Shown one piece after another: positions 1-41,453 of a stretch of DNA of 41,453 bases. The DNA is from Candidatus Paralachnospira avium. GTDB lineage: Bacteria; Bacillota; Clostridia; Lachnospirales; Lachnospiraceae. The notes beneath the pieces were generated by a model. That model was not told the DNA's origin and ran no database searches. It saw only the letters and a program-made list of their open reading frames with translations. The position numbers and the translations under genes were made by a program. The stretch is from contig CAJFUL010000018.1 in NCBI GenBank assembly GCA_904420245.1, positions 1 to 41,453 on the forward strand. The letters are read 5' to 3'. How positions within the stretch are numbered: position 1 is the first letter of the stretch; each line of letters begins with the position of its first letter.

Positions 1-240
1 CAGGGAAGCCAGGCAGGAGGCCAGACAGATCCCTACGGCGGCTGGAGCCAGGGAAGCCAGGCAGGAGGCCAGACAGATCCCTACGGTAGCTGGAGCCAGG
101 GAAGCCAGGCGGGCGGCCAGACGGACCCTTATGGAGGCTGGAGCCAGGGAAACCAGGCAGGAGGCCAGACGGACCCCTACGGGGACTGGAGTCAGGGAAG
201 CCAGGTGGGAGGCCGGACAGATCCTTATGGAGGCTGGAAT
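1..240 (+). repeat. 48-bp in-frame tandem repeats (at least 5 units)
   Basis: Units run 1-48, 49-96, 97-144, 145-192 and a diverged one 193-240. Each encodes 16 residues. They abut directly with no spacers, and more units may lie left of the window. The length is a multiple of three, so gain or loss of a unit would lengthen or shorten the protein without a frameshift. Confidence 0.95.
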
Positions 241-810
241 CCGGGAGGCCAGGCTTCGCAGCCCTACGGCGGCGGCCAGAGTCCTTACGGGCAGGGGTAT
301 GCCCAGCCGGGCCCTGCGCAGAAGCCCAGGAAGAAGAAAAAAGGCATCATCATCGCGGTGGTCCTGATCGTCCTTGCGGCTTTGATCGGAGCCGGCGTAT
401 ATATCGCGGTGAAGAGCAGCAGTCCCATGGCGCCTGTGGACCAGTTCTTTGACGGTTTCCTGGATGGAGACTGGGAAAAAGTGTATGACAGCATCTATTG
501 GGGAGAAGAAGGGGACGACGGCTATATGTCCAAATCCGAGTTCCTGTCGGAGGCTTCCGGGGAGGGCTCCGATATGCTGAGCGCGGTGGGAGGCTTTGTG
601 GACATCAAGATCTCCAAGGTGTCGGAGGGCGAGGCCTATGTGGGAGACGACGGACTCACCAGAAAGAACATCACCATAGAGCTGAGCGCGGAAGTCATGG
701 GAATGAGCCAGACGGAAGAGATCGATATGGCAGTGGTGAAGTCGTCTAAGAAATTCCTGTTCATCCCGGCGTGGAAGATCGACAACCAAGCCATGGGCGC
801 GATGTTCTGA
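1..810 (+). CDS. Tandem-repeat membrane-anchored protein of unknown function (5' end outside window)
   Basis: The reading frame is open at base 1, so the N terminus is missing. What remains starts with five copies of a 16-residue Q/G/P/Y-rich repeat (consensus QGSQAGGQTDPYGGWS). A PYG-rich linker, a KPRKKKK basic cluster and one hydrophobic segment encoded at about 343-411 follow. The last 130 residues form a soluble, acidic domain (starting near PVDQFFDGFLDGDWEKVYDS) whose layout resembles small NTF2-like or DUF4878-type extracytoplasmic domains; that comparison is inference. Basic residues before the membrane segment suggest the repeat region is cytoplasmic and the C-terminal domain outside. 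It lies 69 bp before a second gene with repeats of the same length, which suggests co-transcription and a shared role. The function is not recognised. A complete start, perhaps with a zinc ribbon like its neighbour's, is expected upstream. Confidence 0.8.
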   Translation, partial: QGSQAGGQTDPYGGWSQGSQAGGQTDPYGSWSQGSQAGGQTDPYGGWSQGNQAGGQTDPYGDWSQGSQVGGRTDPYGGWNPGGQASQPYGGGQSPYGQGYAQPGPAQKPRKKKKGIIIAVVLIVLAALIGAGVYIAVKSSSPMAPVDQFFDGFLDGDWEKVYDSIYWGEEGDDGYMSKSEFLSEASGEGSDMLSAVGGFVDIKISKVSEGEAYVGDDGLTRKNITIELSAEVMGMSQTEEIDMAVVKSSKKFLFIPAWKIDNQAMGAMF

Positions 811-879
811 GCTGTTTTATAAAGAAAGAAATATATTTTAAATCATCCCGAAACGGGAACCTTTAAGGAGGAAAAGATC

Positions 880-1881
880 ATGGCAAAGTTTTGTAGCAAC
901 TGCGGCAGACCGCTGCAGGAAGGTGAAGTATGCACCTGCCAGACCCAGAGCGGGCAGCCGAATCAGGGCCAGCCTTACGGGCAGCAGGGTCAGCCCTATG
1001 GACAGCCGAATCAGGGCCAGCCTTATGGGCAGCAGGGTCAGCCTTACGGACAGCCGAACCAGGGCCAGCCTTATGGGCAGCAGGGTCAGCCCTATGGGCA
1101 GCCGAACCAGGGCCAGCCTTACGGGCAGCAGGGTCAGCCCTACGGGCAGCCGAACCAGGGCCAGTTTTACGGGCAGCAGGGCCAGCCTTACGGACAGCCC
1201 CAGCCGCAGCCTCAGGCTCCGAAACAGCCCGGCGCGGCGGGGATCTATTTCAAGGAGCTCTGGGGAAGCATCGTAGGCGCTTACAAGAAGCCGGCAGAGA
1301 CCCTGTCCGGTATGACGGTCAATCCCAAGGCGCCGGTACTCTGGGGACTTCTGGGGATCCAGGCGATCCTGTTTTCCCTGATCTTCCTGTTTATGGGCCT
1401 TAAGATGAACGGGCTGACCGGCGGCTATATCACTCTTATCAATACGCCCCTGGCCTTCTTTATGGCATTGATCCTGGGAGCAGCGATCCTGGCAGTATGG
1501 GGAGCTGTGGCCATGGCGTTTGCCAAGGCGGTCGCCAAGAAGCCCATGACCTATTCCCAGGGACTGGGAGCCGCGGCGGCGAAGGCAGTGGCGCAGATGC
1601 CTTTCACGGTCGTGACGGCTCTGTTCGTGCTGATCCTTCCTGTCAGCAGCGGTTTTGCCATGGGTCTTATCATGTTCATCTATTCGGCCGGAACCCTGCT
1701 TTCCTATTTCTTCATCCCGGTTTCCATGGAAGCTTTCCTGGCAGAGGATAAGAACAAGAGAGTATGGCAGCTGTTCCTGACTTTTGTGGTGAATATGGTT
1801 GTGTCCAATGTGGCGGCCTGGATCTTCCTTCAGATCATCGGAAGCGGGATGGCCAGCGCACTGACCGGCGGCCTGTTCTAA
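880..1881 (+). CDS. Zinc-ribbon, YGQ-repeat, Yip1-like multi-pass membrane protein
   Basis: 333 residues. The N terminus is a short zinc ribbon (C5xxC8, C18xC20). Five 16-residue repeats (PNQGQPYGQQGQPYGQ) and a PQPQPQ linker follow. From about residue 118 there is a hydrophobic domain with about five membrane segments and a KPAETLSGM-type motif before the first, as in Yip1/DUF-type membrane proteins of Firmicutes. The start is the ATG at 880, seven bases after a strong AAGGAGG. A hairpin terminator follows the stop. The zinc-ribbon plus disordered-linker plus membrane layout is common in Clostridia, but its role is not known; envelope or membrane organisation is only a guess. The disordered, Q/Y-rich repeats are low-complexity and prion-like in composition. 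It probably works with the preceding repeat protein. Confidence 0.85.
   Translation: MAKFCSNCGRPLQEGEVCTCQTQSGQPNQGQPYGQQGQPYGQPNQGQPYGQQGQPYGQPNQGQPYGQQGQPYGQPNQGQPYGQQGQPYGQPNQGQFYGQQGQPYGQPQPQPQAPKQPGAAGIYFKELWGSIVGAYKKPAETLSGMTVNPKAPVLWGLLGIQAILFSLIFLFMGLKMNGLTGGYITLINTPLAFFMALILGAAILAVWGAVAMAFAKAVAKKPMTYSQGLGAAAAKAVAQMPFTVVTALFVLILPVSSGFAMGLIMFIYSAGTLLSYFFIPVSMEAFLAEDKNKRVWQLFLTFVVNMVVSNVAAWIFLQIIGSGMASALTGGLF
955..1194 (+). repeat. 48-bp in-frame tandem repeats (5 units)
   Basis: Units at 955-1002, 1003-1050, 1051-1098, 1099-1146 and 1147-1194 are nearly identical, differing mainly at synonymous third positions; the last has Phe for Pro (GQFYG). The period equals that of the repeats in the preceding gene, although the encoded motif differs (PNQGQPYGQQGQPYGQ here). 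Confidence 0.95.
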
Positions 1882-1892
1882 GCACGGTATCC

Positions 1893-1925
1893 TACCGGGC
1901 CTCCTTTGGGAGGTCCGGTATTTTT
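1893..1925 (+). terminator. Intrinsic terminator after the Yip1-like gene
   Basis: A 12-bp stem (TACCGGGCCTCC / GGAGGTCCGGTA, one G-U pair) with a 3-4 base loop is followed directly by TTTTT. It begins 12 bases after the stop codon at 1881. Confidence 0.9.
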
Positions 1926-1952
1926 GACTCTTTTCAAGGGTTGGGGTAAAAT
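1924..1952 (+). promoter_or_regulatory. Predicted sigma-A promoter P1 upstream of the structured gap
   Basis: TTGACT at 1924-1929 and TAAAAT at 1947-1952 are separated by exactly 17 bases. The -35 box overlaps the end of the preceding terminator's T tract. Transcription would start near 1959 and run through the GC-rich region before nfnA. Confidence 0.5.
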
Positions 1953-2142
1953 TTTGAAAGTTTGACGCTTATGCGGCCCGCCGCGGGCGGAGATCCCCGG
2001 TCTCCGGGAAGCTCCTTCCCGGAAGATCCGGCCCGAAGACGTTTCCCAGTGGAGGAGCTTCGGCGGGAAAACCTGCTTTTTGGCGGCGGCGCGGAGGGTC
2101 CGGATCCCCCTAAACGGGATTTCCTTTTCCCGGAATTTCATG
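1953..2142 (+). other. GC-rich, hairpin-dense non-coding region (possible leader RNA or sRNA)
   Basis: No convincing gene lies between 1882 and 2233. Downstream of promoter P1 the sequence can fold repeatedly. CCGGGAA/TTCCCGG (2004-2010 with 2016-2022) is a perfect 7-bp hairpin. GATCCGG+CCC (2025-2034) pairs with GGG+CCGGATC (2096-2106) with one bulged T. Inside that, CCGAAG (2033-2038) can pair with CTTCGG (2058-2063) as an alternative. The palindrome TTCCCGGAA occurs at 2016 and again at 2127. No match to a riboswitch class I know was recognised. It could be a leader of nfnAB or a separate small RNA. Confidence 0.35.
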
Positions 2143-2171
2143 TTGAAAAGGAGCAGATACAGTGCTAAAAT
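2143..2171 (+). promoter_or_regulatory. Predicted sigma-A promoter of nfnAB (P2)
   Basis: TTGAAA at 2143-2148 and TAAAAT at 2166-2171 with a 17-base spacer lie about 60 bases before the nfnA start. Two purine-rich RBS-like stretches follow; the second (AGGAGG, about 2221) is correctly spaced for the ATG at 2234. Confidence 0.7.
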
Positions 2172-2233
2172 GAATGAGATGGCATGTACGAAAGATCTCG
2201 GCATGCAGGAGGAAAAATTAAGGAGGAAAGGAC

Positions 2234-3121
2234 ATGTTCAAGATTCTGAGAGCGGAGCATCTTGCGGAGAATATCATTCTGATGGATGTGGAAGCGAAGC
2301 GTGTTGCGAAGTCCTGTCTGCCGGGGCAGTTTATCATTGTCAGGCTGGACGAGAAGGGAGAGAGGATCCCTCTGACCATTGCGGATTATGACAGGGAGAA
2401 GGGGATCATTACCATTGTGTTCCAGCCCATCGGGGCGTCTACCCATCAGCTGGCGGAGCTTAAGGCGGGAGATTCGATCCTGGATTTCGTAGGTCCTCTT
2501 GGAAGGCCTTCCGATCTGGTATACGAAGACATCGAAGAGCTGAAAAAGAAAAAGATCCTGTTCATCTGCGGCGGCGTCGGCACCGCGCCGGTATATCCCC
2601 AGGTGAAATGGCTCCATGAGCACGGCGTTGGAGCCGACGTCATCATCGGCGCCAGGAGCAAAAATCTCCTGATCTATGAGGACGCCATGCGCGAGGTGGC
2701 GGAAAACCTGTATATGTGTACAGACGACGGCAGCTACGGCTTCAAGGGCAATGGTTCCCAGCGTCTGGACGCTCTTTATGAGGAAGGAAAGACTTATGAC
2801 CACTGCGTCGTGATCGGTCCCATGATCATGATGAAGTTTACCTGCCTGGCCACGAAGAAATACAACATCCCCACCGTTGTCAGCATGAATCCCATCATGG
2901 TGGACGGCACCGGTATGTGCGGCGCCTGCCGTCTGACCGTGGGAGACGAAGTGAAGTTCGCCTGCGTGGACGGGCCGGAGTTTGACGGACATAAGGTTGA
3001 TTTTGATGAAGCCATGAAGCGTCAGGCCATGTACAAGACGGCAGAGGGAAGAGCCCTTCTGAAGTTCCAGGAAGGAAAGACCCATCACGGCGGATGCGGA
3101 CATTGCGGAGGTGACGAATAA
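2234..3121 (+). CDS. nfnA: NADH-dependent ferredoxin:NADP+ oxidoreductase, small subunit (NfnA-like)
   Basis: 295 residues with ferredoxin reductase-like architecture. An FAD-binding half carries LPGQF and RIPLTIAD. A nucleotide-binding half begins at FICGGVGTAPVYPQ. The C-terminal iron-sulfur region has MCGACRLTV and FACVDGPEFD. Only three cysteines are seen there, which fits the unusual three-Cys/one-Asp [2Fe-2S] ligation known from NfnA rather than the four-Cys PyrK type. It should pair with the next gene to form NfnAB, a cytosolic flavin-based bifurcating enzyme that couples NADH and reduced ferredoxin oxidation to NADPH formation. The stop and the next start share one base (TAATG), typical of translational coupling. 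Databases often label the family sulfide/dihydroorotate dehydrogenase-like FAD/NAD-binding protein. Confidence 0.9.
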   Translation: MFKILRAEHLAENIILMDVEAKRVAKSCLPGQFIIVRLDEKGERIPLTIADYDREKGIITIVFQPIGASTHQLAELKAGDSILDFVGPLGRPSDLVYEDIEELKKKKILFICGGVGTAPVYPQVKWLHEHGVGADVIIGARSKNLLIYEDAMREVAENLYMCTDDGSYGFKGNGSQRLDALYEEGKTYDHCVVIGPMIMMKFTCLATKKYNIPTVVSMNPIMVDGTGMCGACRLTVGDEVKFACVDGPEFDGHKVDFDEAMKRQAMYKTAEGRALLKFQEGKTHHGGCGHCGGDE

Positions 3122-4503
3122 TGGAAGGATTAAAGAGAGTACCCGTAAGGGAGCAGGCTCCCCTGGTGCGGGCAGCCAATTTTGAGGAAGTCTGCCTGGG
3201 CTATAACCAGGAGGAGGCCATGGAGGAGGCAAAGAGATGCCTTCAGTGCAAGAAGCCCATGTGCGTCCAGGGATGTCCCGTATCCATTGATATTCCCGGA
3301 TTTGTGGGCAAGATCGTAGAGGGAGATTTCGAGGCGGCATACCAGATCCTCTCCGAATCCACTTCCCTGCCCGCCGTGTGCGGCCGTGTATGCCCTCAGG
3401 AGAGCCAGTGCGAAGGCAAGTGCGTCCGCGGCAAAAAGGGCGATCCAGTCTCCATCGGCAAGCTGGAGCGGTTCGTGGCGGACTGGGCCAGGGAGCACGG
3501 AATCCGTCCCAAGAAGACGGCGGAGCCCAATGGAAAGAAAGTGGCGGTCATCGGTTCCGGTCCTTCCGGCCTTTCCTGCGCCGGCGATCTGGCCAAGCTG
3601 GGCTATGAGGTGACCATCTTTGAAGCGCTTCATGAGGCCGGAGGCGTGCTTACATACGGGATCCCGGAATTCCGTCTTCCCAAGGATGCGGTGGTGAAGC
3701 CTGAGGTGGAGAATGTGAAATCCCTGGGCGTCAAGATCGAGACGGACGTGATCGTGGGCAAGTCGGTGACCATCGACGAGCTGCTGGACGAAGAGGGATT
3801 CGACGCCGTCTTCATCGGTTCCGGCGCCGGACTTCCCATGTTCATGGGAATCCCCGGAGAGAATGCCAACGGCGTATTCTCCGCCAATGAATACCTGACC
3901 AGGAGCAATCTGATGAAGGCCAGACTGGACGATTACGCTACGCCCATGCCGGAGAGCAAGAAGGCCGTTGTGGTAGGCGGCGGAAACGTGGCCATGGACG
4001 CGGCCAGGACGGCCCTGCGTCTCGGTGCTGAGACCCATATCGTATACAGGAGGAGCGAAGCGGAGCTTCCCGCCAGAGTGGAGGAAGTCCATCATGCCAA
4101 GGAAGAGGGCGTGATCTTCGATCTTCTGACCAATCCGGTGGAGATCCTGGCCGATGAGAACGGCTGGGTCCGCGGCGTGCGGTGCATCCGGATGGAACTG
4201 GGCGAGCCCGATGCATCCGGCAGGAGGCGCCCGGTGCCCATCGAAGGCTCTGAATTTGAGATCGAGGCAGATGCCGTGATCATGTCCCTGGGTACTTCAC
4301 CCAATCCTCTGATCTCCTCTACCACAGAGGGACTGGAGACCAACAGGAGGAAGTGCATCGTGGCCGAGGCTGAGACAGGCAAGACCAGCAAGGAAGGCGT
4401 ATACGCCGGCGGCGACGCGGTGACAGGCGCGGCTACGGTCATCCTGGCCATGGAAGCAGGCCGGGCCGGAGCCAAGGGCATCCATGAATTTCTTTCCAAA
4501 TAA
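3121..4503 (+). CDS. nfnB: NADPH-dependent glutamate synthase small-subunit homologue / NfnB
   Basis: 460 residues. The N-terminal iron-sulfur domain has CLQCKKPMCVQGCPV and CGRVCPQESQCEGKCVRG, the ligands for two [4Fe-4S] clusters. The first Rossmann motif GSGPSGLSCAGDLAKLG follows (FAD), then a second GGGNVAMDAARTALRLGAE (NADP(H)), and a C-terminal YAGGDAVTGAATVILAM FAD motif. This is the GltD/NfnB fold. The adjacent, overlapping nfnA and the absence of a gltB large subunit argue for NfnB rather than glutamate synthase. Family members are often annotated gltA, homotetrameric. Length is normal. The enzyme would supply NADPH from ferredoxin and NADH in fermentative metabolism. Confidence 0.92.
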   Translation: MEGLKRVPVREQAPLVRAANFEEVCLGYNQEEAMEEAKRCLQCKKPMCVQGCPVSIDIPGFVGKIVEGDFEAAYQILSESTSLPAVCGRVCPQESQCEGKCVRGKKGDPVSIGKLERFVADWAREHGIRPKKTAEPNGKKVAVIGSGPSGLSCAGDLAKLGYEVTIFEALHEAGGVLTYGIPEFRLPKDAVVKPEVENVKSLGVKIETDVIVGKSVTIDELLDEEGFDAVFIGSGAGLPMFMGIPGENANGVFSANEYLTRSNLMKARLDDYATPMPESKKAVVVGGGNVAMDAARTALRLGAETHIVYRRSEAELPARVEEVHHAKEEGVIFDLLTNPVEILADENGWVRGVRCIRMELGEPDASGRRRPVPIEGSEFEIEADAVIMSLGTSPNPLISSTTEGLETNRRKCIVAEAETGKTSKEGVYAGGDAVTGAATVILAMEAGRAGAKGIHEFLSK

Positions 4504-4521
4504 ATAAGGAGGAGCGCTTTT

Positions 4522-4836
4522 ATGGTCAGACATTTAGTGAGCTGGAAGTTTAAACCGGAGGTGTCTCCGGAGCAGAGAGCTTCCGTGGCGGAAGAGTTTG
4601 AAAGACGGCTGAAAGAGGTGCAGGCGGCTGCGGCCGGTGTCATCGACGTTAAGGTGATCGCCTCTCCCCTGCCCACCAGCTCCGTGGATATCGTGCTGGA
4701 CAGCACGTTCCTGTCGGCGGAGGCACTGGCGGCTTACCAGGTGCATCCGGGACATAAGGAAGCCGTAGAAGTATGCGTAAAGCCTTATCTGACGGACCGC
4801 ACCTGCTGCGATTACGAGATCGGCGAAGAGGAATAA
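4522..4836 (+). CDS. Dabb (stress-responsive A/B barrel) domain protein
   Basis: 104 residues covering one Dabb domain: [15 protein letters not shown] at the N terminus and [13 protein letters not shown] near the end, the two most conserved blocks of the family. These are small dimeric ferredoxin-like barrels, mostly of unknown role. It starts 18 bases after the nfnB stop behind AAGGAGGAG, so it is likely the third gene of the nfn operon. Whether it contributes to Nfn function is not known. A 10-bp hairpin follows the gene. Confidence 0.85.
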
Positions 4837-4858
4837 GAGCTCTTTTGGAGACTGGGGA

Positions 4859-4882
4859 AGTGCCGGCATTGCTGCCGGCACT
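4859..4882 (+). terminator. Hairpin after the Dabb gene, probable weak terminator
   Basis: A perfect 10-bp stem (AGTGCCGGCA / TGCCGGCACT) with a TTGC loop lies 22 bases after the stop. There is no T tract, so termination would be weak or factor-assisted. A second small hairpin (CCCCC/GGGGG, 4903-4917) directly precedes the araD RBS. Confidence 0.45.
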
Positions 4883-4928
4883 CCCGTTATACGGAGATCG
4901 ATCCCCCGCAGCGGGGGAAGGAGGACTT

Positions 4929-5618
4929 ATGTTAGAGCAGTTAAAAGAACAAGTATACGAAGCCAATATGGAGCTCCCTAAAAAGGGGCTGGTAGTCTAT
5001 ACCTGGGGCAATGTCAGCGGCATTGACCGGGAAAGCGGCCTTGTGGTCATCAAACCCAGCGGAGTGGATTATGAGACCATGAAGCCGGAGGACATGGTGG
5101 TGGTGGACCTGGACGGCAATGTGGTGGAGGGGAACCTGCGCCCTTCCTCGGATACGCCTACCCATGTGGAGCTGTATAAAGCCTTTTCCGGTATAGGCGG
5201 CGTTGTCCACACCCATTCTGAATGGGCCACGTCCTGGGCCCAGGCCGGCCGCGGGATCCCCTGCTACGGGACGACCCATGCCGATTATTTTTATGGGGAG
5301 ATCCCCTGCGCCAGAGTGCTGACGCCGGAGGAAGTGGCGGAAGCCTATGAGAAGAATACGGGAAAGGTCATCATCGAGGCGTTTGAGGGCAAAGATCCCA
5401 TGGCGGTGCCGGGTGTCCTTTGTACCAGCCACGGCCCCTTCACCTGGGGAAAGGATGCGGCCGAAGCCGTCCACAACGCGGTGGTCCTGGAGGAAGTGGC
5501 GAAGATGGCGGTCCGCACCGAGACCTTGAATCCCGGCGTGAAGCCTGCCGTCCAGTATGTGCAGGATAAACACTATTTCCGCAAGCACGGCGCCAATGCG
5601 TACTACGGCCAGAAATAG
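4929..5618 (+). CDS. araD: L-ribulose-5-phosphate 4-epimerase
   Basis: 229 residues, the usual length for AraD. It is a class II aldolase/adducin-family enzyme that interconverts L-ribulose 5-phosphate and D-xylulose 5-phosphate. Visible family features are TWGNVSG (25-31), KPSGV (42-46), SSDTPTH (73-79), the zinc ligands H94 and H96 in [19 protein letters not shown], and the third ligand H168 in TSHGPF. The ATG at 4929 is chosen because AAGGAGG sits just before it; the longer upstream frame lacks homology and overlaps the terminator hairpin. No araA or araB is nearby, so it may serve general pentose or ascorbate-type metabolism (UlaF/SgbE relatives cannot be excluded). Confidence 0.9.
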
Positions 5619-5621
5619 GGC

Positions 5622-5651
5622 TGTATAAAAATTCCTTTTCCGCAGACACTA
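5622..5651 (+). promoter_or_regulatory. Possible forespore (sigma-G/F-like) promoter
   Basis: TGTATA at 5622-5627 and GACACTA at 5645-5651, 17 bases apart, loosely resemble TGAATA / CATACTA forespore boxes. No good sigma-A promoter is visible here, and the gene downstream is expected to be forespore-expressed. The match is imperfect. Confidence 0.25.
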
Positions 5652-5670
5652 GTACAGAAAACTGCGGAAA
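5637..5670 (+). promoter_or_regulatory. Inverted repeat overlapping the spoVAF leader and RBS
   Basis: TTTCCGCAG (5637-5645) and CTGCGGAAA (5662-5670) form a perfect 9-bp inverted repeat around a 16-base loop. The right arm runs into the GGAAAGGAG ribosome-binding site before the ATG at 5680. It could be a terminator-like hairpin for araD, an operator, or a translational hairpin. Confidence 0.45.
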
Positions 5671-5679
5671 GGAGACAAA

Positions 5680-7107
5680 ATGGATAAGACTCAGATTTCC
5701 ACCAGCCTGGAAGAAAATATAAAACAGTTTCATAAACGGTTCCGGGTAGATAAAAATTTTGATGTGGTATACCGGATCATGAAGATCGGCGGCAGGCAGG
5801 CCTGTTTCTACTTCGTGGACGGATTTGCCAAAGATGAGGTGCTTCAGAGGATCATTCAGTATATGTGCGCCGTCGGAGAGGAGGACTTTCCGAAGGAGGC
5901 CCATGAATTTTCCAAGAAGCACCTTCCTTATGGAGAGATCGGGCTTCTGCGGGATCCGGAACAGATCGAGGTCCAGCTCCTTATGGGCATCACGATCCTC
6001 TTTATCGACGGATATGACGCGGCTCTGACCATCGACTGCCGGACTTATCCGGCCAGGAGCGTGTCGGAACCGGGAAAGGAAAAGGTGCTGCGCGGTTCCA
6101 GGGATGGCTTTGTGGAGACGCTGATCTTCAATACGGCCATGATCCGCAGAAGGATCCGGGACCCGAAGCTGACAGTGGAGATCGCCCAGGCGGGGGAGAG
6201 CTCCCACACGGATATTGCCATCTGCTATATGGAAGGGCGGGTGGATACGGAGCTTTTAGACAGGATCAAGAAACGGATCCGGGAATTGAAGGTAGATGCC
6301 CTGACCATGAACCAGGAGAGTCTGGCGGAGTGCATCTATCCGTACAAATGGTATAATCCGTTTCCCAAGTTCAAATATTCCGAGCGGCCGGATACGGCGG
6401 CGGCCCATCTGCTGGAGGGGAATATCGTGATCCTGGTGGATACTTCCCCGGCGGCCATGATCCTGCCATCTTCGGTGTTCGACATCATCGAGGAGGCGGA
6501 TGATTTTTACTTTCCGCCGCTGACGGGCACATACCTGCGGCTGTCCAGGATGGCCATTTCCCTGCTGGGAGTCTTTCTGACGCCTCTCTGGCTGTTGTTC
6601 ATGCAGAATCCGGAGTGGATCCCCGCCAGCTTCCAGTTCATCGAGATCAAGGAGGCCGTCAATATCCCTCTGATCTGGCAGCTTCTGATCCTGGAGTTCG
6701 CCATCGACGGGCTGAGGCTGGCCTCCCTCAATACGCCCAGCATGCTGACGACGCCCTTGAGCGTCATCGCGGCTCTGGTGGTGGGGGAGTTTGCCGCCAA
6801 TTCCGGCTGGTTCAACAGCGAGACCATGCTGTATATGGCCTTTGTGGCCCTGTCCAATTATACCCAGTCCAGCTTTGAGCTGGGGTATGCCTTGAAGTTC
6901 ATGAGGCTGATCCTCCTGATCCTGACTTCCATATTCAACTTGTGGGGATTTGCAGCGGGGACGGTGCTCTTTGTGCTGGCGGTGGTGTGCAACAGGACCA
7001 TTGCCGGAAAGAGCTATATCTATCCGCTGGTCCCCTTCAGCCTGAAGGAAGTCCGACGCCGCTTCTTCCGGGCCAGGCTGGTGCCGGGGAGCAGAGACCA
7101 GACCTGA
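5680..7107 (+). CDS. SpoVAF/GerAA-family spore germination membrane protein
   Basis: 475 residues. A hydrophilic N-terminal domain (about 1-260) contains FFDG-like FYFVDGFAKDEVLQ and the family blocks ILFIDGYDAALTID and RSVSEPGKEKVLRGSRDGF. A membrane domain with about five hydrophobic segments (from SRMAISLLGVFLTP to FNLWGFAAGTVLFVLAVV) contains PSMLTTPLSVIAALVVGEFA. This is the GerA A-subunit fold. The short N-terminal domain and overall length favour SpoVAF over a full GerAA. It would sit in the spore inner membrane and act in germination or calcium-dipicolinate release. No gerB/gerC or other spoVA genes are adjacent, so it stands alone. The start is fixed by GGAAAGGAG. Confidence 0.85.
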   Translation: MDKTQISTSLEENIKQFHKRFRVDKNFDVVYRIMKIGGRQACFYFVDGFAKDEVLQRIIQYMCAVGEEDFPKEAHEFSKKHLPYGEIGLLRDPEQIEVQLLMGITILFIDGYDAALTIDCRTYPARSVSEPGKEKVLRGSRDGFVETLIFNTAMIRRRIRDPKLTVEIAQAGESSHTDIAICYMEGRVDTELLDRIKKRIRELKVDALTMNQESLAECIYPYKWYNPFPKFKYSERPDTAAAHLLEGNIVILVDTSPAAMILPSSVFDIIEEADDFYFPPLTGTYLRLSRMAISLLGVFLTPLWLLFMQNPEWIPASFQFIEIKEAVNIPLIWQLLILEFAIDGLRLASLNTPSMLTTPLSVIAALVVGEFAANSGWFNSETMLYMAFVALSNYTQSSFELGYALKFMRLILLILTSIFNLWGFAAGTVLFVLAVVCNRTIAGKSYIYPLVPFSLKEVRRRFFRARLVPGSRDQT

Positions 7108-7114
7108 CTTTTTG

Positions 7115-7143
7115 TTGACAAAAATTATCAGTTAGCGTACAAT
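7115..7143 (+). promoter_or_regulatory. Sigma-A promoter of feoAB
   Basis: TTGACA (7115-7120), 17-base spacer, TACAAT (7138-7143). It is nearly consensus and lies 8 bases after the spoVAF-like stop codon. Confidence 0.8.
7116..7130 (+). promoter_or_regulatory. Fur-box-like operator over the feo -35 box
   Basis: TGACAAA-A-ATTATCA matches the 7-1-7 Fur consensus TGATAAT-N-ATTATCA at 12 of 14 positions, with an exact right half-site. It covers the -35 element, so iron-loaded Fur would block transcription. A less regular GACAA...TTGTC symmetry also spans the whole promoter. Confidence 0.55.
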
Positions 7144-7153
7144 AATTGTCGAA

Positions 7154-7188
7154 AAGCCCCGGAGGCGGAGTTGCCGTTTCCGGGGCTT
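7154..7188 (+). promoter_or_regulatory. Hairpin at the 5' end of the feo transcript
   Basis: AAGCCCCGGA (7154-7163) pairs perfectly with TCCGGGGCTT (7179-7188) across a 15-base loop. It starts a few bases after the expected transcription start and ends before the feoA RBS (GAGAGGAG). There is no T tract; a 5' stabilising stem is the simplest reading. Confidence 0.4.
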
Positions 7189-7210
7189 GCTGGTGAGAGG
7201 AGATACAGAT

Positions 7211-7438
7211 ATGACATTATCAGAAGGCAGGATCGGAGCTGTCTACCAGGTGGAGCAGGTGCAGGTAAAGGACAGCATTTCCAGGCGCCTGGAGGCACTG
7301 GGAGTCAATGAAAAGACAAAGATCATCGTACTCAATAAAAAGAAGCGGGGCGCTTCCATCATCCGGGTCCGGGGGACCAGGCTGGCCCTGGGACGTCCCA
7401 TCACCGACGGGATCCTGGTGAAGGAGGTGCAGGAATGA
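7211..7438 (+). CDS. feoA: Ferrous iron transport protein A
   Basis: 75 residues, an SH3-like small FeoA. It contains VKDSISRRLEALGVNEKTKI and IIRVRGTRLALGRPITDGI, the usual FeoA core. The ATG at 7211 is chosen because GAGAGGAG precedes it by seven bases; the TTG 24 bases upstream lies inside the leader hairpin. FeoA is cytoplasmic and assists FeoB. Its end overlaps feoB (ATGA), so the two are coupled. Confidence 0.9.
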   Translation: MTLSEGRIGAVYQVEQVQVKDSISRRLEALGVNEKTKIIVLNKKKRGASIIRVRGTRLALGRPITDGILVKEVQE

Positions 7439-9426
7439 GCGGAAAGAGCATTACCGTGGGATTTGTGGGAAATCCCAACTGCGGGAAGACCACCCTCTTC
7501 AACGCCCTGACCGGCTCCACCCTGAAGGTGGCCAACTGGCCCGGCGTCACGGTGGAGAGGGTGGAAGGCGAGGCGAGATACAAGGACCGGAAGATCAAGG
7601 TCATCGACCTGCCGGGGATCTACAGCCTGACTTCCTACAGCATCGAGGAGAAAGTATCCAGGCGCTGCGTCATGGGAGAGGATGTGGATGTGATCATCAA
7701 CGTGGTGGATGCATCTTCTCTGGAGAGGAATCTGTATCTGACGCTGCAGCTTCTGGAGCTGGGAAAACCGGTGATCCTGGCCCTTAATATGATGGATATT
7801 GTGGAGGAGCGGGGCATGGAGATCGACCTGCACCGGCTGCCGGAGCTTTTGGGCGGCGTTCCCATCGTGCCGGTGTCCGCCAGGAAGAGGACGGGTCTTT
7901 CGGTGCTGCTCCATGCGGTGGTCCATCACAGCGAGGAGGAGCCCCACGGACAGGTGATGACGTATTCAAAAGGCCTTGAGGCAAAGATCGCCAAGATCCA
8001 GAAGGCTCTTTCGGAACAGTACGGGCCCCAGGCCGGCACCAGGTGGACGGCCATCAAGGAGCTGGATTTTGACGAGGAGATACGTTCGGAATATCCCCTG
8101 GATCTTCCGGACGTGCTGGACAGATCCTATGAGAAGCAGATCATCAATGAAAAATATGATTACATAGAAGAGATCATGGAAGAGTGTATGGTGGGGAAGG
8201 AACGGAAGGCCGCCCTGACGGAAAAGGCGGACAAGTGGCTGACCCACCGGGTCCTCGGTGTGCCCATTTTTCTGGTGATCCTGGCCGCTGTGTTTTTCCT
8301 GACCTTTACGGTGGGGGATTTCCTGAAGGGATATTTTGAGATGGGGCTGGAGTGGTTTTCGGCAGAGATCTCCCTGCTCCTCACAAACCTGGGAGCCGCG
8401 GGATGGCTCAGATCCTTGATCGTGGACGGCATCATCGCCGGAGTGGGCGGGATCCTGACCTTCCTGCCCAATATCTTCATCCTGTTCCTGGCGCTGGCCT
8501 TCCTGGAGGATTCCGGGTATATGGCCAGGGTGGCTTACGTCATGGACGGGATCATGGGAAAGGTGGGGCTTTCCGGAAAGGCGTTCCTGCCCATGGTCCT
8601 GGGGTTCGGCTGCACCGTGCCGGCAGTCATGGCCACCAGGGCGCTGGAGAGTGAACAGGACCGCAGGAGGACGATCCTGGTCACGCCTTTCATGTCCTGT
8701 TCCGCCAGGCTTCCGGTCTACCTGCTGTTTTCCAGCATGTTTTTCGGCAAGTACGCCATGATCGCGGCGTATTCCCTGTATGTGATCGGGGTGCTGGTGG
8801 CGATCCTCATCGCCCTTCTGGCGGATAAGATCCGGCCCAAGAAATTGGAGAACGCTCTGCTCATCGAGCTTCCGGAATACAAGACGCCCAATGCCAGGAC
8901 CATCGCCATCTACGTATGGGAAAAGGTCAAGGACTATCTGACCAAGGCGGGGACCACCATCTTCATCGCCTCCATCATCCTCTGGTTCCTGCTGAACTTC
9001 AACCTGGGAGGAATGGTCGCGGATGTGTCGGAGAGCTTCGGCGCTTCCATAGGACGCGCCCTGGTGCCGTTTTTGGCTCCGGCAGGTCTCGGGATGTGGC
9101 AGATCGCCGTGGCCCTTCTTTCCGGTCTTTCCGCCAAGGAAGTGGTGGTCTCCAGCTGCTCCGTGCTCTTCGGGATCAGCAACATCAATTCCGTGGAAGG
9201 CATGGCGGCCTTTTCCGGCGTGCTGGGAGCGCAGGGATTCGGAGTCCTGAACGCCTACTGTTTTATGCTGTTCTGCCTGCTGTATACGCCCTGTGTGGCG
9301 GCCATCGGCACCATCCGCCGGGAGACCCATTCCCTCAAATGGACCCTGGGGATGGCCGTCTTCCAGATCCTGGTGGCCTGGGCCGCGGCGACGGCCGTAT
9401 ATCAGGCGGGGAGCCTTTTTCTGTGA
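7435..9426 (+). CDS. feoB: Ferrous iron transport protein B (Fe2+ transporter)
   Basis: 663 residues. The N-terminal G domain has G1 GNPNCGKT (12-19), a switch region with NWPGVTVE, G3 DLPG (58-61) and G4 NMMD (118-121). A helical GDI-like linker is followed by the membrane domain with the duplicated gate motifs: GGILTFLPNIFILFL, GFGCTVPAVMATRAL, RLPVYLLF and GLSAKEVVVSS. Length is typical of Firmicutes FeoB. It imports Fe2+ across the cytoplasmic membrane. It is co-transcribed with feoA behind the Fur-like site. No feoC is seen downstream. Confidence 0.96.
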   Translation: MSGKSITVGFVGNPNCGKTTLFNALTGSTLKVANWPGVTVERVEGEARYKDRKIKVIDLPGIYSLTSYSIEEKVSRRCVMGEDVDVIINVVDASSLERNLYLTLQLLELGKPVILALNMMDIVEERGMEIDLHRLPELLGGVPIVPVSARKRTGLSVLLHAVVHHSEEEPHGQVMTYSKGLEAKIAKIQKALSEQYGPQAGTRWTAIKELDFDEEIRSEYPLDLPDVLDRSYEKQIINEKYDYIEEIMEECMVGKERKAALTEKADKWLTHRVLGVPIFLVILAAVFFLTFTVGDFLKGYFEMGLEWFSAEISLLLTNLGAAGWLRSLIVDGIIAGVGGILTFLPNIFILFLALAFLEDSGYMARVAYVMDGIMGKVGLSGKAFLPMVLGFGCTVPAVMATRALESEQDRRRTILVTPFMSCSARLPVYLLFSSMFFGKYAMIAAYSLYVIGVLVAILIALLADKIRPKKLENALLIELPEYKTPNARTIAIYVWEKVKDYLTKAGTTIFIASIILWFLLNFNLGGMVADVSESFGASIGRALVPFLAPAGLGMWQIAVALLSGLSAKEVVVSSCSVLFGISNINSVEGMAAFSGVLGAQGFGVLNAYCFMLFCLLYTPCVAAIGTIRRETHSLKWTLGMAVFQILVAWAAATAVYQAGSLFL

Positions 9427-9445
9427 CGGAAATTGGAAAAAGGAC

Positions 9446-9474
9446 TTTCAGATTCCCTGAAAATCGTATATAAT
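9446..9474 (+). promoter_or_regulatory. Promoter of the sirtuin-gltX operon, with an inverted repeat over the -35
   Basis: TATAAT at 9469-9474 is a perfect -10 box. TTTCAG (9446-9451) sits 17 bases upstream as a weak -35. TTTCAG-ATTCC-CTGAAA (9446-9462) is an inverted repeat overlapping the -35 and spacer and could be an operator. Confidence 0.5.
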
Positions 9475-9516
9475 AGCAGTAGCCTGCGGCAGACAGGCCG
9501 TAAAAGGAGTGATCTT

Positions 9517-10260
9517 ATGGCATATGAAACTTTGAAACAGATGATAGAGGAGAGCAGGCGGATCATGGTATTCAGCGGGATGGGCATGATCCGGGAGTCC
9601 GGCATCTCCTATTTCCGGGATGAGCCCTACGCGTATCAGATCGAGGCGGAGTACGGAGTCTCGCCGGAGGAGTTTTTAAGCACGGCCTTTTACACCAGCC
9701 GTCCCGGACCTTTTTATAAATTTTACAAGCAGGAAGTATTGAAGCGCCGGAACGACGCCGTGCCCAATCCGGCCCATTTCGCCCTTGCCCGCCTGGAACG
9801 GCAGAAGGAGCAGGAGGGCGGCAGGGTCACGGTGGCCACCAGGAGCATCAGCAGCCTTCACGGAAAAGCCGGTTCTAAAAACGTGATCGAGGTCTGCGGG
9901 AATATGTTCCGGAATACCTGCACCAACTGCGGGAAGGAGTTTTCACCGGAGTATATCATGGAATCCCGCGGGATCCCCCACTGCGACGAGTGCCAGGGAG
10001 CCATCCGGCCGGGCATCCTGCTGGCGGGAGAGATGCTGGACAACGGCATTGTCACTCAAGTGGCCAATGAGACGGAGGCAGCCGATATGCTCCTTGTGAT
10101 CGGTACCCATCTGGATGCCTATATGACGAAGCGGTTCCGCCAGTATTATCTGGGAGACCGGCTGGTGCTCATCAACAATGAGACCCATCCGACGGACCGG
10201 GAGGCCAATATGGTGATCTATGAAAAAGTATCGGATGTACTTCCGAAAGTAATCAGCTAG
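9517..10260 (+). CDS. Degenerate Sir2-family (sirtuin-like) protein
   Basis: 247 residues from the ATG at 9517 (RBS AAAGGAG). The fold is clearly Sir2: a GxG...SGI..FR segment (21-34), SSLHGKAGS (112-120), four zinc cysteines (C135, C138, C156, C159), IRPGILLAGEML (163-174), IGTHLD and INNET. The catalytic residues are altered. The NAD-binding GAGxSxxSGIPDFR reads GMGMIRESGISYFR. The invariant TQNID reads TRSIS, losing Gln, Asn and Asp. The general-base His of the ELHG motif is Cys127 (EVCG). Ordinary deacetylase activity is therefore doubtful. It may bind NAD or a related nucleotide, act on another substrate, or be structural. It lies 15 bp before gltX in one transcription unit. Annotation pipelines would probably call it an NAD-dependent deacetylase. 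Confidence 0.85.
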   Translation: MAYETLKQMIEESRRIMVFSGMGMIRESGISYFRDEPYAYQIEAEYGVSPEEFLSTAFYTSRPGPFYKFYKQEVLKRRNDAVPNPAHFALARLERQKEQEGGRVTVATRSISSLHGKAGSKNVIEVCGNMFRNTCTNCGKEFSPEYIMESRGIPHCDECQGAIRPGILLAGEMLDNGIVTQVANETEAADMLLVIGTHLDAYMTKRFRQYYLGDRLVLINNETHPTDREANMVIYEKVSDVLPKVIS

Positions 10261-10275
10261 GAGAGGAAAAGAGAC

Positions 10276-11733
10276 ATGAAACGAGTCAGGACCAGATTTG
10301 CCCCCAGCCCCACGGGGAGGATGCATGTGGGCAATCTTCGGACAGCGCTGTATGCGTATTTGATCGCGAAGCATGCTGGAGGAGATTTCCTCCTGCGCAT
10401 TGAAGATACAGACCAGGAGCGTTTTGTGGAGGGCGCCCTGGAGATCATTTACCGGACCATGGAAAAGGCCGGGCTTTCTCACGATGAGGGACCGGATAAG
10501 GACGGCGGCTGCGGTCCTTATGTCCAGAGCGAGCGGCAGGCCGCCGGGATCTATCTGGAGTACGCCAAGAAGCTGGTGGATGCCGGAGAGGCCTACTACT
10601 GCTTCTGCGATAAGGAACGGCTGGAGTCCCTCAAGACGACGGTGGCGGGCAAGGAGATCATGGTGTATGACAAGCACTGCCTCCATCTGTCCAAGGAGGA
10701 AGTGGAGGAGAAGCTGGCTTCCGGGAGCCCCTATGTGATCCGGCAGAACAACCCGACGGAGGGGACCACCACGTTTTCCGATGAGATCTATGGAGACATC
10801 ACGGTGGACAATGCGGAGCTGGACGATATGATCCTGATCAAATCCGACGGCTATCCCACCTATAATTTCGCCAATGTGGTGGACGACCATCTGATGGGCA
10901 TCACCCATGTGGTCCGGGGAAATGAGTACCTGTCCTCTTCTCCCAAGTACACCAGGCTGTACCAGGCCTTCGGCTGGGAGGAGCCGGTCTATGTGCACTG
11001 CCCGCTGATCACCGATGAGAACCATAAGAAGCTGAGTAAGAGAAGCGGCCATTCCTCCTTTGAGGACCTTCTGGACCAGGGCTTCGTGCCGGAAGCCATC
11101 GTCAACTATGTGGCCCTCCTGGGATGGTGCCCGGAGGACAACCGGGAGCTCTTTACCCTGGAAGAGCTGGTGGAAGCCTTTGACTACCATCATATGAGCA
11201 AGTCGCCGGCCGTCTTTGACATCCAGAAACTGAAATGGATGAACGGAGAATATCTGAAGGCCATGGATGCCGGCGCCTTCTATGAGATGGCGGAACCTTA
11301 TCTGAAAAAGGTCCTCAAAAAGCCTTTTGACCTGAAAAAGATCGCTTCCATGGTCAAGACCAGGATCGAGGTATTTCCCGATATCGAGGGACTGGTGGAC
11401 TTCTTTGAGGAGCTTCCGGAGTATGAGGTCTCCATGTATACCCATAAGAAGATGAAGACCACGGGAGAGTCCTCGCTGCAGGTCTTAAAGGAAGTGCTTC
11501 CTCTGCTGGAGGCCCAGGAAGACTACGGAAACGACGCGCTCTACGGACTTCTGCAGGGATTTGCCGCGGAGAAGGGGTATAAGAACGGCTATGTGCTGTG
11601 GCCCGTCCGTACGGCGGTGTCCGGGAAGCAGATGACCCCGGCGGGAGCCACGGAGATCATGGAGCTTCTGGGGAAGGAAGAGACCATCTCCCGGATACGA
11701 AAAGGCATTGAAAAGTTAGAGGCATGCAGTTAA
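10276..11733 (+). CDS. gltX: Glutamyl-tRNA synthetase
   Basis: 485 residues, normal for bacterial GluRS. It charges tRNA-Glu with glutamate in the cytosol. The class I signature is [11 protein letters not shown] (10-20) and the KMSKS-like loop is KKLSKRSG (251-258). The [23 protein letters not shown] block is characteristic. The C terminus ([16 protein letters not shown]) is the anticodon-binding part. The ATG follows GGAGAGGAAAAG. The gene overlaps the following helicase by 10 bp. Confidence 0.96.
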
Positions 11734-13598
11734 ACGAATTTCAAAAAGCGGCAGTCAGCCATAAAGAAGGCCCCGCCCTGGTGCTGGCGGGGCCTGGTTC
11801 TGGAAAAACTCTGGTAATCACCCATCGGATCCAAAAACTCATAGAGGAATACGGTGTCCGGCCGGAGCATATCCTGGTGATCACCTTCACCAGGGCTGCG
11901 GCCATGGAAATGAAGGACCGGTTTGAAAAACTGGCGGGAGGGAAAAACCTGCCGGTTACTTTTGGTACGTTTCATTCCGTTTACTTCAGGATCCTCAAAT
12001 ACGCCTATCACTATGACGCCTCCCAGATCATCGGGGACGAGGGCAGGGCGCGGCTCCTTTCGGAAGAGCTGGCCGGCGCAGAGCCTTCCATGGCGGAGGA
12101 GCCTTTGGAGGGGCTTTTGGAGATCCTGGGCGAGATCAGCACCGTAAAAGGAGATATGCTGGATCTGGAGCATTACTATTCCAGGAGCTGTCCGGAGCAT
12201 GTGTTCCGGCGCCTCTTCCGCGCGTATGAAGCCAGGCTGCGCCGGGAACATGTCATTGATTTTGACGATATGCTGTCTCTGTGCCATGAGCTTTTGACGG
12301 AGAGACCGGATATCTTAAGGGGATGGCAGAGCCGCTTCCGGTACATCCTCTGCGATGAGTTTCAGGACATCAACCGCCTTCAGTATGAGATCCTGAAGCT
12401 TCTGGCCCTGCCGGAAAACAACCTTTTCGCGGTGGGGGACGACGACCAGGCCATCTACCGGTTTCGCGGCGCCAGGCCGGAGATCATGCTGAATTTTCCC
12501 AGGGAATTTCCGGGAGCGGCCAGGTATCTTCTGGCCGTCAATTACCGCTCTTCCGACAAGATCCTGAAGGCCTCCGGCTTCTTGATCTCCCACAACCAGG
12601 TCCGGTTTTCCAAGGAGATCTCCGGAAACGGCAGGCCGGGAGAGCCTGTGGTGCTGGGAGGCTTTGCCGGACAGGGGGAGGAGAACAGGAGGATCCTGGA
12701 CCATATCCGGGAATATCACCGGGCCGGCTGCCCCTATGAGGAGATGGCGGTATTGACCAGGACCAATCTGGGAGTCCGTCCTCTGGCGGGGCTTTTGATG
12801 GAATACAACATCCCCTTTCAGGCAAAGGACGCCATCCCCAGCCTCTATTCCCACTGGGTCTGCCAGGACATCCTGGCGTATATCCGGGCGGCGCTGGGAG
12901 AGGAGAGCCGTGAAGTGCTCCTCCGCATAGCCAATAAGCCCTGCCGGTACATTTCCAGGACTGCTTTTTCCGGAAAAAAGACTTCTCTGGAGGAGCTGGA
13001 GGCAGTCTATGAGGAAAAGCCCTGGATCGCGAAACGGGTGGAACGGCTCCGGGAGGATCTGAAGATCATCGGGAAGCGGCCGCCCCATCAGGCCGTCACC
13101 TATATCCGGAAGGCAGTGGGATATGACGGATGGCTGGCAGAGCAGGCAAAGGAGCGGGGATTGGAAGAGGAAGCGCTTTTTGAAGTGCTGGAGGAGCTGC
13201 ACCGGGAAGCGGGAGAGTATGGGACTTTTCCGGAGTGGTTTTCCCATATGGAGCGGGTCCGGGAGGAGATGCGCAGGCAGAAAGAGAACAGGCGGTTCGG
13301 AGGCCGGGGAGTCGTGCTCTCCACGATGCACGGCGCCAAGGGACTGGAGTACCGGGCCGTGTTCCTCCCCGATGTCAACGAGACGGTGATCCCCCATGAA
13401 AAGGCGGGGATGTCCTCGGATCTGGAAGAGGAGAGGCGGCTTTTCTATGTGGCCATGACCAGAGCCAGGGAATATCTGCATATCTACTGGACCAGGGAAC
13501 GGAACGGAAAAGCGGCGGCTCCCAGCCGTTTTATCGCAGAGCTTAAGACAGAGGCTCCCGGGACCGGAGCAATGACAGGAAGGAGAGACAGAACATGA
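11724..13598 (+). CDS. UvrD/PcrA-like superfamily 1 DNA helicase
   Basis: 624 residues. Walker A is GPGSGKT (23-29), motif Ia [12 protein letters not shown], motif II DEFQD (211-215), motif [16 protein letters not shown], motif [21 protein letters not shown], and motif [21 protein letters not shown]. It is a 3'-5' DNA helicase of the UvrD group. It is about 100 residues shorter than PcrA/UvrD and ends soon after motif VI, without the C-terminal RNA polymerase-binding (Tudor-like) tail, so it is probably a paralogue, not the main PcrA. It is translationally coupled to gltX (10-bp overlap) and to the next gene (ATGA). Alternative: a phage-type or RecB-like accessory helicase; less likely. Confidence 0.9.
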
Positions 13599-14443
13599 AC
13601 GAAGTCCTGCACGCGCTGGAGCACGGCGCCCTTGATACCCTGCGGATGCTGCCTTTTTTATTCGCGGCTTTTTTGCTTTTGGAGGCCCTGGAGCACTATT
13701 CCGAAAAACACAGAGACCGGGTCATGACCGGGACGAAGGCGGCCGGCCCGGTGGTGGGCGCCCTTTTCGGGTGTATTCCCCAGTGCGGGTTTTCCGTGGC
13801 GGCGGCGAACCTCTATTCCGGCGGCGCCATTACCCTGGGCACCATGCTGGCGGTCTTTCTGGCCACTTCCGATGAGGCGGTGCTGCTCCTTTTGGGAAAC
13901 CCGGGACAGGGGGGGACGGCCCTTAAGCTCCTCCTCACAAAGCTGGTGCTGGGAACGGTCCTGGGATATCTGGCGGACTTTCTGCTCCGCCGGAGTTCTC
14001 TCAAAAAGAAAACATTGGGAAATATCTGCGAGGACTGCGGCTGCGAGGAGGAGGGCGGCCTCCTGAAGGCGGCCCTGCGCCATACGGTGAGGATCTTTCT
14101 CTATCTGCTCATCTTCACCTGCGCGCTGGAGCTGTTCCTGGAACTGATCGGGATCGAGCAGCTGTCGGGCTTCCTGTTAAAGGATTCTGTTTTTCAGCCC
14201 TTCCTGGCGGCGCTCATCGGCCTGATCCCCAACTGCGCGGCTTCTGTGGCCCTGACGGAGCTCTATATGAGCGGGGTCCTAAGCTTCGGTTCCGTGATCG
14301 CCGGGCTCCTGGCGGGAGCAGGCGTGGGGCTGGCGGTGCTTTTCAAGGTCAACAAACCGATGAAAGAGAATCTGAAGATCCTGGGGATCTTATTCCTCTG
14401 CTCCGTGATCCCGGGGATCTTGCTGCAGCTTTTTGGATTTTAA
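13595..14443 (+). CDS. Two-repeat membrane permease, putative manganese/arsenite-type exporter
   Basis: 282 residues and about eight to ten hydrophobic segments. The halves are related: GCIPQCGFSVAAANLYSGG (59-77) matches LIPNCAASVALTELYMSG (210-227), each with a P-x-C at a helix break. Between them is a cytosolic loop with a Cys cluster, C145xxC148xC150, followed by acidic residues. This layout matches the family annotated as putative manganese transporter or arsenic efflux protein (PF11449-like, from memory). Heavy-metal export is therefore plausible, but the substrate cannot be read from sequence. Its start overlaps the helicase stop (ATGA). No metal riboswitch or metalloregulator gene is adjacent. 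Confidence 0.7.
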   Translation: MNEVLHALEHGALDTLRMLPFLFAAFLLLEALEHYSEKHRDRVMTGTKAAGPVVGALFGCIPQCGFSVAAANLYSGGAITLGTMLAVFLATSDEAVLLLLGNPGQGGTALKLLLTKLVLGTVLGYLADFLLRRSSLKKKTLGNICEDCGCEEEGGLLKAALRHTVRIFLYLLIFTCALELFLELIGIEQLSGFLLKDSVFQPFLAALIGLIPNCAASVALTELYMSGVLSFGSVIAGLLAGAGVGLAVLFKVNKPMKENLKILGILFLCSVIPGILLQLFGF

Positions 14444-14473
14444 AACAGGTTAGGCGAAAGAGGTCGAAGATAC

Positions 14474-15151
14474 ATGAGACAGAACCGTACCAGGAATCTG
14501 ACCATAGCGGCGGGCATCGTGCTGGTCTTTCTTTTGTTTTGGTTTTTGGCGAGGCCCCTGCTCTTCGGGAGAGAGGAGGCGGAGGAGATCCCGTCTGCCG
14601 TGACCACCGATGAGAACGGAAACAGGATCATCGACTGGGACTCCATCGTGGTGCCGGATTACATCGAGAGGGATCTGCTGCCGGTCAATGAATATTCCAG
14701 GCCGGGCATCTACCTGGAGGATGTGAGAGGCGTGGTCATCCACTATACGGCCAATCCCGGGAGCACGGCCAAGCAGAACCGGGATTATTTCGCCGGTCTG
14801 GCCGACGGAGTTTCCGGGACTTATGCCAGCAGCCATTTCATCATCGACACGGACGGGAGCATCATCCAGTGTATCCCCATGAGCGAGGTGTCCTATGCCT
14901 CCAACGACAGGAATTACGATACCATTTCCATCGAGTGCTGCCATGAGGATGAGGACGGGAAGTTTACAAAGGACACTTATGATTCTCTGGTGAAGCTGGT
15001 GGTCTGGCTCTGCGAGACGTACGATCTGGAGACGGATTCGGTCATCCGCCATTATGACGTGACGGGAAAGGAATGTCCTCTGTACTTCGTGGTGCATGAG
15101 GATAAATGGGAGGAATTCCTGGAGGACGTGGAGGATGTCAGGCAGCGTTGA
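14474..15151 (+). CDS. N-acetylmuramoyl-L-alanine amidase (Amidase_2/PGRP), membrane-anchored
   Basis: 225 residues. One N-terminal membrane segment (about 9-26) follows a basic MRQNRTR start, so the enzyme domain faces outside. Amidase_2 features are VVIHYTANPGSTA with zinc ligand H90, YASSHFIIDTDGSIIQCIP, TISIECCHEDEDGKF, and IRHYDVTGKECP supplying H193 and C201. It cleaves the amide between MurNAc and the peptide stem. It follows the permease by 30 bp and is probably the last gene of the sirtuin-gltX operon. The next gene has its own promoter overlapping this stop codon. Confidence 0.88.
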   Translation: MRQNRTRNLTIAAGIVLVFLLFWFLARPLLFGREEAEEIPSAVTTDENGNRIIDWDSIVVPDYIERDLLPVNEYSRPGIYLEDVRGVVIHYTANPGSTAKQNRDYFAGLADGVSGTYASSHFIIDTDGSIIQCIPMSEVSYASNDRNYDTISIECCHEDEDGKFTKDTYDSLVKLVVWLCETYDLETDSVIRHYDVTGKECPLYFVVHEDKWEEFLEDVEDVRQR

Positions 15152-15175
15152 CTTTTCCGGCGCTTCTGCTATAAT
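15148..15175 (+). promoter_or_regulatory. Sigma-A promoter of the ECF S-component gene
   Basis: TTGACT (15148-15153), 16-base spacer, TATAAT (15170-15175). The -35 overlaps the amidase stop codon. The roughly 70-base leader contains a small CATTG/CAATG hairpin and a GC-rich stretch; no known riboswitch was recognised. Confidence 0.75.
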
Positions 15176-15253
15176 CGAGAGGAAACTTTGCGATGCATTG
15201 TATCCAATGGGCGGGCGCTGCCCGGCCCGGAACAGTAGCAGGAGGAAAAAGAC

Positions 15254-15877
15254 ATGAATACTTCGGGAAAGATCCGAAACCTGGTGATGACTGCGGTGAT
15301 CGCGGCCATCATCATCCTGATGGCCTTCGTGCCATACGTCGGCTATATCAACCTGGTGGTGATCAAGGCCACCATCATCCACGTGCCCGTTATTATCGGT
15401 TCCGTCCTTTTGGGACCGAAAAAGGGAGCATTTCTTGGATTCGTCTTCGGGGCCACCAGTCTCATCAACAATACGTTCAATCCCAGCCTTCTCTCTTTTG
15501 CCTTTTCGCCCTTTTATTCCGGCGGAAATCTCTGGAGCCTGGTGATCTGCTTCGTCCCCCGCATCCTGGTGGGGATCGTCCCCTATTATGTCCACAAGGG
15601 GATCATGAAGCTGGGAAAAGGAAAGAGAGGGGCAGAGTATATCGCGCTTCCTGCAGCGGGGGTCGCGGGCGCCCTGGTCAATACGCTTCTGGTCATGAAT
15701 CTGATCTATTTCTGTTTTTCCAAGACCTTTGCTTCCGTCCGGCAGATCGCCGTCAGCGCCGTCTATGATGTGATCCTGGGGATCATCGCGGCCAACGGGA
15801 TCCCGGAGGCCATAGCGGCCGCGGTCCTGACCCTGGCCATCGGACGGGCTCTGATCCGGTTCCTGCCCAGGACTTAG
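15254..15877 (+). CDS. ECF transporter S component, probably pantothenate (PanT-like)
   Basis: 207 residues, about six membrane helices. The N-terminal AVIAAIIILMAFVPYVGYINLVVIKATIIHVPVIIG is the usual first part of ECF substrate-binding subunits, with the small-residue packing that contacts the shared EcfT. S components bind one vitamin each and borrow the EcfAA'T motor encoded elsewhere. The gene ends just before coaX and coaBC, which convert pantothenate towards CoA, so pantothenate is the likeliest substrate; this is inference from neighbours. Other possible ligands are a pantetheine-like compound or another vitamin. Confidence 0.75.
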   Translation: MNTSGKIRNLVMTAVIAAIIILMAFVPYVGYINLVVIKATIIHVPVIIGSVLLGPKKGAFLGFVFGATSLINNTFNPSLLSFAFSPFYSGGNLWSLVICFVPRILVGIVPYYVHKGIMKLGKGKRGAEYIALPAAGVAGALVNTLLVMNLIYFCFSKTFASVRQIAVSAVYDVILGIIAANGIPEAIAAAVLTLAIGRALIRFLPRT

Positions 15878-15964
15878 AGAGCGGGCGGAGAATATTCCGC
15901 AGGTCCGGCTTTCGCCGCGTTTCCACAGAAAAAGAGGCGCTGCCGCTTCCGGCGCAGCGCAGAA

Positions 15965-15994
15965 AAGAGGCTGCCTCTCATGGGGCGGCCTCTT
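15965..15994 (-). terminator. Terminator of coaX (minus strand), possibly bidirectional
   Basis: AAGAGGCTGCC (15965-15975) pairs with GGCGGCCTCTT (15984-15994), an 11-bp stem with one G-U and an 8-base loop. On the minus strand the stem is followed by TTTTC, fitting the end of the coaX transcript. On the plus strand it could also stop readthrough from the ECF gene. A second GC-rich hairpin (about 15937-15958) lies beside it. Confidence 0.65.
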
Positions 15995-16027
15995 ATGGTG
16001 TGCGGAGCAGGATCCTTTTATATATTA

Positions 16028-16056
16028 TTGAACTTTTCGGGGGTTTATGATAGAAT
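16028..16056 (+). promoter_or_regulatory. Predicted promoter pointing antisense into coaX
   Basis: TTGAAC (16028-16033), exactly 17 bases, TAGAAT (16051-16056), with AT-rich sequence upstream (TTTTATATATTA). It lies 10 bases outside the coaX stop and would transcribe the antisense strand of coaX towards coaBC. Confidence 0.4.
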
Positions 16057-16065
16057 CTTATGGAA

Positions 16066-16839
16066 TTATATGCCTGATTGGTTCTTGGAATAGATGATCC
16101 AGAGTCCCTTTAACAGCAGGCCTTCGTCGTTGATGATCTTATGGCGGCAGTGGGGGATGATGGTCTTTGCCAGGCCGCCTGTGGAGATCACAGTGGGGAC
16201 CTCTCCCAGTTCTTCGGCGAACCGGTCGATCATGCCGTCCAGCATGGAGGCATTTCCCAGGACGATGCCGCTCCTCATGCACTCGATGGTGTTCTTTCCA
16301 ATGGCGTGCCGCGGCGTCTCCAGGCTGATGTTGTGGAGCTGGGCAGCTCTCTGGGCCAGAGACTCCAGGGAGACCCGGACGCCGGGGATGATGGCGCCGC
16401 CGATGTAGTTGTGGTTTTTGTCCACGCAGGTGATGGTGGTGGCAGTCCCCATGTCGATGACCAGGAAGGGAGCCGGATACTCGTGGATGCCGGCCACAGC
16501 CGTCACCACCAGGTCGCTGCCCACGGTGGCGGGGTTGTCCATCAGGATATTGAGACCGGTCTTCAGGCCGGGGCCCACCAAGAGGCAGGATTTCCCGATG
16601 ATCTTCTCCACGGACAGACGCACCGTATTGGAGATATTGGGGACGACGGAGGAGATGATGGCCCCCTCCAGTCCGCGCGGCTGGATGTGGTACAGCTCCA
16701 GGATGTTTTTAAAGGTAATGGCGTATTCCAGAGAAGTCTGGTTTACATTGGTGGAGATGCGCTCCACAAAATAAGTCTTTTTGGCGTCGATGCAGCCAAT
16801 GACGATGTTGGTATTGCCGATGTCGATCGCAAGAATCAT
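16066..16839 (-). CDS. coaX: Type III pantothenate kinase
   Basis: 257 residues. It phosphorylates pantothenate, the first step of CoA synthesis. Family motifs are the phosphate loop DIGNTNIVIG (about 5-14), SSVVPNI, and DMGTATTITCVD with the GGAIIPGV segment that follows, the type III (CoaX) signature. The ATG at 16839 gives the typical MILAIDIGNTN start; an AAAGGA lies about 12 bases upstream, and the longer frame adds unrelated residues. It is transcribed divergently from coaBC, with a 105-bp gap holding its promoter. Confidence 0.95.
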   Translation of the reverse strand: MILAIDIGNTNIVIGCIDAKKTYFVERISTNVNQTSLEYAITFKNILELYHIQPRGLEGAIISSVVPNISNTVRLSVEKIIGKSCLLVGPGLKTGLNILMDNPATVGSDLVVTAVAGIHEYPAPFLVIDMGTATTITCVDKNHNYIGGAIIPGVRVSLESLAQRAAQLHNISLETPRHAIGKNTIECMRSGIVLGNASMLDGMIDRFAEELGEVPTVISTGGLAKTIIPHCRHKIINDEGLLLKGLWIIYSKNQSGI

Positions 16840-16884
16840 GGAGATCAAAGTCCTTTCCGGCGGCCTCGGGGCCGTCATGGAACT

Positions 16885-16913
16885 ACTATAGCATGAATGT
16901 CTAGGCAGCGCAA
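16885..16913 (-). promoter_or_regulatory. Predicted coaX promoter (minus strand)
   Basis: Read on the minus strand: TTGCGC (16913-16908), 17-base spacer, TATAGT (16890-16885), ending about 45 bases before the coaX start. No clear plus-strand promoter for coaBC was found in the same gap. Confidence 0.45.
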
Positions 16914-16944
16914 GCAGCCTTTGGATCTAAAAAGGAGAATGGAT

Positions 16945-18144
16945 ATGCTGCAGGGAAAAACTGTGCTTTTGGCCGTTTCCGGGAGTATCGCCGCGTACAA
17001 GATCCCCAATCTGGCCAGGCTTTTGAAGAAACAGCACGCCACGGTCCACGTGCTGATGACAAAAAACGCCACGAATTTTATCACGCCCATCACGTTTGAG
17101 ACGCTCACCGGCACCAAATGCCTGGTGGACACCTTTGACCGGAATTTTGAGTTTTCCGTGGAGCATGTGGCCCTGGCCAAGCAGGCGGATCTGGTGATGT
17201 TAGCTCCCGCCAGCGCCAATGTCATCGGAAAGATCGCGGGCGGCATCGCCGACGATATGCTGACCACTACCATCATGGCCTGCCCCTGCAAGAAGCTGGT
17301 GGCTCCGGCCATGAATACCAATATGTACAACAATCCCATCGTCCAGGACAATATGGAAAAACTCAGGCGGTTCGGATACGAATTCGTGGAGCCTGTGGTG
17401 GGGATGCTGGCCAACGGGGACACCGGAAACGGAAAGATGGCCGGCGAAGAAGTCCTGTTTTCCTATATCATGAAGGAGCTGGCCTGTGAGAAGGACCTGA
17501 AGGGGAAGAACGTGCTGGTGACGGCGGGACCCACCAGGGAGGCCATTGACCCGGTGCGGTTCATCACCAACCATTCCACCGGGAAGATGGGGTATGCCCT
17601 GGCCAGGATGGCCATGTACCGGGGAGCGGATGTGACTCTGGTGACAGGCCCCGTATCCCTTCCCCGTCCGGATTTTATGGAAGTGGTGGAGGTGGTCTCC
17701 GCCGCGGATATGTTCCGGGAAGTGACCGCCAGGTCGGAGAGCCAGGACATCATCATCAAGGCGGCGGCCGTGGCCGATTACCGTCCGTCCATGGTGAGCG
17801 GGGAAAAGATCAAAAAGAAGGAAGGCCTCCGGGAGATCCCTCTGGAACGGACCGGGGATATCCTGCAGTACCTGGGGGAACATAAGAGAGAGGGCCAGTT
17901 CCTCTGCGGCTTTTCCATGGAGACGGAGGACGTGCTGGCCCATTCCAGGGAAAAGCTGAAGAAAAAGAATCTGGATATGATCGCCGCCAACAGCCTGCGG
18001 GTGGAGGGCGCCGGTTTCGGGACGGATACCAATGTGCTCACCCTGCTGACGGAGGATAAGGAGATCCCGCTTCCCAAGATGTCCAAGGAGCAGGCGGCCA
18101 TGGAGATCCTGGATGAGATCTTAAAGAGGATGAAGAAAGCCTGA
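16945..18144 (+). CDS. coaBC: Bifunctional phosphopantothenoylcysteine decarboxylase / phosphopantothenate-cysteine ligase
   Basis: 399 residues. The CoaC flavoprotein half has VSGSIAAYKIPNL, the catalytic-His region FSVEHVALAKQAD, LAPASANVIGKIAGGIADD and PAMNTNMYNNP. The CoaB half has VTAGPTREAIDPVRFITNHSTGKMG and AAVADYRPSM. Together they convert 4'-phosphopantothenate plus cysteine to 4'-phosphopantetheine. The ATG at 16945 is preferred: AAAGGAG lies eight bases before it, whereas the ATG at 16939 is only two bases from that site and the first in-frame ATG is unsupported. It heads a long same-strand run with cls, prfC, ylmC, nrdR and yqeG. Confidence 0.95.
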   Translation: MLQGKTVLLAVSGSIAAYKIPNLARLLKKQHATVHVLMTKNATNFITPITFETLTGTKCLVDTFDRNFEFSVEHVALAKQADLVMLAPASANVIGKIAGGIADDMLTTTIMACPCKKLVAPAMNTNMYNNPIVQDNMEKLRRFGYEFVEPVVGMLANGDTGNGKMAGEEVLFSYIMKELACEKDLKGKNVLVTAGPTREAIDPVRFITNHSTGKMGYALARMAMYRGADVTLVTGPVSLPRPDFMEVVEVVSAADMFREVTARSESQDIIIKAAAVADYRPSMVSGEKIKKKEGLREIPLERTGDILQYLGEHKREGQFLCGFSMETEDVLAHSREKLKKKNLDMIAANSLRVEGAGFGTDTNVLTLLTEDKEIPLPKMSKEQAAMEILDEILKRMKKA

Positions 18145-18185
18145 GGCCGTTTTCCGGCAGAGCATTACGACAGAAAGGAGCAGTC

Positions 18186-19724
18186 ATGAGACACGTTCTG
18201 AAATTCCTGACAAGCCGTATGGTGTGGGTCGCCATGGTGATCATCCTCCAGGTGGTCTGGATCGTGGCTTCTGTGCTGTTCCTGGGAGGATATTACTGGG
18301 CCATCACGCTGGGCCTGTCCTTTGTGGGCCTGATCCTGGTGATCGATATCGTGCGCCAGCCGGGAAATCCGGCTTATAAGCTGGCGTGGTGCATTTTGAT
18401 CCTCAGCGTGCCCATCGTGGGGGATATCCTCTATCTGCTCTTTGGCCGGGGCAACGCCATCATCGCCCAGAGGCGGCATCACAGGCGGATCGACAGCGAG
18501 TTGTATCCGCTGCTTGAGCAGAAGGAGGGCGTGGCGGAAAAGCTGTGGGAGGAGAGTCCCTCCGCCGCCTGCCAGTTCCGGTATCTGCGGGATACGGCCT
18601 GGTTTCCCACCTGGGAAAACGCGGATACCCGCTATTTTTCCAGCGGCGAGGCGTATTTTGAGGAGCTGTGCCGGGAGCTCAAGACGGCCAGGCATTATAT
18701 TTTTCTGGAATATTTCATCATAGAGCGGGGATATATGTGGGAGACGGTCCTCTCCATCCTGGAGGAAAAGGCGAAAGAGGGCGTGGAAGTGCGGCTTCTC
18801 TATGACGACATCGGGAGCATCTGGCTCCTGCCCCGCAGTTATCCGAAAGAACTGGAGGAAAAGGGGATCCAATGCCGCAGGTTCAATCCCTTCCGGCCGG
18901 TGATCTCCGCCATCTTCAACAACCGGGACCACCGGAAGATGACGGTCATCGACGGGCGGACTGCTTTCTGCGGGGGCCTGAACCTGGCCGATGAATATAT
19001 CAATAAAAAGCAGCGGTTCGGCCACTGGAAGGACGGAGGAGTCCGGATCCGGGGAGACGCGGTCTGGAGCTATACCGTCATGTTCCTGGGAATGTGGAAC
19101 GCCATGGACCACAGCGATTACGACTATGAGGCATACAGGGCCAGGACCGGTCCGGCGCTTTCGGGCCGGACGGGAGGATATACGGCTCCCTACGGGGATT
19201 CGCCGCTGGAGGGAGAGCATGTGGGGGAGAACGTCTATCTGGGGATCATCCACCACGCGAAGCAGTATGTCTACATCTATACCCCGTATCTGATCCTGGA
19301 TTATGAGATGATCATTTCCCTGACGCTGGCGGCCAAGAGCGGCATCGATGTGCGGATCATGACGCCTCATATCCCGGACAAGCGGCTGATCTTCATGCTG
19401 ACCCGTTCCTATTACAGGCAGCTGATCGAGGCGGGAGTCCGGATCTATGAGTATGGATCTGGATTCCTCCATACAAAGGCTTTTGTATCGGACGACACCA
19501 CGGCGGCCATCGGGAGCATCAACCTGGATTTCCGGAGCCTGTATCTCCACTTTGAGTGCGGGAGCCTCCACTACAGGACGGAGGCGGTGGAGGAGTTAAA
19601 GAAGGATTTCCTGGAAACCGTGGAGCGTCATGGGATCCCCATAACTCTGGAATTCTGTAAGAAACGGCCTGTTTACGAGCAGGCGCTGGTGTCCCTCATG
19701 CGCCTGTTCACCCCGTTGTTTTAA
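18186..19724 (+). CDS. cls: Cardiolipin synthase (PLD family)
   Basis: 512 residues. Two N-terminal membrane helices (about 13-55) precede a PLDc_N-type KLAWCILILSVPIVGDILYLLFG block. Two HKD catalytic motifs follow: H249-R-K251 with D256 and GGLNLADEY, and H429-T-K431 with D436 and GSINLDFRS. It joins two phosphatidylglycerol molecules to make cardiolipin at the membrane. Start ATG follows AAAGGAG by five bases. It lies 41 bp after coaBC. Confidence 0.93.
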   Translation: MRHVLKFLTSRMVWVAMVIILQVVWIVASVLFLGGYYWAITLGLSFVGLILVIDIVRQPGNPAYKLAWCILILSVPIVGDILYLLFGRGNAIIAQRRHHRRIDSELYPLLEQKEGVAEKLWEESPSAACQFRYLRDTAWFPTWENADTRYFSSGEAYFEELCRELKTARHYIFLEYFIIERGYMWETVLSILEEKAKEGVEVRLLYDDIGSIWLLPRSYPKELEEKGIQCRRFNPFRPVISAIFNNRDHRKMTVIDGRTAFCGGLNLADEYINKKQRFGHWKDGGVRIRGDAVWSYTVMFLGMWNAMDHSDYDYEAYRARTGPALSGRTGGYTAPYGDSPLEGEHVGENVYLGIIHHAKQYVYIYTPYLILDYEMIISLTLAAKSGIDVRIMTPHIPDKRLIFMLTRSYYRQLIEAGVRIYEYGSGFLHTKAFVSDDTTAAIGSINLDFRSLYLHFECGSLHYRTEAVEELKKDFLETVERHGIPITLEFCKKRPVYEQALVSLMRLFTPLF

Positions 19725-19752
19725 AATACCCATCAATCAGGAGGATATAGAC

Positions 19753-21351
19753 GTGGCAGACAATCAGTTAAGACAAGAGATCGAGAGGAGAAGGACGTTC
19801 GCGATCATTTCCCATCCCGACGCGGGAAAGACTACCCTGACGGAGAAATTCCTGCTCTATGGAGGGGCCATCAATCTGGCCGGATCCGTCAAAGGGCGCA
19901 AGACCGCCAAGCACGCGGTCTCAGATTGGATGGAGATCGAAAAACAGAGGGGGATCTCGGTCACCTCTTCCGTGCTCCAGTTCAATTACGGCGGCTTCTG
20001 CATCAACATTCTGGATACGCCGGGCCATCAGGACTTCTCCGAGGATACTTACAGGACTTTGATGGCGGCAGATTCGGCCGTCATGGTCATAGACGCCAGC
20101 AAGGGCGTGGAGGCCCAGACCATCAAGCTCTTTAAGGTCTGCCTGCTGCGGCAGATCCCCATTTTTACCTTCATCAACAAGATGGACCGGGAGGCAAACG
20201 ATCCCTTCGAGCTGATGGATGAGATCGAATCGGTCCTGGGCATCGCCACCTGCCCGGTCAACTGGCCCATCGGTTCCGGCCGGGAATTCAAGGGAGTCTA
20301 TGAGCGGGACAAAGCGTGCATCACCACCTTTACGGCGGCCATGAACGGGCAGAAGGCCGTGGATACCAAAGAAGTTTCCCTGTCGGATCCCCAGGTGAAC
20401 TGGCTGATCGGAGAGGGACAGCACAGCCAGCTTCTGGAGGATATCGAGCTTTTGGACGGAGCGGGGCAGGAGCTGGATATGGATCTGGTGCGAAAGGGAC
20501 AGCTGACGCCGGTGTTTTTCGGCTCTGCCCTCACCAATTTCGGCGTGGAGACTTTTCTCAAGCATTTCCTGAAGATGACGACGCCGCCGCTTCCCAGAAA
20601 GGCGGATATCGGCGTGATCGATCCCATGACGGAGGACTTTTCCGCCTTTGTCTTCAAGATCCAGGCCAATATGAACAAGGCGCACCGGGACAGGATCGCC
20701 TTCATGCGCATCTGTTCCGGCCGTTTCCAGGCGGGGATGGAAGTGAACCATATCCAGGGAGGACGGAAGGTCAAGCTCTCCCAGCCTCAGCAGATCATGG
20801 CGGATGAGCGGAAGATCGTGGAGGAGGCCTATGCGGGGGACATCATCGGCGTATTTGATCCGGGGATCTTCTCCATCGGCGATACGCTGTCTTCTTCCTC
20901 CACCAAGTTTGCCTTCGAGGGGATCCCCACCTTCGCGCCGGAGCATTTCGCGAGGCTCCGCCAGGTGGACACCATGAAGCGCAAGCAGTTCCTGAAGGGA
21001 GTCAACCAGATCGCCCAGGAAGGCGCCATCCAGATCTTCCAGGAGTACAATACCGGCATGGAGGAGATCATCGTGGGCGTCGTCGGCGTCCTGCAGTTCG
21101 ACGTGCTCCTGTTCCGGCTGAAGAACGAGTACAATGTGGACGTGAAGCTGGATACGCTGCCCTATGAGCATATCCGCTGGATCGCCAACAAGGAAGAGGT
21201 GGATGTGGAGAAGATCCAGGGCACTTCCGATATGAAGCGGGTCAAGGACCTGAAGGGGAATCCTCTGCTCCTGTTTGCCAACAGCTGGAGCGTCGGCATG
21301 GTCCTGGACCGCAATCCCGGTCTTAAGCTGGAGGAATTCAGCAGGAATTAA
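19753..21351 (+). CDS. prfC: Peptide chain release factor 3
   Basis: 532 residues, a translational GTPase that recycles RF1/RF2 after termination. G1 is HPDAGKT (21-27), followed by AGSVKGRKTAKHAVSDWM and EKQRGISVTSSV (switch I), G3 DTPGHQDFSEDTYRTL and G4 NKMDRE. The RF3-specific C-terminal half is intact (QFDVLLFRLKNEY, YEHIRWI). The start is GTG at 19753 after CAGGAGG, giving VADNQLRQEIE. Length is normal. Confidence 0.96.
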   Translation: MADNQLRQEIERRRTFAIISHPDAGKTTLTEKFLLYGGAINLAGSVKGRKTAKHAVSDWMEIEKQRGISVTSSVLQFNYGGFCINILDTPGHQDFSEDTYRTLMAADSAVMVIDASKGVEAQTIKLFKVCLLRQIPIFTFINKMDREANDPFELMDEIESVLGIATCPVNWPIGSGREFKGVYERDKACITTFTAAMNGQKAVDTKEVSLSDPQVNWLIGEGQHSQLLEDIELLDGAGQELDMDLVRKGQLTPVFFGSALTNFGVETFLKHFLKMTTPPLPRKADIGVIDPMTEDFSAFVFKIQANMNKAHRDRIAFMRICSGRFQAGMEVNHIQGGRKVKLSQPQQIMADERKIVEEAYAGDIIGVFDPGIFSIGDTLSSSSTKFAFEGIPTFAPEHFARLRQVDTMKRKQFLKGVNQIAQEGAIQIFQEYNTGMEEIIVGVVGVLQFDVLLFRLKNEYNVDVKLDTLPYEHIRWIANKEEVDVEKIQGTSDMKRVKDLKGNPLLLFANSWSVGMVLDRNPGLKLEEFSRN

Positions 21352-21403
21352 TGGACAGATATGAGGCATAGGATAAAGTAAGACCCTGGCGGGAGGCTTT
21401 GCT

Positions 21404-21661
21404 ATGCGGATGTGCGATCTGAGGATGAAGGAGGTCATCAATATCTGTGACGGGAAGCGGCTGGGTTTTATCACCGATGCGGATTTTGACTGTAAGACAG
21501 GCTGTATCCGGGCCTTTATCATACCTGGTCCCGCCCATATCTGCGGATTCCTGGGGAGAGACAGTGAATATATCATCCCCTTCCGGTGCGTGGAACAGAT
21601 CGGAGAGGATTTTGTGCTGGTCAAGGCAGTGACGGAGGAATGTCTGAATAAATGCAAATAA
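21404..21661 (+). CDS. YlmC/YmxH family sporulation-associated PRC-barrel protein
   Basis: 85 residues. It opens with MRMCDLRMKEVINICDGKRLGFITDADFD and has GFLGRDSEYIIPF, the PRC-barrel core of the YlmC/YmxH family. Members are small cytosolic proteins linked to sporulation in Clostridia and Bacilli, with unproven function. GGGAGG at 21391-21396 supports the ATG at 21404. A weak promoter (TGGACA 21352, 16 bases, TAAAGT 21374) may add separate control. It is followed 36 bp later by nrdR. Confidence 0.85.
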   Translation: MRMCDLRMKEVINICDGKRLGFITDADFDCKTGCIRAFIIPGPAHICGFLGRDSEYIIPFRCVEQIGEDFVLVKAVTEECLNKCK

Positions 21662-21697
21662 GCGCCCAGGCGCATACAGGCAAAGGAGGAACAAAAG

Positions 21698-22159
21698 GTG
21701 AAGTGTCCATTCTGCAACAACGAAAACATCCGGGTCATCGATTCCAGGCCGGCGGAGGACAACAATGCCATCAGGCGCCGCCGCCAGTGCGAGGCCTGCG
21801 GACGCCGTTTCACCACCTATGAAAAGATCGAGACGATCCCGCTCATGGTGGTGAAGAAGGACGAGAGCCGGGAGGCCTACGACAGGTCCAAGATCGAAGC
21901 CGGCGTGCTTTTGGCCTGCCATAAGCGGCCCATTGCCGCCCAGGACATCAGCCGTCTTGTGGATGAGGTGGAAAACGAGCTCTTCAATTCGGAGGAAAAA
22001 GAGATCTCCACCACTGCCATAGGGAATCTGGTCATGGACAAGCTGAAGGATCTGGACGAGGTGGCTTATGTGCGCTTTTCTTCCGTATACCGGGAATTCA
22101 AGGATGTGAATACGTTCCTTAAGGAGCTGGAAAAACTCTACAAAGACAGGAAAAAATAA
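21698..22159 (+). CDS. nrdR: Transcriptional repressor NrdR
   Basis: 153 residues. An N-terminal zinc ribbon (C3, C6, C31, C34) contains VIDSRPAEDNNAIRRRRQC and RRFTTYE, and an ATP-cone domain follows. NrdR senses ATP/dATP and represses ribonucleotide reductase genes. The start is GTG at 21698 (CAAAGGAGGA upstream), which gives the canonical MKCPFC start. No nrd gene is in the window, so its targets lie elsewhere. Confidence 0.96.
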   Translation: MKCPFCNNENIRVIDSRPAEDNNAIRRRRQCEACGRRFTTYEKIETIPLMVVKKDESREAYDRSKIEAGVLLACHKRPIAAQDISRLVDEVENELFNSEEKEISTTAIGNLVMDKLKDLDEVAYVRFSSVYREFKDVNTFLKELEKLYKDRKK

Positions 22160-22160
22160 G

Positions 22161-22664
22161 ATGAGCTTAAAAAAGTTTTACCCCGATCTCTATGTGGATT
22201 CCGCCTATGACATCGACTACCCGGCTCTGTGGGACAGAGGAGTCCGCGGCCTTCTTTTTGACATTGACAATACGCTGGTCCCCCATGGAAAGCCGGAGAC
22301 CGCGGAGGCGGTGGCGCTTTTTTCCCGCCTCCACGCCATGGGGTTTGAGACCTGCCTGATCTCCAATAACCAGGAGCCCAGGGTCTCGCCTTTTGCCAAG
22401 GCCATGGAGACCAGGTATCTCTGCGACGCCCATAAGCCTTCCACAAAGAACTATATCCGGGCCATGGAACAGATGGGGACGGACCGGGAGACTACGGTCT
22501 TCATCGGCGACCAGCTCTTTACGGATATATATGGAGCCAGGCGTAGCGGGATCTATAGCATCCTGGTGAAGCCGATCCATCCGAAGGAGGAGATCCAGAT
22601 CGTCCTCAAGCGGTATCTGGAGAGGATCGTCCTGCATTTCTATAAAAAATCCTTGAAAAAGTAA
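22161..22664 (+). CDS. yqeG: YqeG-family HAD (IIIA) phosphatase
   Basis: 167 residues. HAD motif I is LLFDIDNTLVPHG (D34, D36), motif II SNNQ, motif III around HKPSTKNYIRAM, and motif IV FIGDQLFTDIYGA. This matches the YqeG family; the related mitochondrial enzyme is a phosphatidylglycerophosphate phosphatase, so a role in making phosphatidylglycerol, the substrate of the nearby cls product, is possible but unproven. It starts one base after the nrdR stop; the RBS is weak (AGGAAAAAA), so translation may depend on nrdR. Its stop overlaps the efp promoter. Confidence 0.88.
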   Translation: MSLKKFYPDLYVDSAYDIDYPALWDRGVRGLLFDIDNTLVPHGKPETAEAVALFSRLHAMGFETCLISNNQEPRVSPFAKAMETRYLCDAHKPSTKNYIRAMEQMGTDRETTVFIGDQLFTDIYGARRSGIYSILVKPIHPKEEIQIVLKRYLERIVLHFYKKSLKK

Positions 22665-22681
22665 AGGATATAGTATAGAAT
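22653..22681 (+). promoter_or_regulatory. Sigma-A promoter of efp
   Basis: TTGAAA (22653-22658), 17 bases, TAGAAT (22676-22681). The -35 lies inside the last codons of yqeG. The RBS AAGGAGGAG precedes the efp start. Confidence 0.75.
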
Positions 22682-22723
22682 TAAACAGATAGACAAGTTG
22701 AATCTAAGGAGGAGTATCGAAAG

Positions 22724-23281
22724 ATGGTATCTGCTGGTGATTTTAGGAACGGCATTACGGTAGAAATTGACGGAAATGTATTTCAGATCATTGAATTTCA
22801 GCATGTAAAGCCCGGTAAGGGCGCGGCTTTTGTCAGGACCAAATTAAAGAATATCAAGAACGGCGGCGTGGTGGAGAAGACCTTCCGCCCCACGGAGAAG
22901 TTTGAGAACGCTCACATCGACAGGGCGGATATGCAGTATCTCTACAGCGACGGAGATCTGTACTACTTCATGGATGTGAACACCTACGACCAGATCCCCC
23001 TTGGAAAGGATATGGTGGGCGACGCCCTGAAGTTCGTGAAGGAAAATGAAATGGTCAAGATCTGTTCCCATAAGGGCCAGGTATTCTCCATCGAGCCTCC
23101 TCTGTTCGTGGAGCTGGAGATCACGGAGACCGAGCCCGGATTCAAGGGCGATACGGCCACCGGCGCGACGAAGCCTGCCACCGTGGAGACAGGAGCAGTG
23201 GTCAACGTTCCGCTGTTCGTGGACCAGGGAGATAAGATCAAGATCGACACCAGGACAGGAGAGTATCTGTCCAGAGTATAA
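22724..23281 (+). CDS. efp: Elongation factor P
   Basis: 185 residues, normal EF-P length. It relieves ribosome stalling at polyproline. Domain I has [17 protein letters not shown] with the tip lysine K32, the position modified in other bacteria. Domains II/III end with [37 protein letters not shown], split here by the OB-fold. No epmA/B-type modification gene is nearby. It has its own promoter and a terminator-like hairpin downstream. Confidence 0.96.
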
Positions 23282-23321
23282 GGGTCTGTTCTATAAAAGC
23301 ATATACGCAGTTCCTCGAGGA

Positions 23322-23375
23322 GCTGTCGCATCAGTGATTAGTAAATCAATCATAGGTGCGGCAGCCTCTTCTTTT
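23322..23375 (+). terminator. Probable terminator of efp
   Basis: GCTGTCGCA (23322-23330) pairs with TGCGGCAGC (23357-23365), one G-U. Inside, TGATT/AATCA forms a second stem. The T-rich CTCTTCTTTTA follows. It overlaps a smaller CAGTTCC/GGAGCTG hairpin at 23308-23325. Confidence 0.6.
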
Positions 23376-23502
23376 AGATGATGCAGGACTATTGGATATG
23401 ATCTGCGGCAGCAGATACTCTGCCTGCCCATACCGGTCGGATGCCGCTTATGGATACGGTTTTGCTCCCGGCAGCCGCCGGGATGCCACAGATTAAGAAC
23501 AG
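23376..23502. other. Non-coding stretch with small hairpins
   Basis: No gene is seen on either strand. Perfect short hairpins occur at ATCTGC/GCAGAT (23401-23416) and CCCGGC/GCCGGG (23467-23482). Weak -10-like TATGAT at 23397 has no good -35. Confidence 0.4.
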
Positions 23503-23545
23503 AAAAATACCATCATGGCCGGAAACAGCCGTGATGGTATTTTTT
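23503..23545 (-). terminator. Bidirectional terminator between efp and the cupin gene
   Basis: A 13-bp perfect stem (AAAAATACCATCA at 23503-23515 with TGATGGTATTTTT at 23532-23544) is extended by an inner GGC/GCC pair. It has T tracts on both strands, so it can end transcripts from either convergent side. Confidence 0.85.
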
Positions 23546-23705
23546 GCGAAAAGATTTATGGACCCATTCCCGGCCTTACCGGGCGGGCAAGCCGCTCCAT
23601 CTGCGCTGCGGCCGTGGGAACGGCGCTCCGTAAATGGATCGGAACCGGCGTGACCTGACATGCCGGTTCCTGCCGGGATCCTGTGTTCCTTTTCCTGATG
23701 GGAAT
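23546..23705. other. Structured non-coding DNA with two long imperfect hairpins
   Basis: ATTTATGGA (23554-23562) pairs with TCCGTAAAT (23627-23635). The stem continues inward with CCATTCCC/GGGAACGG and CGGCC/GGCCG, interrupted by small bulges. Directly after it, GGATC+GGAACCGGC (23636-23649) pairs with GCCGGTTCC (23662-23670) and, past a 6-base bulge, GATCC. No protein-coding gene is supported. It is the 3' side of the minus-strand cupin gene and may be part of its transcript. Confidence 0.4.
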
Positions 23706-24158
23706 TTATTCTCCGCAGATCATCTCCGGCAGATCCATCCTGGGAGCTTCCTGGACGGGAGAGATGACCACGGCCTTGAAGGTGCAGCCTTCCGCCACGG
23801 CCACGAAATGGCCCTTTCCGGCGGCGATGTCTAACTGGGTGCCGGCGGGGATGCGGACGATCTGAGCCGAATCCATATCCGGCTTTCCGTCCTTTATGTC
23901 GATGAACAGCATGAGGGCGGTGCCTTCTGTGAAGTAGAACTGCTCCGCATCGGCATGATACTCGATCTTGTCGAAATTGGGAGTATGGTGCCAGCCCTGG
24001 AGCAGACCGGACATGATCTTTCCCGTCTGGAAACCGGTCACCACGGGGAAGGCTGTCCATTCAAAGAAGTCCTCTTTGTAGGCCTCGCAGGTGTCTGTGA
24101 AGGCCACGTTGACGCCTGAGATGGTCACGTCTTTTAGATCCTGGATCTTTACCTGCAT
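23706..24158 (-). CDS. Cupin-fold protein, possibly ureidoglycolate lyase-like
   Basis: 150 residues. A cupin-type metal motif is visible: WHHTPNFDKIEYHADAEQFYF (split at 56-63 and 64-76), with H57/H58, H68 and E72, then GKGHFVAV with H117. The fold resembles small ureidoglycolate lyase (AllA)-type cupins, but similarity is only at the motif level and no allantoin genes are nearby. The substrate is unknown. The ATG at 24158 is chosen because GGAGG lies eight bases upstream; the two earlier in-frame ATGs overlap or touch that site. It converges on efp and diverges from argS. Confidence 0.7.
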   Translation of the reverse strand: MQVKIQDLKDVTISGVNVAFTDTCEAYKEDFFEWTAFPVVTGFQTGKIMSGLLQGWHHTPNFDKIEYHADAEQFYFTEGTALMLFIDIKDGKPDMDSAQIVRIPAGTQLDIAAGKGHFVAVAEGCTFKAVVISPVQEAPRMDLPEMICGE

Positions 24159-24205
24159 ATTCATATCCTCCATTCTTATCTCGGCGAAGTCCCGCCGTTT
24201 TTTTC

Positions 24206-24234
24206 AGTATACCACTCCGGAGGAGGAAAGAAAA
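24206..24234 (-). promoter_or_regulatory. Predicted promoter of the cupin gene (minus strand)
   Basis: Minus-strand TATACT (24211-24206) is a good -10. TTTTCT (24234-24229) is a weak -35 with a 17-base spacer. Confidence 0.4.
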
Positions 24235-24244
24235 GAGAAAAGGG

Positions 24245-24273
24245 TGGATTTTTCCCGGAAACCATATTATAAT
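24245..24273 (+). promoter_or_regulatory. Predicted promoter of argS
   Basis: TATAAT (24268-24273) is perfect. TGGATT (24245-24250) is a weak -35 at 17 bases. The short leader has no T-box. Confidence 0.5.
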
Positions 24274-24307
24274 GAACAGATGGTACGTTGGAAAATCAGG
24301 AGGAATT

Positions 24308-26077
24308 ATGGAGAAGCTGATCGATCAGATTACAAAGATTGTGGAGGACGGATTTGAGGCCTGCGGATACGAAAGATCCCTGGGCAAGGTGACCTTGTCA
24401 AACCGTCCGGATTTATGTGAATACCAGTGCAACGGCGCCATGGCCGGCGCCAAGCTTTACCGGAAGGCGCCCATCGCCATCGCCGGAGACGTGGTGGAGA
24501 AGCTGTCCGGAGAGCCGGCTTTTGAGGAAGTTTCCGCCGCCGCTCCCGGATTTATCAATATGAAGCTGTCAGGGGCTTACCTGGCCGCCTACCTGGAAGA
24601 GATGGATCAGGATGCCCATCTGGGAGTGGCTCAGGATGAGGAGCAGGAGACCATCGTCATCGACTACGGCGGTCCCAATGTGGCCAAGCCCCTCCATGTG
24701 GGCCATCTGCGCTCTGCCATCATCGGAGAGAGCATGAAGCGCATCTACCGGTTTTTCGGACACCGGGTCATCGGGGATGTCCATCTGGGAGACTGGGGCC
24801 TCCAGATGGGCCTCATCATCGAAGAGCTGAGGGACCGGGAACCGCAGCTTCCCTATTTTGACGAGAGCTATGAGGGAGAGTATCCCCAGGAAGCTCCCTT
24901 TACCATCGGAGAGCTGGAGGAGATCTATCCGGCGGCCAGCGCCAGGTCCAAGGAGGACGAGGCATTCGCCGCAAGGGCTCATGACGCCACTTATAAGCTC
25001 CAGAACGGGAACCGGGGGTATATGGCTCTCTGGAACCATATCCTGAATGTATCCGTGTCGGATCTTAAGAAAAATTATGAGAAGCTGGGAGTCACCTTCG
25101 ACATCTGGAAGAAGGAGAGCGACGCCCAGCCCTATATCCCGGATATGATCCAGAAGATGAAGGACGGGGGCTTTGCCCATGAGAGCCAGGGAGCGCTGGT
25201 GGTGGACGTGGCCCGGGAAGAGGATACCAAGGAGATCCCTCCCTGTATTTTGCTCAAGTCCGACGGGGCTACCCTCTATTCCACGACGGATCTGGCTACC
25301 CTGGTGGAGAGGGAGAAGCTCTTTGCGCCCGACCGGGTCCTCTATGTGGTGGACAAGCGCCAGGAGCTCCACTTTACCCAGGTGTTCCGCTGCGCCAAGA
25401 AGACCGGCATCGTGAGGCCGGAGACGGAGCTGAATTTTCTGGGCTTCGGCACCATGAACGGACGGGACGGAAAGCCTTTCAAGACCAGGGACGGCGGCGT
25501 CATGCGGCTGGAGTACCTGATCCGGGAGATCCGGGACGCCGTCTATGACAAGATGATGGAGAACCGCACCATGGATGAGGAGGAAGCGGGGAAGACTGCC
25601 GGGATCATCGGTCTGGCGGCTCTCAAATACGGCGACCTTTCCAACCAGGCGTCCAAGGACTATGTGTTTGACGTGGACAGGTTCACGGCCTTCGAGGGGA
25701 ACACCGGGCCGTACATCCTGTATACCATTGTGCGGATCAAATCGATCCAGGCCAAGTATGAGGCTCTGGAGGATAAATTCGCGGGAGAGGCCAGGATCCT
25801 TCCGGCTGCCTCCGGCAGCGAGAAGGAACTGCAGCTTTCGGTGAGCCGCCTGGGGGACGCGCTGCGTCTGGCCATGGAAGAGCGGGCGCCCCACAAGATC
25901 TGCCAGTATATCTATGAGCTGTCGGATGCCTTCAATCATTTCTATCATGAGACCAGGATCATGGCGGAGACCGACAAGGAGCGTCAGGCCGGATATATCC
26001 GCCTTCTGGCCCTTGTGCGCAGGGCGCTGGAGACTTGTATCGGCCTTCTGGGCTTTGAGGCGCCGGACAGGATGTAG
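24308..26077 (+). CDS. argS: Arginyl-tRNA synthetase
   Basis: 589 residues. Class I signature NVAKPLHVGHLRSA (124-137), followed by GDVHLGDWGLQMG, the TTDLATLVERE block, LGFGTMNGRDGKPFKTRDGGVM (in the KMSK-loop position, split after GRDGK), and a C-terminal anticodon domain ending FEAPDRM. The N-terminal Arg-S additional domain is present. The ATG at 24308 follows AGGAGG by four bases; the longer frame (from 24272) overlaps the promoter. It charges tRNA-Arg. It is followed without a gap by the SNF2 gene. Confidence 0.96.
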   Translation: MEKLIDQITKIVEDGFEACGYERSLGKVTLSNRPDLCEYQCNGAMAGAKLYRKAPIAIAGDVVEKLSGEPAFEEVSAAAPGFINMKLSGAYLAAYLEEMDQDAHLGVAQDEEQETIVIDYGGPNVAKPLHVGHLRSAIIGESMKRIYRFFGHRVIGDVHLGDWGLQMGLIIEELRDREPQLPYFDESYEGEYPQEAPFTIGELEEIYPAASARSKEDEAFAARAHDATYKLQNGNRGYMALWNHILNVSVSDLKKNYEKLGVTFDIWKKESDAQPYIPDMIQKMKDGGFAHESQGALVVDVAREEDTKEIPPCILLKSDGATLYSTTDLATLVEREKLFAPDRVLYVVDKRQELHFTQVFRCAKKTGIVRPETELNFLGFGTMNGRDGKPFKTRDGGVMRLEYLIREIRDAVYDKMMENRTMDEEEAGKTAGIIGLAALKYGDLSNQASKDYVFDVDRFTAFEGNTGPYILYTIVRIKSIQAKYEALEDKFAGEARILPAASGSEKELQLSVSRLGDALRLAMEERAPHKICQYIYELSDAFNHFYHETRIMAETDKERQAGYIRLLALVRRALETCIGLLGFEAPDRM

Positions 26078-29000
26078 GTGGACGAGATGGGAGCTTCCAG
26101 TGAAGAGGTACGGAAAAAGACCAGGGATCTTCAGGAGTTTGAGCGGGGAACGGCCCTGTTCCGGGAGGGAAAGGTCCGTTATCTGGCCAGCGAGGGCTTC
26201 TGGAGAGGAGAAGAACAGTTAAAGATGTCTGTGGAGGAGGACGGAGAGGCCTTCAGGGTGTCGCTATTTTGGAAGGACGGCAGCCTGGGCAGCGCTTCCT
26301 GTTCCTGCCGGGTTCACGGGGAAGAGAAGGGGCTGTGCCGCCATGAGGCGGCTGCAGCCCTTTATGCAATGGAGAGAAAGGGAAATTTCCATGTCTCCAC
26401 ATCGGAGCAGGTGCGGAGGATGCTGAGAGGATATGCGGATCAGGAGCTTTGGGAGGCCATGTCCTCCGGACAGGAGGGGAAGCTTTTGTTAAAGCCCTCC
26501 TTCCGGGAAGAGGCTTCCGGGTTCTTCATCTCTTTCCAGGCGGGACGGGAGAAGCTGCATCCGGTCAAAGATCTGACGGCTTTTGGCCGGAAGGAAGGGC
26601 AGCGCCGGGATACGGAAGACTTCTCCGCCCGCGGCGGACAGTGGGAGGAGGGATCCCTTCCTCTGGCAAGGGAAATGGAGCGGACTGTAGAGGAATGCCT
26701 CCATGGCCGGAGGGCTTCCGATCCCCCGATGGCCCCGGGACTTCCGGCTCTGCGGGAGATCCGGCTGGTGCCGGCGGCTTTTGACCGGTGGATGGAGCTT
26801 TTGGAAGGCCGGACCATAGAATTTCTGCTTTCCAGCAGACCTCCCGGCCAGTATCGGATCCAGAAGGGACTTCCCGGGCTGTCCGGGATCCTGCGGCCCT
26901 GCGGGCAGGACGGTTTCCGGGCAGAGCTATCCGGCCGTTTCCGGGCTCTCTATGGACGGAGGAGCCTCTATCTGGCCGGAGACGAGGTCCTGTACTGCTG
27001 CGGCGAAGAAGCGTCGGAGGCTCTGAGGGGCTTTTTTGAGGCGGCAGAGGAAGAGGAGGATGGATCCGGCCTGTTCCTGGAGATCGGCGCCAGGGATTTT
27101 CCTGCCTTCTGCAGCCATGTCCTTCCGCGGCTGGCTCCCTATCTGAAACTTGCGCCCATGGGAGTGGAGCCGGAAGCGTATCACATGGAGCCTCTGGAGG
27201 CGGAGTTTTATTTTGATAGTCCCGGTGCCGGAGAGGTGACTTTGGAAGTTCTGTTCCGGTACGGCGCAGAGTGCTATACGCCCTTTGGCTCCTCGGAGCT
27301 TGGGAGGAGCAGGCGGGATGCGGCGGCGGAATACAGGGCCGGGCTTTTGATACGGAAATATTTTTACAGCCGGTACGCGGATGAAAACCTGTTTGTGATC
27401 CGGGACGACGACGAAGCCATGTACCGTCTGCTTTCCGGCGGGCTGGAGGAGTTTGGAGCTTTCGGAAGAGTCGTCCTGTCCCCGGCCATGGAGGAGAGGA
27501 AGATCCTTCCTGCTCCCAGAGTCTCCTTCCAGGCCTCTTTGGAAAAGGGATGGCTGGAGCTTTCGGCGGATGCGGAAGGACTGACGGAGTCCCAGATCCG
27601 CGGGATCCTGTCGGCGTACAGGATGAAGCGGGAGTATTACCGGGTGAGGCCGGGGCAGTTCCTGCGGCTGGAGGATCCTGGCCTCTCGGCCCTGGCGGAG
27701 CTTTCGGGAGGCTTCCTGACGGAAGAGCTGGGACGCCTTCCCCGGTACAGGAGCCTCTACGCGGCCCAGGTGCTCCGGGAGAGCGGCCAGGAGTTTTCCG
27801 GAGACGGAGAGTTCTGGAAGCTGATCCGGAGCATGGAGGAGATCTCCTGGAAGGATTACCCGGTCCCGGCGTCTCTGGAACCGGTGCTGCGGGAATATCA
27901 GAAAAAAGGCTTCCGGTGGATGAGGGCTCTGGACGCTTATGGATTCGGCGGTCTGCTGGCCGATGAGATGGGACTGGGAAAGACGGTGCAGGCCATCGCG
28001 CTCCTGGCGGATGAGGCCGGAAAAGATCCCTCCATGGAGGCGCTGATCGTATGTCCGGCTTCCCTGATCTACAATTGGGAAAGCGAACTGCGCCGCTTCG
28101 CGCCGGAGCTTTCCGTGCGGGCCGCGGCCGGGACCGCGGCAGAGCGGAGGGCGCTCCTTTCGGAAACGGCTGCCGGTCCACAGGTATATATCACCTCCTA
28201 TGACCTTTTGCGCAGGGATCTTTCCCTCTACCGGGAAAAGCGCTTCCGGTTCCAGATCCTGGACGAGGCCCAGTACATCAAAAACCGGAACACGCAGAAT
28301 GCACGGGCGGCCAAGAAGATCCGGGCGGACAGCAGGTTCGCCCTGACCGGCACGCCGGCCCAGAATAGGCTGGAGGAGCTGTGGAGCATCTTTGACTTCC
28401 TGATGCCCGGTTTCTTATTCGGGTACGGGAAGTTCAAAAAGGAGTTCGAGCAGCCCATTGAGAGGGACGGGGACCAGGCTGCTGTGAGGAGGCTCCGCCG
28501 CATGATCTCCCCGTTCCTCCTGCGCCGGTATAAAAAGGACGTGCTGGAGGAGCTTCCGGATAAGCTGGAGCAGGTGGTCTATTCCAGGATGGAAAAGGAG
28601 CAGAGGAAGCTTTACAGCGCCCGCGCCCATCTCTTAAAAGCCAGTCTGGAAGGAATGGGGAGCGAACAGTACAAAAAGGAGCGGATCCAGGTCCTTTCGG
28701 AACTTCTCCGGCTCCGGCAGCTGTGCTGCGACCCGTCTCTGTGCTATGAGGATTACAGGGGCGGCTCCGCCAAGCTGGAGACCTGCATGGAGCTTCTGCG
28801 GCGCGGGATCCTGGACGGGCACAAGATCCTGGTCTTTTCCCAGTTCACCTCCATGCTGGAGATCATCGGGAGACGTCTTAAGGAGGAGGGGACCGCATAT
28901 TATGAGCTGACGGGAAAGACCGGGAAGGAAGAACGGCTGGAACTGGTGAACGCCTTTCGTGAGGACAGCGTCCCGGTGTTCCTGATCTCTCTGAAGGCGG

Positions 29001-29290
29001 GAGGGACAGGACTGAACCTGACGGCGGCGGATCTGGTGATCCACTACGATCCCTGGTGGAACCTGGCGGCGGAAGAACAGGCCTCCGACAGGGCCCACCG
29101 CATCGGGCAGAAAAACCAGGTGACGGTGTTCCGGCTCATCGCCCGGGATACCATCGAAGAGGGGATCCTGCGCCTCCAGCAGAAAAAGAGGAGACTGGAA
29201 GAGCAGGTGACGGGAGGCTCGTTTTCGGAAGCCTCTCTGGACAGAGAAGAGCTTCTGAGACTATTGGAGGAAGAGCATGGGATATATTGA
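26078..29290 (+). CDS. SWIM zinc finger-containing SNF2-family helicase
   Basis: 1070 residues. A SWIM zinc finger, C75xC77...C87xH89, lies near the N terminus, then a long SNF2-associated middle region. The ATPase core begins at about 605: Walker A GLGKT (632-636), motif II DEAQ (729-732), motif III LTGTPAQNRLEELWSIFDFL (split by the window rule), then helicase C with KILVFSQFTSMLEII, GGTGLNLTAADLVIHYDPWW and RAHRIGQ. It is a bacterial Snf2 translocase acting on DNA-bound proteins or transcription complexes; targets are unknown. The start is given as GTG at 26078, directly after the argS stop; ATG 26087 is an alternative with AGGTGG upstream. It overlaps the next gene by 14 bp. Confidence 0.92.
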   Translation: MDEMGASSEEVRKKTRDLQEFERGTALFREGKVRYLASEGFWRGEEQLKMSVEEDGEAFRVSLFWKDGSLGSASCSCRVHGEEKGLCRHEAAAALYAMERKGNFHVSTSEQVRRMLRGYADQELWEAMSSGQEGKLLLKPSFREEASGFFISFQAGREKLHPVKDLTAFGRKEGQRRDTEDFSARGGQWEEGSLPLAREMERTVEECLHGRRASDPPMAPGLPALREIRLVPAAFDRWMELLEGRTIEFLLSSRPPGQYRIQKGLPGLSGILRPCGQDGFRAELSGRFRALYGRRSLYLAGDEVLYCCGEEASEALRGFFEAAEEEEDGSGLFLEIGARDFPAFCSHVLPRLAPYLKLAPMGVEPEAYHMEPLEAEFYFDSPGAGEVTLEVLFRYGAECYTPFGSSELGRSRRDAAAEYRAGLLIRKYFYSRYADENLFVIRDDDEAMYRLLSGGLEEFGAFGRVVLSPAMEERKILPAPRVSFQASLEKGWLELSADAEGLTESQIRGILSAYRMKREYYRVRPGQFLRLEDPGLSALAELSGGFLTEELGRLPRYRSLYAAQVLRESGQEFSGDGEFWKLIRSMEEISWKDYPVPASLEPVLREYQKKGFRWMRALDAYGFGGLLADEMGLGKTVQAIALLADEAGKDPSMEALIVCPASLIYNWESELRRFAPELSVRAAAGTAAERRALLSETAAGPQVYITSYDLLRRDLSLYREKRFRFQILDEAQYIKNRNTQNARAAKKIRADSRFALTGTPAQNRLEELWSIFDFLMPGFLFGYGKFKKEFEQPIERDGDQAAVRRLRRMISPFLLRRYKKDVLEELPDKLEQVVYSRMEKEQRKLYSARAHLLKASLEGMGSEQYKKERIQVLSELLRLRQLCCDPSLCYEDYRGGSAKLETCMELLRRGILDGHKILVFSQFTSMLEIIGRRLKEEGTAYYELTGKTGKEERLELVNAFREDSVPVFLISLKAGGTGLNLTAADLVIHYDPWWNLAAEEQASDRAHRIGQKNQVTVFRLIARDTIEEGILRLQQKKRRLEEQVTGGSFSEASLDREELLRLLEEEHGIY

Positions 29291-30344
29291 TCTGCACTGC
29301 GACACGCTGACGGTCTTTGCGGGGGAAGAGGGGAGTCTCCGCAAGAACGCCATGGCGGTAGACATGGAACGGCTGAAAAAGGGAGGCTGTCTGGCCCAGT
29401 TCTTTGCGGTCTGGCTTCCCGACGCGGAGACGAAGGCGGCCATGGCGCGGGCGGGGGAGCCGGGAAGCCAGCTTGCGAAGATGGACTGCGGCCTGCCTGC
29501 CGGAGCCAGGCTGGCGGCGGAGCTTAAGGCGCCTCTGCCGCCGGAGGAGTGGGATGATGTATACATCGACCGGCTCCTTGACGGCTTTTTCCGGGAGATG
29601 GAAGCCTGCAGCGGGGAGATGGCTCCGGCGTTTTGTCTGGAGGACCTTAAGGAGAATGAAAAGGCCGGAAAGATCTCGGCTTTTTTGACCCTGGAGGACG
29701 GCCGGGCCGTCCGGGGAGCGCTTTCCCGGCTGGATGGATTCTACGACAGGGGGATCCGCCTCATCACTTTGACCTGGAACCAGGACAACTGCTTCGGACG
29801 GGCCAATTACCGGGACAGCGTTTTCGGGAGCAGGGGGAGCGGCCTTACGGATTTCGGAAAAGAGGCGGTCCTCAGGATGAATGAGCTGGGGATGCTGGTG
29901 GATGTGTCCCATCTTTCGGACGAGGGTTTTTATGACGTGGCCCGCATTTCCAAGACGCCTTTTGTGGCCTCCCACTCCAATGCCAGGGCCCTGTCCGGCT
30001 GCTCCAGGAACTTGAGCGACGGCATGATCCGGATCCTGGCGGAAAAAGGAGGCGTCATGGGGCTTAATTTCGCCCCCGGTTTTCTGGAGGAAGATTTTTA
30101 CAGCCGCAGGAGCCGGGTCTCCAGGATGGCCGCCCATGCGGCCCATATCGTGGACTGCGGCGGCGAGGAGGTGCTGGCGCTGGGGTCGGATCTGGACGGC
30201 ATAGGAGGAGAGCTGGAGATCGCGTCTCCGGATCAGATGGGACTCTTATGGGATGCCCTGGAAAAGACGGGCTTTTCCGAACGGCAGCTGGAACGGTTCA
30301 TGAGGGGAAACGCAGAGCGGGTCATTGGTGAGGTTTTGGGGTGA
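29277..30344 (+). CDS. M19 (renal dipeptidase-like) membrane dipeptidase
   Basis: 355 residues. Zinc ligands begin with H7 and D9 in IDLHCDTLT, followed by LTWNQDNCFG, a MLVDVSHLSDEGFYDV block and FVASHSNARAL, then GSDLDGIGG. This is the M19 amidohydrolase-fold dipeptidase family. No signal peptide is seen, so it is probably cytosolic and hydrolyses dipeptides (including D-containing ones). It overlaps the SNF2 gene end by 14 bp, so the pair is likely co-translated. Its stop overlaps the next promoter. Confidence 0.9.
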   Translation: MGYIDLHCDTLTVFAGEEGSLRKNAMAVDMERLKKGGCLAQFFAVWLPDAETKAAMARAGEPGSQLAKMDCGLPAGARLAAELKAPLPPEEWDDVYIDRLLDGFFREMEACSGEMAPAFCLEDLKENEKAGKISAFLTLEDGRAVRGALSRLDGFYDRGIRLITLTWNQDNCFGRANYRDSVFGSRGSGLTDFGKEAVLRMNELGMLVDVSHLSDEGFYDVARISKTPFVASHSNARALSGCSRNLSDGMIRILAEKGGVMGLNFAPGFLEEDFYSRRSRVSRMAAHAAHIVDCGGEEVLALGSDLDGIGGELEIASPDQMGLLWDALEKTGFSERQLERFMRGNAERVIGEVLG

Positions 30345-30369
30345 CTTTCCTTACCGCCTGTGCTATAAT
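30341..30369 (+). promoter_or_regulatory. Sigma-A promoter of the first iron alcohol dehydrogenase
   Basis: GTGACT (30341-30346), 17 bases, TATAAT (30364-30369). The RBS AAAAGGAG precedes the ATG at 30430. Confidence 0.7.
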
Positions 30370-30429
30370 GGACAGGGAGAAAAACCGTATTGGGAATCCA
30401 AAAAAAATACATATAAAAGGAGAGAAGGT

Positions 30430-31602
30430 ATGGATAATTTTACGTTTTACAGCCCCACTTATTTTGTATTCGGAAGAGGGACAGAGAATGAGGCAGGACG
30501 CTATGTGAAGCGGTTCGGCGGGACCAAGGTCCTGCTCCACTACGGCGGCGGCAGCGTGGTCCGTTCCGGGCTTTTGGACCGGGTCAAGGATTCCCTGGAC
30601 CAGGAAGGCATCGCCCATGTGGAGCTGGGCGGAGTAAAGCCCAATCCCAGGAGCGGGCTGGTCTATGAAGGCATCGAGCTGTGCCGGAAGGAAAAGGTGG
30701 ATTTCATCTTGGCCGTGGGCGGCGGGAGCACCATCGACTCCTCCAAGGCCATTGCCGTCGGCGTGCCCTATGAAGGGGATTTCTGGGATTTCTTCGCGGG
30801 GAAGGCAGAGGTGGAAGAGGCCCTTCCCGTTGCCTCCGTGCTGACCATCGCGGCAGCAGGCAGCGAGGGAAGCTGGGGAGCCGTCATCACCAATGAGGAC
30901 GGGATGTACAAGAGACCTTATAACTGTGAGAAGATGCGTCCTGTCTTCGCCATCATGAATCCGGAGCTGACCATGACCCTGCCGCCTTATCAGACGGCCA
31001 GCGGCTGTACCGACATCATGGCCCATGTGTTCGAGCGGTATTTTACCAATACGAAGGATGTGGAGATCACGGACCGGCTCTGCGAGGGGATCTTGAAGAC
31101 CATCATCAAGGAGCTTCCCAAGGTGCTGGAAGATCCCAACGATTATGAAGCCAGGGCCAACATCATGTGGGCGGGCACTCTGGCCCACAACGACATCTGC
31201 GGCGTAGGCAGGGAACAGGACTGGGCCAGCCACAATCTGGAGCATGAGCTTTCCGCGCTCTATGACTGTGCCCACGGCGCCGGACTGGCCGTGATGTTCC
31301 CGGCCTGGATGACGTATGTGATGCATCACGACATCCCCAGGTTCGCTCAGTTCGCCGTAAGGGTCTGGGGCTGTGAGATGGATTATGACCATCCCGAGGA
31401 GACGGCCAGGGAAGGGATCGCCAGGACCAAGGCGTTCTTCCATTCCGTAGGCATGCCCACCTCCTTCGCGGAGCTGGGAGCCAGGGAAGAGGATATCCCG
31501 AAGCTTCTGGAGACGCTCCAGATCGAGGGCCGCACAGAAGGCTTCTTCATGAAGCTGGGGCCCAAGGAGTGCGAGGAAGTGTACCGGCTGGCCTGCCGTT
31601 AG
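30430..31602 (+). CDS. Iron-containing alcohol dehydrogenase (butanol dehydrogenase-like), copy 1
   Basis: 390 residues, group III alcohol dehydrogenase. The NAD(P)-binding GGGS is at 97-100 and metal ligands are D195, H199, H268 and H282 in the contexts SGCTDIMAHVFERYF and ASHNLEHELSALYDCAHG. The family reduces aldehydes such as butyraldehyde with NAD(P)H. The ATG at 30430 follows AAGGAGAGAAGG; the longer frame runs through the promoter. It is paralogous to the gene at 32673, from which it is separated by one unknown gene. Exact substrate unknown. Confidence 0.92.
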   Translation: MDNFTFYSPTYFVFGRGTENEAGRYVKRFGGTKVLLHYGGGSVVRSGLLDRVKDSLDQEGIAHVELGGVKPNPRSGLVYEGIELCRKEKVDFILAVGGGSTIDSSKAIAVGVPYEGDFWDFFAGKAEVEEALPVASVLTIAAAGSEGSWGAVITNEDGMYKRPYNCEKMRPVFAIMNPELTMTLPPYQTASGCTDIMAHVFERYFTNTKDVEITDRLCEGILKTIIKELPKVLEDPNDYEARANIMWAGTLAHNDICGVGREQDWASHNLEHELSALYDCAHGAGLAVMFPAWMTYVMHHDIPRFAQFAVRVWGCEMDYDHPEETAREGIARTKAFFHSVGMPTSFAELGAREEDIPKLLETLQIEGRTEGFFMKLGPKECEEVYRLACR

Positions 31603-31629
31603 GCATAGGCCTTTGGAGGGGCGGAAGAA

Positions 31630-32652
31630 ATGAAAAAGCGGTATTTGTGCCCGGTCTGCGAGCATGAGCTCACGGCCGGCAGCTATTGTCCGGAATGTCA
31701 CAGGTTCCGCCGGGAGCCTCTGGTCTATACGGGAGGCCTTTTGCCCAATGAGCGGGCGGAGGGCCAGGATACGGTGAAGACGGACGGGAAGACGGCTGCG
31801 CCGCCTTCCGGATCCGGCAGGACAGAGACGGCGGGAACGGTGAGGACGGTTCCCGGAAAAGATTTTTATGAGGTTTACCGGGATCCCTGCGGAAACGACA
31901 AGCCTCACCGGTATGGAGTCCCCAATGTGGATCCCCACAGGACGGGCAGGAAGAAGGCAAAGAAGAAGGAGAAAAAACGGGGAGTCAAGGCCGTGATGGT
32001 CATATGGTTCCTGTTCCTGGCCGTTCTGATCCTGTATGAACCGGTCAAGAGCCTGCTGGAAGAGGCAGGGGCTGAGCAGGAGACGGAAGACGCCTTTTGG
32101 GATCCGGAAGAAGAGACTTTTCAGCTTCAGCTCCTTTCTGATGAGCAGGTCATAGAGGAAGGCGTCCCGTGCAATGCCTATACCCACTATGCGGCAGATG
32201 GAGAGGAATACGTCCTGCTCCTGGAAGAATATCTCGGGGAGCTTTTGCCCGGCGCCGTGATTCAGAGCTCAGACATGGGGAGCTACAACAGCATCGAGGG
32301 AGACAGGACCAGCTATGAGACCCGCTGTTCCATTGACATCGAAGCAGATGGGGAATATCCTTATATCATCGTACTCTGGGATACCGCTACAGGGGAAGTG
32401 ATGGAGGTGTCTCTGTACGCGGAGAGCGGGGAACTCTTTGAGAGGATGGTGCTGGCGGCGGCCTGCGGCCTTTCACCGGATAAGGACCGTCAGGAGCTGT
32501 GGGAACAGATCCAGTCCCTCTTCGCGGAAACGCCCTCCGGGGATTACCAGTTCGTACAGCTGGAGGAGAGCGAGCTGTTCTTATATCTGGAGGAGGGATA
32601 CAACAGCGTCAGCTTTACCTGCCTGGAGCAGTATGATAAATACGGCGGTTAA
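31630..32652 (+). CDS. Zinc-ribbon, single-pass membrane protein of unknown function
   Basis: 340 residues. An N-terminal zinc ribbon (C7xxC10, C20xxC23) and a polar, low-complexity linker precede a very basic patch (RKKAKKKEKKRG, 107-118). One membrane helix (about 119-136) is followed by an acidic soluble domain of about 200 residues that is likely outside the cell. The layout echoes the zinc-ribbon repeat protein at 880-1881 but the soluble domain differs. I do not recognise a family. It lies 27 bp after one alcohol dehydrogenase and 20 bp before its paralogue, so it should be co-transcribed with both; RBS is GGAGGGGCGG-like. Confidence 0.8.
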   Translation: MKKRYLCPVCEHELTAGSYCPECHRFRREPLVYTGGLLPNERAEGQDTVKTDGKTAAPPSGSGRTETAGTVRTVPGKDFYEVYRDPCGNDKPHRYGVPNVDPHRTGRKKAKKKEKKRGVKAVMVIWFLFLAVLILYEPVKSLLEEAGAEQETEDAFWDPEEETFQLQLLSDEQVIEEGVPCNAYTHYAADGEEYVLLLEEYLGELLPGAVIQSSDMGSYNSIEGDRTSYETRCSIDIEADGEYPYIIVLWDTATGEVMEVSLYAESGELFERMVLAAACGLSPDKDRQELWEQIQSLFAETPSGDYQFVQLEESELFLYLEEGYNSVSFTCLEQYDKYGG

Positions 32653-32672
32653 CAAAAGAATTGGGGGAGAAC

Positions 32673-33842
32673 ATGGAAAACTTTGACTTTTACGCACCGA
32701 CAAAGATGCTCTTCGGCAGAGGGAAGGCGGCCGGTCTCATGAAGGAGATGAAGCCCTTCGGGACAAAGGTGCTCATGGTGTACGGAGGCGGGAGCATCAA
32801 GAAAAACGGCATCTATGAGGCTGTGAAGGCGCTGCTTTCGGAAAACGGCTTTGAGGTCCGGGAGCTGTCCGGCGTCACGCCCAATCCACGCATCGAAAAG
32901 GTCCGGGAAGGAGTACAGGCCGCCAGGGAATCCGGCGCCCAGATGGTCCTGGCCGTGGGAGGCGGCAGCTGCGCCGACTGCGGAAAGGTGATCGCGGCGG
33001 GGACCTTATACGACGGAGATCCCTGGGAGATCGTGAAGCAGCCGGAGCGGATCAAGGCGGCCCTTCCCGTCTTCGTGATCCTGACCATGTCGGCCACCGG
33101 TTCGGAGATGAACCCTACGGCGGTGATCACCAATCCGGAGACCAGGGAAAAGCAGGGAGTCCACAGCAGCTTCCTCTATCCCAGGGCCTCTTCCCTGGAT
33201 CCCACCTATCTCTATACGCTTCCGGCCATCCAGACGGCTTCCGGGGTGGCGGACATCATGTCCCACGTATTTGAAGAATATTTCAAGAGAACGGAGGACG
33301 CCTATGTCCAGGACAAGTTCTGCGAGGGACTTTTGAAGACCTGCATCAAGTGGGGGCCCGTGGCGCTGACAGAGCCGGAGGATTACTCGGCCAGGGCCAA
33401 TCTGATGTGGGCGGCCACCATGGCCTTAAACGGCCTGTGCGCCTGCGGGAAGGCGGGAAAATGGTCCTGCCACGCCATGGCCCATCAGCTGGGAGCCTAT
33501 TATGACGTGACCCACGGGACCGCCCTGGCGATCCTGACTCCCGCCTGGATGCGGTATATCCTTTCGGAGGATACGGCGGGGAAATTCGTGGATTATGCCG
33601 TGAACGTCTGGGGATTTCCCAGGGATCAGGATACCTTTACCCTGGCCAGCATGGGCATCGACGCCACGGAGCAGTTCTTCATCGACTGCGGGCTTCCGAC
33701 CCATCTGTCGGAGCTTGGCATCGGGGACCGGGATCTTGAAGCCATGGCAGAGGCGGCCGTTCCCTATGCCCATCTGGATACCATGGCCTATGTGCCGCTC
33801 CAGGTACAGGATGTGGTAAATATTTACCGTTCCTGCCTATGA
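32673..33842 (+). CDS. Iron-containing alcohol dehydrogenase (butanol dehydrogenase-like), copy 2
   Basis: 389 residues. GGGS is at 96-99 and ligands are D194, H198, H267 and H281 (SGVADIMSHVFEEYF and CHAMAHQLGAYYDVTHG). It aligns end to end with copy 1 and starts the same way (ENFDFYAPT versus DNFTFYSPT), but many positions differ, so the duplication is not recent. The ATG at 32673 follows GGGGGAG; the upstream TTG is not needed. Cytosolic NAD(P)H-dependent aldehyde reduction is expected; different substrate preference between copies is likely but not shown. Confidence 0.92.
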   Translation: MENFDFYAPTKMLFGRGKAAGLMKEMKPFGTKVLMVYGGGSIKKNGIYEAVKALLSENGFEVRELSGVTPNPRIEKVREGVQAARESGAQMVLAVGGGSCADCGKVIAAGTLYDGDPWEIVKQPERIKAALPVFVILTMSATGSEMNPTAVITNPETREKQGVHSSFLYPRASSLDPTYLYTLPAIQTASGVADIMSHVFEEYFKRTEDAYVQDKFCEGLLKTCIKWGPVALTEPEDYSARANLMWAATMALNGLCACGKAGKWSCHAMAHQLGAYYDVTHGTALAILTPAWMRYILSEDTAGKFVDYAVNVWGFPRDQDTFTLASMGIDATEQFFIDCGLPTHLSELGIGDRDLEAMAEAAVPYAHLDTMAYVPLQVQDVVNIYRSCL

Positions 33843-33879
33843 GCAGGAGACAATAGAAGAGAAGAGAGGAGACAAAAAC

Positions 33880-35166
33880 ATGGAACAGCAGTACAGTCCT
33901 GAGACCATCTGCGTACAGAGCGGATGGAAGCCGGAAAAGGGAGAGCCCAGAGTGCTTCCCATCTATCAGAGCACAACATTCAAATACGACACCAGCGAGC
34001 AGATGGCCAGGCTTTTTGATCTGGAGGACGAGGGATTTTTCTATACCAGGCTCCAGAATCCCACCAATGAAGCGGTGGCTCAGAAGATCTGCGAACTGGA
34101 GGGCGGAGCTGCGGCCATGCTGACTTCCTCCGGCCAGGCGGCCACATTCTATTCGATCTTCAATATCGCTTCCGCCGGGGATCATGTGATCAGTTCGGCG
34201 GCCATTTACGGCGGTTCCTCCAACTTGTTTACCGTGACCCTGAAGAAGCTGGGGATCGATTTTACCCTGGTGGATCCGGAGATCTCTCCGGAGGATCTGG
34301 AGAAGGAATTCCGTCCCAACACCAAAGCCGTCTTTGGAGAGAGCATTTCCAATCCGTCTCTGGTGGTGCTGGATATTGAGAAATTCGCCCATGCGGCCCA
34401 CTCCCACGGAGTGCCGCTGATCATCGACAATACGTTTGCCACGCCCATCAACTGCCGTCCCTTTGAGTTCGGGGCCGATATCGTGACCCATTCCACCAGC
34501 AAATATATGGACGGTCACGCCATGTGCGTGGGCGGCTGCATCGTGGACAGCGGGAATTTTGACTGGATGGCCCATAAGGATAAGTTCCCCGGCCTGACGG
34601 CTCCGGATCCGTCCTATCACGGGCTGGTCTACGCGGAAGCCTTCGGAAAGAAGGCCTATATCACCAAGGCCACGGCGCAGCTCATGCGGGATCTGGGCGC
34701 CATCCAGTCTCCCCAGAACGCGTTCCTCCTGAACGTGGGGCTGGAGACCCTCCATCTGCGGGTGCCCAGGCACTGTGAGAACGCGCTGAAGGTGGCCCAG
34801 TACCTGGAGGCCAGCGATCAGGTGGCGTGGGTCAACTATCCGGGGCTTCCCAGCAGTCCCTACTATGAGAGGGCCCAGAAATATATGCCGAACGGGACAT
34901 GCGGCGTCATCGCCTTCGGCCTGAAGGGGGGCCGGGAGCTCTCCATCCAGTTCATGGACCATCTGAAGCTGGCCTGCATCGTCACCCATGTGGCGGATGC
35001 CAGGACTTCCGTCCTCCATCCGGCCAGTCATACCCACCGCCAGCTTTCCGACGAGCAGCTTCTGGAAGCAGGCGTGAAGCCGGATCTGATCCGGTTCTCG
35101 GTGGGCATCGAGAATGCGGACGACATCATCGCGGATATTGAACAGGCCCTGGCGGCAGTACGGTAG
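33880..35166 (+). CDS. metY: O-acetylhomoserine sulfhydrylase (Cys/Met metabolism PLP enzyme)
   Basis: 428 residues. It contains TRLQNPTNEAVAQKICELEGG, SSGQAATFYSI, the PLP lysine K208 in STSKYMDGH, and a C-terminal SVGIENADDIIADIEQAL. Length and the long insertion relative to cystathionine synthases favour the MetY type, which makes homocysteine from O-acetylhomoserine and sulfide. A methionine gamma-lyase-like role is a less likely alternative. The RBS is AGAGGAG. No S-box or T-box is seen in the 37-bp gap upstream. Confidence 0.9.
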   Translation: MEQQYSPETICVQSGWKPEKGEPRVLPIYQSTTFKYDTSEQMARLFDLEDEGFFYTRLQNPTNEAVAQKICELEGGAAAMLTSSGQAATFYSIFNIASAGDHVISSAAIYGGSSNLFTVTLKKLGIDFTLVDPEISPEDLEKEFRPNTKAVFGESISNPSLVVLDIEKFAHAAHSHGVPLIIDNTFATPINCRPFEFGADIVTHSTSKYMDGHAMCVGGCIVDSGNFDWMAHKDKFPGLTAPDPSYHGLVYAEAFGKKAYITKATAQLMRDLGAIQSPQNAFLLNVGLETLHLRVPRHCENALKVAQYLEASDQVAWVNYPGLPSSPYYERAQKYMPNGTCGVIAFGLKGGRELSIQFMDHLKLACIVTHVADARTSVLHPASHTHRQLSDEQLLEAGVKPDLIRFSVGIENADDIIADIEQALAAVR

Positions 35167-35183
35167 CCGGAGGGCATAAGGAG

Positions 35184-35230
35184 TCTCCCTCCTGCATAGG
35201 ATGTCCTAGAACATCCTTGCAGGAGGGAGA
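35184..35230 (+). promoter_or_regulatory. 20-bp hairpin sequestering the RBS of the NlpC/P60 gene
   Basis: TCTCCCTCCTGCA (35184-35196) pairs perfectly with TGCAGGAGGGAGA (35218-35230), and after one bulged T, AGGATGT (35198-35204) pairs with ACATCCT (35211-35217) around a CCTAGA loop. The right arm contains the only Shine-Dalgarno (AGGAGGGAG, 35221-35229) for the start at 35240. It may also serve as a terminator for metY, but only TGTTTATT follows. Confidence 0.75.
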
Positions 35231-35239
35231 TGTTTATTG

Positions 35240-36097
35240 ATGTGGAATAACAGCGGGATCGTGCGGGTCCCGGTCATGCGGCTTAAGGAGCATCCGTTTT
35301 CCTCTGCCCGGACGGCGGACGAGGTCTTATACGGCATGGCAGTCCTGATCCGGGAAAAAGTCTCCAAGGACTGGGCGCTTTTGGAGACTGCCTATGGATA
35401 CCGGGGCTACGGCCGTCTTTCGGACCTGGAGAACCGGGAATGGAGCGTGCGCAGATGGCAGAAGGCAGTCCTGTATATGGTGGTCTCGCCGTCTGCCGAC
35501 GTCTATGAGGCGCCGGGCTATCAGGATCCCTATCTGTTCAGCCTGCCCAGGGGGAGTCTGGTGGCGGCGGGGGATCCGGAAGGAAGAGCCGGATGGTGCC
35601 GGGTGCGTCTGGCCGACGGCCGGGGCGCTTATATGAGGAGGGGACAGCTGCGGCCGGCGGATGCGCTTTTTTATTCTGTCCGGACAGAGGAGGATAAGCT
35701 GCGGGAGAGCCTGGTGCGCACCGCCATGTCCTATCTCCATACTCCGTACAGGTGGGGAGGAAAGACGCCCTGGGGGATCGACTGCTCCGGCCTATGTTCC
35801 ATGGTCTATCTGCTCCACGGCATCCATATATACCGGGATGCCGGGATCCGGGAGGGGTATCCGGTGAAAGAGATCCCGGTGTGCCGGATGAAGCCGGGGG
35901 ACCTTTTATACTTTCCGGGCCATATGGCGCTCTATACAGGCAGGCTGGAGTATATCCACGCCACGGGGCGCGCGGGGGAGGACGGCGTCGTCATTAGCAG
36001 CCTGGACCACCGGGCGCCGGGATACCGGGCGGATCTGGCTTCGTCGGTGACGGCTGCCGGGACGGTGTTTGGACAGTCTCTCACCGGGGCTCGATGA
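35240..36097 (+). CDS. NlpC/P60 cysteine peptidase with SH3-like domains
   Basis: 285 residues. Two SH3-like regions (about 1-75 and 80-135, the second with VSPSADVYEAPGYQDP) precede an NlpC/P60 domain with YRWGGKTPWGIDCSGLCS (catalytic C182), GHMALYTG (H228) and YIHATG (H240). Such enzymes cut gamma-D-Glu to diamino-acid bonds in peptidoglycan peptides. No signal peptide or membrane anchor is seen, so a cytosolic, YkfC-like murein-peptide recycling role is more likely than secretion; this is inference. The ATG at 35240 is 10 bases after the SD; a TTG at 35237 is also possible. The SD is buried in a hairpin. The 3' end overlaps the convergent gene by 17 bp. Confidence 0.88.
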   Translation: MWNNSGIVRVPVMRLKEHPFSSARTADEVLYGMAVLIREKVSKDWALLETAYGYRGYGRLSDLENREWSVRRWQKAVLYMVVSPSADVYEAPGYQDPYLFSLPRGSLVAAGDPEGRAGWCRVRLADGRGAYMRRGQLRPADALFYSVRTEEDKLRESLVRTAMSYLHTPYRWGGKTPWGIDCSGLCSMVYLLHGIHIYRDAGIREGYPVKEIPVCRMKPGDLLYFPGHMALYTGRLEYIHATGRAGEDGVVISSLDHRAPGYRADLASSVTAAGTVFGQSLTGAR

Positions 36098-36701
36098 TGG
36101 GCAGGGAATCGTCGTAGTCCAGCACCACCACATCCAGGGCTTCCGGCTGCCAGGAGCCGTTGAGGACGCACATGGTGGACATCTGTCCGGCTTCCACGTT
36201 CACCAGCACCGACAGGAGCGGGTTGAATTCGTCCTGGCTGGGAGTCAGGAAGAAGCCGTATTCTCCGTAGTGGATGGGCTTAAAAGGCGTGACCTCTTTG
36301 AAAGAGACGTCGGCGAAGAGCAGCTTGTTTCCATAGAGGAAGAAATCCAGAGGGCCGCTTCCGTAGGCAAAGTTGGCGGCGCGCAGGCAGCCGGAATTTC
36401 CGGAGAGGACCGGGCACACATAGTCGGGCATCTGCCTTAAGTCCAGGCCGTTGTCCGTCTGGATGACGGCCACCGTGTACTTGATGGGCAGGAAGAAGGG
36501 GAGGGTCTTTTGCAGGTAGATCCGCCTGGTGCGGGTCCCGGCCAGGGTGATGGTGGCGAAGCCTCCGGTCACGGGACCGTAGTTGCTGACAGCCCGGTAG
36601 GAAAGCTCCGGGACAAAAGAGGTGTTGTTCACCGATACCTGAAGGGCTTCTGTATCGGAAGCAGCGTGAAAGAACCGGACATAGGAAGTGATTTCGCTCA
36701 A
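36081..36701 (-). CDS. DUF4397 domain-containing protein
   Basis: 206 residues. SYVRFFHAASDTEALQVSVN at the N terminus is the characteristic DUF4397 opening, followed by beta-rich repeats such as FATITLAGTRTRRIYLQK. These are predicted beta-sandwich proteins, often in Clostridia and sporulating bacteria, of unknown function. The start is a TTG at 36701: an in-frame TGA sits four codons upstream and no ATG fits, while AAAGGA lies nine bases before. No signal peptide is seen. It converges on, and overlaps, the NlpC/P60 gene. Confidence 0.8.
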   Translation of the reverse strand: MSEITSYVRFFHAASDTEALQVSVNNTSFVPELSYRAVSNYGPVTGGFATITLAGTRTRRIYLQKTLPFFLPIKYTVAVIQTDNGLDLRQMPDYVCPVLSGNSGCLRAANFAYGSGPLDFFLYGNKLLFADVSFKEVTPFKPIHYGEYGFFLTPSQDEFNPLLSVLVNVEAGQMSTMCVLNGSWQPEALDVVVLDYDDSLPIIEPR

Positions 36702-36773
36702 GGAAGATCATCCTTTCGGAAAGTGCTGTTGGTTTATGGTATGAAAGATCCCGGCGGCGGTGCAGAAAAAGGT

Positions 36774-36802
36774 TTGACAGTTTTTTACAAAAACCTCAGA
36801 AT
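36774..36802 (+). promoter_or_regulatory. Predicted upstream promoter of fba (P1)
   Basis: TTGACA (36774-36779), 17 bases, CAGAAT (36797-36802). The region is AT-rich. A weak terminator-like AAAAACC/GGTTTTT hairpin (36789-36816) overlaps its -10 and start site. Confidence 0.4.
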
Positions 36803-36833
36803 CCCAAAGGGTTTTTTTGGTCAAAAAAAAGAA

Positions 36834-36862
36834 CTGTTAAAATATGGACTTTATGATATAAT
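36834..36862 (+). promoter_or_regulatory. Predicted proximal promoter of fba (P2)
   Basis: TATAAT (36857-36862) with CTGTTA (36834-36839) 17 bases upstream, followed by a short leader and the AGAAAGGAAGAG RBS. Confidence 0.6.
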
Positions 36863-36909
36863 AAAGGCAAAGCGTGCGACGCTAAAACCATAGAAAGGAA
36901 GAGAAAACA

Positions 36910-37848
36910 ATGCCTTTAGTTACAACTACTGAAATGTTTAAGAAGGCATACGAGGGCGGATATGCCATCGGTGCATTCAATGTGAACAACATGGAGATCG
37001 TTCAGGGCATTACGGAGGCTGCCGCAGAGGAGAAATCCCCCATCATCCTTCAGGCTTCCGCAGGCGCCAGGAAGTATGCCAATGCCGCGTACTTAAAGCA
37101 TCTGGTAGAGGCTGCTCTGGAGGTACATCCCGAGCTTCCCATCGCCCTTCACCTGGACCACGGCGCAGATTTCGAGATCTGCAAGTCCTGCATCGACGGC
37201 GGATTCACCTCCGTTATGATCGACGGCTCCTCCAAGCCTTTTGAGGAGAACATCGCCCTGGCCAAGAAGGTGGCTGAGTACGCCCATGAGAGAGGCGTAG
37301 TGGTAGAGGCAGAGCTGGGTACTCTGGCCGGCATCGAGGATGATGTGAAGGTCAGCGCCGAGGATTCCTCCTACACCAGGCCGGAAGAGGTTGAGGAGTT
37401 TGTGGAGCGCACCGGCGTAGATTCCCTGGCCATCGCCATCGGGACCAGCCACGGCGCTTACAAGTTCAAGCCCGGGACCAAGCCCCAGCTCCGTTTTGAC
37501 ATCCTGGAGGATGTGGCAAGGAGACTGCCCGGATTCCCCATCGTACTCCACGGCGCTTCTTCCGTACCTCAGGAATATGTGAAGATCATCAATGAGAACG
37601 GCGGCGCGTTGAAGGATGCCATCGGCGTACCGGAGGATCAGCTCCGTCAGGCAGCCAGGATGGCCGTCTGCAAGATCAACATCGACTCCGATCTGCGTCT
37701 GGCTCTGACTGCCGGTATCCGGGAGCATATGGCTGCTTATCCGGATCACTTCGATCCCAGACAGTACCTGACTCCTGCCAGGGATTATGTAAAAGCCGTT
37801 GTGAAGCACAAGATCGCAGAGGTTCTTGGCTCCTCCGGAAAGATCTGA
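36910..37848 (+). CDS. fba: Class II fructose-1,6-bisphosphate aldolase
   Basis: 312 residues. Zinc and catalytic residues are visible: D83 and H84 in ALHLDHGAD, H181 in IGTSHGAYKF and H214 in IVLHGASSVP. DGSSKPFEENI and INIDSDLRLA are typical. It splits fructose 1,6-bisphosphate in glycolysis (or the reverse). Codon use is the most biased of the window, and the promoter region is AT-rich, consistent with high expression. It is followed by a strong hairpin. Confidence 0.95.
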   Translation: MPLVTTTEMFKKAYEGGYAIGAFNVNNMEIVQGITEAAAEEKSPIILQASAGARKYANAAYLKHLVEAALEVHPELPIALHLDHGADFEICKSCIDGGFTSVMIDGSSKPFEENIALAKKVAEYAHERGVVVEAELGTLAGIEDDVKVSAEDSSYTRPEEVEEFVERTGVDSLAIAIGTSHGAYKFKPGTKPQLRFDILEDVARRLPGFPIVLHGASSVPQEYVKIINENGGALKDAIGVPEDQLRQAARMAVCKINIDSDLRLALTAGIREHMAAYPDHFDPRQYLTPARDYVKAVVKHKIAEVLGSSGKI

Positions 37849-37872
37849 ATTTCATAAGGCGCTGCGCCTGTG

Positions 37873-37907
37873 GGGCCGCCGCGGACAGGTTCTGTCCGCG
37901 GCGGCCC
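37873..37907 (+). terminator. Strong hairpin terminator after fba
   Basis: A perfect 16-bp GC-rich stem (GGGCCGCCGCGGACAG with CTGTCCGCGGCGGCCC) and a GTT loop lie 24 bases after the stop. Only TT follows, so termination may need a factor, but the stem is the most stable seen here. Confidence 0.75.
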
Positions 37908-37915
37908 TTCCTGCG

Positions 37916-37944
37916 TTGACAAAGAAGGGGGATTTTGTTAAAAT
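37916..37944 (+). promoter_or_regulatory. Sigma-A promoter of the cbi operon
   Basis: TTGACA (37916-37921), 17 bases, TAAAAT (37939-37944). Transcription would start near 37951, leaving a leader of about 95 bases before cbiD. Confidence 0.8.
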
Positions 37945-37978
37945 ATCTGCGGAAGTAAGCGTGCAGTGCAGAACTTTT

Positions 37979-38005
37979 AAGCTGCTGGGATCTCAGCAGC
38001 TTTTC
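37979..38005 (+). terminator. Terminator-like hairpin in the cbi leader (possible attenuator)
   Basis: AAGCTGCTG (37979-37987) and CAGCAGCTT (37994-38002) form a 9-bp stem with a GGATCT loop, followed by TTC. CAGAA upstream can extend it by pairing with TTCTG. A second hairpin, GGCTCC/GGAGCC (38014-38031), lies before the RBS. The hairpin is inside the transcript of the operon's own promoter. I do not see a B12 box or a NiCo-type core. Confidence 0.45.
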
Positions 38006-38046
38006 TGTTGTATGGCTCCGATACAGGAGCCCGGGATGGTGGAAGG

Positions 38047-39198
38047 ATGGAATTTAAAGAGTATGTGATCAGGCAGAATAAAAAACTCCGCCGGGGATAC
38101 ACCACCGGCTCCTGCGCCGCCGCCGCGGCCAAGGCCGCGGCCGGTATGCTGCTTTCGGGGAGCGTGGTCTCTCAGGCGGAGCTGGTGACTCCGGGCGGAG
38201 TCCGGCTGGATCTGGAGATCGAGGATATTTCCAGAGGGCCGGACTATGTGTCCTGCGCCGTCCGTAAGGATGGAGGCGACGATCCGGATGCCACCAACGG
38301 GATCCTGATCTATGCCAGGGTGGAGCGGTCTGCCGGGCCGGAGCAGGTGTCCATCGACGGGGGACGCGGCGTGGGCCGTGTGACCCTGCCGGGGCTGGAC
38401 CAGCCTGTGGGAGCCGCCGCCATCAACCGGGTGCCCAGGCAGATGATCCGGGAGGCGGTCCTGGAAGCGGCCGGAGCCTGCGGATATGAGGGGGCTCTGC
38501 GTGTGACGGTCTCCGTCCCGGAGGGGGAGGAGATCGCGGAGAAGACCTTTAATCCCAGACTGGGGATCCTGGGAGGGATCTCGATCCTGGGAACTACAGG
38601 CATTGTGGAGCCCATGAGCGAAGAAGCCCTGGTAAAATCTATAGAAGTGGAGATGCGTGTCCGGCTTTCCGGAGGAAACAGGAGACTGGTGGTGATACCG
38701 GGAAATTACGGGGCAGTATTCTCCAAAAATGAGCTGGGCATCCGGCCTGAGGAGGCCATGAAGTGCAGCAATTATGTGGGAGAGACCATTGATATGGCGG
38801 TGGCCATGGGGGCGGAAAGCCTCCTTTTCATCGGCCATATCGGAAAATTCATCAAGCTTTCCGGAGGGATCATGAATACCCATTCCAGAAACAGCGACAG
38901 CCGCATGGAGCTTCTGTCCGCGGCGGCCCTGCGGGGAGGCGCGCCCCTTCCGGTGCTGCGAGAGGTGCTGGAGGCGGCCACCACCGATGAAGGGCTGCGG
39001 ATCCTGAAGGAAGCCGGCTTTCTGGAGGCGGCCATGGATCAGGTCATGGAAAAGATCGGATTTTATCTGGCCCACCGGTCGGGCGGGGCCATTCCCGTGG
39101 AGGCCATGGTGTTTTCCAACCTGTACGGGCTTTTAGGAAAGACAAAAGGAGCGGAGGCGCTTTTGGAGGAGTGCCGCCGCAGATGGAGGACAGAATGA
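38047..39198 (+). CDS. cbiD: Cobalt-precorrin-5B (C1)-methyltransferase
   Basis: 383 residues. LRRGYTTGSCAAAAAKAA is the CbiD N-terminal signature, with TNGILIYA, INRVPRQMI, GGISILGTTGIVEPMSE and GHIGKFIKLSGGIMNTHS following. It methylates C1 of the corrin ring in the anaerobic B12 pathway. The ATG at 38047 is preferred over the TTG at 38008; GGTGGAAGG precedes it, though this is a modest RBS. It is the first gene of the cbi operon; its stop overlaps cbiL (ATGA). Confidence 0.95.
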   Translation: MEFKEYVIRQNKKLRRGYTTGSCAAAAAKAAAGMLLSGSVVSQAELVTPGGVRLDLEIEDISRGPDYVSCAVRKDGGDDPDATNGILIYARVERSAGPEQVSIDGGRGVGRVTLPGLDQPVGAAAINRVPRQMIREAVLEAAGACGYEGALRVTVSVPEGEEIAEKTFNPRLGILGGISILGTTGIVEPMSEEALVKSIEVEMRVRLSGGNRRLVVIPGNYGAVFSKNELGIRPEEAMKCSNYVGETIDMAVAMGAESLLFIGHIGKFIKLSGGIMNTHSRNSDSRMELLSAAALRGGAPLPVLREVLEAATTDEGLRILKEAGFLEAAMDQVMEKIGFYLAHRSGGAIPVEAMVFSNLYGLLGKTKGAEALLEECRRRWRTE

Positions 39199-39890
39199 AC
39201 AGAGGAACGTTATACGGAGTAGGAGTGGGATCGGGGGATCCGGAGCTTTTGACCATGAAGGCAGTCCGGGTGATCCGGGAGGCGGATGTGGTGGCCATTC
39301 CGGCGGAGACGCCGGAGTCCTGCGTGGCCTACCGGATCGCGGCAGGCGCCGTCGGAGAGATTTCCCGGAAGGAGCTTCTGTGCGTGGCCATGCCCATGAC
39401 CAAGGACAGGGCGCTTTTGGAAAAGAGCCATGACGAGGGAGCCAGGCGGGTCATGGCGTGCCTGGACGCGGGGAAAAATGTGGCGTTTCTGACCCTGGGA
39501 GACGTGGCGGTCTATTCCACGTATCTGTATATCCATAAGCGGGTGGCGGCAGCCGGATATGAGACGGAGCTGGTGAGCGGGATCCCTTCCTTCTGCGCGG
39601 CGGCGGCGGTCCTTGGCATCGGGCTGGCGGAGACGAAAGAGCCGCTCCATATCATCCCGGCCACCTACGGGGTGGAGGAGGCTCTGGAGCTTCCCGGCAC
39701 CAAGGTCCTCATGAAGTCGGGGAAGAAGCTGGGAGCTGTGAAGGAGGCTTTGCTGCGGTCTGGCTGTGAAGCTTATATGGTGGAAAACTGCGGCATGGAA
39801 GGCCAGAGGGTTTTCCGGAGCGCGGAGGAGATCGATGAGAGCGCAGGGTACTATTCTCTGCTGATCGTAAAGGAGGAGCATCATGGTTGA
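39195..39890 (+). CDS. cbiL: Cobalt-precorrin-2 C20-methyltransferase
   Basis: 231 residues, SAM-dependent tetrapyrrole methylase fold. GVGVGSGDPELLTMKAVRVI is the N-terminal motif, GDVAVYSTYLYIHKRV the SAM-binding loop typical of CbiL, and GIPSFCAAAAVLG follows. It methylates C20 of cobalt-factor II. The ATG at 39195 is coupled to the cbiD stop and has GGAGG five bases upstream; earlier in-frame starts lie inside cbiD. Confidence 0.9.
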   Translation: MNRGTLYGVGVGSGDPELLTMKAVRVIREADVVAIPAETPESCVAYRIAAGAVGEISRKELLCVAMPMTKDRALLEKSHDEGARRVMACLDAGKNVAFLTLGDVAVYSTYLYIHKRVAAAGYETELVSGIPSFCAAAAVLGIGLAETKEPLHIIPATYGVEEALELPGTKVLMKSGKKLGAVKEALLRSGCEAYMVENCGMEGQRVFRSAEEIDESAGYYSLLIVKEEHHG

Positions 39891-40638
39891 TTTTGTAGGA
39901 GCCGGTTCCGGGGCGGCGGATCTGATCACTCTCCGGGGAAAGAAGCTGCTGGAGGAGGCAGACGTGATCATCTATGCAGGCTCCCTGGTGAATCCAGCCC
40001 TGCTGGATTACAGGAAAGAGGGCTGTGAGGTCCATAACAGCGCCTATATGACGCTGGAGCAGGTCATCGACGTGATGGTACGGGCAGAAGAGGAGGGAAA
40101 GCATACGGTGCGGCTCCATACGGGAGACCCCTGCCTCTACGGCGCCATCAAGGAGCAGATGGATGAACTGGACAGGAGAGGGATCCCGTACGCGTACTGC
40201 CCGGGGGTCAGCTCTTTCTGCGGAGCGGCGGCGGCCCTGGGAGCGGAGTATACCCTTCCCGGCGTGTCCCAGTCGGTGATCATCACCAGGATGGCGGGGC
40301 GGACGCCTGTGCCGGAGAAGGAGTCCATCGCTTCTCTGGCGGCCCATCAGGCCACCATGGTGGTCTTCCTGAGCACCGGGATGCTGAAGGAGCTTTCCAG
40401 GGAGCTGACGGCGGGCGGCTACGGGCCCGACACTCCTGCCGCCATCGTCTATAAGGCCACGTGGCCCGATGAAAAGGTGCTTCCCTGTACGGTGGCGACT
40501 CTGGCGGAGACGGCGGAGAAGAATCAGGTGACCAAGACGGCTCTGATCGTGGTGGGCCATGTGCTGGACAGCGTGTACGACCGTTCCGAGCTCTACAATC
40601 CGGCCTTTACCACGGAGTTCCGGAAGGCGGAAGTCTAG
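39883..40638 (+). CDS. cbiF: Cobalt-precorrin-4 C11-methyltransferase
   Basis: 251 residues. VDFVGAGSGAADLITLRGKK, YAGSLVNPALLDY, HTGDPCLYGAIKEQMDEL and PGVSSFCGAAAALG are characteristic of CbiF/CobM. It adds a methyl group at C11. It overlaps cbiL by 8 bp and is followed directly by cbiG, so translation is likely coupled along the operon. Confidence 0.94.
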   Translation: MVDFVGAGSGAADLITLRGKKLLEEADVIIYAGSLVNPALLDYRKEGCEVHNSAYMTLEQVIDVMVRAEEEGKHTVRLHTGDPCLYGAIKEQMDELDRRGIPYAYCPGVSSFCGAAAALGAEYTLPGVSQSVIITRMAGRTPVPEKESIASLAAHQATMVVFLSTGMLKELSRELTAGGYGPDTPAAIVYKATWPDEKVLPCTVATLAETAEKNQVTKTALIVVGHVLDSVYDRSELYNPAFTTEFRKAEV

Positions 40639-41453
40639 ATGCGGATCGCGGTGATCAGCTTCACGGGCCGGGGAGGCGCGCTGAACCGGAAGGTCTGCGA
40701 GGGGCTTTCCGGGATGGGCTACGAGACCAGAGGCTTTGCGAAGTCCGGCGCTTCCGGCCCGGAGTGGGGACTTACGCCGGTGGAGGAGACGCTGGGGCAG
40801 TGGACGGGGAAGGCCTTTGCTTCCTACGACGGCCTGATCTTCATAGGAGCCTGCGGGATCGCGGTGCGGGCCATCGCCCCCTTTGTCCGGGATAAATTCA
40901 AGGATCCGGCTGTGACGGTGATGGACGAGGGGGCCGGATTTGCCGTCTCCCTGCTGTCGGGCCATGTGGGCGGCGCCAATAAGCTGACCAGGGAAGCGGC
41001 CCTGGTGGCAGGGGCCGTGCCGGTGATCTCAACGGCCACCGATGTCAACGGGAAATTCGCGGTGGATGTGTTTGCTGCAGACAACGGGCTGGCCCTGTCG
41101 GACAGGAGGCTGGCGAAGCTGGTTTCGGCCAGGCTCTTGACGGGAGCGCGGATCCCTTTCTACAGCGCCCATCCGGTGAAGGGAGAAATCCCGGAGGAGC
41201 TTCTGCTCTGCGAGGAGGCAGAAACCTTCTTAAAGGAACCTGGACTCAAGATCGCCGTGTCGGAAAAAAAGCTTGGAGAGGGGCAGGACATCCTCTATCT
41301 GATCCCCCGGTGCGTGACGGTGGGGGTCGGCTGCAGGAGAGGCGTCTCCCGGCAGCTTTTGGAGGAAAAAGTCTCCCAGGCCCTTGAAAAGGCCGGACTT
41401 TTTAAGGAGGCCACAGAAGGGTTTGCCACCATCGACATCAAGAGGGAGGAAGA
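40639..41453 (+). CDS. cbiG: Cobalt-precorrin-5A hydrolase, partial (3' end outside window)
   Basis: The ATG at 40639 begins one base after the cbiF stop and the frame stays open to the window end (271 codons visible). The translation starts MRIAVISFTGRGGALNRKV, then has FIGACGIAVRAIAPFV, DEGAGFAVSLLSGHVGGANK and ISTATDVNGKFAVDVFA, the conserved CbiG core. A C-terminal CbiG domain begins at VGVGCRRGVS. CbiG opens the delta-lactone and releases the two-carbon fragment (acetaldehyde) in the anaerobic route. The visible length is most of the protein. Confidence 0.93.
   Translation, partial: MRIAVISFTGRGGALNRKVCEGLSGMGYETRGFAKSGASGPEWGLTPVEETLGQWTGKAFASYDGLIFIGACGIAVRAIAPFVRDKFKDPAVTVMDEGAGFAVSLLSGHVGGANKLTREAALVAGAVPVISTATDVNGKFAVDVFAADNGLALSDRRLAKLVSARLLTGARIPFYSAHPVKGEIPEELLLCEEAETFLKEPGLKIAVSEKKLGEGQDILYLIPRCVTVGVGCRRGVSRQLLEEKVSQALEKAGLFKEATEGFATIDIKREE

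Follow-up and report, generated by a model that had tools for sequence, protein, structure and literature searches.

The window analysed here, a whole contig of 41,453 bases from a 92-contig draft, carries on its forward strand a sirtuin-family gene followed by gltX and a UvrD-type helicase gene (Table 1). The sirtuin-family reading frame opens with an ATG at 9517 and ends in a stop codon at 10258-10260. Its translation reads G21-M-G-M-I25, S28-GISYF-R34, T108-R-S-I-S112, L114-HGKAGS and C127-G128, followed by Cys135/138/156/159, I163-RPGILLAGEML, I195-GT and I219-NNET. An earlier note on this DNA had described a Sir2 scaffold in which GMGMI, TRSIS and Cys127 stand beside four zinc cysteines, and every residue and coordinate that it named proved exact. 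The roles presumed here for GAGxS, QNID, HG, the adenosine side and the substrate strand were assigned from known Sir2 structures, and we take RPGILLAGE to be the counterpart of the Sir2 substrate-binding strand VxFGE.

Pfam SIR2 (PF02146) covers residues 21-199 with 108.2 bits (E 6e-31), above its gathering score of 24, and is the sole Pfam domain over cut-off in the 247-residue protein. NCBIfam models for NAD-dependent deacylases span almost its full length, all under their cut-offs; the best, NF001752 (NAD-dependent protein deacylase), reaches 188.6 bits against a curated cut-off of 221. AlphaFold2, run from eight closely related sequences, returned a poor model (pLDDT 63.1), with which Sir2 structures ranked first among the 50 Foldseek matches listed, at TM-scores of 0.39-0.50 and an rmsd of 13-15 Å.

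Table 1. Coordinates of the features discussed, with the evidence for each. Counts out of 93 refer to the divergent rows; "canonical rows" are the comparison set.
Feature	Position	Strand	Evidence
Sirtuin-family gene without canonical NAD/catalytic residues	9517..10260	+	247 aa; translation; Pfam SIR2 108 bits; orthologues in 11/11 genus genomes
GMGMI, residues 21-25, where the NAD loop GAGxS is expected	9577..9591	+	Ala22 1/93, Ser25 11/93, both 0/93; canonical rows 17/17
Residues 43-52 (E43, S49, E52; Y46), conserved above canonical rows	9643..9672	+	entropy 0.61 vs 1.22
Residues 62-75 (R62, E73, L75; F66, Y70 common to both), conserved above canonical rows	9700..9741	+	entropy 0.39 vs 1.0, six columns
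TRSIS, residues 108-112, where TQNID is expected	9838..9852	+	QN-x-D 0/93
Cys127 at the catalytic His position	9895..9897	+	His 67, Tyr 12, Arg 6, Cys 2 of 93
Zinc ribbon Cys135/138/156/159	9919..9993	+	every Cys in 93/93
RPGILLAGE, residues 164-172, presumed counterpart of substrate-binding strand	10006..10032	+	P165 93, G171 92, E172 90 of 93
gltX, glutamyl-tRNA synthetase	10276..11733	+	Pfam tRNA-synt_1c, Anticodon_2; 15 bases after sirtuin-family gene
UvrD-type helicase gene	11724..13598	+	Pfam UvrD-helicase, UvrD_C; 10-base overlap with gltX

The gene had also been placed first in an operon with gltX and a helicase. The order, the gap and the overlap stood as described, and the layout is compatible with an operon, which is as far as that part of the claim goes. 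A promoter-like site lies just 5' of the sirtuin-family gene at 9447-9474 (10/12 matches), from a scan that returned 2 sites against 2.4 expected from shuffles. Further downstream, an ArsP_2-type permease gene (13595-14443) overlaps the end of uvrD by 4 bases, and a relative is also found 3' of uvrD in the ten other genomes of the genus. Elsewhere in the window, a protein opening with a CxxC motif (880-1881) contains a tandem array in which a 48-base unit recurs about five times (951-1199, encoding QGQPYGQPN-type repeats), and a second 48-base repeat array occupies 1-254. An Rfam scan of the window gave no match reaching the gathering score.

Orthologues within the genus and the canonical paralogue

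The same genome encodes a canonical sirtuin (L001) on a separate contig (C51), with GAGVSTESG, TQNIDGLH and ELHGS. A search of 61 genomes, 11 of them from the genus, recovered an orthologue of the window protein in each of those 11 (70-85% identity for the ten besides the window's own), and each also gave one more sirtuin-family match, of 38-43% identity. All 11 orthologues are without GAGxS and without TQNID, reading TR[ST][IL]x at the latter, and in all 11 genomes gltX lies directly 3' of the gene, followed by uvrD. A canonical TQNID, which in homologues would have pointed to a local error in the window, is absent from these orthologues (0/11). The earlier note had also proposed checking whether homologues share the residue changes and the neighbourhood: the loss of both motifs and the gltX-uvrD arrangement recur throughout, while Cys at the HG position is found in only two, the window and G008. 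The remaining orthologues have Tyr (one, G007) or His (eight) there. The suggestion that Cys in place of His provides an altered chemistry was therefore not supported, and with Cys in only 2 of the 93 rows of the wider set (Table 1) we rejected Cys-based chemistry as a general explanation.

Within the genus the sirtuin-family gene has a median pN/pS, uncorrected for saturation, of 0.208, against 0.097 in gltX and 0.237 in uvrD. For the three sirtuin-family orthologue pairs that are closest to each other, dN/dS is 0.010/0.401, 0.021/0.308 and 0.022/0.479, and the window compared with G008 gives 0.087/0.952. The gene is kept by purifying selection, and the original view of an intact frame and a maintained gene was borne out. 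The residue pattern does resemble that of a degenerate enzyme, yet sequencing error or gene decay is an extremely improbable source of it and we consider it refuted: the ten other genomes have the same motif loss with open frames and low dN/dS, and the zinc cysteines are conserved across the wider set.

The occurrence of two sirtuin-family matches in all 11 genus genomes searched, the second of them canonical in the window's genome, would suit a divergent protein that acts as a partner to the cell's canonical sirtuin, regulating or completing it, for example in mixed assemblies. Mutually dependent paralogues are known, namely human FAM118A and FAM118B, though both keep the active-site His and Asn according to PMC12700824. 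However, four genomes in the wider set (G092, G136, G177 and G193) have a divergent match only, and in G137 both sirtuin matches belong to the divergent clade; these assemblies are possibly incomplete, so that a canonical gene may have been missed. Genomes with divergent genes only make such a partnership less likely, and we judge it very unlikely overall.

Extent of the divergent clade and its lost and kept residues

A profile built from 16 members was run over 396 genomes of the window's family, taken to be the Lachnospiraceae. Read by their motifs, the best 80 matches beyond those already collected comprised 77 divergent and 3 canonical loci (L153, L156 and L157). Together with 15 earlier loci, the divergent ones amount to 92 loci in 85 genomes, and to 93 rows once the window is added; duplicate loci (L025 and L055-L079) were left out of the rows, and so was L019, whose gene proved canonical when read as L175. 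Divergent members are spread over many genera of the family. Of the 396 genomes sampled, 78 or more have one; this is a lower bound, since the loci fetched reach down to ~265 bits and intermediate forms were possibly missed. The rows were picked by similarity to known members, which favours divergent ones, and the counts given here describe that chosen set. In a sample of 146 genomes of the order, the 16 best-scoring loci from other families were all canonical, as were the 15 best-scoring loci from outside the family in a sample of 199 genomes of the phylum.

A tree of 110 rows, made by a quick method with no bootstrap, has one branch that separates all 93 from the canonical rows (SH-aLRT 100); its root is assumed from the outgroup, canonical sirtuins of the same order. 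The tree thereby places the 93 divergent rows in a single clade of one origin. One genome (G273) holds three divergent sirtuins (L112, L123 and L147) at three separate places, a sign that some genomes have seen an expansion of the clade.

The comparison set consisted of 17 canonical rows representing 16 genes, L018 and L153 being the identical gene. All 17 retain nine of nine canonical NAD and catalytic residues, and E. coli CobB retains eight. The 93 divergent rows retain between zero and four, and the window protein only Arg34, in agreement with the initial observation that its canonical NAD and catalytic residues are gone. No row has an intact QN-x-D, Ala22 together with Ser25, or Asp112. 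Taken singly, Gln109 persists in 3 rows, Asn110 in 29, Arg34 in 40 and His127 in 67. What defines the clade is that its members lost the NAD loop together with the nicotinamide-pocket residues; the loss of the histidine is scattered.

Variation was compared as mean entropies in 17-row subsamples drawn from 83 rows, with the window representing its genus, over column groups that were picked after residue conservation had been viewed. Against 1.63 for all columns, the divergent rows reach 2.43 in the NAD loop, 2.37 in the FR segment, 2.03 on the adenosine side and 1.75 at QNID, with 1.25 at the His position. Their low columns are the zinc cysteines (0.0), the five columns of the substrate strand (0.42) and residues 43-52 and 62-75 (Table 1). 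The canonical rows show no variation (0.0) in the NAD loop, the FR segment, QNID or the His position, and little on the adenosine side (0.2) and in the substrate strand (0.1), with 0.98 for all columns. The high entropy at the NAD site, combined with the low entropy at residues 43-52 and 62-75, means that constraint has left the cofactor site and grown in these two segments.

Several of the conserved residues are mostly absent from the canonical rows: E43 (93/93), R62 (92), S49 (87, against 5/17 in canonical rows), E73 (79) and H224 (78). Y46 is found in 92/93 divergent and 14/17 canonical rows, and F66 (93/93) and Y70 (89/93) are also common to the canonical rows. Two further comparisons with CobB, a charge reversal at its acyl-recognition Tyr/Arg pair and a pairing of R62 with one of its Arg residues, were set aside because two CobB alignments placed this segment differently.

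These constants bring in the main rival to a pseudoenzyme, namely a re-made pocket in which Arg109, an aromatic residue at 112, Arg62, His224 and often His127 form a site for a ligand other than NAD that the protein senses or acts on. R62, H224 and the Tyr or Phe at 112 (76/93) are well kept and mostly absent from canonical rows, Arg109 occurs in 58/93, and His127 is still the commonest residue at its position. However, variation above the average in the NAD loop and on the adenosine side is not what a strictly maintained nucleotide site would lead one to expect, and His127 is gone in 26/93. We regard this explanation as possible, if unlikely.

The gltX-uvrD neighbourhood

The note had called the gltX setting unexpected. 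It is not peculiar to the window's genome, since at 43 of the 92 loci the next gene downstream is a gltX of the same orientation, and thus in 44/93 members with the window; 33 of the 43 are outside the genus. The other 49 members do not show this arrangement: 44 have no gltX in the fetched stretch, some of which reach a contig edge, and five have gltX otherwise arranged. The helicase gene is also present at 41 of the 43 gltX-linked loci. The spacing to gltX is an overlap at six of these, 0-20 bases at 11, 21-60 bases at 16 and more at 10 (maximum 165). Counting the genus once, 32 of the 34 rows in the gltX-linked set have Arg109, and 32 have an aromatic residue (Phe or Tyr) at 112, the former count being a further point in favour of the re-made pocket described above. 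The gltX-linkage label requires six changes on the tree.

Fourteen genomes without a detected member served as a control; the motifs of their single sirtuin were canonical in 8/14, and the other six were classed by score. The uvrD gene lies in the gltX stretch in 11/14 of them and directly after gltX in 9/14. The pair thus also occurs without a sirtuin-family gene, so that this gene either joined a pair that was already there or dropped out of it. No gltX was found near canonical sirtuins at 36 loci, most with flanks of 1.5 kb or less; these represent 33 genes, as L018/L153, L019/L175 and L024/L173 are same-gene pairs.

Members elsewhere lie near genes of glycogen metabolism, GlgX and GlgB, which score above their NCBIfam cut-offs, or near a FabK-like gene and a PnpS-like histidine kinase gene, which score below theirs. 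Within one subclade (L104, L105, L114, L123 and L128), GlgB adjoins in 4/5 and MscS-like and CsoR-like genes are found in 4/5, and four members (L118, L119, L129 and L141) are placed between the gltX-uvrD pair and GlgX. The 44 of 92 loci without gltX, with the five rearranged, indicate that a link to glutamyl-tRNA synthetase (GluRS) is not obligatory.

Probable role and relation to known sirtuins

We propose that the clade is probably one of sirtuin pseudoenzymes, most likely kept as binding or regulatory proteins. In this reading the protein is a paralogue of the canonical sirtuin that has lost its NAD-binding and nicotinamide-pocket residues but still has the zinc ribbon, the substrate-binding strand and a Sir2 profile overall. 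Given these losses, NAD-dependent deacylation is not expected; the sequences support the loss of the ordinary reaction well, and from them we infer a lack of catalysis. Some catalytic use is nonetheless conceivable in view of the rows that keep His127 or Arg34. Selection now acts on residues 43-52 and 62-75 and on the RPxxxLxGE strand, a pattern that makes binding or regulatory work the likeliest, and the protein would dock on a protein or acyl-lysine partner. Glutamyl-tRNA synthetase, or translation more broadly, is the first candidate partner because the gene lies directly ahead of gltX in the genus and in many other genera. This argument is strongest for the loss of the NAD-site residues and weakest where it assigns a binding role and a partner.

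A more specific version, which we consider decidedly unlikely, is that in part of the Lachnospiraceae a sirtuin that once erased marks became a reader working without cofactor. Using the retained substrate strand and the two re-made segments, such a protein would bind acylated or particular lysine peptides, leave the mark in place and tie glutamyl-tRNA synthetase and translation to the state of acylation or metabolism. For E. coli, regulation of alanyl-tRNA synthetase by lysine acetylation has been reported (PMC6209979), so a link between acylation and a synthetase is not far-fetched.

Annotation by similarity follows the usual view of sirtuins as NAD-dependent enzymes, and some gut-bacterial genes so labelled may not encode such enzymes. 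All 38 clade members tested match NF001752 at E 1e-5 or better, the status relative to the cut-off being known for the window protein alone, and misannotation as NAD-dependent deacylases is therefore possible. If the proposed reading is true, the clade is a natural separation of binding from catalysis, with the cofactor site lost and the substrate side and zinc ribbon kept. The recurrent position ahead of gltX offers a direct test of sirtuin-family action on an aminoacyl-tRNA synthetase. Among the matches listed in a search of the open PMC literature, with subscription papers outside its scope, none concerned a divergent sirtuin clade or a sirtuin gene beside gltX, and a search of the same literature for residue-level mutants gave no match.

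Among known systems, class M sirtuins (SirTM) occur in Lachnospiraceae, among others, and have Gln in place of the catalytic His; PMC4518038 states the roles of this His and of the pocket Asn in sirtuins, reports that the Asn is needed for ADP-ribosylation and describes linkage to macrodomain genes. The window protein likewise lacks the catalytic His, but Gln is found at 127 in 0/93 rows, and where SirTM has its pocket Asn the window protein has Ser. A Pfam scan of the eight neighbour genes in the window found no macrodomain, and with no QG motif either, membership of SirTM was rejected. Human FAM118A and FAM118B, ThsA-like proteins that process NAD efficiently only jointly (PMC12700824), resemble the present case as non-canonical sirtuins present as paralogues, but their His and Asn correspond to Cys and Ser in the window protein. 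Defence-associated SIR2 proteins (ThsA, DSR) are marked by fusion of SIR2 to further domains or by a defence neighbourhood; in the window protein SIR2 stands alone at the Pfam cut-offs, and by Pfam name the eight neighbours scanned include no defence family. The Sir2 structures 2h4h (H116Y) and 2h59 (H116A) similarly retain the fold with the HG histidine changed, but they are laboratory mutants that, judged by the structure titles, have an otherwise unaltered NAD site. With canonical Sir2 deacylases (NF001752, PRK00481; CobB; L001) the window protein shares its length, zinc ribbon, substrate strand and near full-length profile match. It differs from them in having neither GAGxS nor QNID, in the change of His to Cys and in a score under the family cut-off, and its clade, unlike most of the canonical rows, conserves E43, S49, R62, E73 and H224.
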